Positions 1-43,646 of a stretch of DNA of 43,646 nt are shown here, piece after piece (position 1 is the stretch's first letter; every line of letters begins with the position of its first letter). The DNA is from a virus. The stretch covers positions 1-43,646 of the IMG/VR virus record IMGVR_UViG_3300045125_000005; one strand, written 5' to 3'. The notes beneath the pieces were generated by a model. It saw only the letters and a program-made list of their open reading frames with translations. It ran no database searches and was not told the DNA's origin. The position numbers were made by a program, and so were the translations under genes.

Positions 1-108
1 GGTCGCAATGCGTCCCCCCTTGGGGTGGCCGGACGGATTGAGAATCCGTCGTGATGATGACTTGAGTCAACATCAATCGCATGGACGGATGTTGACTAAA
101 GACATCGC
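1..108. repeat. Left copy of the terminal direct repeat
   Basis: These 108 bases recur at 43538-43646 with one difference: a run of four G here and five G there. The repeat contains a C6-TT-G4/5 stretch, a small hairpin (ACGGA, loop TTGAGAA, TCCGT, about 32-50) and an inverted pair GTCAACAT/ATGTTGAC at 66-73 and 89-96. It is either the true direct terminal repeat of a T7-like linear genome, seen in part, or the overlap left when a circular-mapping contig was not trimmed. The imperfect match argues against an exact k-mer overlap. Confidence 0.9.
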
Positions 109-520
109 AAAAAAATGTGTAAAAAATCGCCCTCTTTTGACTTTATCCAACATTGACTTTTTCGCGCACGCTCTTACGCGCACTAGAGTCAACATAGACT
201 CTAGCCAACATCGCGCCTACGCGCCTACGCGCACTAGAGTCAACATAGACTCTAGCCAACATCGCGCCTACGCGCCTTACGCGCACTAGAGTCAACATAG
301 ACTCCCGCCCCTCACCCGATGTTGACTCTATCCAACATTGCGCCTCCCGCTCCCGCTCTCTCCCGCCCTCGAAAAAAAAGATGAAAAAAAGTGACCAATC
401 GACTTGACAAGCCATTCCCGTCGCGCTACACGCGCGCGGGGCGCGTAAAGGCCGAAACGTTTTGGCTGCAAGGTATGAAACATATACTTAAGAAACTTAG
501 AAAAAAGAATAAAAAAGCGT
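109..520. other. Gene-free left-end control region
   Basis: No reading frame here looks coding. Apart from the tandem repeat (178-304) it holds A-rich tracts near 108-126 and 371-390, a further ATGTTGAC at 319-326, and a perfect TTGACA hexamer at 404-409 with only a poor -10 (TACACG, 427-432). The concentration of TTGAC-containing elements next to the genome end is what one expects of an early control or replication-initiation region. No specific function is proven. Confidence 0.55.
178..304. repeat. 51-52-base tandem repeat with hairpins, about 2.4 copies
   Basis: Units begin at 178, 229 and 281, so the period is 51 then 52 bases. Each full unit carries a perfect 8-bp hairpin, CTAGAGTC-AACATA-GACTCTAG (183-204 and 234-255), followed by CCAACATCGCGCCTAC. 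The third unit is cut off after GACTC at about 304. Each unit contains one copy of the GTCAACAT element found across the left end. Arrays like this can be binding sites for a replication or regulatory protein, or origin iterons; which one cannot be told from sequence. Confidence 0.85.
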
Positions 521-549
521 TTGACGCTTTCCGAAATGGGCTGTAGAGT
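521..549 (+). promoter_or_regulatory. Sigma70-like promoter in front of the candidate structured RNA
   Basis: TTGACG (521-526), a 17-base spacer and TAGAGT (544-549) give a good host-type promoter. Transcription would start near 556, just before the first GCAA-loop hairpin of the gene-free structured stretch. The next credible start codon on this strand is 1352, so the promoter appears to serve a long leader or a free-standing RNA. Confidence 0.55.
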
Positions 550-555
550 ACTCCC

Positions 556-1250
556 GTCAAATGGGCGCAAGCCCTTTGGATCTTTTAAAACCGAACAAGT
601 CTCCTCGCCCCGAAGTCAGTAGGGCCGCGACATGGTCGCGCAACCGCTAAGCGGTTGGGATCCTTCCCGCGCATAGCCTCCGCGACTCCTTCACCGGAGT
701 AGACACAGAGCGGAGCGACAGGCGCGAAAAAAGTAGAGCCGACTCCCCAAGTCACCCCAGTACATGACTTCCGATGTGATATCGGTTGGGCAACCGTAGG
801 GAAAACTTGGGGTAGAACGCTCGAAAGGAAGTAGCGGGCATGAATCCGCTTAGGAGACTTTCTTTCACAACAAAATAGTCTCGCGCTTGACTCGATGAGC
901 GCACTGGTTCGCTTGCCTTCACTGAGGGGAAGGAAGCGGAACTAGCCTAGGCACAATCTCCGCGACTAATAAAACGCGAAAACCTAGGTTTTCCTGCCCA
1001 AGTGAGGTGGCCGCAAGGCCGGGAAGTAAACCCAAGCGCGTCGATCACTTGATCCGACATAGACTTTTGTCATCACAGCATATGACTCTAGGCCAAGGCC
1101 GTCATGCCATATGCGGATGAGTTTTATTCAATGTCGGATCCCGATAGAATTGACTACAGTCATAGTCGATCAACGCGCGCGCTCCGGTCAAAAGATCGGA
1201 GAGGAGAGGCACAAGGCTCTGCCTAACTACGTCGCGGCCTATAGTCTACA
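556..1250 (+). ncRNA. Candidate large structured noncoding RNA (about 0.7 kb)
   Basis: No coding frame fits, but helices follow one another closely. Visible pairings: GGGC-GCAA-GCCC (563-574, GNRA loop, extended by CAAA/TTTG); CGCGAC/GTCGCG (626-640) stacked on CAACCGC/GCGGTTG (641-657); nested CGCGC/GCGCG (668-672 with 722-726), CTCCGC/GCGGAG (678-683, 710-715) and ACTCC/GGAGT (685-689, 696-700); CCCCAAGT/ACTTGGGG (745-752, 805-812) enclosing CGGTT/AACCG (783-796); AGCGG/CCGCT (833-850); GAGACT/AGTCTC (854-882); GCGCT/AGCGC (883-902); a long hairpin 907-942; CCTAGG/CCTAGG (946-951, 983-988); GGCC-GCAA-GGCC (1009-1020, second GNRA loop); GTCGATC/GATCCGAC (1040-1058); GCATATGAC paired with GTCATGCCATATGC (1078-1114). 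Size, phage location and a nearby tRNA-like element recall the GOLLD and ROOL giant phage RNAs, but I could not match a specific family consensus. Ends are estimates. Confidence 0.55.
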
Positions 1251-1252
1251 TC

Positions 1253-1305
1253 GTCGCATCCGTGGTTCGTTCGGCGTGGAGCGGGTTCGATTCCCGCTAT
1301 GCGAC
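1253..1305 (+). ncRNA. tRNA-like minihelix without anticodon arm (copy 1)
   Basis: GTCGCAT (1253-1259) pairs perfectly with ATGCGAC (1299-1305). Inside lies a canonical T arm, GCGGG-TTCGATT-CCCGC, directly adjacent to the 3' acceptor strand, and a 3-bp D-like stem (CCG, nine-base loop, CGG). No anticodon arm is present and no CCA is encoded. A related element sits at 2932-2976. It could be the 3' end of the preceding structured RNA, a stand-alone tRNA mimic, or a piece of a host tRNA gene kept as an integrase attachment site; the pairing upstream half favours a folded RNA. Confidence 0.55.
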
Positions 1306-1351
1306 TTCAAGTCAATGTTGACTTGTCTCAACTTTATCAGGAGATAACATC

Positions 1352-2091
1352 ATGTCCCGATACATTCCTCGCGTTCGCAAATCGCTCCGCATCCGTGATA
1401 ATTGGCTCGGCTCTTCGACTAAAGTCGCCAAGAGCCTCACGGGCCTCGGCGTCTATTCGCCCGTCATGTATCTCGATCCCTCGCAAGGCGTGTGCCCCTT
1501 CGCCGGGGCCTGCATGGCAGTGTGCCTTTTCGGCTCAGGGCGCGGTCGCTTTGACAACGTCGCCAAAGCGCGTCGGCAAAAGACTGTTGACTATAAGTCT
1601 AATCCGTCTCAAGCCATTGACGAGATCATTGACAACGTGGAGCGTGAAAAACGAAAGGCCCAACGCAAGGGCTACACCTACGCTCCGCGCCTCAACGGAA
1701 CGTCTGACTTGACTTGGGATAAAGTCTACAATGCAACGCCCGATGTTCAGTATTATGAGTACACTAAAAACATCAATCGTTTCCACTCTTGGCTTCGCGG
1801 CGAATTGCCCCGAAACCTGCACCTCACGCTGTCGCATGATCCCGTCACCGTCCCGCTTGCATCGTGCCTCGATGCGCTCCGATCAGGGGCGGCGTCGCCA
1901 TCGTCTTCAGCGGCGATCTTCCCGCTGAGTACCATGGTTTCCGTGTGATCGACGGCGATAAAACCGATGCGCGGTTCCTCGACCGCGAAGCGTTCAACAT
2001 CCCGCAGGGCGTCGGCTATGTCGTCGGTCTGCGCCTCAAGAAAACCGCCGCTTCCCGCAATGTCGCAATCGACAGCGGTTTCGCGGTCTGA
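1352..2091 (+). CDS. GP88-like cysteine-containing protein (one-base frameshift)
   Basis: The product (about 246 aa when joined) resembles the phage 'gene product 88' family, whose biochemical role is unknown. Seen here: an N-terminal half with a cysteine cluster (VCPFAGACMAVCLFGSGRGR, about residues 50-68) that could bind metal, a basic KARRQKT segment, and a C-terminal half containing VAIVFSGDLPAEYHGFRVID and a VGLRLKK end, both typical of the family. The reading frame breaks at GGGG (1886-1889). One extra G gives the continuous reading RSGGGVAIVFSGD, so I read it as a homopolymer error, not a pseudogene. The start is fixed by AGGAGATAACATC just before ATG, the leader used by several neighbours. 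It is the first gene after the gene-free left end. Family assignment is from remembered sequence pattern. Confidence 0.7.
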
Positions 2092-2094
2092 TCT

Positions 2095-2153
2095 AGTCAA
2101 CATCAACCAACGCCCCTAGTCGAAGTGACTAGGGGCAATGTCAACAGGAGATA
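2095..2153 (+). repeat. 59-base intergenic hairpin-RBS cassette, copy 1
   Basis: Identical over 59 bases to 2552-2610. Order: GTCAACAT element, spacer, a perfect 10-bp hairpin GCCCCTAGTC-GAAGT-GACTAGGGGC, then TGTCAACAGGAGATA, which supplies the ribosome site of the next gene. There is no T-tract, so it is not an obvious intrinsic terminator. It looks like an RNA processing or mRNA 5'-end stabilising cassette duplicated together with its ribosome site. Confidence 0.85.
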
Positions 2154-2158
2154 ACATC

Positions 2159-2551
2159 ATGTCCATGCTCAACATCGCCAAGTCTGGCAGCCGTAATGAA
2201 GTGTTCGACATTCTCTCGGGCCTTGATCACGACATGGCCGAGCAACTTCATGCCAATGAGTACTTCAGTCAACAGAAGTTTGACTACATTTTCAATGTTT
2301 TGCGGGAGATCGGAAAGCGGGGTCACGTTTGGCTCGACGATGAGATGGCCCCGATTTTCGTTAGGTGTTGTCAACATCACCTCCGAATGGAAGATATTTC
2401 CGAAGGCGTTTTGAGAGGGCCGGGAGGCTACGTCACTCCTTCGGTTTTGGATAAGCAGATGGAAAATCTGAACGCCCTTATCAAGTGCGCCCGTGTGGGC
2501 GCACCGGAGTGTCGTACACTCGCTGCGATTGCGAATAACGAGCAGTCCTAA
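2159..2551 (+). CDS. Hypothetical early protein, 130 aa
   Basis: I do not recognise this protein. It is soluble-looking, mostly helical, with no membrane segment or signal. A stretch with paired cysteines (FVRCCQHHLRMEDI) lies mid-protein and a second cysteine pair (IKCARVGAPECRT) near the C-terminus, but no standard zinc motif is clear. The start at ATG 2159 is chosen because it sits right after the duplicated cassette ending in AGGAGATAACATC; an upstream in-frame ATG at 2138 lies inside the cassette and lacks a ribosome site. The gene lies between two identical 59-base cassettes, which suggests that cassette and gene spread by duplication or that both genes share the same RNA processing. 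Confidence 0.75.
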   Translation: MSMLNIAKSGSRNEVFDILSGLDHDMAEQLHANEYFSQQKFDYIFNVLREIGKRGHVWLDDEMAPIFVRCCQHHLRMEDISEGVLRGPGGYVTPSVLDKQMENLNALIKCARVGAPECRTLAAIANNEQS

Positions 2552-2610
2552 AGTCAACATCAACCAACGCCCCTAGTCGAAGTGACTAGGGGCAATGTCA
2601 ACAGGAGATA
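2552..2610 (+). repeat. 59-base intergenic hairpin-RBS cassette, copy 2
   Basis: Exact repeat of 2095-2153: GTCAACAT, hairpin GCCCCTAGTC/GACTAGGGGC, and TGTCAACAGGAGATA leading into the ATG at 2614. Strict identity between genes that are themselves unrelated implies recent duplication or strong selection on the RNA element. Confidence 0.85.
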
Positions 2611-2613
2611 CCA

Positions 2614-2919
2614 ATGAACAAGCAAAAGTTTTCAGAACTGTTTGAAGCGGTCACCGAAGCACAGCGTCAATATACCGACAGCCGATACTATGAGAAGGAG
2701 TCCACTCAAACCCTTGAAACGATGGATCAATACATCGATGAGTTGATTGTCGAACACATCAAGCACGTTAAGAATGCTCAGGCTTACGAAACGATGATCG
2801 AAAACAAGAAGCGTCAGCGTGAGACGCATTACCTTGAGCATCAGAAACTTGCTCTCGCTCGCGAGAGTCGCTTTCAAGAATTGGAACGTGCCATGCAACG
2901 CCTCGCCAACTGCGACTGA
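2614..2919 (+). CDS. Hypothetical coiled-coil early protein, 101 aa
   Basis: Unrecognised. The whole protein is charged and rich in Glu, Gln, Lys and Arg, with heptad-like spacing throughout (for example EAVTEAQRQYTDSRYYEKES and QKLALARESRFQELERAM). It is probably one long helix or helical hairpin that oligomerises. There is no membrane segment. The start follows AGGAGATACCA in the second cassette. Short coiled-coil early proteins in T7-like phages often act on host proteins, but nothing here shows a target; that is inference. The gene is followed directly by the second tRNA-like element. Confidence 0.75.
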   Translation: MNKQKFSELFEAVTEAQRQYTDSRYYEKESTQTLETMDQYIDELIVEHIKHVKNAQAYETMIENKKRQRETHYLEHQKLALARESRFQELERAMQRLANCD

Positions 2920-2931
2920 TCGAGATCGACC

Positions 2932-2976
2932 GCGCATCCCGGTGGTATTGGGCGGGTTCGACTCCCGCCATGCGCC
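2932..2976 (+). ncRNA. tRNA-like minihelix without anticodon arm (copy 2)
   Basis: GCGCAT (2932-2937) pairs with ATGCGC (2970-2975). The interior has CCC/GGG closing a nine-base loop (GGTGGTATT) in the D-arm position and a canonical T arm, GCGGG-TTCGACT-CCCGC, next to the acceptor. It is followed by CTACCA. It shares GCATCC, GGTGGT-like bases and the whole T arm with copy 1 at 1253-1305, so the two are related. No anticodon arm exists and no complete tRNA can be built from the upstream sequence. It lies in the gap between two early genes. Confidence 0.55.
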
Positions 2977-3026
2977 TACCATCGCAATGTCGTGATGGTT
3001 TTAGTGCTAGTTAACTGGAGATAACA

Positions 3027-3571
3027 ATGCCCCTGAATTATAACTTTGAAAAAGTTGACCTCAGCAAGTTCAGCACCGAAGATGCGGAGATGATCAAGCA
3101 ATCCTTGCATCACTTCGCATACGTCTGCCTCAACGTTGGCTTCTACGGGCCTACTAAAAGCAACATTGAAGAATTTCTGCGGCGATACTCCCTTCTGAAC
3201 CTGCACTCCCCGTCATGGTTCTCCGGCGATGGGTACGCAAGGAATCGTTGGTCGCACGAATTCATTCGCGATCACCTTGTGGATCGCTACACGACCAATG
3301 CATCGCGTCGAACGGCTACCGAGTTCAACAAGAACATTCTTTCTATTCTTGCCGACGATTCGGCTACGAACTGGGGCCAACCCCGAGCGGCCATGAGTAC
3401 GAACTTCGTCGCAACGGTGCGTTCCTATCCGCTCACCCCTCTGATCTCATGTCCTACTACGATTCCTTCTACGTCATCTTCATCTCCGTGTGGTACGTCC
3501 TTCGGCTCGTCCTTGTAGGTGCAGCCGGGGCGTACCTCATCTCCTTCCTCCTCAAGATCTTCAAAAAATAA
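3027..3571 (+). CDS. Hypothetical early protein with C-terminal membrane segment (frameshifted)
   Basis: Unrecognised. The joined product is about 181 aa. The N-terminal two thirds are soluble; the C-terminus has a long hydrophobic stretch (YVIFISVWYVLRLVLVGAAG followed by AYLISFLLKIF) ending in basic residues, so it is likely anchored in the inner membrane with the bulk in the cytoplasm. The frame breaks at GGGG (3373-3376). Restoring one G gives NWGPTPSGHEYELRRNG and carries on into the hydrophobic tail, so I read it as a base-loss error. Start ATG 3027 follows CTGGAGATAACA. An early membrane protein could act in superinfection exclusion or in host takeover, but nothing in the sequence decides this. 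Confidence 0.65.
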
Positions 3572-3584
3572 TCTTGGGTGAGGC

Positions 3585-3612
3585 TTGACTTCTAGTCCAT
3601 CCTTCGTACCAT
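3585..3612 (+). promoter_or_regulatory. Sigma70-like promoter before the DUF932 gene
   Basis: TTGACT (3585-3590), 16-base spacer, TACCAT (3607-3612). It lies in the 87-base gap between the membrane-protein gene and the next start. The -10 matches four of six consensus bases. Confidence 0.4.
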
Positions 3613-3624
3613 TCAACACCGCAA

Positions 3625-3641
3625 CGGGGTCGGTTACCCCG
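3625..3641 (+). other. Leader hairpin ahead of the DUF932 gene
   Basis: CGGGGT-CGGTT-ACCCCG forms a 6-bp stem 17 bases upstream of the ATG, followed by AGAGATACCA. The same arrangement of a GC hairpin then a GGAGATA-type leader recurs before several early genes. Confidence 0.6.
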
Positions 3642-3658
3642 CTTTCCTAGAGATACCA

Positions 3659-4637
3659 ATGGCACACGAAATCGAATCTAATGACCGTACCATCTTCGTC
3701 GGCAAGCCTGCTTGGCACGGCCTCGGAACCGTGCTTCCCGATGCGCCCACCGTGGAGCAAGCGTTGGCTCAGGCCCTGCCTTGGGAACCCGAGGCTGTGC
3801 CTCTCACCCGTAACGACACGGGCGAGGTGATCGATCATTCTGCTCTCGTCCGTAGCGATGATCGTTCTTTGCTCAGCGTTGTGACTAGGCAGTACAACGT
3901 GATCAAGAACAGCACCGTTGCCAAGGCGGTGAGCATCGCCTTCCCCACTGGGGTGGTCGAGACTGCCGGATCCCTCCGTGGAGGGAAGCAGGTGTGGTTC
4001 CTCGTCCGCACCCCGGACAATGACTTCGATGCTCCCCGGACGTACCGATGACAAGGTGCAAGGCTACGGTCTGATCACCTCTAGTCACGACGGTACGATT
4101 CCTCTCACGGGTCTGCCCACGGGCGTGCGTGTGGTGTGTGCTAACACCATGAGCATGGCCTTGGCCAAGGCTAAGAAGCCTATCTCGATCAGGCACAAGG
4201 GCATCGCCATCGCTTCCGAGGAGGCTATCCTCAGCATGGTGTACCGTCAGGCTGAGGTCATCGCTCAGGGTATGCAACGGCTGCGTGAGGGTACGGAGTT
4301 CCTTGCTCAGACGCAGACCGATGACAAGTGGGTCAAGGATTACCTCTCTGCTGTGGTCTGTCACTTCTTCGGCAAGCCTGAGGATGAGGCTGTCAAGTGG
4401 AAGAGCGACGAGGAACGCGAGGAAGCCAAGGCTTTGGCATCCAAGTTGTACTCTTACCTTGACCATCCCAAGGTCAAGACTACCGATGGCGTGACCACCC
4501 GATGGGAAGCCTTCAACGCTGTGACGCAGTGGAGTGTCCACGAACGCCGCACTCGCGGCTCGCGTGGAGAATCCAACTGGCTCGGCAGCGGTGCTGAGTT
4601 GTCCAAGTACGCCTTCGACCTTGCGTGTGACATCTGA
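3659..4637 (+). CDS. DUF932-like phage/plasmid protein (one-base frameshift)
   Basis: The joined product is about 325 aa and matches the DUF932 pattern seen in phage and plasmid proteins of unknown biochemical role. Diagnostic pieces are the N-terminal KPAWHGLGTVLPD segment, a central VWFLVRTPDND segment and a downstream GVRVVCANTM motif. The frame breaks at CCCC (4034-4037). Removing one C gives NDFDAPGRTDDKVQGY and continues, so this is a base-gain error, the one clear insertion in the window. No membrane segment or signal is present. It has its own promoter-like sequence and leader hairpin and is followed by a UUCG hairpin, so it may be a single-gene transcription unit. DUF932 genes commonly sit among early or plasmid-maintenance genes, consistent with the place here. 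Confidence 0.8.
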
Positions 4638-4647
4638 TGCATAGGGT

Positions 4648-4671
4648 GGGGGGAGGCTTCGGTCTCCCCCT
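4648..4671 (+). terminator. GC-rich UUCG hairpin after the DUF932 gene
   Basis: A 10-bp stem (GGGGGGAGGC-like strand against GTCTCCCCCT) closes a C(UUCG)G tetraloop, and GGGT/ACCC flanking bases extend it. It starts 11 bases after the stop codon. The downstream sequence (TCTTACCC) is only weakly T-rich, so termination may be partial; a processing or stabilising role is equally possible. Confidence 0.5.
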
Positions 4672-4688
4672 CTTACCCAAGGAATTAC

Positions 4689-4948
4689 ATGGCTTACGCA
4701 TCTGATGATGAGATCAATCTCATCCGCTCTGTTATTGATCACAAGTACCGACGTTTGTTCATCAACTTCATCGACGAAGTCGGAGAGTTGACTATTAATG
4801 AAGCAGTCAACTTAACTGGGATCAAGTAGATAACACTTACCTAACCATTAAAGGTAGGCAAGTTTACCTTAGCAATCGCGCTAAGTTCTGCTTGCCTGCT
4901 AAGCGCACGGACATCCCGTTCGTGTGGCGTAACGAAGAGGAGTTTCCA
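4689..4948 (+). CDS. Hypothetical protein, frame-broken; boundary with next gene uncertain
   Basis: As written, ATG 4689 reads 46 residues (MAYASDDEINLIRSV... to ...INEAVNLTGIK) and stops at 4827. Adding one G to GGG (4818-4820) gives INEAVNLTGDQVDNTYLTIK and then a coding-looking run (GRQVYLSNRAKFCLPAKRTD, IPFVWRNEEEF) straight to the next start at 4949, in the same frame. Either this is a separate gene of roughly 86 residues whose stop overlaps the next start, hidden by a further indel, or it is the N-terminal part of the following gene. GAGGAG in front of 4949 favours two coupled genes. Unrecognised; no membrane segment. Confidence 0.5.
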
Positions 4949-5479
4949 ATGACTATGACTGACACCAACACCAACACCAACACCTTTGAACCTGTCATTA
5001 ACCACATCACCTTTCACGAACCCATCAGCGTCGAAGCGGTCAACGAACTGCGCGCTAAACGAGCGCAACTTGAACGCGACAAGGAAGAAATCAGGAAGAC
5101 GCAATCCCTGATGGCTAAGAAGATGCGCTTCATTGTGGCGTGTCTGTGGATACAGGAAGTGAATCGCCGCATCATGAGCGGTGATCCCGTGAATGGTATC
5201 TACGATACCAACTCGGGACGCACTCACACTCGGCAATACCTTGAGGTGTTGTCGGTTCGGATGCCCGTGTGGAACAACAGTCCCGACCCTTATGTTGACA
5301 TTACCGACCTCGGTTCGGTGACCGTCAAGGTCACCCGTGAGACCAAGCAGACTGACTACAAGACTGTGCGTGAAGTCAAACCCAAGCACACCGTCGAGAC
5401 CTACAGCCTGCGTGAAGTCGATGTTGACGATTTCAACATCGTCTTGCCTAAGCCTCTCACCAACTTGTGGGATATGTGA
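4949..5479 (+). CDS. Hypothetical early protein, about 176 aa
   Basis: Unrecognised. It begins with a Thr/Asn-rich repeat (DTNTNTNT) and a helical stretch likely to form a coiled coil (ELRAKRAQLERDKEEIRKTQ). The C-terminal half is predicted beta-rich (VDITDLGSVTVKVTRETKQT, TVETYSLREVDVDDFNIVL). No membrane segment. ATG 4949 is chosen because GAGGAG lies six bases upstream; the frame is open further upstream, so a longer form joined to the preceding gene is possible. It is followed by a strong hairpin (5489-5513). Confidence 0.7.
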   Translation: MTMTDTNTNTNTFEPVINHITFHEPISVEAVNELRAKRAQLERDKEEIRKTQSLMAKKMRFIVACLWIQEVNRRIMSGDPVNGIYDTNSGRTHTRQYLEVLSVRMPVWNNSPDPYVDITDLGSVTVKVTRETKQTDYKTVREVKPKHTVETYSLREVDVDDFNIVLPKPLTNLWDM

Positions 5480-5488
5480 TCAACCCTT

Positions 5489-5513
5489 GCCCCCCGTCAC
5501 ATCGGCGGGGGGC
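5489..5513 (+). other. GC-rich leader/termination hairpin
   Basis: GCCCCCCG (5489-5496) pairs with CGGGGGGC (5506-5513) around a nine-base loop. It is followed by TACCCTTCTCATCGGAGATAACA and the next ATG at 5537. Like the other hairpins of this region it sits between a stop codon and a GGAGATAACA leader. No clear T-tract. Confidence 0.6.
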
Positions 5514-5536
5514 TACCCTTCTCATCGGAGATAACA

Positions 5537-5839
5537 ATGGACAACTTCAAGAATCGTGACAAGCGCACCCGTGAATACCGCATCGCTCAGTATCTCAATC
5601 AGTTCTCTTATTCGGTCAAAGCCTACCCGAATATGACTGGTGGGCTGTTCATCTATCACCCTATGGATCAAGGTGGGTGGGGAGTAAACGTTGATATCAA
5701 AAGAGATAAGAAACTCTTCGTCGCTACCTACCGTGATGGGGGTGGACTCATCTCAATCCGAGAGGATCGACACGACTTCGTCCTTGACATAATCGACGAA
5801 GCACGAAAGAGTTACAAGGCATACCGCAATGCTCTTTAG
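5537..5839 (+). CDS. Hypothetical early protein, 100 aa
   Basis: Unrecognised small basic, probably globular protein. Its start is set by GGAGATAACA eight bases upstream, the shared early leader. It has aromatic and glycine-rich segments (MTGGLFIYHPMDQGGWGVNV) that look like beta strands, then a helical C-terminus (DFVLDIIDEARKSYKAYRNA). No signal, membrane segment or known motif. The next start overlaps its last codons, so the two are probably translationally coupled. Confidence 0.7.
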   Translation: MDNFKNRDKRTREYRIAQYLNQFSYSVKAYPNMTGGLFIYHPMDQGGWGVNVDIKRDKKLFVATYRDGGGLISIREDRHDFVLDIIDEARKSYKAYRNAL

Positions 5840-6011
5840 AATCAACATCTTCAAGGACAACCTACTGGTTGTCGATAAGTGGATGGACATCGAAGATGAC
5901 GATGGGATCGACACCATCGTCATCAAGATGATGGAAAAAGTATCAATCACCAACGTCTCAGCACTAGTAGTCGGCAATGAAAGAACAATTACATACAACT
6001 CGCGATCGTAA
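5829..6011 (+). CDS. Hypothetical small protein, 60 aa
   Basis: Unrecognised. ATG 5829 lies 11 bases inside the end of the preceding gene, the usual sign of translational coupling in compact phage operons. The protein is acidic in its middle (MDIEDDDGIDTI) and beta-prone elsewhere. Support is mainly tight packing between flanking genes and the absence of any better frame in this stretch. Confidence 0.5.
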   Translation: MLFRINIFKDNLLVVDKWMDIEDDDGIDTIVIKMMEKVSITNVSALVVGNERTITYNSRS

Positions 6012-6267
6012 CCACATCGATGACTACATGGACAGGCTTACGGATGATCAGATCAAAGCAATGATCAGAAATCCTAAGTCATGGAAAGGTTTGATGTGGT
6101 TGTGGGGATGTAACGAGGCTGCGCTTGCTGAATCCCTCCTCGACTGTTACTTTGGTCGCCTAAACGGAAAGAGAACATATGTCAATGAGCGAAGAAGAAC
6201 AAATGATGAAAGAATCCATCTCTCCCTTGAGCGGGAAGGACTTGGAGATGCAGATCGCCCGACTTGA
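5977..6267 (+). CDS. Hypothetical protein, 96 aa; 3' end overlaps next gene
   Basis: Unrecognised. The N-terminal two thirds look genuine (DDYMDRLTDDQIKAMIRNPK, then a Trp-rich helix WKGLMWLWGCNEAALAESLL). The last 29 codons overlap the next gene by 89 bases and are low-complexity and Arg-rich, so a lost base near 6170-6180 may have pushed it past its true stop; the real protein may be about 70 aa. Start ATG 5977 overlaps the end of the previous gene. Confidence 0.5.
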   Translation: MKEQLHTTRDRNHIDDYMDRLTDDQIKAMIRNPKSWKGLMWLWGCNEAALAESLLDCYFGRLNGKRTYVNERRRTNDERIHLSLEREGLGDADRPT

Positions 6268-6529
6268 CAGCATGATCTGCGTCCCGCCCGGAACCCTGCT
6301 TCAAATCCCCCTTCGTAAGGGCGGGGTAAAGGTCGGCGGCGACCTGTCCATCACCCCTTACAAGGTGGATGACGATTCAGGTAATTCTGTGTGGTTTGCC
6401 GAGGTTCAACTTGACATCGGTACGGTTCTTCAAGTCTACAACGATGACGAGAACTATCTCCCTATCCTTCAGGCGACGTTCCTTTGTATGAAGAAAGAGA
6501 ACTTCGCCGTCTACAAGAAAGCAGAATAA
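6179..6529 (+). CDS. Hypothetical protein, 116 aa
   Basis: Unrecognised. It begins with an acidic helix (MSMSEEEQMMKESI) and continues as an apparently beta-rich domain (LLQIPLRKGGVKVGGDLSI, VWFAEVQLDIGTVLQVYNDD). GGAAAGAGAAC lies upstream of ATG 6179; a second ATG two codons later is also possible. Its stop is one base from the integrase start, so both are likely on one transcript. No membrane segment. Confidence 0.65.
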   Translation: MSMSEEEQMMKESISPLSGKDLEMQIARLDSMICVPPGTLLQIPLRKGGVKVGGDLSITPYKVDDDSGNSVWFAEVQLDIGTVLQVYNDDENYLPILQATFLCMKKENFAVYKKAE

Positions 6530-6530
6530 G

Positions 6531-7331
6531 ATGAGGATCAAGACTCTTTTGAATGATCACGTTTGGCCGCGCAAGTGGTCAAAGAATAAGACGGGTGCGG
6601 AGTCCATGCGTAACGCCATGCGCGTTGCTGCCCTGCTTCAAAACCCTTCTGTCAAGGACATTACTTGTCCATCCTTGGACAAGGTAGCCCAATGTCTTCT
6701 CGCTGAGGGGCTGAGTGGTGCTACGGTTAACCGTCACATGGCGGCTATCTCCTATGCCCTCAAGGTGGCATGGCGTATCGGTGAGATCGAGGCTGTGCCT
6801 CCGATGCCTGAGATGCAAAAGGAACGTATGCGTGAACGATGCCTCACCCGTGGAGAGATCGACGAGTTGTGTACGAAGATCACATCGCAACGGGTGTGTG
6901 ATCTGATCCGATTCCTCTACGACACGGGGATGCGAGTGCAAGAAGCACTTAACCTCAAGTGGGAGGACATCGAAGATGGCCACGCCCGTGTGCGTACCCT
7001 CAAGGGCGGCGCACACCGCATCGTTCCCCTCACCAGGGTAGCCCTTGCCACACTCCGCAAGGAGGATCCCGTCATGGTGTGGCGGGTCTCTCAGGACAGC
7101 CTGAACTGGAACTTCCGGGCTGCTCGCGAACGCTCGTCGATGCGTGGACAAGAGGACGTAGTGCCTCATGCCCTACGCCATTCGGCTGCGTCCCGCCTTG
7201 TCGCTGCCGGGGCTGACATTGCTATGGTCAAGGAGTTCCTTGGCCATCGCAACATCACCACCACCATGCGTTACGTTCACTTGAACAAGGAACGCTTGAA
7301 GAAGGCGGCATCCTTGTTGGATAAGTCGTGA
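6531..7331 (+). CDS. int: Tyrosine recombinase / phage integrase, 266 aa
   Basis: Site-specific recombinase that would catalyse phage-host integration. The N-terminal core-binding domain (residues 1-100) contains LSGATVNRHMAAISYALKVA, typical of SAM-like integrase domains. The catalytic domain has all expected residues: Arg135 (DTGMRVQEALNLKW), Lys158 in the beta hairpin (LKGGAHRIVPL), His213-Arg216 (PHALRHSAASRL), His239 (EFLGHRNITTT) and the nucleophile Tyr248 (MRYVHLN). It is therefore predicted active. It has no arm-binding N-terminal domain, so it is a short XerC/D-like type. It lies just upstream of RNA polymerase, the position of integrases in several T7-like marine cyanophages and pelagiphages. 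No excisionase or repressor was recognised. The attachment site may involve one of the tRNA-like elements at 1253 or 2932. Confidence 0.93.
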   Translation: MRIKTLLNDHVWPRKWSKNKTGAESMRNAMRVAALLQNPSVKDITCPSLDKVAQCLLAEGLSGATVNRHMAAISYALKVAWRIGEIEAVPPMPEMQKERMRERCLTRGEIDELCTKITSQRVCDLIRFLYDTGMRVQEALNLKWEDIEDGHARVRTLKGGAHRIVPLTRVALATLRKEDPVMVWRVSQDSLNWNFRAARERSSMRGQEDVVPHALRHSAASRLVAAGADIAMVKEFLGHRNITTTMRYVHLNKERLKKAASLLDKS

Positions 7332-7351
7332 ACTGGAGGCAGAGGTATGTG

Positions 7352-7375
7352 AATAGGGTTAAGGAAAACCCTATT
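7352..7375 (+). terminator. Hairpin after integrase
   Basis: AATAGGGTT (7352-7360) pairs with AACCCTATT (7367-7375) around a six-base loop, 20 bases after the integrase stop. There is no long T-tract downstream, so it may be a weak terminator or processing site. Since integrase transcription is often insulated from early genes, a termination role is plausible. Confidence 0.45.
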
Positions 7376-7427
7376 GGCTTGGGATATCTACAAGAAAAAG
7401 AAAAACAAATGTAAGAAGGAGTGGAAG

Positions 7428-7641
7428 ATGAGAAACGCAGAGAAAGTCAAGGAACAACGGAATAGGTGGTATGCAATTAAGCACCGCAGATCCCGTATGG
7501 ACGGCAAAGAAAAAGGATGCCGACAAGTCTCGATACATGAGGATTAAGAATGATCCTGTTAAGTATGCTGCATATTTGGAAGCGCAGAACAAACGCGCAA
7601 GAAACCGTTACGCGAGGAAGCAACTTGAAGCCAATCAATGA
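7428..7641 (+). CDS. Small very basic protein, frameshifted
   Basis: AAGGAGTGGAAG precedes ATG 7428, which reads MRNAEKVKEQRNRWYAIKHR. A second frame picks up DADKSRYMRIKNDPVKYAAY and ends NRYARKQLEANQ at 7641. An extra base in the CCC at 7492-7494 would explain the break; joined product about 70 aa. The repeated Arg/Lys/Tyr pattern resembles the basic N-terminal arms of phage HNH endonucleases and terminase accessory proteins, but no HNH motif is present. It is most simply a small nucleic-acid-binding protein. A start at ATG 7471 in the second frame is the alternative. Confidence 0.5.
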
Positions 7642-7858
7642 ATGGACGAACGAAGAGATCGTGGCCGACTTGTTCAATGCAGCGGGTCGGTACGAGAAAG
7701 CCACCCCGGAGCAGCAGGAGTTCATCGACCGCATCCTGAATGAACGGGTGCGGGAGGTAGCCCTTGATGTGCGGTCTAGGGTAGGGGAGAACCCCGGTAA
7801 GTTCACCGAAGAGCGTGATGCTGCGCTCAAGGAACTGCTCAAGATCCATCATGGATGA
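7625..7858 (+). CDS. Hypothetical protein, 77 aa, TTG start
   Basis: Unrecognised acidic helical protein (EEIVADLFNAAGRYEKATPE, then FTEERDAALKELLKIHH). I place the start at TTG 7625 because GAGGAAG lies about six bases upstream, and the further upstream reading is low-quality and overlaps the preceding gene. It overlaps the previous stop by 17 bases and its own stop overlaps the RNA polymerase ATG, so the three genes form a tightly coupled set. Confidence 0.6.
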   Translation: MKPINEWTNEEIVADLFNAAGRYEKATPEQQEFIDRILNERVREVALDVRSRVGENPGKFTEERDAALKELLKIHHG

Positions 7859-10000
7859 GCAAGCAATGGTCACGGAGGGAGGCGGCGAACAATCGCTGCT
7901 CTCTCCCGCATCAACAATGGGAACCTGACTAACTCAGAGATAGGTAGTCAGATCCTTAGCGTTGTGTTGAGTGACTATGCTAAAGCAATCGAAGACTGGT
8001 CGAAGGATGCACGCCCCGCTCGGGCTAACGCCCTCGCTCAGTTACCTATCGAAACCCTTGGCTTTTTGCCTAGCGCAGCCATCGCTGCCAAGGTAATCCT
8101 TGATAGCCTAGGCAAGGCAACGACCGCTAATCGGTTGGCGTTTGCCATAGCCAAGATGATTGAGGTTGAAACAACTGCTCAAGGATTGAGTAAACGAGCA
8201 TTGAGGTTTGCGTCCAAGTTACAGCGCACCCAAGAATCCCTCGTCACCGCCGCATCCCGTGTCGGGTCTGAGATAAAGATAGTTCAGTATAACGACAGGA
8301 TCAGAGCCTCGATTGGGTTGCTGCTCATCGAGTTGTTCCGTTGTTCTACTGGATTGATTGATCTTCAGATCGTGCGGAAGCGGCGATCCACCCCAAGAGT
8401 GGTAGTGCCTAGTCAGGAACTACTGGACTGGATGGATCAGGCTATTCAGAAGAAGGCGTACCTGCGTCCCCGGTATGGGGTGATGGATAATCTACCATCC
8501 GACTGGTCTTCCCAGTACGACGGCGGTTATAACACCCTTCGGTTGCGTGGCTTGATCAAAGGCGTGGACGATTATGTGTTTGATCCTAATGCTTTGTGGG
8601 TGCGTGCGGTTAACAGGCTACAGCGTCAGCCTTGGTGTGTGCTTGAGCATACACTTGATGAAATCGTGCGGATTTATGGGGATAATCGAGGGAAAGAAGC
8701 CCTTGGTTTGAACGTGCTTGAGCATAGTAAGAGCGAGATCCGTCAGAAAGTTTTGCATCAACGGTACGTCAACTCGTTACAGCATCGGTACGAGGAACAG
8801 CGGATCATCGCCACCGCTGCCGAGGCGCGAAGGACAGCGTTTTACTATCCTTGGTTCTGCGATTTCCGTGGACGGATGTATCCCATCCCATCCGGGTTCA
8901 ATCCCCAAGGCCAGTCGCTAGCGCGGGGTCTATTAGCCTTCCCGCCTGAGCCTGTTGACGATCAAGTGTGGTGGGAGCGGGGCGAGAAACTACTGGGATG
9001 CGATTCCCTAGCCTTCACTAAGGCATGGGATGGTTCAGCCTATAACCTCCCGCCCGATGCCCCCGATCCCATCCGCGCCCTAGGCTACCTACACGAATCG
9101 CGTCGCTACCTTCGTGAAGGCGCGTCGTTTCGTAGTGGCTACCCCCTGTTCGTTGATGGTAAATGCAATGGGTTGCAGATGATCTCGCTACTCATGCGTG
9201 ACCATGCCCTTGCTGAAGCCACCAACGTAGTAGGCGTAGGAAAGGATATTTACTTAGACGTAGCCACTAAGATAGTAGAGCGACTTAGTGCTGATCGAGA
9301 CAACCCCAAGGCTCTACGTCTAATCACCTTATTCAAAGGCCACCTGCCCCGCGCCTTATCCAAGCGGGTAGTAATGGTTATTCCTTATGGGGCTACCCAA
9401 CACACCATCCGTGAAGTCATCACCGCTTGGTATGACGAGGTGTTATGGGCAATCAACGTTAAGTTCCATAAGGAAGACAAAGATGTTATTTCTTATTTAG
9501 CCTCCATCTTTTGGGACATCATCAGAAATGTGTACCCTTCTTGCTTGGTGGCCCTTGATAAGTTCCGTGAGATTGCTAGTACTTTCGACCGCGAACTAAC
9601 GTGGACTTCGCCCTCAGGCTTCCCGGTTACACAGGTTTATCGGAAGTCAAAGAAGGTGCGGGTAGTTACGTTTGTTCATGGCAAGACCATGATTCAGAAA
9701 GTCAGGCAGCAGCACGGCATTGATCGTAAAGCAATGAAGGAAGGGTTACTCCCTAACTTCATCCATAGCCTTGATGCTGCTATCGCCCACAAGATCGTGA
9801 GCGCATGGCCTGAGGATCGTCCCATCGTCAGCATCCACGATGGCTTTGGTACTACATCTAATTACCTTAATGACCTACGTCAGGTCATCAAGGAATCGGT
9901 TGAATGGGTGTTCGCCCAACAACCGCACATCGCCCCGCCGATTAGCCTAAATGTTTTATCGGATACCCCGATACCTATCGGCAACTTTATGTACGACTGA
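7851..10000 (+). CDS. Single-subunit T7-type RNA polymerase
   Basis: DNA-directed RNA polymerase that transcribes middle and late phage genes. Numbering from GTG 7964 (clear continuous frame, 678 aa), the catalytic core is complete: FRGRMYPIPSGFNPQG before motif A; Asp398 (FVDGKCNGLQ); motif B with Lys467 and Tyr475 (SKRVVMVIPYG, same eight-residue spacing as T7 K631/Y639); motif C His625-Asp626 (VSIHDGFGT). The true N-terminus probably begins at ATG 7851, which overlaps the previous stop: adding one G at 7877-7879 gives MDEQAMVTEGRRRTIAALSR and runs into the 7964 frame, total about 716 aa. That is shorter than T7 (883 aa), mainly in the N-terminal promoter-binding part. The promoter sequence it recognises was not identified. 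Confidence 0.95.
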
Positions 10001-10007
10001 GTAAACC

Positions 10008-10658
10008 ATGAACAACACCAACAACAAGCCGCTTCTTCCGCAAATCAAGGGTGTCACCCCCGCTGCTCCGTGCGTGTGGCCCCGCATCGAAGCCCCCGAT
10101 TTCAAGTTCACCCCGGATGGGTTGTACTCCATCGGGGTGTTGCTTGACCCCAAGGATTCTGCGTCCAAGCGTTTGATCTCTCAGATCGAGAAGGTCTATG
10201 CTGCTACTTGCGCTGCGATTCAGTCGACGTTGCCGAAGGGTAAGACGTTTCGTAAGAACGATCTTCCTATGAAGCCTTACCTCACCAAGGAAGGTGAGGA
10301 CACGGGTAAGGTCATCATCTCCTTCAAGATGAAGGCTAAAGGTAAGACCCGTGATGGGCGTGAGTTTGAGAAGAAGCCCGTGATCTTCGACCGCTACGCT
10401 CGCCCTGTGACCGAGGACATCGGCATCGGTGGTGGGTCTGTGGTCAAGGTTTCGTTCGTCGCTCGCGGGTTTTACGTCCCTGCTATCGGTGTCGGTGTGA
10501 CGATCATCCTTGAGGCTGTGCAAGTCATCGACCTCAAGCGCGGGTTCAATAAGAACGACCCCACATCGTATGGATTCTCCGCTGAAGAGGCCGCTGATCA
10601 GGACACCGAAGGTCAGCCGGAACAGGCCACTTCTTCCGAGGAAAGCGTGGACTTCTGA
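10008..10658 (+). CDS. Single-stranded DNA-binding protein (gp2.5-like)
   Basis: Binds ssDNA and coordinates polymerase and helicase at the fork. 216 aa, close to T7 gp2.5 (232 aa). The body looks like an OB fold rich in beta strands (GLYSIGVLLDPKDSASKRLI, KVSFVARGFYVPAIGVGVTI). The C-terminus is acidic and ends in an aromatic residue (EESVDF), the hallmark of T7-type and bacterial SSB tails that contact partner proteins. The family resembles DUF2815. It sits right after RNA polymerase, and its stop overlaps the endonuclease start (TGATG), as expected for a replication operon. Confidence 0.85.
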   Translation: MNNTNNKPLLPQIKGVTPAAPCVWPRIEAPDFKFTPDGLYSIGVLLDPKDSASKRLISQIEKVYAATCAAIQSTLPKGKTFRKNDLPMKPYLTKEGEDTGKVIISFKMKAKGKTRDGREFEKKPVIFDRYARPVTEDIGIGGGSVVKVSFVARGFYVPAIGVGVTIILEAVQVIDLKRGFNKNDPTSYGFSAEEAADQDTEGQPEQATSSEESVDF

Positions 10659-11035
10659 TGAATAGTCGAGAGAAAGGTAAGCGCGGGGAACGTCAGGCTG
10701 CTGAAGCCTTGAAGTCTATCCTTGGTTGGCAAGCCTTTCGCTCGGCTCAGGTCAGCGGAAAGTTCTCCGCTGACTTGCTTGGTGTCCCGGCTAAGGTGCA
10801 TTGTGAAGTTAAGTTCTACGAATCTATCGCAGCACTCCGCTTCATGGCGCAAGCAGTCCGGGATGCCAAGCCTAATCAGATTCCGTTCGTAGTAATGCGA
10901 GAGAATAAGTCACCCGATTGGGTGGTAATGGTCAGACTTAAAGACTTGAAGGAGTTGACAGATGTCATTCAAAGAGGAGAAGGAAGCGACGTTTCTGTTC
11001 CACGAACCTTGCCCGAAGTGCGGGAGCAAGGATAA
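10658..11035 (+). CDS. Endonuclease, Holliday-junction-resolvase-like (gp3-like)
   Basis: Predicted PD-(D/E)XK nuclease cleaving branched DNA; in T7 the equivalent gp3 resolves junctions and supplies host DNA breakdown. Visible catalytic pattern: Glu11 (KGKRGERQAAEAL), Asp39 (KFSADLLG), Glu50-Val-Lys52 (HCEVKFYE). Length 125 aa versus 149 for T7 gp3. The basic N-terminus and GKRGER motif recall archaeal-type Hjc resolvases more than T7 gp3 itself. The last ~24 codons overlap the primase start by 74 bases, so the native stop may be nearer 10958 and the tail an indel artefact. Coupled to SSB by TGATG overlap. Confidence 0.82.
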   Translation: MNSREKGKRGERQAAEALKSILGWQAFRSAQVSGKFSADLLGVPAKVHCEVKFYESIAALRFMAQAVRDAKPNQIPFVVMRENKSPDWVVMVRLKDLKELTDVIQRGEGSDVSVPRTLPEVREQG

Positions 11036-12574
11036 CCTTGCACGCTATGACGATGGTCATGGCTACTGCTTCGGTTGTCAGTACTACGAGAAGGGCGAAG
11101 GTCAGCCCGGAGAGCCTGAGCCTAAGCAAGTCAACGGTGCGCTGATTCGGTTTACTCCTACTGAGTTAACCAAGCGTCGGATCTCCGAGGATACCTGCCG
11201 CAAGTGGGGCTACGGTGTCGCTCAGTTCGATGGGAAGAATGTGCAGGTTGCCACCTATACGGATAGTCAAGGCAATCCCGTAGCACAGAAGTTGCGGTTC
11301 CCTAACAAGGACTTCATCATCCTTGGCGACATCAAGTCTGCCGTGTTGTATGGGCAGAATCTGTGGCGCGATACGGGAAAGATGGTCATCGTTACCGAAG
11401 GCGAGATTGATGCGCTGTCGGTATCGGAGATTCAATCAAACAAATGGCCCGTCGTTAGCATCCCTACTGGTGCTAGCGGGGCAGTCAAGGCGATCAAGAA
11501 ATCCCTTGATTGGTTGCAGACGTTTGAGTCCGTTATCCTGATGTTCGATAACGACGAGCCGGGGCAGGAGGCAGCACGCAAGTGCGCTGAGTTGTTTGCC
11601 CCCGGCAAATGCAAGATCGCCTCTCTCCCCTCAAGGATGCCAACGATATGTTGGTTGCGGGGCGCGGTAGCGAGGTGATCACGGCTGCATGGCAAGCCAA
11701 GGCATACCGTCCTGATGGGATCTTGGACGGGAACGATGTGTTTGCGCTGCTCAATGGTCGTAAGAAAGCGTTTACCCTAGGGCAGTACGACTGCCTGAAA
11801 CTACAGGCGATGACCCGTGGATTACGGTCACGGGAGATCGTCACGATCTGTGCGGGATCGGGCGTAGGTAAGTCTGAGTTTACTCGCGCCATTGCGTATA
11901 GCCTGATTAAGCAGGGACTGAAGTTGGGCTACATCGCATTGGAAGAGTCGGTTGATCGGACTGCCCTAGGGTTGGTGGGGTTGGAACTTGGGCAGAGGAT
12001 TCACTTCCTCGATGAGCCTGATAAGTACCCCGGATTCCAAGATGCATGGGGCAAGGTGATCACGGATCGGGTGTGGTTCTATGACCACTTCGGTTCGATG
12101 GAGCCTGAGAACCTACTCAACCGTGTGCGGTTCATGCGTACTTCGTTGGGCTGCGACATCGTTGTGCTTGATCACTTGTCCATCGTCATCTCCGGGTTGG
12201 AAGAAGGCGATGAGCGTAGGACGATTGATCAGACCATGACCAAGTTGCGCTCGATCTCGGAGGGTACGGGTGTTGGGATCCTGTTGGTCTCCCACCTGAA
12301 ACGCCCTGCGGGTACGGCACACGAAGAGGGTGGTCAGACTTCCCTTGCTCAACTCCGTGGCTCTGCCGCCATTGGACAGTTGTCCGATATCGTCATTGGG
12401 TTGGAGCGGAACCAACAGGACGAGATCAATAAGCACATCACGACTGTGCGTATTCTCAAGAATCGGTACACCGGGGAGACCGGGGTGGCGGGGTTCCTTG
12501 CCTACGATTCCTTGACGGGGCGCATGAGCGAGACGGCTGAACCCCTGACTGCTACCGAAACCGAGGACTTCTAA
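10962..12574 (+). CDS. Primase-helicase (gp4-like), one-base frameshift
   Basis: Bifunctional replicative primase and ring helicase, about 537 aa joined (T7 gp4A 566). Order: N-terminal zinc finger with Cys17, Cys20, Cys36 and Cys39 (CPKC...CFGC) for primer-site recognition; TOPRIM domain (VIVTEGEIDALSV and ILMFDNDEPGQEAA) for primer synthesis; linker; RecA-like helicase with Walker A GSGVGKSEF, Walker B DIVVLDHLSIV, and a C-terminal RILKNRYTGE arginine segment. The frame breaks at CCCC (11627-11630); one more C gives ASLPLKDANDMLVAG. All catalytic motifs are present, so the enzyme is judged intact. AAGGAG precedes ATG 10962. Its stop overlaps the next start (TAATG). Confidence 0.93.
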
Positions 12575-12909
12575 TGGAAGGACGCAAGTCCGATAACGAC
12601 AAGTTGAGGTATGACCTCATCCCTGTCTTTGCCCTTCAGGAGACTGTAAGGGTGCTTAACTACGGGGCGCATAAGTATGGCCCCGACAACTGGCGCAAGG
12701 TTCCTGACCTTCGCCGTAGGTATGTGGCTGCTGCCATGCGCCACATCGAGGCGTACCGAATGGGTGAAAGGAACGATCCTGAATCGGCCCTAGCCCACCT
12801 CGCCCATGCCTGTTCCTCCCTCATGTTCATCTTAGAAGACCACCTTAACCCGGAGCCTCCTGATGTTGATCTCTTCAATAGCCAACCAAACCGATACTTA
12901 TACTTATGA
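12574..12909 (+). CDS. dATP/dGTP diphosphohydrolase-like protein (DUF5664 type)
   Basis: 111 aa, matching the 'dATP/dGTP diphosphohydrolase N-terminal' (DUF5664) pattern: SDNDKLRYDLIPVFALQETV, YGAHKYGPDNWRKV, RRYVAAAMRHIEAYRMGE and DPESALAHLAHACSSLMFIL. Family members are MazG-like all-helical pyrophosphatases expected to hydrolyse purine dNTPs and shift the phage nucleotide pool; the acidic and His residues of RHIEA, DPESALAHLAHA would hold metal. In Z-genome phages related enzymes work with a PurZ synthase, but no PurZ gene is visible here, so ordinary nucleotide-pool control is more likely. Translation is coupled to the primase-helicase by TAATG. Confidence 0.7.
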   Translation: MEGRKSDNDKLRYDLIPVFALQETVRVLNYGAHKYGPDNWRKVPDLRRRYVAAAMRHIEAYRMGERNDPESALAHLAHACSSLMFILEDHLNPEPPDVDLFNSQPNRYLYL

Positions 12910-13093
12910 TGTGACCGTTACTATTGCCAATAGCAATCGGTCGGTTCGCATCAGCCGTACCATCCATTCCCACTTCGGAATGAAGGCAGCGGTGTCCAAG
13001 GCCGTTGAGGATATAATGCTTAATAACGCCTTGATGATTGCTACCTTGGCGTCAGAGCATATCCATGTCGAGCCACGATCAACTCAGTCTTGA
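12863..13093 (+). CDS. Hypothetical small protein, 76 aa
   Basis: Unrecognised. GGAGCC lies just upstream of ATG 12863. The N-terminal half is beta-prone (TYTYDVTVTIANSNRSVRIS), the rest helical with Met/Ala-rich segments. It overlaps the end of the diphosphohydrolase-like gene by 47 bases and the next gene start by 29 bases. Overlaps of this size suggest minor indels or genuine compaction. No function proposed. Confidence 0.5.
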   Translation: MLISSIANQTDTYTYDVTVTIANSNRSVRISRTIHSHFGMKAAVSKAVEDIMLNNALMIATLASEHIHVEPRSTQS

Positions 13094-13337
13094 GACGCTG
13101 ATGCGTAACTGGGCGATAGGAAGGACTACCTTCACATCGTCCGGTCAAGTCATTGTCGGTACAGGATTGAACACCTTTACTGCCCTTGCTGCGGGTACGG
13201 ATGGGTATGTCCTCACGGCTGACTCATCCGTCCCCGGTGGTGTTAAGTGGGCGGCATCGGGTGGCGGTGGCGGTGGTGGTGGTGGGTCGGGTGCGGTTCA
13301 TGGTGATATCATGAAATGGATTGATATCGGCCTATGA
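13065..13337 (+). CDS. Small fibre-associated protein with glycine run, 90 aa
   Basis: The N-terminal 60 residues contain SSGQVIVGTGLNTFTALAAG and GTDGYVLTADSSVPGGVKWA, the same repeat type (a parameter-like 'VGTxGxxLxADSxxxxGxxW') that occurs three times in the large fibre protein downstream. It ends in a glycine run (SGGGGGGGGGSG) and a short MKWIDIGL tail. This repeat is common in phage fibre stalks and trimerisation segments, so the protein is probably a virion or fibre component. ATG 13065 is preferred to an upstream in-frame start at 13038, which lies inside the preceding gene. Its stop overlaps the fibre start (ATGA). Confidence 0.6.
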   Translation: MSSHDQLSLETLMRNWAIGRTTFTSSGQVIVGTGLNTFTALAAGTDGYVLTADSSVPGGVKWAASGGGGGGGGGSGAVHGDIMKWIDIGL

Positions 13338-15032
13338 AAGCACTTAATACTACTTCTCTCACAATCAAGGGTGTGTTGGCTGCGGCTCCCGCAACCACAC
13401 AGCCTACGTTTGAAGTTTCATATGGCGACCACTCGTCCTCTACCTACGCGGGTAAGGTTGAGTACGGAACTTTTAGCGGAACAACCGCAGTCACGGTTCT
13501 TTCTGCGCCGTCTACTTCTAATCGTGAGCATATTGTTAAGTCGATCACGATTTACAATAAAGACACGGCTAGCGTCACGGCTACGATTTACCTTGACGAT
13601 GGGACGACTACTTCAAACCTGCAAAAGGTAACTCTTCTTGCGGGATACTTTGCTCACTACGAAGCAGGGCATGGTTGGTACACGGCTAGCACGGATGGGT
13701 CGCGCCTTGGGGTGGGGGCAACGGGAGCGCAAGGGCCACAGGGGCCACAAGGCGCAACGGGTGCTACTGGCCCCCAAGGTGTCAAGGGTGATACGGGTGC
13801 TACTGGCCCCCGGTGTCAAGGGTGACACAGGGCACTGGCCCTCAGGGTGTAGCAGGGGCGCAAGGGCCGCAGGTGCTACTGGCCCCCAAGGTGTCAAGGG
13901 TGATACGGGTGCTACTGGCCCCCAAGGTGTCAAGGGTGATACGGGTGCTACTGGCCCCCAAGGTGTTAAGGGTGACACGGGGGCTACTGGCCCTCAGGGT
14001 GCTGATGGCCCTCAAGGCCCACAAGGCGCGACTGGGGCTACTGGCCCCCAAGGTGTTAAGGGTGACACGGGTGCTACCGGGCCTCAGGGTGCTGATGGCC
14101 CTCAAGGCCCACAAGGTGCGGCTGGGGCTACTGGCCCTCAGGGTGTCAAGGGTGACACGGGGGCTACTGGCCCTCAAGGTGTCAAGGGTGATACGGGTGC
14201 TACTGGCCCTCAGGGTGTGGAGGGTGGGACGACTACTCTCACTACCAAGGGTGACATCCTTACTCGCACTTCCTCTGCCCTTGCTCGCCTACCCGTAGGA
14301 ACAAACGGTCAAATCCTTTCGGCTGATTCAACAGCAACAATGGGTCTCGCTTGGGTAGCAAATACTGGTGGTGTTACCGATCACGGTGCCTTGACTGGAT
14401 TGGCTGACGATGACCACACAAAGTACATCTTCGTCGATCCCGCTTCATCAACCCGCAACGTAATCGTTCCCGGAGGCGACTTCAAAGCCCTTGTCGTCAA
14501 GAATTCTGGGTCACAATCGGTGAACCCGTTTGAAATGCAAAATAGCTCGGGGACAGCACGATGCTACATCAGCTACCTGGGCACACTTACCGCCTACGGA
14601 ATGGATGCAACCAACCGCGCCATCACCCAGGTTGCCGATCCCACCAACGCCCAGGACGCCGCTACGAAAGCATATGCTGACACCAAGGTCGCAGCCTCCA
14701 CGCTGACTACCAAGGGTGACCTCTTGGGAAGGACGGCTTCGGCTGTAACTAGAATTCCTGTAGGGACAGATGGCTACTTTTTGAAAGCCGACTCTGCAAA
14801 CGCCAACGGCGTGTCGTGGGCAACGGCAACCTTCTCGTCTGCGCTCACCACCAAGGGCGACATCTTGGTGCGCGATGCGTCTGCGGATACGCGCTTGCCC
14901 GTGGGGACAAGCGGTTACATTCTTTCGGCTAATCCATCTACGGCGACTGGACTGGAATGGATTGCTAACTCAGGTGGGGGCGGCGGTGGATCCGTTCCTG
15001 ACTTTGTTCTCTTTAATCAGGGGATCATTTAA
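13334..15032 (+). CDS. Tail fibre with collagen-like repeats (frame broken in the repeats)
   Basis: Virion adsorption fibre, about 560 aa. Domain order: N-terminal beta domain (1-125, [20 protein letters not shown]); a collagen-like Gly-X-Y region made of [19 protein letters not shown] units (about 13718-14230), which should fold as a triple helix; then three 45-50-residue repeats starting with [40 protein letters not shown] and [20 protein letters not shown], ending in a glycine run. The frame is lost between about 13811 and 13865, where units are missing two and three bases relative to their neighbours, probably from assembly collapse of near-identical repeats. The gene lies between primase-helicase and DNA polymerase, not after gp16 as in T7. 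It lacks a recognisable T7 gp17 N-terminal tail-binding domain. Confidence 0.82.
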
Positions 15033-15463
15033 TGGCTACGTCTGCTCAATATTCAACCGCACCTGTCATTGAAACTTCTGTTCTCAATACAGCCAATACA
15101 AGCAGAGATGGAAGTTCGGGCACGTTTGTCCAAATTGCTATTGGCCCGAGTGCTTCGGCAGCGTCAGGTGTTGGCAAACGAATTCTAGGTATAAACATTT
15201 GCTCGACGGTAACCAACGCTTCGGGAGCAATTCGTTTTTTCATTTCGACAGATGGGGGAACAACTAAGCGATTAGTGGGTGAAATGATTATCTCTACAAA
15301 CACACTATCGACGGCAGTAACTCCAGTTTTTCAAGGATTCTATTCAGGGTTTAATGGACTTGTCCTCCCCGGTAGAAATGGTTCGTCTCAAGACACCATA
15401 CTTTACGCAACCACTCACAATGCTGAAACCTTCCATGTAACGGTTTTCAGCGCGACTTATTGA
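15032..15463 (+). CDS. Hypothetical fibre-block virion protein, 143 aa
   Basis: Unrecognised, but its composition (Ser/Thr/Gly-rich, few charged residues, beta-prone: TFVQIAIGPSASAASGVGKR, GFYSGFNGLVLPGRNGSSQD) is that of phage fibre or decoration proteins. The start overlaps the fibre stop (TAATG), and the next gene starts two bases after its stop, so it is made with the fibre. It has some resemblance in style to the 122-aa protein at 41779, another beta-rich probable virion component. Function in host binding is an inference. Confidence 0.6.
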   Translation: MATSAQYSTAPVIETSVLNTANTSRDGSSGTFVQIAIGPSASAASGVGKRILGINICSTVTNASGAIRFFISTDGGTTKRLVGEMIISTNTLSTAVTPVFQGFYSGFNGLVLPGRNGSSQDTILYATTHNAETFHVTVFSATY

Positions 15464-15464
15464 T

Positions 15465-16468
15465 ATGAATAACGGTCTATTTACAGGTTGGGGTGAAGGC
15501 TCTTCGTTGCCACGAAGGCCGATGTACACTCAGACTATTTATACCTCTCAATTTGTGACGCCACCTAACGACGCTTCTCATGTTTCCATTTTAATTGCAG
15601 GCGGTGGTGGAGGCGGGGGCGGCGGTGGATTTGCGTCTGCCACTACTTCGGGAGGTGGCGGTGGAGGTGGCAGCGCAGCCGCAAACTACCGATATAGACT
15701 CCCACTAAAAATGCTTGCGTCAATAAATGTAACAAAATTTAATGTAACTATTGCAGCGGGTGGGACGGCGGGAGCGGGTACATCCACAGATCCCGGTAGT
15801 GGTACAAGTGGGGGAATGGGTGGAACAACAGTAATTACTTTTCCATTTCAGGTTAACCATAACAGAAGTGTGACTTATACTATTAATGCATCGGGAGGTT
15901 TAGGTGGTAGCGGCGGGACAAGTACCGCAGGCGGCTCGCAAGGCCAAGGAGGGGGAACTGCTAACGACGGAAATTTTCCGGGGTTTTTGGACTTGCGGGT
16001 CAAACAGGTGGTGGTGGATTTAGAACTCTTGACTTTGGAGGTAAAAACTATCCAAGTGGCCCTGTAATGATTATGGGTGGTGGTGGTGGTGGGGGAAAAA
16101 TAACCAAGCATGGCAATCTTGGGAACCTCCTAATTTTTTAGGTTCGCGTTCACAAGCAGGGGAGGTAATGAAGGTTTTAGTTTGAACGGACGTTCATCTT
16201 TTGAAAACTATGGCGATATGGTAAATAGTTGGGTAAATAGTTTCACTTCTGCGCCTACCTTAGAGCAATTAGTTTTTTGAGTATTCACGGAGGCGGGTAC
16301 GGAAGCGGCGGTAGCGGAACTGCCGTTAGCAATGGTGGAAACGGTGGCGACGGTTGGCGCGGTACAGGTGGTGGCGGTGGCGGTGGAGCAGGTTTTGCCG
16401 GATCCGTTTCAGGAGCGGGTGGTAAAGGTGGATCAGGTTTTGCCACTTTCTTTTGGGAGTTCTTATAA
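15465..16468 (+). CDS. Glycine-rich tail-fibre tip / adhesin (four frameshifts)
   Basis: About 335 aa when joined. It begins MNNGLFTGWGEGSSLPRRPM, then VSILIAGGGGGGGGGGF and many more glycine runs separated by short beta segments, ending FAGSVSGAGGKGGSGFATFF. Glycine-rich proteins with this layout form polyglycine-II-type tips in phage adhesins such as the T4-like gp38 group, where variable loops bind the receptor. The frame is lost at 15980-15990 (GGGGTTTTT), 16091-16100 (GGGGGAAAAA), 16159-16162 (GGGG) and 16273-16278 (TTTTTT); in every case one extra base restores sense (for example LEQLVFLSIHGGGYGSGG). It is a strong candidate for the host-range determinant. Its stop overlaps the next start (TAATG). 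Confidence 0.7.
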
Positions 16469-16656
16469 TGACATGGGCTGTTATTAATTCCGAAAACGTA
16501 GTGGTCAATATTGTGATTTGGGGCGGTGGTGATAACTTGTTCGACGGCTTCACAACCGTACAACTAGAGGAGAACGAGCCTTGCTCTCCCGGTTGGACTT
16601 ACGACCCCAACGGTACGCCAAGATTTATCGAACCCCCTCTTGAACCCGAATCGTAA
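16468..16656 (+). CDS. Small fibre-block protein, 62 aa
   Basis: Reads MTWAVINSENVVVNIVIWGG and ends PRFIEPPLEPES. Small proteins beginning with this 'AVIN..xVVNxIxW' style frequently follow phage tail-fibre genes and may be assembly factors, but the role is unproven. ATG 16468 overlaps the adhesin stop (TAATG), so the two are made together. Closest alternative: an unrelated short protein. Confidence 0.6.
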   Translation: MTWAVINSENVVVNIVIWGGGDNLFDGFTTVQLEENEPCSPGWTYDPNGTPRFIEPPLEPES

Positions 16657-16676
16657 TCGGCTACCATCCCTCCTCA

Positions 16677-16946
16677 ATGGACGATATCGACTATTACGTT
16701 TCATTATCTAACAGACTCAAACACTTTGAAAGAATAGGAATCATAGTCAAAGCGTTCTCCGAATCAGAAAAGAAAGCATTTAAAGATAGAACAAAGGAAG
16801 ACTGGAAATACAGCGATAAGTTGTGGCTACACCTTAACGCTTTAATTTCAGATCTTGATAAGTTTCACCCTGAATACTTTACCGAGCCTATACTCGTCAA
16901 CTCCGCTCACGTTCTGCGGACAGCCACAAAGGACGATGATGAATGA
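16677..16946 (+). CDS. Hypothetical protein, 89 aa
   Basis: Unrecognised. Helical and charged (MDDIDYYVSLSNRLKHFERI, then FSESEKKAFKDRTKEDWKYS), with an acidic C-terminus (TATKDDDE). A/T content is higher than in the neighbours. Its stop overlaps the DNA polymerase start (ATGA), so it begins the second replication segment and is probably co-expressed with polymerase. No motif points to a function. Confidence 0.6.
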   Translation: MDDIDYYVSLSNRLKHFERIGIIVKAFSESEKKAFKDRTKEDWKYSDKLWLHLNALISDLDKFHPEYFTEPILVNSAHVLRTATKDDDE

Positions 16947-18709
16947 TCAACAACAACGCTGTGTTTGTAGACATCGAAACTGATGGTCTACTCCACAATG
17001 GAACAACCATCCATTGTGTTGGTGTTCGTATCCCTGCTAAGAATCTAATGATGTTGGGGCTTGCTCCCCACACCATGTCTCTAGGGAACGAAGTAATCAA
17101 GGAAGCCAAGTTCCGTTTCACGGGTTGGGAACTTGTGGTGACCTCCATCGAAGAAGTCATGCAGTTCATCTGCGGATGCTCCGATGTGGTAGGACACAAC
17201 CTTATTGGGTTTGATTACCCATACCTTGCCAAGTCAGGATACAAAGTTCCTGAACTGCATCAAACCTTTGACACGATGATCGCCGCTCGCCTCTGCTACC
17301 CGGATCGGTTTGAGATTGATTCGGTTGAGCGAGCGATTCCTTCCGTCAACTGGGGATCTCACACCCTCAAGGCATGGGGCTATCGCCTCCGTTGTCAGAA
17401 GGATTCCTACGGCGATAACCGTACCGATTGGTCTGAGGTCTCGACCGAGATGCTCCTGTATTGTTTGCAGGATCTCGCGGTCACAGAGGCTTTATATAAG
17501 CACCTCAGTCCTGCATCTACCGCTATGGAACTTGAGCAGCAGTTTGCCAAGGCCATTCAGGTGCAGACCGAGAACGGTTTCAAGTTCGACACCACCAAGG
17601 CGGCTACGTTGTATGCCAAGTTGGTTGCTGAACGAGAAGAGATCACCAAGCAATTGCAAGAAGCCTTCCCGCCTAAGGTCATTCAGATGAAGACCAAGGT
17701 GAAGCATGAGCCGTTTAACCCCGGCTCTCGGCAACAGATCGCTGCAAGGCTGATCGAGAAGTACGATTGGAAGCCTAAGGAGTTTAGCGAGACGGGACTG
17801 CCCAAGGTAGATGAATCTACCCTCGATGCGCTTGAATGGCCTGAGGCTAAGTTGGCTGCGAAGTTTCTTCTCGTCCAAAAGCGCATTGGTCAACTGGCTG
17901 AAGGCGATCAAGCGTGGATGAAGTTAGCCCGGAATGGGCGGCTACACGGTGAGGTCATCACCCTAGGTACGGTGACTTCTCGTTGCGCCCATCGGAACCC
18001 TAACCTTGCTCAGATCCCTTCAGATCCTGAGTACCGTGAACTGTTTGTTGCAGACGATGGGTGGAAACTCATGGGCATTGACTGCTCCGGGCTTCAACTC
18101 CGCTGCCTCGCCCACTACATGGCTCTGTATGACGATAATTCCTACGTCAAAGAGATCCTGAGCGGGGACATTCACACGGCTAATCAGAAGGCTGCGGGGC
18201 TTCCCACACGCCATGATGCCAAGGTCTTCATCTACGCCTTCTTGTTCGGGGCGGGTGATGCAAAACTAGGCACAATCGTGAAGGGTGGGGCTGCTCAGGG
18301 TAAAGCGTTGAGGAATAAGTTCCTTAATTCGCTTCCCGCCTTGAATGCCTTGGTCAATCTGATCAAGAAGGTGGTCTCTAACCGAGGCTTCCTTACTGGA
18401 TTGGATAAGAGAAGGCTCCCGATCCGCTCGCAACACGCTGCTTTGAACACTTTACTCATGGCCGCTGAGGCTGTGATCGTGAAAACCTTTACGGTTACCA
18501 TGATCAAGTACCTGAAACTCAACTCTATTGAGTTTAAACAGGTGGCTCATGTCCATGATGAGATTCAGTTCAACGTCAGGGAGAAGGATGTTGATCGGAT
18601 TCGTGAGATCGCGAAGATCTCTATTGAAGAAACTACCGCTATCCTGAACTTCCGCTGCCCTTTGGCTGTCGATAGCAAAGTGGGCACTAACTGGAGTGAG
18701 ACTCACTAA
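16943..18709 (+). CDS. Family A DNA polymerase (gp5-like)
   Basis: Replicative polymerase with proofreading, 588 aa (T7 gp5 704). N-terminal 3'-5' exonuclease: Exo I FVDIETDGL (about residues 8-16), Exo II VGHNLIGFDYP, Exo III LLYCLQDLAV. Polymerase motifs: A with Asp380 (MGIDCSGLQLRCLAHY), B (KVFIYAFLFGAG), C with His538-Asp539-Glu540 (VHDEIQ). All metal ligands are present, so it should be active. Motif A reads DCSGLQ where DASGLE is usual. The shortfall of about 115 residues relative to T7 suggests a reduced or absent thioredoxin-binding loop. Coupled to both neighbours by overlaps. Confidence 0.94.
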   Translation: MINNNAVFVDIETDGLLHNGTTIHCVGVRIPAKNLMMLGLAPHTMSLGNEVIKEAKFRFTGWELVVTSIEEVMQFICGCSDVVGHNLIGFDYPYLAKSGYKVPELHQTFDTMIAARLCYPDRFEIDSVERAIPSVNWGSHTLKAWGYRLRCQKDSYGDNRTDWSEVSTEMLLYCLQDLAVTEALYKHLSPASTAMELEQQFAKAIQVQTENGFKFDTTKAATLYAKLVAEREEITKQLQEAFPPKVIQMKTKVKHEPFNPGSRQQIAARLIEKYDWKPKEFSETGLPKVDESTLDALEWPEAKLAAKFLLVQKRIGQLAEGDQAWMKLARNGRLHGEVITLGTVTSRCAHRNPNLAQIPSDPEYRELFVADDGWKLMGIDCSGLQLRCLAHYMALYDDNSYVKEILSGDIHTANQKAAGLPTRHDAKVFIYAFLFGAGDAKLGTIVKGGAAQGKALRNKFLNSLPALNALVNLIKKVVSNRGFLTGLDKRRLPIRSQHAALNTLLMAAEAVIVKTFTVTMIKYLKLNSIEFKQVAHVHDEIQFNVREKDVDRIREIAKISIEETTAILNFRCPLAVDSKVGTNWSETH

Positions 18710-19458
18710 TGGCTGCGATTATTGATGGGGATCTGTTCGCCTATAGGGCGGCAGCGGCAGCTGAGAAGGAGATTGATTGGGGGGATGATCTCTTCACCAT
18801 CCATACGGATGTGGAAGAAGCGTATCGAATCTTCACTCAACTCCTTGAACCCGTAATCATGCGTAGGTTTGGGGTACTGACCGTGGCCCTTTCGTCTAGG
18901 AATAACTTCCGTAAGGAGGTTTACCCCGGCTATAAGAGCAATCGGGTACAGCGGAAGCCTGTCGGATACGCTTCTCTAATCGAGAAGATAAAAGACCGAT
19001 GGCCTACCCTGATGGAAGACGGTCTTGAAGCGGACGACCTGCTTGGGCTGCATTCCAAGAAGATGGTCATGGTTACGGAAGATAAGGATTTGTACTCGGT
19101 TCCCGGCAAGTTGTTCCATCCGGGGCTGAACACGCTCCGGGTGACGGATCTTGCATCGGCAGACCGTTTCTTCTATACTCAAACCCTTATCGGGGACTCA
19201 ACGGACGGCTATCCCGGATGCCCCGGCATCGGTGAGAAACGTGCCAATGACATCCTTGAAGGGGTGGTCGGGGAAGAGAACCAATGGGCGGCTGTTCTTA
19301 AAGCCTATATTGCCAAGGGGCTGACGGAAGATGACGCTATTGCTCAAGCCCGATGCGCCCGAATCCTGCGCCCCGGTGAGTACAAATACAAGAAAGTGAA
19401 ACTATGGAACCCGCCGACATCTACCCCCCAGTCCCCAAAAACTCCTGATCGCCCTTGA
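18709..19458 (+). CDS. 5'-3' exonuclease, FEN family (gp6-like)
   Basis: Degrades host DNA and removes primers, as T7 gp6 does. About 249 aa. Motifs: IIDGDLFAYRAA (first metal Asp), YPGYKSNR (helical arch base), GLEADDLLGL, VTEDKDLYSV, and the helix-three-turn-helix LIGDSTDGYPGCPGIGEKRA, which binds DNA downstream of the cut. Translation couples to polymerase by TAATG. The extreme C-terminus is uncertain: adding one A to the run at 19437-19441 would end the protein at PQSPKNS near 19445 and at the same time restore the small overlapping gene at 19404. Confidence 0.88.
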   Translation: MAAIIDGDLFAYRAAAAAEKEIDWGDDLFTIHTDVEEAYRIFTQLLEPVIMRRFGVLTVALSSRNNFRKEVYPGYKSNRVQRKPVGYASLIEKIKDRWPTLMEDGLEADDLLGLHSKKMVMVTEDKDLYSVPGKLFHPGLNTLRVTDLASADRFFYTQTLIGDSTDGYPGCPGIGEKRANDILEGVVGEENQWAAVLKAYIAKGLTEDDAIAQARCARILRPGEYKYKKVKLWNPPTSTPQSPKTPDRP

Positions 19459-19522
19459 TCAGGCGTTCCCGGACAACCACCAAGAGTTGATTAAACTTGT
19501 TATGCGGGGGATGCCGAGATGA
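19404..19522 (+). CDS. Small conserved-looking protein between exonuclease and connector block (frameshifted)
   Basis: ATG 19404 reads MEPADIYPPVPK; with one A added to the A-run at 19437-19441 it continues KLLIALDQAFPDNHQELIKL and ends VMRGMPR at 19522, total 39 aa. The amphipathic helix (LLIALDQAFPD) and position resemble short proteins found just ahead of the connector in other T7-like phages. The same single base also gives a neat stop to the exonuclease, which supports the correction. Function unknown. Confidence 0.5.
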
Positions 19523-19608
19523 ATGAAGTGTTTTTCGAGGCGGGTATCCGCTCCGTTATTCAACTTCTTCACTCATGGCATAATGGGCATTCGACCTTGG
19601 AGACTTGA
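19519..19608 (+). CDS. Possible 29-aa protein
   Basis: ATG 19519 overlaps the previous stop (ATGA) and the frame (MNEVFFEAGIRSVIQLLHSW) stops two bases before the next start. The only support is the tight fit between neighbours; it may be a decayed or chance frame. Confidence 0.3.
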   Translation: MNEVFFEAGIRSVIQLLHSWHNGHSTLET

Positions 19609-19609
19609 T

Positions 19610-19806
19610 ATGTGCTTTGCTACCCCTAAAATTCCACCGCCTCCTCCCCGCCCCCGCCGCCTCCGGGTGCGCCTCAGGCATCGGCTATGGCTATTTCTAC
19701 TCAGCCGAAGGCTAACGAAGGTAAGGGGTTTGAAAGCCTCCGCATTCCCGTGAAGCAGATGAACAATCTGAACATGGGCGGTGCGATGAGTCCTATCAAT
19801 GTCTGA
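19610..19806 (+). CDS. Proline-rich small tail-assembly-like protein (gp7.3-like position), frameshifted
   Basis: About 65 aa when joined: MCFATPKIPPPPP, a poly-proline stretch, then GAPQASAMAISTQPKANEGK and FESLRIPVKQMNNLNMGGAM. One C lost at CCCC (19646-19649) breaks the frame; as printed the ORF would turn into an arginine-rich sequence. Position directly before the connector, small size and composition match T7 gp7.3-type proteins, which are needed for host adsorption and tail assembly; that match is by position and style, not by a firm motif. Its stop overlaps the connector start. Confidence 0.6.
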
Positions 19807-21373
19807 AAATGAATATGAATCCATTTCCAACAAATGGATGAACATGATGACGAAGCGCGAGTCGTATCTCGACCGCGCTCAGGAATGTGCTTCGCTGACC
19901 ATTCCTGCCTTGTATCCTCCTGATGGATTCACGGATACCGAGCGGCTTACTACGCCGTTCCAAGGGCTTGGGGCGCGAGGTGTCAACAACCTCGCCTCCA
20001 AACTTCTTCTAGCCCTGTTTCCTCCCAACTCTCCGTTCTTCCGGCTGAAGGTCGAGGATCGGATTATTGCTGAACTCTCAGCGATGGGGGAACCTAACAT
20101 TCAATCGGAGATCGAGGCTTCTCTCTCCAACATTGAACGTCAGGTAAATGAAACAATCGAATCTAGCGGGATGCGCGTGGTCTTCTTTGAAGCCATCAAG
20201 CATCTCCTCGTTGCCGGAAACGTCCTCCTTCACGTTCCTAAGGAAGGTATTCGTATCTTCCGTCTCGATCAATACTGCGTTACCCGCGATGGTATGGGTA
20301 ACGTCACGGAGATCGTGACCAAGGAATGCGTCTCTGAGGATGCTCTTCCCCCTGATCTCAAGGAGTTCGTCGAGAACGATATTGAGTTCAAGGATAAGGA
20401 AGAGGTGGACATTTGGACTTGTGTGCATCGAGAGGATGCGGACACGTTCATGTCCTATCAGATGATCGGCACTAGTAAGGAAATCCCCGGCACTCGCGGC
20501 AAGCACAAGGCTGACGAACTCCCTTGGATTCCCTTACGCCTTTCTGCGATTGCCGGGGAATCTTATGGACGATCCTTTGTCGAAGAATACCTTGGGGATC
20601 TCCGATCCCTTGAGGGTCTGACTAAGGCTATCGTTGAAGGCTCCACCGCTGCTGCCCGTCTTGTGATGATGGTGCGGCCCAATGGAACGACGCGCCGCGC
20701 TGATCTTGCTAAGGCTGAGAACGGGGCCATCATCAGCGGTCACGCTGAAGATGTCACGTTCCTTCAGGTGCAGAAGTTCAATGATTTCCGTGTGGCGGGT
20801 GAAACGATTGCTTCTATCGGCACTCGTTTGGCTTCAGCCTTCTTGCTTAACTCTTCTGTGCAGCGTAACGCTGAACGTGTTACTGCCGAAGAGATTCGCT
20901 ATATGGCTCAGGAACTTGAGGAAGCCCTTGGTGGCGTGTACTCGGTCTTGGCCCAAGAATGGCAGTTGCCCCTGCTTCGCCGCATCCTCGCCCGTCTCAA
21001 GAAGAGTGGGGATATCCCCAATCTCCCGAAGACCGGGGTCAAGCCTCTCGTTGTTACGGGGGTCGAGGCTCTCGGGCGTGGACATGATTTGAATAAACTT
21101 CAGATCTTCTTCAGCGTTATGCAAAGTACGTTTGGCCCTCAGATCTTCGCGCAGCGCGTGAAGGTGGACGAGGCTGTCAGGCGTATGCTTTCTTCTCTCG
21201 GTTTGGATGGGAAGAATCTCATCAAGACGGACGAGGAGATTCAGGCTGAGAATCAGCAGAGCATGATGCAACAAGCCGTTATGAAGGGCGTTGGCCCTGT
21301 CGCGGGTAATGTTTCCAAGGTCATGTCGGACGCTTATGCACAGCAAGCGTTCCCCCAACAACCTCAACAATAG
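19799..21373 (+). CDS. Head-tail connector / portal (gp8-like)
   Basis: Forms the dodecameric portal through which DNA is packaged and the tail is attached. 524 aa, near T7 gp8 (536). Typical podovirus connector pieces are visible: RESYLDRAQECASLTIPALY, then LGARGVNNLASKLLLALFPP near the N-terminus, a central beta-rich wing (EIPGTRGKHKADELPWIPLR) and VQRNAERVTAEEIRYMAQEL in the crown/channel region, ending in a Gln-rich tail (AQQAFPQQPQQ). Start ATG 19799 overlaps the previous stop. It is followed 11 bases later by scaffold. Confidence 0.93.
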   Translation: MSENEYESISNKWMNMMTKRESYLDRAQECASLTIPALYPPDGFTDTERLTTPFQGLGARGVNNLASKLLLALFPPNSPFFRLKVEDRIIAELSAMGEPNIQSEIEASLSNIERQVNETIESSGMRVVFFEAIKHLLVAGNVLLHVPKEGIRIFRLDQYCVTRDGMGNVTEIVTKECVSEDALPPDLKEFVENDIEFKDKEEVDIWTCVHREDADTFMSYQMIGTSKEIPGTRGKHKADELPWIPLRLSAIAGESYGRSFVEEYLGDLRSLEGLTKAIVEGSTAAARLVMMVRPNGTTRRADLAKAENGAIISGHAEDVTFLQVQKFNDFRVAGETIASIGTRLASAFLLNSSVQRNAERVTAEEIRYMAQELEEALGGVYSVLAQEWQLPLLRRILARLKKSGDIPNLPKTGVKPLVVTGVEALGRGHDLNKLQIFFSVMQSTFGPQIFAQRVKVDEAVRRMLSSLGLDGKNLIKTDEEIQAENQQSMMQQAVMKGVGPVAGNVSKVMSDAYAQQAFPQQPQQ

Positions 21374-21384
21374 TAGGAGTTTGA

Positions 21385-22089
21385 ATGTCCGGTGAACTGA
21401 TTAGCATTGGTGGTTCCGAAGTCCCGGAACAACCGATTGCCCCGTCTACTGAAGGTAAGAACCGTCCTGATTGGCTTCCTGAGAAGTTCTCTTCCGAAGA
21501 GGATTTGGCTAAGGCTTACGCTGAACTTGAAAAGCGTATGTCCGGTAAGGCTCCTGAAGCCCCCAAGGTTGAAACTCCCACTACCCCGCCCATCAAGAAT
21601 GCGGGTGATTTCTCCAAGTTCACTCAGGAGTTCACGGAGAAGGGGGCTTTGAGCGAAGGTTCCTATAAGGAACTTGAATCCAAGGGTATCCCTAAGGATC
21701 TCGTTGATGCCTTCATTGCAGGGCAAAAGGCTCAGGCTCAGACCACCCAAGATAAGTATTTGGGCATGGTGGGTGGGGCTGATAAGTACAACACGATGGT
21801 GGCATGGGCGGCTGAGAACTTCTCCGAAGGTGAGGTTGCTGCCTATAACAAGGCCATGAGTTCGGGTGACGATGCTCAGGTCACCTTTGCCATCAATGCC
21901 CTGAAGTCTCGCTTTGATTCCAACTCCGGGCCTCAGCGCACCGTGACGGGTAATCAGACTTCCCAAGCGGGTTTGAAGCCGTTTAACTCGCATCAGTCGA
22001 TGGTGCTTGCGATGAAGGATCCCCGGTACAACTCCGATCCTGACTATCGCCAAGAGGTTATGGAGCGGGTGCGTATCTCTCGTATTTGA
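21385..22089 (+). CDS. Capsid assembly scaffold protein (gp9-like)
   Basis: Internal scaffold that guides procapsid assembly and is later lost. 234 aa (T7 gp9 307 aa). Acidic, Pro/Ser-rich N-terminus (SEVPEQPIAPSTEGKNRPDW, LPEKFSSEEDLAKAYAELEK), a helical centre and a basic C-terminal helix (YNSDPDYRQEVMERVRISRI) that would bind capsid protein. TAGGAG sits before ATG 21385. Position between connector and major capsid confirms the assignment. Confidence 0.87.
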   Translation: MSGELISIGGSEVPEQPIAPSTEGKNRPDWLPEKFSSEEDLAKAYAELEKRMSGKAPEAPKVETPTTPPIKNAGDFSKFTQEFTEKGALSEGSYKELESKGIPKDLVDAFIAGQKAQAQTTQDKYLGMVGGADKYNTMVAWAAENFSEGEVAAYNKAMSSGDDAQVTFAINALKSRFDSNSGPQRTVTGNQTSQAGLKPFNSHQSMVLAMKDPRYNSDPDYRQEVMERVRISRI

Positions 22090-22114
22090 CAAAAGAAAGC
22101 CGCTCTGTTATTTT
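22086..22114 (+). promoter_or_regulatory. Sigma70-like promoter before the major capsid gene
   Basis: A perfect TTGACA (22086-22091), a 17-base spacer and TATTTT (22109-22114). It overlaps the scaffold stop codon and the first leader hairpin. A host-type promoter in the late block would be unusual for a phage with its own RNA polymerase, so the match may be chance. Confidence 0.35.
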
Positions 22115-22206
22115 AATAGCAGAACGGCTACCTTTTCCGTCGTAGCCCTGCTTCGGTAGGACAACTTCTGATCAGGAGGGTAGAGGCGTTCAAAAACTCT
22201 ACCCTC
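22097..22206 (+). promoter_or_regulatory. Three-hairpin leader of the major capsid mRNA
   Basis: Consecutive hairpins fill the scaffold-capsid gap: AGCCGCTCTG/CAGAACGGCT (22097-22128, one mismatch), CCTGC-TTCG-GTAGG (22147-22160, UUCG loop) and a perfect 10-bp GAGGGTAGAG/CTCTACCCTC (22176-22206). The last is followed by TGTCTCCTTTTTAAGGAG and the ATG at 22232. The first two may be partial terminators; the third sits where a 5' stabilising or RNase III-processed hairpin would protect the most abundant virion mRNA. Confidence 0.6.
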
Positions 22207-22231
22207 TGTCTCCTTTTTAAGGAGTTGTGTC

Positions 22232-23401
22232 ATGGCTGCTACTGCTGTTAATCTTCCCGGACAAAGCGGGGGAACGGGCGATATTCGCGCCCTCCTTCTT
22301 AAGATCTTTTCCGGCGAAGTGATCAAGATCTTTGAGTACGAAACCACTCTTATCAACAAGGTTCGTAATCGTTCGGTTGCCCCCGGTACGCGAACTGTGC
22401 AGTTCCCGCTCATTACGAGCGCGACTGCTAAGTATCACACTCCGGGCGAAAGCCTGATGCTTGATTCGGGTTATCTCAACTCGTTTAAGCAGACCGAGCG
22501 TCTGATTGCGCTTGACCGCCTTCTCACTTCGTCGGTGTTCATCGACAAGTTGGAAGAGTCGCTTACGCACTTTGATGCGCGTTCTGAGTACACCCGTCAG
22601 ATGGCTCTCGCGATGGCGTACATCCGCGATAAGCAGTTGTTCTCGCTTATCCTCAAGGCTGCTCGTACTGCGGGTGGTGCTTACGATACCGAGTATGGTC
22701 TTGCCACGCTTGGTACGTCGTATGGCAACTCGTTGGTTCGCGGTCATATCGTGACCACCGGAACCGTTTACGCCAATCTCACTACGGCAGATATCGTTGA
22801 AGCCCTCTTTACCTGCGCTCGCGTGATGGACGAAAAGAACATCCCGAAGACGGGTCGTTGGGCTGCGCTTCCTCCTGAACTGTTCTACAAGATCGCTTTG
22901 AATCCGAATGTTTCTTCTTATTCGCTGATTAACAAGGATCTTGGTGGTGCTAACGGTTCGTTGGATGCGGGGCCGAATACGATTCTCAAGGTCGCGGGTA
23001 TCTCAATCGTCGAAACGAACTTCGCGCTGTTCGCGGGTCAGACTGCTGCGGGTAAGCCGTACAACTCTGTTCCCGGTATTTCTGACACGACGAACCGTCC
23101 GACGAGTATGGCTACGCCCGATGCCAACGACTACTCTGCGAATGTCACTAAGTTGCAAATGCTTGTGTGGCATCAGGACTGCCTCGCGGCGGTTCAATGG
23201 CAGGGAATGACCACCGAAGCCCAGTACATGATCGAGTATCAGGGCGATCTGCTTGTTACCAAGCAGGTGGTTGGTCAGGAAGTCCTTCGTCCCGAATGCG
23301 CGATTGCGGTCTGCGAAGACGCTGCGTCGGGAACGATTGGCATGACTGTGGGAGAAGCGACTGCTGTTGGAACCAACGGCACTTCCACCGCTTCCTACTG
23401 A
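22232..23401 (+). CDS. Major capsid protein (gp10-like)
   Basis: Builds the icosahedral head; HK97-fold expected. 389 aa (T7 gp10A 345). The N-terminal LPGQSGGTGDIRALLLKIFS, followed by GEVIKIFEYETTLINKVRNR and RTVQFPLITSATAKYHTPGE, is typical of T7-like capsids, as are WAALPPELFYKIALNPNVSS and MVWHQDCLAAVQWQGMTTEA. AAGGAG lies nine bases before the ATG. It has its own elaborate leader upstream and a strong terminator downstream, in keeping with the highest expression in the genome. No sign of a gp10B-type frameshift extension was seen. Confidence 0.94.
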   Translation: MAATAVNLPGQSGGTGDIRALLLKIFSGEVIKIFEYETTLINKVRNRSVAPGTRTVQFPLITSATAKYHTPGESLMLDSGYLNSFKQTERLIALDRLLTSSVFIDKLEESLTHFDARSEYTRQMALAMAYIRDKQLFSLILKAARTAGGAYDTEYGLATLGTSYGNSLVRGHIVTTGTVYANLTTADIVEALFTCARVMDEKNIPKTGRWAALPPELFYKIALNPNVSSYSLINKDLGGANGSLDAGPNTILKVAGISIVETNFALFAGQTAAGKPYNSVPGISDTTNRPTSMATPDANDYSANVTKLQMLVWHQDCLAAVQWQGMTTEAQYMIEYQGDLLVTKQVVGQEVLRPECAIAVCEDAASGTIGMTVGEATAVGTNGTSTASY

Positions 23402-23424
23402 TCCGAGTAAATCGGATACAATCA

Positions 23425-23457
23425 CTCACGGGGGCTACGGCTCCCGTGAGTTCTTTT
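23425..23457 (+). terminator. Intrinsic terminator after major capsid gene (T-phi position)
   Basis: An 11-bp stem (CTCACGGGGGC against GCTCCCGTGAG, one G-U pair) capped by a TACG (UNCG-type) tetraloop, followed by TTCTTTT. A smaller hairpin ATCCGA/TCGGAT lies just upstream (23401-23417). Its position matches the T7 T-phi terminator downstream of gene 10. The next gene starts at 23458, immediately after the T-tract, so read-through is needed for tail gene expression. Confidence 0.85.
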
Positions 23458-24056
23458 ATGCCCTACTCTGCTTCCACGTTTCTTGAAGCCGTTAACACAG
23501 TTCTTTCCGCTATCGGAGAGTTGCCCGTCACGACGTATACGTCAACGGGAAACGCCGACGTTGAGGCTGCTGTTGCCATCCTTAATGAAGTATCTAAGGA
23601 AGTTCAGACGGAAGGGTGGCACTTCAACACCGAGAAGGATGTCACCTACACGCCTGTTGCTAGTCAAATCACCCTACCCACAAATGTTTTTGGGTAGAGC
23701 CGAGCATGAAGTCATCTGATCGTTTGACCATGCGTAACGGTAAACTGTATAACCTGTCTTCTCAGACTTATACCTTTACCTCCGATATTGATCTCAATCA
23801 GATCATCATCCTTGATTGGACGGATCTCCCGGAAGTCGCACGCCGCTACATCACCGTTAGGGCTGCGCGTATCTTCACGGATCGCTACCTCCCCAATCAA
23901 GTCACCCATATGTTCACCCTTCAAGATGAGCAACGCGCCCGTGGGCAGTTGGAGCAGCGCGAAGGTGATGAAGCGGATTACACGGTCTTTGACAATAACT
24001 ACTCCCGCCAAATCACTTGGCGTGGGTATGGGCCTTTGGATAGGTTCCCCTACTAA
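23458..24056 (+). CDS. Tail tubular protein A (gp11-like), one-base frameshift
   Basis: Gatekeeper ring below the connector. About 199 aa joined (T7 gp11 196). N-terminal half: MPYSASTFLEAVNTVLSAIG and ILNEVSKEVQTEGWHFNTEK, the family signature. C-terminal half: LDWTDLPEVARRYITVRAAR and RGYGPLDRFPY. The frame breaks at TTTTT (23687-23691); a sixth T gives VFWVEPSMKSSDRLTMRNGK. As printed, the second half lacks its own ribosome site, so I annotate one gene. Its stop overlaps the next start (TAATG). Confidence 0.9.
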
Positions 24057-26703
24057 TGAGTTACCTAATCGCTCAGTACCCCTCTCTTTTGGGCGGGGTA
24101 TCGCAGCAGGCCGAGCATAACCGCCTCCCCGGTCAGGCTCATATCCAAACCAACGCCACCAACTTCCCATCGGAAGGGTTGGGTAAGCGACCGCCTAGCG
24201 AGTTTCTAGGACTCGTCGAAGACAACGGTATTAGCAACTTTCAGACGGTTGTAGATGGCTACAAGCCCCATGTGGCTTTCATCGACTACAGCCCATCTGA
24301 GCGGTTCATCCTGACGCTTAATCGCGGAGCCTCGCCCTCATATGCGATGACGGCGAAGATCAATTCCTACGATGGTAAGGCGTATCCGATCTCGATTACC
24401 GGAGCAGCGTCTAACTACTTGAACGGGGTTGCGGATACCGCTAACTCAATCAAGTCTCTAACGGTTCTCAATACGACTTTCCTGCTCAACACCACCAAGA
24501 CGGTGGCGATGGCTGCAACGACTTCGGCTACGTTGGCTAACAAGTCGATGCTGTTCCTTAAGCAAGGGGCGTACAAGGCTTCTTACACGATCCGCATGGT
24601 CGTAAACAATGGTACGTCCGATGTCACGGTTGTAGCCACCTGTAAGACTTGGGACGGTACTACGGCTGCTGCGGGTGAACTTAGTTCGATTAAGACCAAT
24701 GAGATTCTTGGAAGCGTAGGTGCTTCTAATAGTCTCTTGGGTAAGTTTGCCACCGCTTGCGCTACGGCAGGTATCAATACAGCGGGTGCTAACCGCCTCG
24801 ATATCATCAAGGATTCCGAGCAATCCGTGGCCCTTATTGCGGGTATCGGTAACTACACGATTAGAGAACTAACTTGCACGGATTCGATTGGCGATGTAGG
24901 GCTGATTGGGCTGTTCAAAAGCACCTCTCGGGTCACCAATCTTCCGGTCATTGCCGAGGATCTTTTCAGGATCAAGATCACTTCGGATACAGGGGAGACT
25001 GAGGATGATTACTGGGTGGAGTTCCGTAAGGATTCCACGATCACCACATCCACCTATATGCAGAAGGGTCAATGGTATGAGACCATTGCCCCATCTACGG
25101 CCACCACTATTGACGGGTCTACGATGCCTGTCAAGGTCACTCCTACTCGTAATGTAAATGGTGTGATCCAGTATTTCACTATTGACACAATTACTTGGAA
25201 TACGCGAGCAGCGGGTGATACCACCACTAATCCTAATCCGTCCTTTATCGGACAAACGATTAGCGATATCACCTTCTTCCGTAACCGTTTGATGGTAGCC
25301 TCCGGGTATTCGTTGATTGCTTCTGAAGCCAACTCGTACTACAACTTCTTCAGAACCACCGTTCGCTCGTACCCTGATTCCGATATCGTCGATATCGACG
25401 TTACACACAACAAGGACTTTACTCTTCGGTGGCTTGTGCCGTTTGAAGACTCATTGTTCCTTTTCTCCGATAAAACGATCTTCAGGCTTACGGCTGATCC
25501 GATCTTCTCGATCCAATATGTTTCGGTCAGCCCGACGTTTGAATACAACATCTATCCGTATTGCCGCCCCACCGTTGCCGGAAGGGTGGCTCTATTCGCC
25601 ACAGATAACGGGTCATTCCTCCACGTTAACGAGATGTACCGCACGGGAGACGAGACGTTCGACGTAAACCAAATTACTGCAAACGTTCCTTCGTACATCC
25701 CCAAAGCCCCTACGGTCTTTGCAATCAACACTTCTCTTGAAATGCTCGCGGCTATCAACGGTGGGGACGCTTACGTCTACAAGTACCGTTGGGCCAACAA
25801 CGAGAAGATTCAAGCAAGTTGGGGTAAGTGGACTTCTACCGATTCCACTTGGCAAAGCGGCTACTTCTTCGATAACTACCTTTACTTCGTATCCGCGCAT
25901 GGTGGGGCTACTAACACTAACTACACCAACAACATCGAGCGGATTACCCTAGGTGACGGTTTGATCGAACCGGGGTTCGCCTACAACATCTACCTTGATC
26001 GGCGTGTAAACGCTTCTCAGGTGACCACTTCCTACAACGCAGGGTTGAATCAAACTACGATTTCGATCCCTGCGTACTCGTTCCCCGGAACCGCTTCGGG
26101 TATCAAGGTGGTTGGATACAAGTCCAATACCTTGGGCTGTGAGGAACTTCCTGTAGTCAGCACAAGTCGCATGACTACGGGTTTGACCGCGCCTCCCCGG
26201 CCAACGGTGGTACTTACATCAGCCCTACCCCATCCGGGTCATCGGGCGGTGGTACGACCATCATCGTCACCGGAAACACAAGCGGCTACACTTCCTTCAA
26301 GATCGGCTTTACCTACCAATTCCTTAATCAGTTTGGTGAGGTTCAGATCATGGAAGCGGGTCGGGCGGGTAATGGGGTCAAGCCGATCATGTCCGGTCGG
26401 GTGCAGATCCGTTACGCAAACATCCATGTAAACAACGCCCGTTCGTTTGAAGTTCAACTTCAAGCCACAAATACGGAAACAAGCCCTTTAACGGACTTCG
26501 ATTTCGCGTATCCTTCGGCCATCGATCAAGCCAACGGGGTGGCTACGGGCGGGACTTACACGGGTAACGTGCGTGTAGCCATCTTTAAGCACAACCAAAA
26601 GGCTAGGATTAGCCTTATCAATGAAAGCATCTATCCTGCTTTCTTTACTGGAGTCGAATGGGAACTCTTCCTAAATGTTCGCGGAGGCCGCTACCCGATG
26701 TAG
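24056..26703 (+). CDS. Tail tubular protein B / nozzle (gp12-like), one-base frameshift
   Basis: Forms the tail nozzle. About 882 aa joined (T7 gp12 794). The N-terminus is characteristic: SYLIAQYPSLLGGVSQQAEH, NRLPGQAHIQTNATNFPSEG, and GKRPPSEFL. A later FFRNRLMVASGYSLIASEAN and DIDVTHNKDFTLRWLVPFED are family hallmarks. The frame breaks at CCCC (26195-26198); a fifth C gives TAPPPANGGTYISPTPSGSS and carries through IMEAGRAGNGVKPIMSGRVQ to VRGGRYPM. The Gly/Ser/Thr-rich stretch just after the break (SGSSGGGTTIIVTGNTSGYT) looks like a linker. ATG overlaps the gp11 stop. Confidence 0.91.
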
Positions 26704-27155
26704 TGATTCGTCGGGCCAAGAAGAAGGATCTCATCGGGTTGGGGGATCGCCTCCGACAAGAGGACAAGGATGAGATCCTAGCGGGGTCGGGCCTCAACCC
26801 CCAAATGGCTATTAGCCTTGGTTGGAAGTACTCATTCACTACTTATGTAGTCCTCGTTAACGGTCAGGCTGAGATTGTATTCGGGGCTGTGGAAGGCTCT
26901 ACGCCGAATTCGTGCGTAGTGTGGATGTTGGCTACCAAGTGGCTTGAGTCGGCCCCATATGCCTTCCTGAAGCAATCTAAGCCGTGGCTAACACGGCTGA
27001 TGAAGAATAAAGAAATTGCGTATAATTGGGTCGATGTTCGGAACATGACTCACATCCGATGGCTAGATTGGGTGGGGGCTGATTTCGTACATCTTGAACC
27101 GGAGTATGGGCATCAGAAACTTCCGTTTCTGCTTTTCATACTGAGGAAGAAGTAA
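26658..27155 (+). CDS. Internal virion protein A-like (gp13-like, GNAT-type fold)
   Basis: 165 aa; T7 gp13 is 138 aa. The pattern DVVIRRAKKKDLIGLGDRLR, EILAGSGLNPQMAISLGWKY and VVWMLATKWLESAPYAFLKQ belongs to the gp13/DUF2833 group, which has an acetyltransferase-like fold but acts in virion assembly. The C-terminal WLDWVGADFVHLEPEYGHQK segment is also typical. GGAG lies six bases before ATG 26658, which overlaps the nozzle gene by 46 bases. Catalytic activity is not expected. Its stop overlaps the next ATG (TAATG). Confidence 0.8.
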   Translation: MGTLPKCSRRPLPDVVIRRAKKKDLIGLGDRLRQEDKDEILAGSGLNPQMAISLGWKYSFTTYVVLVNGQAEIVFGAVEGSTPNSCVVWMLATKWLESAPYAFLKQSKPWLTRLMKNKEIAYNWVDVRNMTHIRWLDWVGADFVHLEPEYGHQKLPFLLFILRKK

Positions 27156-27780
27156 TGTGTGAGCCGATTAGCACCACATCAGCGATCCTAGGGGGATTGG
27201 CGTAGCCTCGTCTGTAGCCAATGGCGTTCAAGCCGGGATCAACGCCAAGGCCCAAGATGCCTATGGAAACATGGTTTCCAAGTTGAATGCCGACATGGCT
27301 AAAGAAGCCATGATCTCGGACTACACCGCTCTTGGTAAGCGCATCAGCGAGCAAGAAGAAGCAGCCTATAAGGAGATCGACTCTGCCCATCAGGATGCTC
27401 AACGTTTGATTGGGTTTATGGCTACTTCTGCCGGGGAATCCGGGGTTAGCGGTCAGAGCCTCCAAGGACTGCTCACCACCATCAAACAACAGGAACTTGA
27501 AGTCACGGGTTCCACCATCCGTCAGATGGAGTTTGCCCGTTACGCCGCTGAGAAGGAAGGTCGAGCAGTCGAACTTCAGACTCGCGGTCGCTTGGTCAGC
27601 GGTATGTATGTTCCCGCTCAACGTCCGGGCGTGCTTGGGACGGTTCTTAGCGCAGCCTCGGCAGGAGCGCAAGGATATATGGCGGGAGCGACGTTTGACC
27701 GTCTTGGCTCTAGCGGGTCTCAGTTGATGCCTAAGGGAACTACTAGCGGCTATGGACTTAGTTTCGCACCGGGGAAATAA
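27155..27780 (+). CDS. Internal virion protein B (gp14-like), one-base frameshift
   Basis: Ejectosome component; in T7 gp14 inserts in the outer membrane during DNA ejection. About 208 aa joined (T7 196). MCEPISTTSAILGG at the start is the usual opening, followed after the break by VASSVANGVQAGINAKAQDA, a long helical region (KRISEQEEAAYKEIDSAHQD) and a Gly/Ala-rich C-terminus (LSAASAGAQGYMAGATFDRL). The frame breaks at GGGGG (27191-27195); a sixth G gives LGGIGVASSVANG. TAATG overlap with the preceding gene. Confidence 0.87.
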
Positions 27781-27783
27781 CCT

Positions 27784-30700
27784 ATGGCTCCACGACGCAG
27801 AGTAGCACCTGAATCCACTATCCGAGATCCCGGTCTTCGCCCTCTCTCGACGGCGAATGCGGGGTTCAATGACGTTTCTAACCTTCTTAGGTATCAGAAT
27901 CAATTTAGAAATGTAGTTGACTTCACAGACCTTTCTTCAACGCTGAATCGTTTCGTCGGCTACCTAGCCGATGTAAAGGCTTCTGAGGATCGTCTTTCCA
28001 CGGAAGGGGGTGATCTCGCAGGTGCGGTTGTGGAATCTTCGTTGAAGAATAACTACAAGACCTACAACGAGATGATCAGTTCTTTGACCCCTGAGCAGCA
28101 AACTGCGCTTAGGTCGCTTGGCCCTGTCCAAACCCGTGTGTTTGCGGAGCAGGTTTCTAAGCACGCTATTTCCAATCTTGAAACTAAGTTGGCTGCGGCT
28201 GTCAAGGAAGAATCTGAAAAGCCCCTGATCAATGACAAGGGTGAGATCAATCCCCCTCCGAATATCGTGGGTAGGATTCAGCAGGTCTACAGCGAAACGA
28301 TCCCTGAATACGATCAGATGTACGGGGATGTACCGCTCATCCGTAATGGGATTAGGAACCTTGCGGGGTCTACGCTTTCAGCCTATCAGGCTAAGGCTGC
28401 TTTGACCGAAGGAACTATCCGGGCAAAGCACAATGAAGCCGTCTATTCGGCTAACCTCGCTAAGTTTGCTATTCCTAAAGCCGCATCTATTGAATCCCCT
28501 GAACAGCAAGAAGAATTGATTCAATCTCTTGTTGGCAAGACAATTCTCGATGAGCAGGGGCGAATGGTCGCGGGGCTTGAGGGGAATGTTAAAGGCGCAC
28601 TTACGAACAGAATCGCCACTACCGCTATTGCCCTAGCCAATAACGGCCATATTGATATTGCTAATCAGTATGTGACCGCAGCCTACGAGGCTAATGAAGA
28701 CAAGGGTTACTCTCTTGAAATGACTGAGGGTGAATCGCTTGTAGAGACGCGAGCAATGATTGCTCGTATTAAGGCGCAGCAAGAGGGCAGCAGTAAGTCG
28801 GTCTCCGATGCTGCAAATAAGGACGAGAATGTAAGCACCTTTAATCGAATCCTCGATCAAAAGGTATTCGATAACCCAAACATTTCAGCCAAGCAGTTGA
28901 TGGATGAAATGGAGCAAGCGGCGAACAAGGGAGAGATTCCCGGCATCTCGGGATCTATGGTGCGTTACTACAAAGGTAAAGATCCTTTCTCAATTGTCCA
29001 ACTCTCTGCTCGCATTGAGAAAATTAAAGGTATTAAGTTTGATCCGCAAACCGATGCGGCTCAGATTGCTATCCGGGAAGCAGGTCGAGAGATCAACGAA
29101 CCGTCGATTTCTAAGGCCGAAGCGGAAATCAATAAGCATCCGGATCCCGTGACTAGGGCGGCTCTTCTTGATCAATTGCAGGACGCAAAGCAGAAATTTG
29201 CTGCGATCAAGAATCCCTCACAGCCAAGCCCGTTGGATATATCCACGGGTCTTGTACGCCTTGTTAATCAGGGGCAGTACTCTACTTTCTTCTATCAACT
29301 GCATACAGATAAGCAAAAAATTGTAGATACTGTTAATGCAGAAATTGCAGGAAGACTCTACGCTCAAACTTACATCGGATTCCAAAATCAAATTGGAGTA
29401 ATCAACGCCGATGAGAAACTTTCTGTTGCTGAAAAGAAGCAGAAGATTTTTGAGGCCAAGGCTAAGTACGAAAAAGAATGGTCAGTCATTGATAAGGGTG
29501 TTGAACAGTATCGCCAAGAAGATCGAGATAAAATCATTAAAAGGGGTTTTGAAACTCTTTCTAAATGGGAAAGCAGCCCCAATAAAAATCTAGTCGCAGC
29601 CGAAGTAAATGATTGGTTTGCGGAATATAGAGATAAATACGGTTTCGGTGAAGCAACAAACGCTTTGCAACAAGCGTATCAAGGGCGGCCTCACCTCGCT
29701 ATTTCAATGAGTCCTAGAGAGGCTGATGCAGCACTCACTAAAGCACTTACTGAAAAACTTATGGTAATTCTCGATAAAGATCCAAATGCTCCGGGAGGTA
29801 AATTTGGATTGAGTCTTACCGAAATGCTTGATGAAGTGAAAGATAGCGTTCCTCAAATTGCTGAACTTTTTAAAGAATTTGATTTTTCAACACCTGAAGG
29901 TCGGCAACAATTTATGATGAATCCTGCTTTCTACCGCCATATTAAAGGCGGTGGAGCAACTCTTTCTAATAAAAATGATTTTTCGATGGCTATTGAAAGA
30001 GCCTATGAATCGTTTTACAGTTCCAATCATGGCAGAACTATGCGAGATATCTTGGCTTCAGAAGCCGCTCCTGAAAGCCGCCCTGCCGCTGAAAGCCGTC
30101 CTGCCGCTGAAACACGCCCTGCCGCTGAGTCCCGCCCCGTTGATACCAACAAGGTTCTAAAACAGACTGTAAACGAGCGTCAGGTTTACCGCAACATTCG
30201 GCAGTTGAATGAACTCACCGATGCTGAAAAATCTGAAGACCCATTTGCTAGCCTTAGAACTACTTCAACCTTCCTCGGAGAAGATGCTCTTAAGTTCCCT
30301 CAAACGGCTTTCGATTACAACCTTGATGCTAAGTACCAACCTTTTTCTAACAACTGGAATTTTAGTGGAGATAATTACCCATATCAAGACTTTAATCGCG
30401 ACGTTGTTTTCAAAGCGATTGAGGAATCCGTGGATTTGGGGGTCTACGGTACTCCCGCTAAAATGGATCACGAAGTAAGCGGTGCGCGGGTTGGGCCTCT
30501 TGGAGTTATTGTAAATCTATCTTTTTACAAAGATCAGCCTAAAGAAGCATCCGCTATCGATAGAGCGGTTTTCGGAGAGCGCACGTTTAGTAAGAACTTG
30601 GGCATTCCTCAAGACAATTACCGCACGGCGTTGTATACACGGCATCTGTTTGGCCGTGACGGGGTTTCGTTTAAGCCTCTAGTAGACGCATTTAAGACCG

Positions 30701-31098
30701 CCGTCCCTAACCCCAATACTGATTTCGTTGCGGAAGTCTACTCCTTTGTCGGTGTACCTTCCTCAGCCTTTAAGGACGGATCTTATGATGCTTTTAGATC
30801 AGATCAAAAATCTAAAATGGCTAACACCCATCACGGAACTGATTGGGAAGACTTCAAGGCTATTTGGGACTTGGATGCACCTATTGCCGCCAACGATCCC
30901 CGGATTGGTCGATTTGAAAAACTTTCAGGCATGGAACTGAATGATCGTGAAGTTGAAGGTAAAACCTTCAAAGATCTCGATGTCTTTAAACTTTACGCTC
31001 AAAAGCAGCACGCTTTGCACCGTCGTTTGAACGGTCGCTCGACTCCTAAAGCATTCACCCTCAGCGGATCCCCCACTAGCCGCAAGGCTAATAACTGA
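27784..31098 (+). CDS. Internal virion protein C (gp15-like), 1104 aa
   Basis: Large ejected core protein; with gp14 and gp16 it builds the trans-envelope channel. T7 gp15 is 747 aa, so this one is much longer. It is mostly helical, with many acidic/basic amphipathic segments and no membrane helix. A four-fold proline-rich repeat (ESRPAAESRPAAETRPAAES) at about residues 760-785 (30070-30140) separates a long N-terminal body from a C-terminal domain starting NKVLKQTVNERQVYRNIRQL. The repeat looks like a flexible linker and could vary by slippage. Position between gp14 and gp16 supports the call. The base composition becomes more A/T-rich between about 29300 and 30050. Confidence 0.84.
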   Translation: MAPRRRVAPESTIRDPGLRPLSTANAGFNDVSNLLRYQNQFRNVVDFTDLSSTLNRFVGYLADVKASEDRLSTEGGDLAGAVVESSLKNNYKTYNEMISSLTPEQQTALRSLGPVQTRVFAEQVSKHAISNLETKLAAAVKEESEKPLINDKGEINPPPNIVGRIQQVYSETIPEYDQMYGDVPLIRNGIRNLAGSTLSAYQAKAALTEGTIRAKHNEAVYSANLAKFAIPKAASIESPEQQEELIQSLVGKTILDEQGRMVAGLEGNVKGALTNRIATTAIALANNGHIDIANQYVTAAYEANEDKGYSLEMTEGESLVETRAMIARIKAQQEGSSKSVSDAANKDENVSTFNRILDQKVFDNPNISAKQLMDEMEQAANKGEIPGISGSMVRYYKGKDPFSIVQLSARIEKIKGIKFDPQTDAAQIAIREAGREINEPSISKAEAEINKHPDPVTRAALLDQLQDAKQKFAAIKNPSQPSPLDISTGLVRLVNQGQYSTFFYQLHTDKQKIVDTVNAEIAGRLYAQTYIGFQNQIGVINADEKLSVAEKKQKIFEAKAKYEKEWSVIDKGVEQYRQEDRDKIIKRGFETLSKWESSPNKNLVAAEVNDWFAEYRDKYGFGEATNALQQAYQGRPHLAISMSPREADAALTKALTEKLMVILDKDPNAPGGKFGLSLTEMLDEVKDSVPQIAELFKEFDFSTPEGRQQFMMNPAFYRHIKGGGATLSNKNDFSMAIERAYESFYSSNHGRTMRDILASEAAPESRPAAESRPAAETRPAAESRPVDTNKVLKQTVNERQVYRNIRQLNELTDAEKSEDPFASLRTTSTFLGEDALKFPQTAFDYNLDAKYQPFSNNWNFSGDNYPYQDFNRDVVFKAIEESVDLGVYGTPAKMDHEVSGARVGPLGVIVNLSFYKDQPKEASAIDRAVFGERTFSKNLGIPQDNYRTALYTRHLFGRDGVSFKPLVDAFKTAVPNPNTDFVAEVYSFVGVPSSAFKDGSYDAFRSDQKSKMANTHHGTDWEDFKAIWDLDAPIAANDPRIGRFEKLSGMELNDREVEGKTFKDLDVFKLYAQKQHALHRRLNGRSTPKAFTLSGSPTSRKANN

Positions 31099-31106
31099 GA
31101 GTATCT

Positions 31107-34100
31107 ATGGCATTCACCGATGAAATCGATCCGGTAACTGGCTTGCCTAAGAAGCGGTTCGATCCTTTCAATATGGATCCGAATCCGAAGCCTGTTCAGG
31201 TTACTGACAACCCTGAAGTCGATATGGACTTTTTGGGTCAATCGAATAAGTCCCTGAACTTGGATCCGTCCAAGGTCGATGCGCTTGATCCTCGCTATAT
31301 CGAGCCTCCTGAAGAACCGATTAAGCCTACTGATCAAGAGGATGGCCCCGGTCTTTGGGATAGGTTCACGCTCAACACGGCTGAGGCTCAAGCCTCGCTC
31401 GACCGTTTTGATGAGAAGATTTCTAATTTCGGTAAGAAGGTCGAAAGCCTTACCGGAATTAAGACGCTTTCCGAGTTTGATGGCGATAACAGCATCATGG
31501 GTAAGACGTTCCGTGGAACGCTTTACATGGGCAACGCCATCGGAAACTCTCTTGAACGTGGCGCGTATTCTCTCGCTGCGTTCTTCGGTGCGGATGTCCC
31601 CCGCGATGCTAATGGTTTGATTCGTGGGCAGATGTTTGATGAAGAGGGTTTCGGATTCTACTCCTCTTCGGTGAAATCGGCGCATTCATGGCTGAATCGG
31701 CTACGGTGGCGGGAACCGCTAGCCGCCTCGCCCGTGGCGCACAATGGCTTGGACGCGCTGCTGAAGGTACTCGCGGTCTTCAACTTGTAGGTAAGGCTCT
31801 TCAAACGCCTTCGCGAGTTGAACGCTACGTTTCCGCGATTGATCGGCTTGCTAGGACTAGCAAGTCTGTCGGCTTTGGTACGCGCATGACGGCTAAAGCG
31901 GCTGAATACGCCGTTAAGGAAGCCACGGTTGACTTCTTCTTCCAAGATCCCCGTGCAGGTCGCCTGAGCGATTTGGTAGGCGCGTGGGCAGGTGAGAATG
32001 CCAAGGACAACTACCTGTCTTGGCTCCAATCCGATGAGACGGATACGGATTCCGAGGCACGCTTCAAGAATGCCGTTGAAGGTATGTTGCTTGAAGCCCC
32101 GTTCTCGGTGGTGATGAAGGGACTTGAGACTGGAACCAAGATGGCGGGGTCGGCCCTGCGTGGTGGTTTGGGTCTTACCGAGAACTTCATGGGCGCAGCG
32201 CGTGCTGATCGCACCATTCGCAATCTCACCAATAAACTTTCTCAAATCTCGGATGACCAAGAGCGTGCATCGGTTCTTTCCGCTCTTGAAGCCGCTATTT
32301 CCAACCCCGAAGGCCGCAATGTAAACGCAGTTCGCGCTGCGGTGGCGGGAGATTTGGGTGACGGTCGTTCGCCTTTGCTCTACGGTGCGAATGACTTCGA
32401 TCAAATCCTTCTCAAGAAAACGCGAGGCCGCATCGACTCCCTTAATGATCAGGAGTTAATCGTGTGTTCTTTGACGGTGAAGGCGAAATGCGTGCCGCCA
32501 TCCCGTCCGATGGCATTTTTGTCAATGTCACCAATGAAGTGGAAGTTGTCCCCGATTACTTTGGCGGGGATGGAACTTCGGTATTCGCTTCCTTGGAGGC
32601 TCCTAAGGAAACGACTGCTAGTACTGCCGTTAAGCGCGTGCAGCAACTTGAAGAAGAACTCAAGACTGCTCGCGGCGGTTTCTACCTATCTACTGACCGT
32701 TGGCTGACTAGTTTTGACGAGCAATTGCAGCGCGATCTTAAGGAACTTGAGCAGCAGAATTTGGTTCAGGATCTTCCTGAACTAACGCGCAAGGGTTACG
32801 AATCCCGGATCGCGGCTAATCGCGAAAAGATTGCGATTATCAAGGAGAGTCAAAAGTACCTTGAAACGTTCAAGGACATGAGCGATGTCAAGCACGCCGA
32901 GCATCTTAAGGAGATGCTGCGTGATTGGAATGTCGCCAAGGACATGATGGATGTTAATCAGAAGACTCTTGTTCAGTTGAACAAAGAGATTCGTGAGATT
33001 AAGCGCACCATCAAAGCGATTACGGAAAACATCGAACCGACGACAAATCCACGATCTGCTGAACTTGCTTGGGATTTGATCAAGAACCATTCCGACATGG
33101 TTCAACTTGAAAACAGGTTGGTCAAAGAACTAGAAATGCAGAGCGGTCGGGTGCGCGGATTGAACGAATCGTTTGACCTTGCTGACGGTTCTAGTGGTAA
33201 GTTCCGCAAGAACGATTTTGTCTACGGTCGCCGCACTACTACTCAGGAAGCCCTGTCTACCAACGGCTCCAAATTGGGTTCTTATAAGTATGGTGTTGCT
33301 CGCGGGTTCCAAGACATCACCGCTGCTATCTACACGGCCCTCGATTCGCCGCACAGCAACGGGAAGATTACTTTTGTCAAGGATGCGGTGACTACTGAGA
33401 TCGATATCAATGATCTCATGCGTAACCCCCGCAAGTACCGAGGCATCATCACCGAACAGCAAGTGGATCAAGTCCTTAAGGCTCGTTTTAACGGGCCGCT
33501 TTCGGAAAACATCCTTACTCGCCAAAATCTGTTCTTTGAGCAGATGGAAGAGATTAAGCCTAAGAAGGTTGCCCAAGCCCCGGTTGAAGTCAAGCCTACT
33601 GAGCAGCGTGTTTCCGAAGCGGCTGAGATGGCTGAGACGATTGCGGAAGTTAATCGTCAGGCTGAAAATAGACGGGTTGAGGCGCAGATCAAAACGGCAA
33701 TGGAGACTAGCGAGGCTAGTCGCGTTCTGATCAAGATGAAGCAGAGCAGCGATGCCGCTACTCACCGTGAGCGTATTGTCTCGGCTCTCGGTGGTGATCC
33801 TAACAAGATCGTTCCTATCGGTGCAGGGCGTTCCGCTCGCGTTGGTGATGTCGCTGAAATCCTTGTGGATACGGTTCACCGTAAGTTCCTTGAACCGTTC
33901 CGCATTGAGATGAGCGATGAGGGGATGGACATTGAATTGGGATCGGTCGATTTCGCTGAGAAATTGATCAAGATTTCAACCAAAGCCATCGAAGATGGAT
34001 CGTTTGCTCGTACTTACCTTCACGAATCTTTCCACGCTGTTCTTGGAGTTATGGAGAACTCTCCTAAGTTCAAGAAGATCATGGATGGCGTGCGGTCGAA

Positions 34101-37100
34101 GTACACCAAGGATCGGGCCGGATTCATTAACGCCAACCCCAAGTTGGCTGAAATCTTGACCGCTACCGTCAAGGGCGAGGATGTCATCAGCGGTAAAGCC
34201 GCTATGGATAAGGCTCTAAAGATCCGTGAAGTGCTTTCTGCGGAGGTCAAGGCTCGCAAACTGACCGCCGCTCAAGGCGAGGAATTGTTTAAGACTGCTT
34301 ACCGATTCACGGATTTTGACGAGTATCTCGCTGAAATCTTGGCTGATCGAGGGCTGCGTGACCTTGAATACAAGGCCGCTATGAGCGACCCCAACACGCG
34401 CCTTTGGGGTAAGGCAATCAAGTCCGCTACCCGTGCAGTTGACTCTATCTTCCAAGCCATCGGTAAGTTCTTCGGTAAGAATCACGTTGATCAACTTTAT
34501 TCGATGGTTCAGACTGGAGCGTCTAGGGTAGACATAAGCAGTAATATGCCCGGTTCTATCCGGATGCTTATGGGTAATCCGTTGGATACGTCGAGTTCGA
34601 CTACTGCTTCAAATCTTGACTACCCCAAGGAAATTCTGATCGACGGGAAGACTACGCCCGAAAACTTTGAACAGCAACGCGAATCGTTGAGGCGTGCAAT
34701 TGCTTTCAAACTTGCTGCTCCCCATGAATTGAAGTTGGGCGAACAGGGGCTTTGGAAGCAGTTCAAGCGGTTCCTGTGATTGAGAATCGCGAATTCATCC
34801 TCGATCCAAAGATCGCTACTCAAGAAGATTTGGGTGCTATTGGACTCTCTCCGGGAGCCATGAACCTATCCAATATGGATGGGCCTCAAGACGTTCTTGT
34901 TTGGGCGCGTGCGGCTGAAGTGGCTCAAGGTGGCGAGATGGCGCGTAATGTTCGCACCGATCTCGATACGATGACGCGCCAAGGTAAGAATGCCGCCAAT
35001 GTAATCTTCCAACGCGAAAAAGTTCTTTTCGATACCGATATTGATTCTTACGCTGCGAGCATGGGTGAAAGCCCAAGCAAGGTCAGGGCGCAGTTGTACA
35101 CGCAAATGAACATGACCAAGAAGCAGATCGAGGGGCTTCACCCTGAAGATCAAGCCATGCTTATGGCTCAACTTCGTGGTGTCATGCTCGCCCGTCGCTC
35201 GATAATGATGCACGCAGGTAGCAATTACCTGAAGGTGTTTACGGAGATTAAGCAGAGCGGTAAGTGGAACGGTAAGAATTTTGATCTGTTGACTGAGGCT
35301 GAAAAGATCAGGCTTGTTAATGCCTTTGATGCTTTCCAGTACTCAATGAATGGATACAAACTTCTTTCGGGTGAAGCGGGGCGTACTCTTCGATCTCTGA
35401 ATACTAGAGTCTCGACCCCGACGTTTAGTGCGCCTGTTGGTGAAACTGAGCCTATGGCTCCGAAGATCCCGCAACCTGCTACGCCCCGTGCGCCTAAAAC
35501 GCCTGCGGCTCCGGGTACGGCTGCTCCGAACATTTCCCCGACTGCTCCGAACATTCCTACGGCTCCGGGAGCAACTGCTCCGAACATTCCTACGGCTCCG
35601 GGTACTCCTGCTGCTCCGGGTACTCCTGCTGCTCCGGGTACTCCTGCTGCTCCGGGTACTCCTACGGCTCCGGGTACTCCTACGGCTCCGGGTACTCCCG
35701 CTGCTCCGGGAGGAGGTACAGGTGGAAGTGCGGGTGGTGGCGGCGGTACGGGTACGCCCGGAACTCGCACTCCTAAAACGCCCACAACGCCCACCACTCC
35801 AACGCCTGTTACGCCTGTCCCAGTTGCACCTACTGCTCCGACTACTCCGGGAATTCCTTCGGCTCCTGCGACTCCGGGTATGCCCGGAACTCCGGGTACT
35901 CCTGCTGCTCCGGGTACTCCGACTACGCCAACGACTCCTGTTCCCAATCCGGGAACGGCTTCAGCAGCACCTACGGGTGGCCCCGCTCAAGCAAACGCCA
36001 ACATGAAGGCGTACCAAGAATTTGAAAAGGTTCTTGGTGCGGATGCCCTTGAAAATCTCACCAATCCTACGAAGGTTCAAAATTACGTTCTGCTTATGCA
36101 GTCCGTTGTTGAGCAATTGCAGTTGGCGGGGTCAGGGCGATACGGCCTTGTTTCGATGCATCCTTCGGGATTCTCGTTCCCGAATTACATCGCGTCGAAT
36201 CTCATGACCGCGCCTATCTCGATGGTGCGTAACCTTGTCGGTAATGCGTTCAACTTGCTTTACATGGTGGGGCGCGGTTATGCGGGTAGTGCAGGAGAAA
36301 TAATGACGTTCTTCAACGCCAAACAAGGCTTTGAAACTCTTAAGTTTTGGAACTCATTTACTAAGAACCTGTTCGTGACGTTTGGCGAATCGTGGGGAAT
36401 CGCTGCCGATGGATGGCGTAATCACCGTAGTTACCTCAGTTCCGATTGGACTGAGGGTACGGAAATGACGCAGATCTACACGAAGAATAAGGTTCCTTCG
36501 ACTTCTTCGACCGTTGTGGGGCATATGAGTAAGTTTGGCTCAACTATCAAAGATGGAGTTGGGGCCACGCTTAACAAGACTGTTGGTTTGGGTATGCGCG
36601 TTTCGTCTGCTGCTGACGAAGGGTTTAAGCAAATGATTTATCGCGCTGCTAGCAAAGCCCAGTTGGTTGCTAAGTTTGAAGCGCAAGGCTTTAAAGGAGC
36701 GGCTCTCGTCGATCAAGTTGAAAATGCTTATACCCAATTGTTCAAAGATCGGAACGCCTACAACGTCCGCACTCTTTGGGATCGGGCAACTACGCAAGCG
36801 GAGCAACTTGTCGCCAATAATCCTCAACTTCAGAAATCGTTTGTTCAGATTCAGCAGGCTGAATTTGAAAAACTTTATCAGGATGTTGCCGATACTTTCG
36901 GTGGTGGTGACAAAAATACGGTTGAAGATTTTATTCAAATCAGCCGTGGTTCCCGCAAACTCGCTGAAAGGGGTACGTTCTCCGATCAAAGTTCAGTTAT
37001 CGGATCGGCCATCAATCGCCTTAAGTACAGCCCGGATACTCAGGCTCCGATTCGTTGGGCTACGTCGCTGTTATTCCCGTTCGTCTCGACTCCTTTGAAC

Positions 37101-38378
37101 ATCGTCAAGCAAGGCTTTGGAGCGGCTACGGATCCGCTCACGGCTGCTTGGGCTTATAAGGCCAAGATCACAAAGAGTACGACAAAGAGCGGTGCAATCC
37201 GGTCTGCGATTGAAGATCTCAATGCGGGAATCAATTCGTCTAACCTTGCTGTTCGCGCCGATGCAACTGGACGTTTGCACACCGCAATGGCTCTTTACAC
37301 CTTGGGAACGTCTCTTGCGGTTGGTGGGATGATTACTGGAGGTGGGCCTCGCGAAAAGGCAGAACGCGATAACTGGTTGAATGTTCAGGGTAATCAACCC
37401 TACAGCATCAAGATCGGAGACAAGTGGGTTTCGTATCAGTTCATGGAACCGCTGTCTACCTTCTTTGGAATTCTCGCTGACTCCTTCACCGCTTCCAATT
37501 ACTCAAACAACGAACTTAGCGACCGCGAAGGTGAGTTGTCTGAAATTGGCTACAACATCCTGACAGGAATCACCAACCAACTTCAATCGAAGACCTTCTT
37601 GACGGCTATGAATCGCTTTATGGCTGTTTTCGGAGATCCCGAATCTTCGGCTTCCGTCAACTTCCTTAAGGGTATCAACCGCTCGGTTACGCCTTTGGCT
37701 TCGATGGCTGAAAACTACAAGGTCATCTCCGATCCGGTGGCACGCGACATCCATGAGATGTCCGTGGCTACGACACCTTGGTTCTTCAACCCCAACGGTA
37801 AGGCTGATAAGAGGTACGACATCCTCGGTAATGAAGTTGTCTACGATCCGCAGATCGGAGATGAGATTGAAGGCGTTCACCCTGAACGCATCTTCATGTC
37901 CATGATTCCGACTAAGGATGCACCGAAGTCGAAGATCATCGCTGATGAGTTTGATTCGCTGCGCTTCAGCATGAAACTTCCTTCCACCAAGTTGGGTGAC
38001 CTTGATTTGCGATTGGTGGGTGATCCGGGTAACTCGGCTTATTCGCAATGGCTCAAACTTACCGGAGAGGTCAAAATCGGAAATAAAACGCTTACTCAAC
38101 GTCTTGAGCAAACGATCAAGTCTCGTTCTTATCAACGGCTTGCGGGAGGCGGGGATATCAGCAATGCCGTGGATTCCCCTAGAAAGCAAATTCTCGGTGA
38201 AATCTTTGAAGCCTATCGCGAGAAGGCGAAGTTCGCGATGATGAAGAAGAACCCCACCGTGTTCAAAGCCGCTCGCGAGATGGAACGGCTCCGGTATCAG
38301 AGCCGAGGGGCAACCTCTAGCGAGGCTGAGAAGATCAAGAATCGCCTCTTGAACATCAAGACGGAGACCGAGCGATGA
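31107..38378 (+). CDS. Giant internal virion protein D (gp16-like) with HExxH domain, three frameshifts
   Basis: One continuous product of about 2,420 aa once three breaks are joined; T7 gp16 is 1,318 aa. Breaks: between 31646 and 31666 (one more G gives DEEGFRILLLFGEIGAFMAE), about 32463-32474 (GTGTGTTCTTTG), and GGGG 34746-34749 (one more G gives GEQGALEAVQAVPVIENREF). Features: N-terminal helical region; long coiled-coil region (about 32640-33120); a zinc-metallopeptidase-like motif HESFH (34021-34035) with a downstream DEYLAEILAD (Glu about 104 residues later) as possible third ligand; a Pro/Ala/Gly/Thr repeat linker built of PGTPAAPGTP units (35455-35995); and a C-terminal region containing WATSLLFPFVSTPLNIVKQG, typical of gp16-like ends. 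No T7-type transglycosylase motif was seen at the N-terminus. It may be a gp16 fused to a polyvalent-type protein. Confidence 0.8.
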
Positions 38379-38611
38379 GTCAGGATCAAATGCTTTCGGT
38401 GACGTTGGCGACCCTCTCAGAGCAGATCAAGTCTCTTGATGAGAAGATCGAACGAATGGATCACACCATTCGCGGTAACGGTAATCCGGGACTCGCCACC
38501 CGGATTGACCGCCTAGAGCAGACTGAAGAGCGGCGGGTTTGGGCAGGGAGGACTATTATTGCTTCCCTGTTTGGACTTGTAGCCGAAAGGATCCACGCAT
38601 GGCTGACATGA
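38375..38611 (+). CDS. Coiled-coil plus membrane protein, holin/XhlA-like
   Basis: 78 aa. The N-terminal two thirds form a coiled coil (TLATLSEQIKSLDEKIERMD then GLATRIDRLEQTEERRVWAG), and the C-terminus is a single hydrophobic helix (RTIIASLFGLVAERIHAWL). This layout matches haemolysin XhlA-type phage proteins, which assist holins, and the position between gp16 and TerS is where T7 encodes its holin (gp17.5). It may therefore work in lysis. Equally it could be a tail-associated membrane-interacting protein. ATGA overlap with the preceding gene. Confidence 0.65.
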   Translation: MSQDQMLSVTLATLSEQIKSLDEKIERMDHTIRGNGNPGLATRIDRLEQTEERRVWAGRTIIASLFGLVAERIHAWLT

Positions 38612-38811
38612 AAGACACGCTTAATCGCCTACATCAAGCGATTGCCGAAGACCTCCTCACTAAGGTTGAGGGTGGTCAGGCTACTCCCGCTGAGATCAAC
38701 GCTGCTATTACGTTCCTTAAGAACAACGGCATTCAGGTTGACATGGAAAAGCACAAAGAGCATCCCGCAGCCAAGTTGAAGTCCATCCTCCCGTTTGAAG
38801 AAACTGCATGA
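38599..38811 (+). CDS. Terminase small subunit (gp18-like)
   Basis: DNA-recognition subunit of the packaging motor, 70 aa (T7 gp18 89). MADMKDTLNRLHQAIAEDLL, then ATPAEINAAITFLKNNGIQV and AAKLKSILPFEE are characteristic of short podovirus TerS proteins. ATG 38599 with AAGGA upstream is preferred to an earlier in-frame start that overlaps the membrane helix of the previous gene. Its stop overlaps the TerL start (ATGA), so the two subunits are coupled. Confidence 0.85.
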   Translation: MADMKDTLNRLHQAIAEDLLTKVEGGQATPAEINAAITFLKNNGIQVDMEKHKEHPAAKLKSILPFEETA

Positions 38812-40532
38812 CCGAAATCGATCCGCGCCTAAAGATCTTCAAGAACTTTGTATTTGCGCTTTGGAAGGAACTTCGTCTTCCGGAACCTACTCGCGCTCAG
38901 TATGCTCTAGCGTCAGCCTTGCAGCACGGGCCTAATCGGTTCAATGCTCAGGCTTTCCGTGGTGTAGGTAAGTCGTGGATTACTTCAGCCTACGTTCTAT
39001 GGAGACTTCTGTGGGACGTAGACGTAAAAATTCTTGTCGTTTCTGCCTCGCAAGAGCGAAGTTATCAATTCACCACCTTCTGCCTACGCTTGCTTACCGA
39101 GGTCGAATGGCTTCGTCACCTTCACCCCGATAACCAAAGCGGTCTACGGGCCACCAAGGGGGCGTTTGACGTAGCCGGATGCCGCCCTGCCCACGCCCCT
39201 TCCGTCCGCGCTGTGGGTATTACAGGCCAACTCACGGGTTCTCGCGCCGATTGCATCATCGCTGACGACGTTGAGATCCCTCAAAACTCTGAAACTCCCA
39301 AGATGCGGGAGAAGTTGGAAGAAGCCACTAAGGAATTTTCGGCTATTCTAACGCCTAAGGAAACGTCCAAGATCATCTTCCTAGGCACTCCCCAGTCTCA
39401 GGAGTCCATCTACGCTAGCCTGACCTCTAAAGGGTTTGAGACTTGGGTGTGGCCTTCCCGCTACCCCATCAATCCTGACATCTACGGGGCTACGCTAGCC
39501 CCTGAACTGCTCCTTGACCTTTCCCTCGACCCAACGCTCAAAGAGCCTAAGAACGGCGCACACGGCAATCTAGGCAAGCCTACGGACACCCGCTTCCCTG
39601 AAGCGATCCTGATCGGTAAGGAACTTGAATACGGGCGGTCAGGCTTCGCGCTTCAGTACCAACTCGACACCTCAGGTTCGGACGCTGAACGCTTCCCACT
39701 CAAACTCCGTGACCTTTTGGTCATCCCGGATACGGGTGCTGACCTCCCGGCGATTGTCCGTTGGGGATGCACCAAGGAACTGCGCCTTAATGACTACCCA
39801 TCCAACGGGTTCGGCGGTGACTTCCTGCATCATGCGGCGCACATAAGTTCCGAGCATCAGCGGCCCCAAGCCTGCGTGCTGTCGCTCGACCCCGCAGGGG
39901 GTGGTAGCGACGAATTCGCCGGGGTGGTTATCAAGGTTCTCAACGGCAACTTCTTCGTCGTTGACGTTGTAGGTCTCTTCGGAGGGCATAGCGAGGAAAA
40001 CCTCGACAAACTCGCAGCCTTGGCTCAACGCCATCAGGTGAACGAGGTAATCATCGAAGAGAACTTCGGCATGGGGGCTATCGGGCATTTGTTGGCTCAA
40101 CATCTCGCCAAGACATTCCCTGTTTCAGTTGTGGGTGTCAAGTCTACCCGCCAAAAAGAAAAGCGAATCATCGAGGTCTTGGAACCCATTGCCAACCAAC
40201 ACCGACTTATTTTTACCACTCGGTTCTTGGACAACGATCTTAAAGTCCACCGAGACGGATCCCATGAGGCGACGGTCTCCTACCGTTGCCTCCACCAGTT
40301 TACGCACCTTACGAATGAGAAGGGTGCGCTCACTCACGATGACCGTCTCGACGCTCTCGCACAAGGTGTTGCTCACCTTGTCAAACACCTTGATGTCGAT
40401 CCCGCAACAGGCGCAGTCGAGAGGCGTAAGGAACTTGTCGAAGCGATGCAAAAGGCGGTCGAGAACGGGGATACGATTAACTACCTTCTTAACCGTAAGC
40501 CAGTTGATAAAGGTAAGTTTAAGTGGTTCTAA
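38808..40532 (+). CDS. terL: Terminase large subunit (gp19-like)
   Basis: Packaging ATPase and nuclease, 574 aa (T7 gp19 586). Walker A lies at residues 50-57 (FRGVGKSW), Walker B at 149-156 (CIIADDVE), and the coupling motif at ILTPKETSKIIFLGTP. The RNase H-like nuclease is marked by LSLDPAGGGSDEFAGVV, VIIEENFGMGAIG and THDDRLDALAQ, providing the three acidic groups. All motifs intact. It is the last of the long + strand block and faces the minus-strand gene across a six-base gap. Confidence 0.95.
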   Translation: MTEIDPRLKIFKNFVFALWKELRLPEPTRAQYALASALQHGPNRFNAQAFRGVGKSWITSAYVLWRLLWDVDVKILVVSASQERSYQFTTFCLRLLTEVEWLRHLHPDNQSGLRATKGAFDVAGCRPAHAPSVRAVGITGQLTGSRADCIIADDVEIPQNSETPKMREKLEEATKEFSAILTPKETSKIIFLGTPQSQESIYASLTSKGFETWVWPSRYPINPDIYGATLAPELLLDLSLDPTLKEPKNGAHGNLGKPTDTRFPEAILIGKELEYGRSGFALQYQLDTSGSDAERFPLKLRDLLVIPDTGADLPAIVRWGCTKELRLNDYPSNGFGGDFLHHAAHISSEHQRPQACVLSLDPAGGGSDEFAGVVIKVLNGNFFVVDVVGLFGGHSEENLDKLAALAQRHQVNEVIIEENFGMGAIGHLLAQHLAKTFPVSVVGVKSTRQKEKRIIEVLEPIANQHRLIFTTRFLDNDLKVHRDGSHEATVSYRCLHQFTHLTNEKGALTHDDRLDALAQGVAHLVKHLDVDPATGAVERRKELVEAMQKAVENGDTINYLLNRKPVDKGKFKWF

Positions 40533-40537
40533 CCACC

Positions 40538-40897
40538 TCAAGGCTTGAAGAACCCTTGCTCCCACATCTGAATAAACGTATACAAGTCTCTCAACGAGAT
40601 CTCATCCCGCTCCAACCACCCCACCAAGGCGTTGATGTTTCGATGCACCAACCCTCTTGCACGACCTGAGAAGTGGCTGTGATCGAGGCTCAGGGTCTCT
40701 CCGTAGCGGCTCTTGTGGTTTAGGTTGGTGATCGCCGTCACGGGGCATTGGGTGTCTGCCTGAGCCGCTAGATGGAGGAGGTTCTCCATCTGCTCGGGCG
40801 ACTCAAAATGGATCCCTATACGCTTCCAATCGAACCGCTTCTTGCTCTTGCGACGTTTAGCGGTTTCGATGTTTCTTCGGTTTTTAGGCTGAGGCAT
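40538..40897 (-). CDS. Endonuclease VII-like HNH protein lacking zinc cysteines
   Basis: 119 aa, the only convincing minus-strand gene. The core GETLSLDHSHFSGRARGLVH, followed by RNINALVGWLERDE, matches the phage recombination endonuclease VII pattern (DHxHxTGxxRGLxCxxCNxxxG). The His/Asn catalytic set is kept (DH, H, N), but the CxxC pairs that hold zinc in T4 endonuclease VII are reduced to a single Cys (CPVTAITN), and LCxxCN has become VHRNIN. The N-terminus is strongly basic (MPQPKNRRNIETAKRRKSKK). It may be an active zinc-free variant, a homing-type nuclease or a decaying one. Convergent with terL; its start faces a 15-base palindrome. Confidence 0.75.
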   Translation of the reverse strand: MPQPKNRRNIETAKRRKSKKRFDWKRIGIHFESPEQMENLLHLAAQADTQCPVTAITNLNHKSRYGETLSLDHSHFSGRARGLVHRNINALVGWLERDEISLRDLYTFIQMWEQGFFKP

Positions 40898-40903
40898 AAA
40901 CAG

Positions 40904-40918
40904 GTTTATACCATAAAC
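40904..40918 (-). promoter_or_regulatory. Palindromic operator-like site with extended -10 for the minus gene
   Basis: GTTTAT-ACC-ATAAAC is a 6-bp inverted repeat. On the minus strand it contains TGGTATAAA, an extended -10 (TG-n-TATAAA), ending eight bases before the start codon. The transcript would be leaderless or nearly so, and a dimeric protein on the palindrome would block it. Confidence 0.4.
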
Positions 40919-40956
40919 GTCTTTTACTAGCCGACCTAGGATTTTTACCCCACCCC
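40919..40956. other. Short AT/C-rich spacer, nothing recognised
   Basis: Between the minus-gene operator and the promoter at 40957 there is CTTTTACTAG and a C-rich run; no hairpin or frame stands out. Confidence 0.4.
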
Positions 40957-40984
40957 TTGACGACCTCCTAGAACCTGATAAGAT
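40957..40984 (+). promoter_or_regulatory. Sigma70-like promoter before the second structured gene-free stretch
   Basis: TTGACG (40957-40962), 16-base spacer, TAAGAT (40979-40984). No start codon with a ribosome site follows for more than 400 bases; instead a run of hairpins begins at 41001. Confidence 0.45.
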
Positions 40985-40989
40985 GCACC

Positions 40990-41260
40990 TCGTCTTGAAG
41001 GAGGGTCGTTCCCTCGCCTCCTATGTCAAGGCCACCTAATGGTCGTAACGGTAGATAACAACCTTCCCACAAACACAGGGCCACAAGACTTTCGGCAGGA
41101 GTAGTGTCCGGGGAGAAATCCCACGAAAGCAAGTAGGAAGACCCGATAAAAAGGGTGGTATAGGTAGGTAACTACCGACGCTGCATCCTAGGTGACATAG
41201 CACCAAACACGCAGCGGGGGCTGTCTCCCGAAACCTCGATGTAGACTCTAGTCTCATGGG
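40990..41260 (+). ncRNA. Candidate second structured noncoding RNA (about 270 nt)
   Basis: No coding frame fits 40898-41422. Visible helices: GAGGG-TCGTT-CCCTC (41001-41015); CTTTCG/CGAAAG (41089-41094, 41124-41129) enclosing GGGA-GAAA-TCCC (41111-41122, GNRA loop); ACCC/GGGT (41141-41156); GGTAG-GTAA-CTACC (41163-41176, GNRA loop); CGCTGC/GCAGCG (41179-41184, 41211-41216) enclosing GGTG-ACATAG-CACC (41191-41204); CGGG/CCCG (41215-41230); AGAC-TCTA-GTCT (41243-41254). Stacked GNRA hairpins after a promoter-like sequence suggest a folded RNA. It does not show tmRNA, RNase P or group I intron signatures that I can recognise. Ends are estimates; 41260-41384 is A-rich without clear structure. Confidence 0.45.
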
Positions 41261-41384
41261 GGGTAAGGGGGGCTATGGAGATCAGCACAAAAAACAGAGG
41301 CCAACCTCCTCCAACAGCCCCTTGAAGATTATTAGTAAAGAGTACTTGAAGATGGTTGAAGAGAACCTAAAAAGTACCTAAAGA

Positions 41385-41416
41385 CCCTTAAAAGTTAAGG
41401 GCATTGATGGTAAAAT
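41385..41416 (+). promoter_or_regulatory. Hairpin and extended -10 element before the metalloprotease-like gene
   Basis: CCCTTA-AAAGT-TAAGGG (41385-41401) is followed by TGGTAAAAT (41408-41416), an extended -10-like sequence that ends six bases before ATG 41423. As with the minus-strand gene, this spacing would give a leaderless or near-leaderless message. Confidence 0.35.
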
Positions 41417-41422
41417 CTAGAG

Positions 41423-41764
41423 ATGCTCCCCATCCAATCCTTCTTCATCAACGGCCTAGAGTGGAAGATCGAAGTAGACGAAAGCCTTCAAGAAGACTTT
41501 GGTCAATGCCACCCTAATGAGCGTGTGATCAAGATTGGAGTTTTGGGACTCCATGCTTTGATTCAGAAGCGTAAAGAGTTTTGGGCTACCTTGATCCATG
41601 AGATCATGCACGCTGTCCGAGCCTCGTATGGCATCGACTACGGCTTGACCGAAGATCAGGAAGAAAAATCGGTGAGGCTACTTGAAGCCATCGTGATTGG
41701 CTTTATCCTTTCTAACCCGGAACAAACCAAGATGATTCTTGGTAAACTCCTTTCGTCCAAGTAA
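41423..41764 (+). CDS. Small zinc-metalloprotease-like protein, 113 aa
   Basis: The clear motif is LIHEIMHAV (HExxH) at about residues 58-66, in a helix preceded by an FWATL segment, as in minigluzincin/SprT or ImmA-like small phage proteins. A downstream acidic helix (TEDQEEKSVRLLEAIVIGFI) could supply the third ligand. N-terminus beta-prone (FFINGLEWKIEVDESLQE). A proteolytic role is inferred from HExxH only. It has a promoter-like sequence right before the ATG and only a weak ribosome site. It opens the right-end accessory block; a second HExxH protein in this genome is the giant gp16-like protein. Confidence 0.7.
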   Translation: MLPIQSFFINGLEWKIEVDESLQEDFGQCHPNERVIKIGVLGLHALIQKRKEFWATLIHEIMHAVRASYGIDYGLTEDQEEKSVRLLEAIVIGFILSNPEQTKMILGKLLSSK

Positions 41765-41778
41765 TCAAAGGATCTATC

Positions 41779-42147
41779 ATGGCTGAATCGTTTACCGTTG
41801 GTGTGCGTGAGATGGAATCGTGCAGTCAGGTGTATCGTAAGAACGCCGTTGTGGGTACTTCATCTGTAACCCTTCTTCCGGCTCCGGGTGCAGGGTTGAA
41901 GTACCTGATCCTTGGTATTCAGGTTACGTCTGCTGCTGCTTCGACCTTTACCATGACTGGGTTGAACGCTAGCGAGCAAGCGGCGGGTGCTAAGTTTGTG
42001 CTGAATAGTCCTGCGGGTGGCGTTTCCTACAATGCTCCTATGTATACGGGGGTGTTCAGCACGGCTGATAACACCGCTCTGATGATCCTTTGTAGCACTA
42101 CTGGTGATAACGCCGTCTACATCCAGTACGTCGTCACCCGCGCCTAA
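41779..42147 (+). CDS. Hypothetical beta-rich protein, 122 aa
   Basis: Unrecognised. AAGGATCTATC precedes ATG 41779. Ser/Thr/Ala/Gly-rich with alternating hydrophobic strands (SSVTLLPAPGAGLKYLILGI, AYNAPMYTGVFS-like centre, NAVYIQYVVTRA end), the style of a phage decoration or fibre-tip protein. Its composition resembles the 143-aa protein at 15032. No signal peptide. It is followed 13 bases later by the lipase. Confidence 0.6.
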   Translation: MAESFTVGVREMESCSQVYRKNAVVGTSSVTLLPAPGAGLKYLILGIQVTSAAASTFTMTGLNASEQAAGAKFVLNSPAGGVSYNAPMYTGVFSTADNTALMILCSTTGDNAVYIQYVVTRA

Positions 42148-42160
42148 TCCCCCGGTACGG

Positions 42161-43078
42161 ATGTCCATTCCAATTGAATTCATCCATGCCCTAGCAGCAG
42201 CCGACATCGACTTCTGCTACTCACACGATCTAGATTACATGGTGTCGTGCGAAGACATCCACCATGTCCCTACGATCTTCATTGTGTTTCCGGGGACTAA
42301 AGACATCGCAGACCTTAAGACCATCAAAGATGGAACCTATCACTTGGAGGTTCAACGTCTTTGGAAGAGTGGTCTTAAGGCTGAGATTCAGCAGATGGTT
42401 AATGCTCACGGCCCCTGTAAGTTTGTTATCGGGGGCCACAGCCTTGGCGGTGTCCTTGCTGAGATCGTCGGTAATCGCTTGGCTGACCCTAAGTACGCCA
42501 TGATCTACCAACCGATTAGCATCGATATCGTAACGTTTGGTGCGCCCAAGCATCGGTATAAGAAGTTTGCTAACGCTGTTCGGTATATGCTCAAAGGTGA
42601 TCTGATCCCTTATATGCCGTTCAAGTTTGAGTTTGCTGAGACTCCTTATACGATGCTGTCTAAGAAACACGCTCTTGTAAAGCATCCCTCTGTGTTCGAC
42701 CTGATCTCCTCACTCCTTCATAGATGCTTTGCAAAAGCGCATTCAATTGAGTCTTATCTGAAGGCTCTTACTGGAGTTAAGTATGGTGGAAGAAGACTGA
42801 TAAGCCCATTGGCTGATAAGAAGGCTGAAGTTGAAGCCATCCTTCGTGAAACGTTTAGGAACGTCCTTGAAGGTGGCTCTGATATTGCCAATCGCTATGC
42901 TGCTACTTTGGCTCCCGCCGTCGCTGAGGCGATTAAGAAGGGTGATCAAGATGTGGCTATCGAGATTCAAGATCAGATTGATGGGCTGAAGGAACTCGGT
43001 CGTATTCGGGCTATGCAGAATACGAATCGGTTGATTCAAGGTGTGGTTAAGGCCATGCTTAAGGTGAGTGCGCTGTGA
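42161..43078 (+). CDS. Class-3 (Lipase_3) family alpha/beta hydrolase, 305 aa
   Basis: Predicted esterase or phospholipase. The nucleophile elbow GGHSLGG carries Ser94; a downstream LKGDLIPYMP supplies Asp147; AKAHSIESYL supplies His194, which reproduces the Lipase_3 triad and its usual H-x3-Y ending. An IVFPGTKDIADLK segment near residue 41 gives the oxyanion strand. The C-terminal third is helical (EVEAILRETFRNVLEGGSDI) and may be an oligomerisation or membrane-associating part. No signal peptide, so it would act in the cytoplasm or in the virion, or reach the membrane after holin action. ATG 42161 is preferred over an earlier in-frame start inside the preceding gene. A lipase next to a lipoprotein suggests an envelope-disruption pair. 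The start overlap TGATG couples it to the lipoprotein. Confidence 0.8.
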   Translation: MSIPIEFIHALAAADIDFCYSHDLDYMVSCEDIHHVPTIFIVFPGTKDIADLKTIKDGTYHLEVQRLWKSGLKAEIQQMVNAHGPCKFVIGGHSLGGVLAEIVGNRLADPKYAMIYQPISIDIVTFGAPKHRYKKFANAVRYMLKGDLIPYMPFKFEFAETPYTMLSKKHALVKHPSVFDLISSLLHRCFAKAHSIESYLKALTGVKYGGRRLISPLADKKAEVEAILRETFRNVLEGGSDIANRYAATLAPAVAEAIKKGDQDVAIEIQDQIDGLKELGRIRAMQNTNRLIQGVVKAMLKVSAL

Positions 43079-43422
43079 TGAAGAAGATGATTATTGCCTT
43101 GGCGTTGATGGTGTCCTCCTGCGCGTCTTATGTGGATAAGGATGTGGCTAATCGGCTGTATGGCCATGTCTACGAGCGTGTAGAGAAGTATGGGACTGAC
43201 ATCACGCCTACCGAGGCTGAGACGGTAAAGCGGCTTAAGGATGACCTCGCTGCTGAGGAAGAGAAGATCGACCCTAAGAAGTATGAGTTTAGGGTGATTG
43301 AAGCCACCACTACGCATGATTTGGTGGTGCTGAAGCAGGAGGGTGTGACTCCTGAGAAGAAGCAGATGTGGCTGAATACTAGCGAGATTCTCAGGTCTAT
43401 CTTTAAAGAGGCTGCTAAGTAG
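43078..43422 (+). CDS. Small lipoprotein, 114 aa
   Basis: A type II signal peptide is visible: basic MKKM, hydrophobic IIALALMV and a lipobox SSC with Cys15, so the mature protein is lipidated. The rest is charged and helical (TPTEAETVKRLKDDLAAEEE, KKQMWLNTSEILRSIFKEAA). Lipoproteins at the end of phage lysis cassettes may be outer-membrane spanin subunits or superinfection-exclusion factors; no Rz partner was recognised here. The ATG overlaps the lipase stop (TGATG). A terminator follows 30 bases after its stop. Confidence 0.75.
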   Translation: MKKMIIALALMVSSCASYVDKDVANRLYGHVYERVEKYGTDITPTEAETVKRLKDDLAAEEEKIDPKKYEFRVIEATTTHDLVVLKQEGVTPEKKQMWLNTSEILRSIFKEAAK

Positions 43423-43452
43423 AATACGGGAACTTAGGGCCGTCATAGACAT

Positions 43453-43490
43453 CAACACCTTGCTCGATTGGGCAGGGTGTTGTTGTTTCT
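43453..43490 (+). terminator. Strong intrinsic terminator at the end of the right-hand operon
   Basis: CAACACCTTGC (43453-43463) pairs with GCAGGGTGTTG (43472-43482; one G-U pair), 11 bp with an eight-base loop, followed by TTGTTTCT. It separates the last gene from the terminal repeat. Confidence 0.88.
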
Positions 43491-43537
43491 AGAAGTCTAA
43501 AAAATTACACGCGATCCGAAGTCCTCTACATAGAGTG

Positions 43538-43646
43538 GGTCGCAATGCGTCCCCCCTTGGGGGTGGCCGGACGGATTGAGAATCCGTCGTGATGATGACT
43601 TGAGTCAACATCAATCGCATGGACGGATGTTGACTAAAGACATCGC
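43538..43646. repeat. Right copy of the terminal direct repeat
   Basis: Matches positions 1-108 except for one extra G in the G-run. The flanking sequence upstream (43491-43537) is an AT-rich stretch after the last terminator and holds no gene. Both copies together show that the window closes on itself, so gene content is likely complete. Confidence 0.9.

Follow-up and report, generated by a model that had tools for sequence, protein, structure and literature searches.

The left end of a T7-like phage was found to carry a long non-coding region which closes with a tRNA-like minihelix, and a second minihelix lies downstream between two protein genes. The favoured reading, considered fairly probable, is that both minihelices are putative RNase P and RNase Z sites. 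At the first a structured leader would be cut from the GP88 mRNA, and the second would act in the same way between protein genes. The two minihelices, their base pairing and their intergenic position on the sense strand were observed directly, as were the family of similar elements in other phages and the covariation within that family.

Genome and left end of the phage

The window, meaning the whole stretch of DNA that was analysed, was the entire IMG/VR record IMGVR_UViG_3300045125_000005 (43,646 nt). Judged from its sequence, it is the genome of a very divergent temperate T7-like phage. The gene set included a T7-type RNA polymerase, a DNA polymerase, a head-tail adaptor, a major head protein, a terminase and a tyrosine integrase (6531-7328). 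The RNA polymerase was approximately 27% identical to that of the nearest named phage and portal identity was at most 62% to the relatives found through the portal protein. The sequence of bases 1-108 is found again at 43538-43646 (copies of 108 and 109 nt, 99% identical, with one base different), which makes this a nearly complete genome bounded by a direct terminal repeat. Due to this one-base difference and to two split genes, GP88 at 1352-2091 and DUF932 at 3659-4637, indel errors were suspected and the contig likely carries them from assembly. The first protein gene belongs to the GP88 family (PF17338; Pfam 1.3e-26; plus strand), and a probable indel near 1864-1948 interrupts it. Several T7-like and marine phages, namely HTVC120P, HTVC309P, CRP-143 and Lo5R7ANS, have a GP88 homologue as their first gene or close to it.

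Three tandem repeats of 51 nt (163-316) contain CTAGAGTC...GACTCTAG hairpins and the AGTCAACAT motif. This 9-mer occurred 11 times in either orientation compared to 0.25 expected, and was confined to the left-end intergenic DNA and the terminal repeats (65-327, 1315-1323, 2095-2103, 2552-2560 and 43603-43635). It is likely an operator or early control motif. A 10-bp intergenic hairpin is present on the plus strand at 2112-2136 and again at 2569-2593, within a 62-nt repeat (D3) of 98% identity. Collagen-like coding repeats of 9/18 nt were seen in two structural genes (13688-14296 and 35466-35974). A second non-coding stretch of approximately 520 nt at 40898-41422 contains a TTGACG-16-TAAGAT promoter, with TG before the -10 box, and a GNRA hairpin. 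Its folding was only mildly above shuffles (z about -2).

As indel errors were suspected, the absence of a reading frame at the left end was assessed with frameshifts permitted. A codon model trained on the phage's own genes was applied in 96-nt windows to all six frames. The best-of-six score over 529-1345 lay at 0-14% of real coding windows, far under typical values. The region is non-coding in all six frames even when frameshifts are tolerated, in agreement with the original prediction, which had been made from the sequence alone. That prediction also placed a host promoter before the region. The string TTGACG-17-TAGAGT is present at 521-549 on the plus strand, but as a candidate sigma-70 promoter it is weak (9 of 12 consensus matches), and sigma-70-like sites were not clearly above chance (four found compared to 2.1 expected). 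An intrinsic-terminator-like hairpin followed by T-rich sequence lies on the minus strand at 512-532, left of the structured region and overlapping the candidate promoter. No intrinsic terminator was found on the plus strand between the structured region and the downstream genes. Non-coding left ends of 0.8-1.1 kb are normal in temperate T7-like phages, as in Pasto (271-1051) and Lo5R7ANS (1-1118).

Folding of the left-end region and search for relatives

The candidate structured leader, or non-coding RNA, of approximately 700 nt spans 556-1252 on the plus strand. The single-strand fold energy of 548-1306 was -292.5 kcal/mol, with z-scores against dinucleotide shuffles of -7.1 (20 shuffles) and -5.7 (60 shuffles). 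No shuffle folded as well. Among 43 windows of this size across the phage, the 759-nt block had the best score, -5.8. The next windows, which are coding, scored -5.4 and -5.0, and the excess of the block over coding windows is modest. When sub-domains were tested singly, two clearly beat their shuffles. The first, at 719-889, had a z of -4.4 and the second, a nested long hairpin at 1036-1178 with a 10-bp GATCCGACAT/ATGTCGGATC stem (stem probability 0.99), had a z of -5.2, with 0 of 300 shuffles as good in each case. The reverse complements of both scored equally well. A long-range closing helix pairing 625-630 with 1232-1237 was predicted on the plus strand with a pair probability of 0.70, from this single sequence only.

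Over the whole block the z-score was -5.7 on the plus strand and -4.2 on the minus strand. GCAA hairpins on GC stems are present at 563 and 1009, both confined to the plus strand. Only 0.055 were expected and one in 1,000 shuffles had as many. The two GCAA tetraloops had been noted from the sequence alone and both are there. The better overall z and the two capped stems are hints which favour the plus strand. In two further temperate T7-like phages, Pasto and Lo5R7ANS, the left end gave weaker folding (z -2.7 and 0.0). Strong global folding is confirmed, but the claim of at least a dozen helices is weaker than it was put. The helices are single-sequence predictions and a clear excess was found only in 719-889 and 1036-1178. 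From this modelling, a giant RNA of approximately 700 nt is plausible but unproven.

The original prediction likened the region to the GOLLD and ROOL RNAs. Neither Rfam model matched, and the proposed Rfam search of the left end gave no family at the gathering threshold or with relaxed filters (E up to 5, positions 1-3100). The proposed BLASTN search found no homologue of the approximately 800-base region in named phages, nor did blastn in plasmids. None was found in 75 related viral records and bacterial genomes, or in about 180 related loci at word size 7. Rfam on the related loci returned ordinary tRNAs and nothing else. GOLLD and ROOL frequently adjoin tRNA islands (PMC12286853), although nearness to tRNA genes is a frequent and not an obligatory trait of theirs. 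The tRNA-gene setting assumed for this region was not borne out, as ARAGORN found no tRNA in the window. The likeness to GOLLD and ROOL is that of a large phage RNA without known function; the difference is that the window region has no model match, no real tRNA nearby and no conserved homologues. A GOLLD or ROOL identity of the leader is not supported by these sequence searches. What is supported is a large, strongly folding non-coding region with a tRNA-like element after it; the proposed very large ornate RNA of the GOLLD or ROOL kind, with neither a model match nor a homologue in the searches, is not. Strongly folding non-coding gaps were also seen in relatives of the phage, at L040:2057-2600 and L191:1170-2977. 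The L191 gap precedes a GP88 gene and contains repeated hairpins. No recognisable sequence was common to the relatives' structured gaps.

Two other readings of the region were weighed. In one, 529-1300 is a DNA control region of promoters, operators and concatemer or replication signals, whose structure comes from palindromes and which yields no functional RNA. This is a serious possibility, if the lesser one. T7-like phages keep early promoters and repeats at the same place and the left end here is rich in repeats and AGTCAACAT motifs, but the repeat-rich part (1-330) is upstream and outside 548-1250. For the sub-domains the minus strand gave folds as good as the plus strand, as such a region would allow, whereas the lower overall z on the plus strand and the GCAA loops found only there speak for RNA. 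Related phages also have non-coding left ends of 0.8-1.1 kb, but weaker folding was seen in those of two T7-like phages. It is unlikely, though less so than the minihelix alternatives discussed below, that the structured RNA acts in cis on its own transcript, for example as a put-like antiterminator or a translation regulator of the early operon. The early operon lies directly downstream with no plus-strand intrinsic terminator before the genes, which suits such a role. However, none of the antitermination RNAs in Rfam resembled the region, and the minihelix at the border suggests that the leader is cut off.

tRNA-like minihelices in this phage and in others

Minihelix 1 occupies 1253-1305 on the plus strand. 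A 7-bp acceptor (GTCGCAT/ATGCGAC) is stacked on a 6-bp T stem with the consensus T loop TTCGATT (AGCGGG-TTCGATT-CCCGCT), and all pairs are Watson-Crick. The insert between the 5' acceptor strand and the T arm, CCGTGGTTCGTTCGGCGTGG, is unusually long and includes a D-loop-like GTGGT. A tRNA-like minihelix closing the region had been predicted and is present as described. On the sequence evidence it is strongly supported and is the more important half of that observation. Minihelix 2, at 2932-2975 on the plus strand, has the acceptor GCGCAT/ATGCGC, a GGTGGTA and the T arm GGCGGG-TTCGACT-CCCGCC, with the insert CCCGGTGGTATTG. It sits between a stop codon at 2919 and a gene starting at 3027. The earlier picture of the left end saw minihelix 1 correctly and missed both minihelix 2 and the likely contig indels. 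Aligned with each other, the two copies differ in two outer pairs changed on both sides (T-A to G-C and A-T to G-C). Downstream of both copies come a short hairpin and a AGGAGATAACA-type ribosome-binding site, in that order. The predicted hairpin CAAGTCAA-TG-TTGACTTG (1308-1325, plus strand) is directly 3' of minihelix 1, and that predicted 3' of minihelix 2 (2977-2999, plus strand) is ahead of the GGAGATAACA ribosome-binding site.

With a definition of a 6-bp acceptor, a T stem of 5-6 bp and an insert of up to 30 nt, the window gave two matches, whereas 300 shuffles and 5.46 million strand-bases from other, related loci gave none. In longer fold contexts the T arms had pair probabilities of 0.65-0.99. 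Those of the acceptors were 0.0-0.27 for minihelix 1 and about 0.01-0.02 for minihelix 2, where competing helices are formed and tertiary contacts lie outside the model. This predicted folding of the acceptor strands with other partners counts against the processing reading.

Known tRNA-like molecules were considered as identities for the element. A tRNA was rejected as there is no cloverleaf with an anticodon arm, only 13-20 nt from acceptor to T stem, and ARAGORN was negative. A tmRNA was also rejected. It shares a tRNA-like end with an acceptor, a D-loop remnant and a T arm, but in the window element the acceptor strands are adjacent, with halves 39 nt apart compared to the two ends of an RNA of approximately 350 nt, and there is no tag reading frame. 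ARAGORN and Rfam were negative for tmRNA.

The same design was found in about 20 other phage contigs, with up to five copies each and differing acceptors. The family was defined by an acceptor of 5-8 bp, a T stem of 5-7 bp, a TTCRANN loop and an insert of up to 32 nt. Both window copies fall within this definition and both are between genes on the coding strand. A strict minihelix pattern gave 0 matches; looser pattern scans of viral contigs (IMG/VR) gave mostly tRNAs, plus family members. A ribosome-binding-site pattern arrived at an unrelated phage and was dropped. In L247, an unrelated phage, GGAGCAT-CCGATGGTTCGG-C-GGGGG-TTCGATT-CCCCT-A-ATGCTCC lies between two genes. L318 has a mascRNA-like version followed by a hairpin, a ribosome-binding site and a start codon. 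Neither Rfam nor ARAGORN recognised any of the family elements.

When any acceptor was permitted, a scan of 9.9 million strand-bases gave 39 distinct elements that lie outside the tRNAs called by ARAGORN, compared to 0 in mononucleotide shuffles. Of these, 28 were kept for the analysis of context, and the other 11 were left out as tRNA arrays, as atypical or because of very long inserts. The 28 lie in sense-strand gaps between genes, the sole exception being a spurious 79-codon frame over minihelix 1 of the window. The start is no more than about 60 nt from the upstream stop codon in 17 of the 28, some of which overlap the stop. Typically the 5' acceptor strand is soon followed by [A/C]TGGT, with a D-loop-like TGGT, and the 3' strand by CTAA or ACTAA. 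Many inserts measure 9-16 nt and contain TGGT. The acceptor and T stem stack to 12-14 bp in total compared to 12 in tRNA, and no CCA follows the minihelices, two points which count against the processing reading.

Part of the pairing in the seeds was due to selection, as they were partly found by a GCAT/ATGC pattern, and a search by T arm only was made for this reason. The T-arm 11-mer GGTTCGANTCC gave 49 matches in 19 minihelix-bearing contigs, on one strand per contig throughout. Of 26 sites that were neither tRNA nor of the GCAT type, 10 had a correctly placed paired acceptor compared to 1.3 expected from shuffled flanks. Four copies in L345 have the acceptors AGCATG, GCGCT, GCGGG and TAGGTAG, each perfectly paired, and another phage has the different fully paired acceptors TAAGGCT, TAACGCT, TAAGCATA and TAACTAT. 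In L406 (IMGVR_UViG_3300031993_000103) there are five minihelices in a stretch of 1.2 kb (reverse strand, 2191-3323), all with acceptors that pair and differ from one another. An alignment of eight same-length copies showed two-sided changes in 8 of 12 pairs, and 97.9% of its cells were paired compared to at most 55% with the partner slid. Covariance model R1, built from six of these eight, matched minihelix 2 over its full length (26.3 bits, E 0.0011). It matched minihelix 1 by the T arm only, which would make this a more divergent family member.

In the genome of Halorubrum pleomorphic virus 1 (NC_012558) the sequence GGCAG-TCTGGTGTAACCA-GCGGGG-TTCGATT-CCCCGC-CTGCC lies at the ORF5/ORF6 border (approximately 4080-4121). 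It was not found in three relatives and is a possible, weak candidate for a minihelix in a cultured archaeal virus. The family looks undescribed in the open-access literature searched, and an earlier description elsewhere is possible.

Two readings would give the minihelices another origin. It is improbable that the T-arm elements are attachment sites, one of them being attP, a copy of a host tRNA 3' end used by the tyrosine integrase. The phage does encode an integrase (6531-7328), but there are two elements and they lie 3.5-5 kb away from it. In two bacteria, tRNA-Gly(TCC) genes contain the 19-nt T arm without a mismatch, but no tRNA with a matching 3' half was present in 398 genomes of one phylum. 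The tRNA-Leu genes that temperate T7-like relatives carry in their early regions speak for attachment. Each element has its own complementary 5' acceptor, which attP would not need, and other phages have up to five copies with different acceptors. There is equally little chance that the minihelices are decaying tRNA genes which have lost the anticodon arm. The T arm is tRNA-like and the GG D-loop-like, and the annotation of prokaryotic genomes is known to suffer from partial, non-functional tRNA fragments (PMC9897764). However, the acceptors differ and yet remain fully paired, the insert often has 9-16 nt and a TGGT, and the place between a stop codon and the next start is recurrent, none of which is expected under tRNA decay.

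Proposed processing and comparable systems

In the processing reading, the early transcript would begin with the non-coding structured leader of approximately 700 nt. Minihelix 1, with an acceptor stem, a D-loop-like GTGGT and a T arm and with no anticodon arm, would separate the leader from the first gene. Host RNase P would cut ahead of the acceptor at about 1252/1253, and RNase Z would cut behind it after 1305 (about 1306). By these cuts the leader would become an RNA of its own whose 3' end is defined, and the hairpin downstream of minihelix 1 would protect the new 5' end of the GP88 mRNA. Minihelix 2 (2932-2975) would act likewise between two protein genes, separating two early mRNAs. The cleavages and the release of the leader are presumed, as is a function for it. 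A broader reading is possible and is offered tentatively: phages from several unrelated lineages may punctuate their operons with unannotated minihelices of approximately 42-57 nt, cut by RNase P and RNase Z, and this phage may also release an RNA of approximately 700 nt belonging to a new class.

In T7, structured RNase III sites separate the early genes, with one at every border. Structured borders are also a feature of this phage, which has plain hairpins at other early gene borders of the window, but its minihelix is tRNA-like whereas the T7 site is a long double-stranded hairpin. RNase P has a classical minimal substrate made up of an acceptor, a T stem and a T loop (PMC11143913). In MALAT1, two D-loop guanines and the T loop of mascRNA recruit RNase P and RNase Z, which thereby mature a large non-coding RNA at its 3' end (PMC11693755). 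The same logic is proposed for the phage minihelices. Like mascRNA and menRNA (MALAT1 and MENbeta), the phage arrangement combines a candidate large non-coding RNA with a reduced tRNA-like element downstream of it, which has an acceptor, a T arm and two D-loop guanines. The human RNAs are nuclear and have an anticodon-arm-like stem, there is no homology, and the processing in the phage is putative. In mitochondrial tRNA punctuation, tRNA-shaped elements between genes mark the cuts in polycistronic RNA (PMC8601606). The phage elements may be similar marks, but those in mitochondria are complete functional tRNAs whereas the phage elements lack the anticodon arm.

The minihelices are invisible to current annotation (ARAGORN and Rfam) and recur in many phage contigs. 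They predict RNA ends at defined bases, and minihelix 1 gives a large RNA a predicted 3' end. If they are processing sites, they would represent a general and compact way for phages to cut polycistronic RNA with the tRNA enzymes of the host, a form of cutting for which the main examples to date are mitochondria and a small number of long eukaryotic RNAs.
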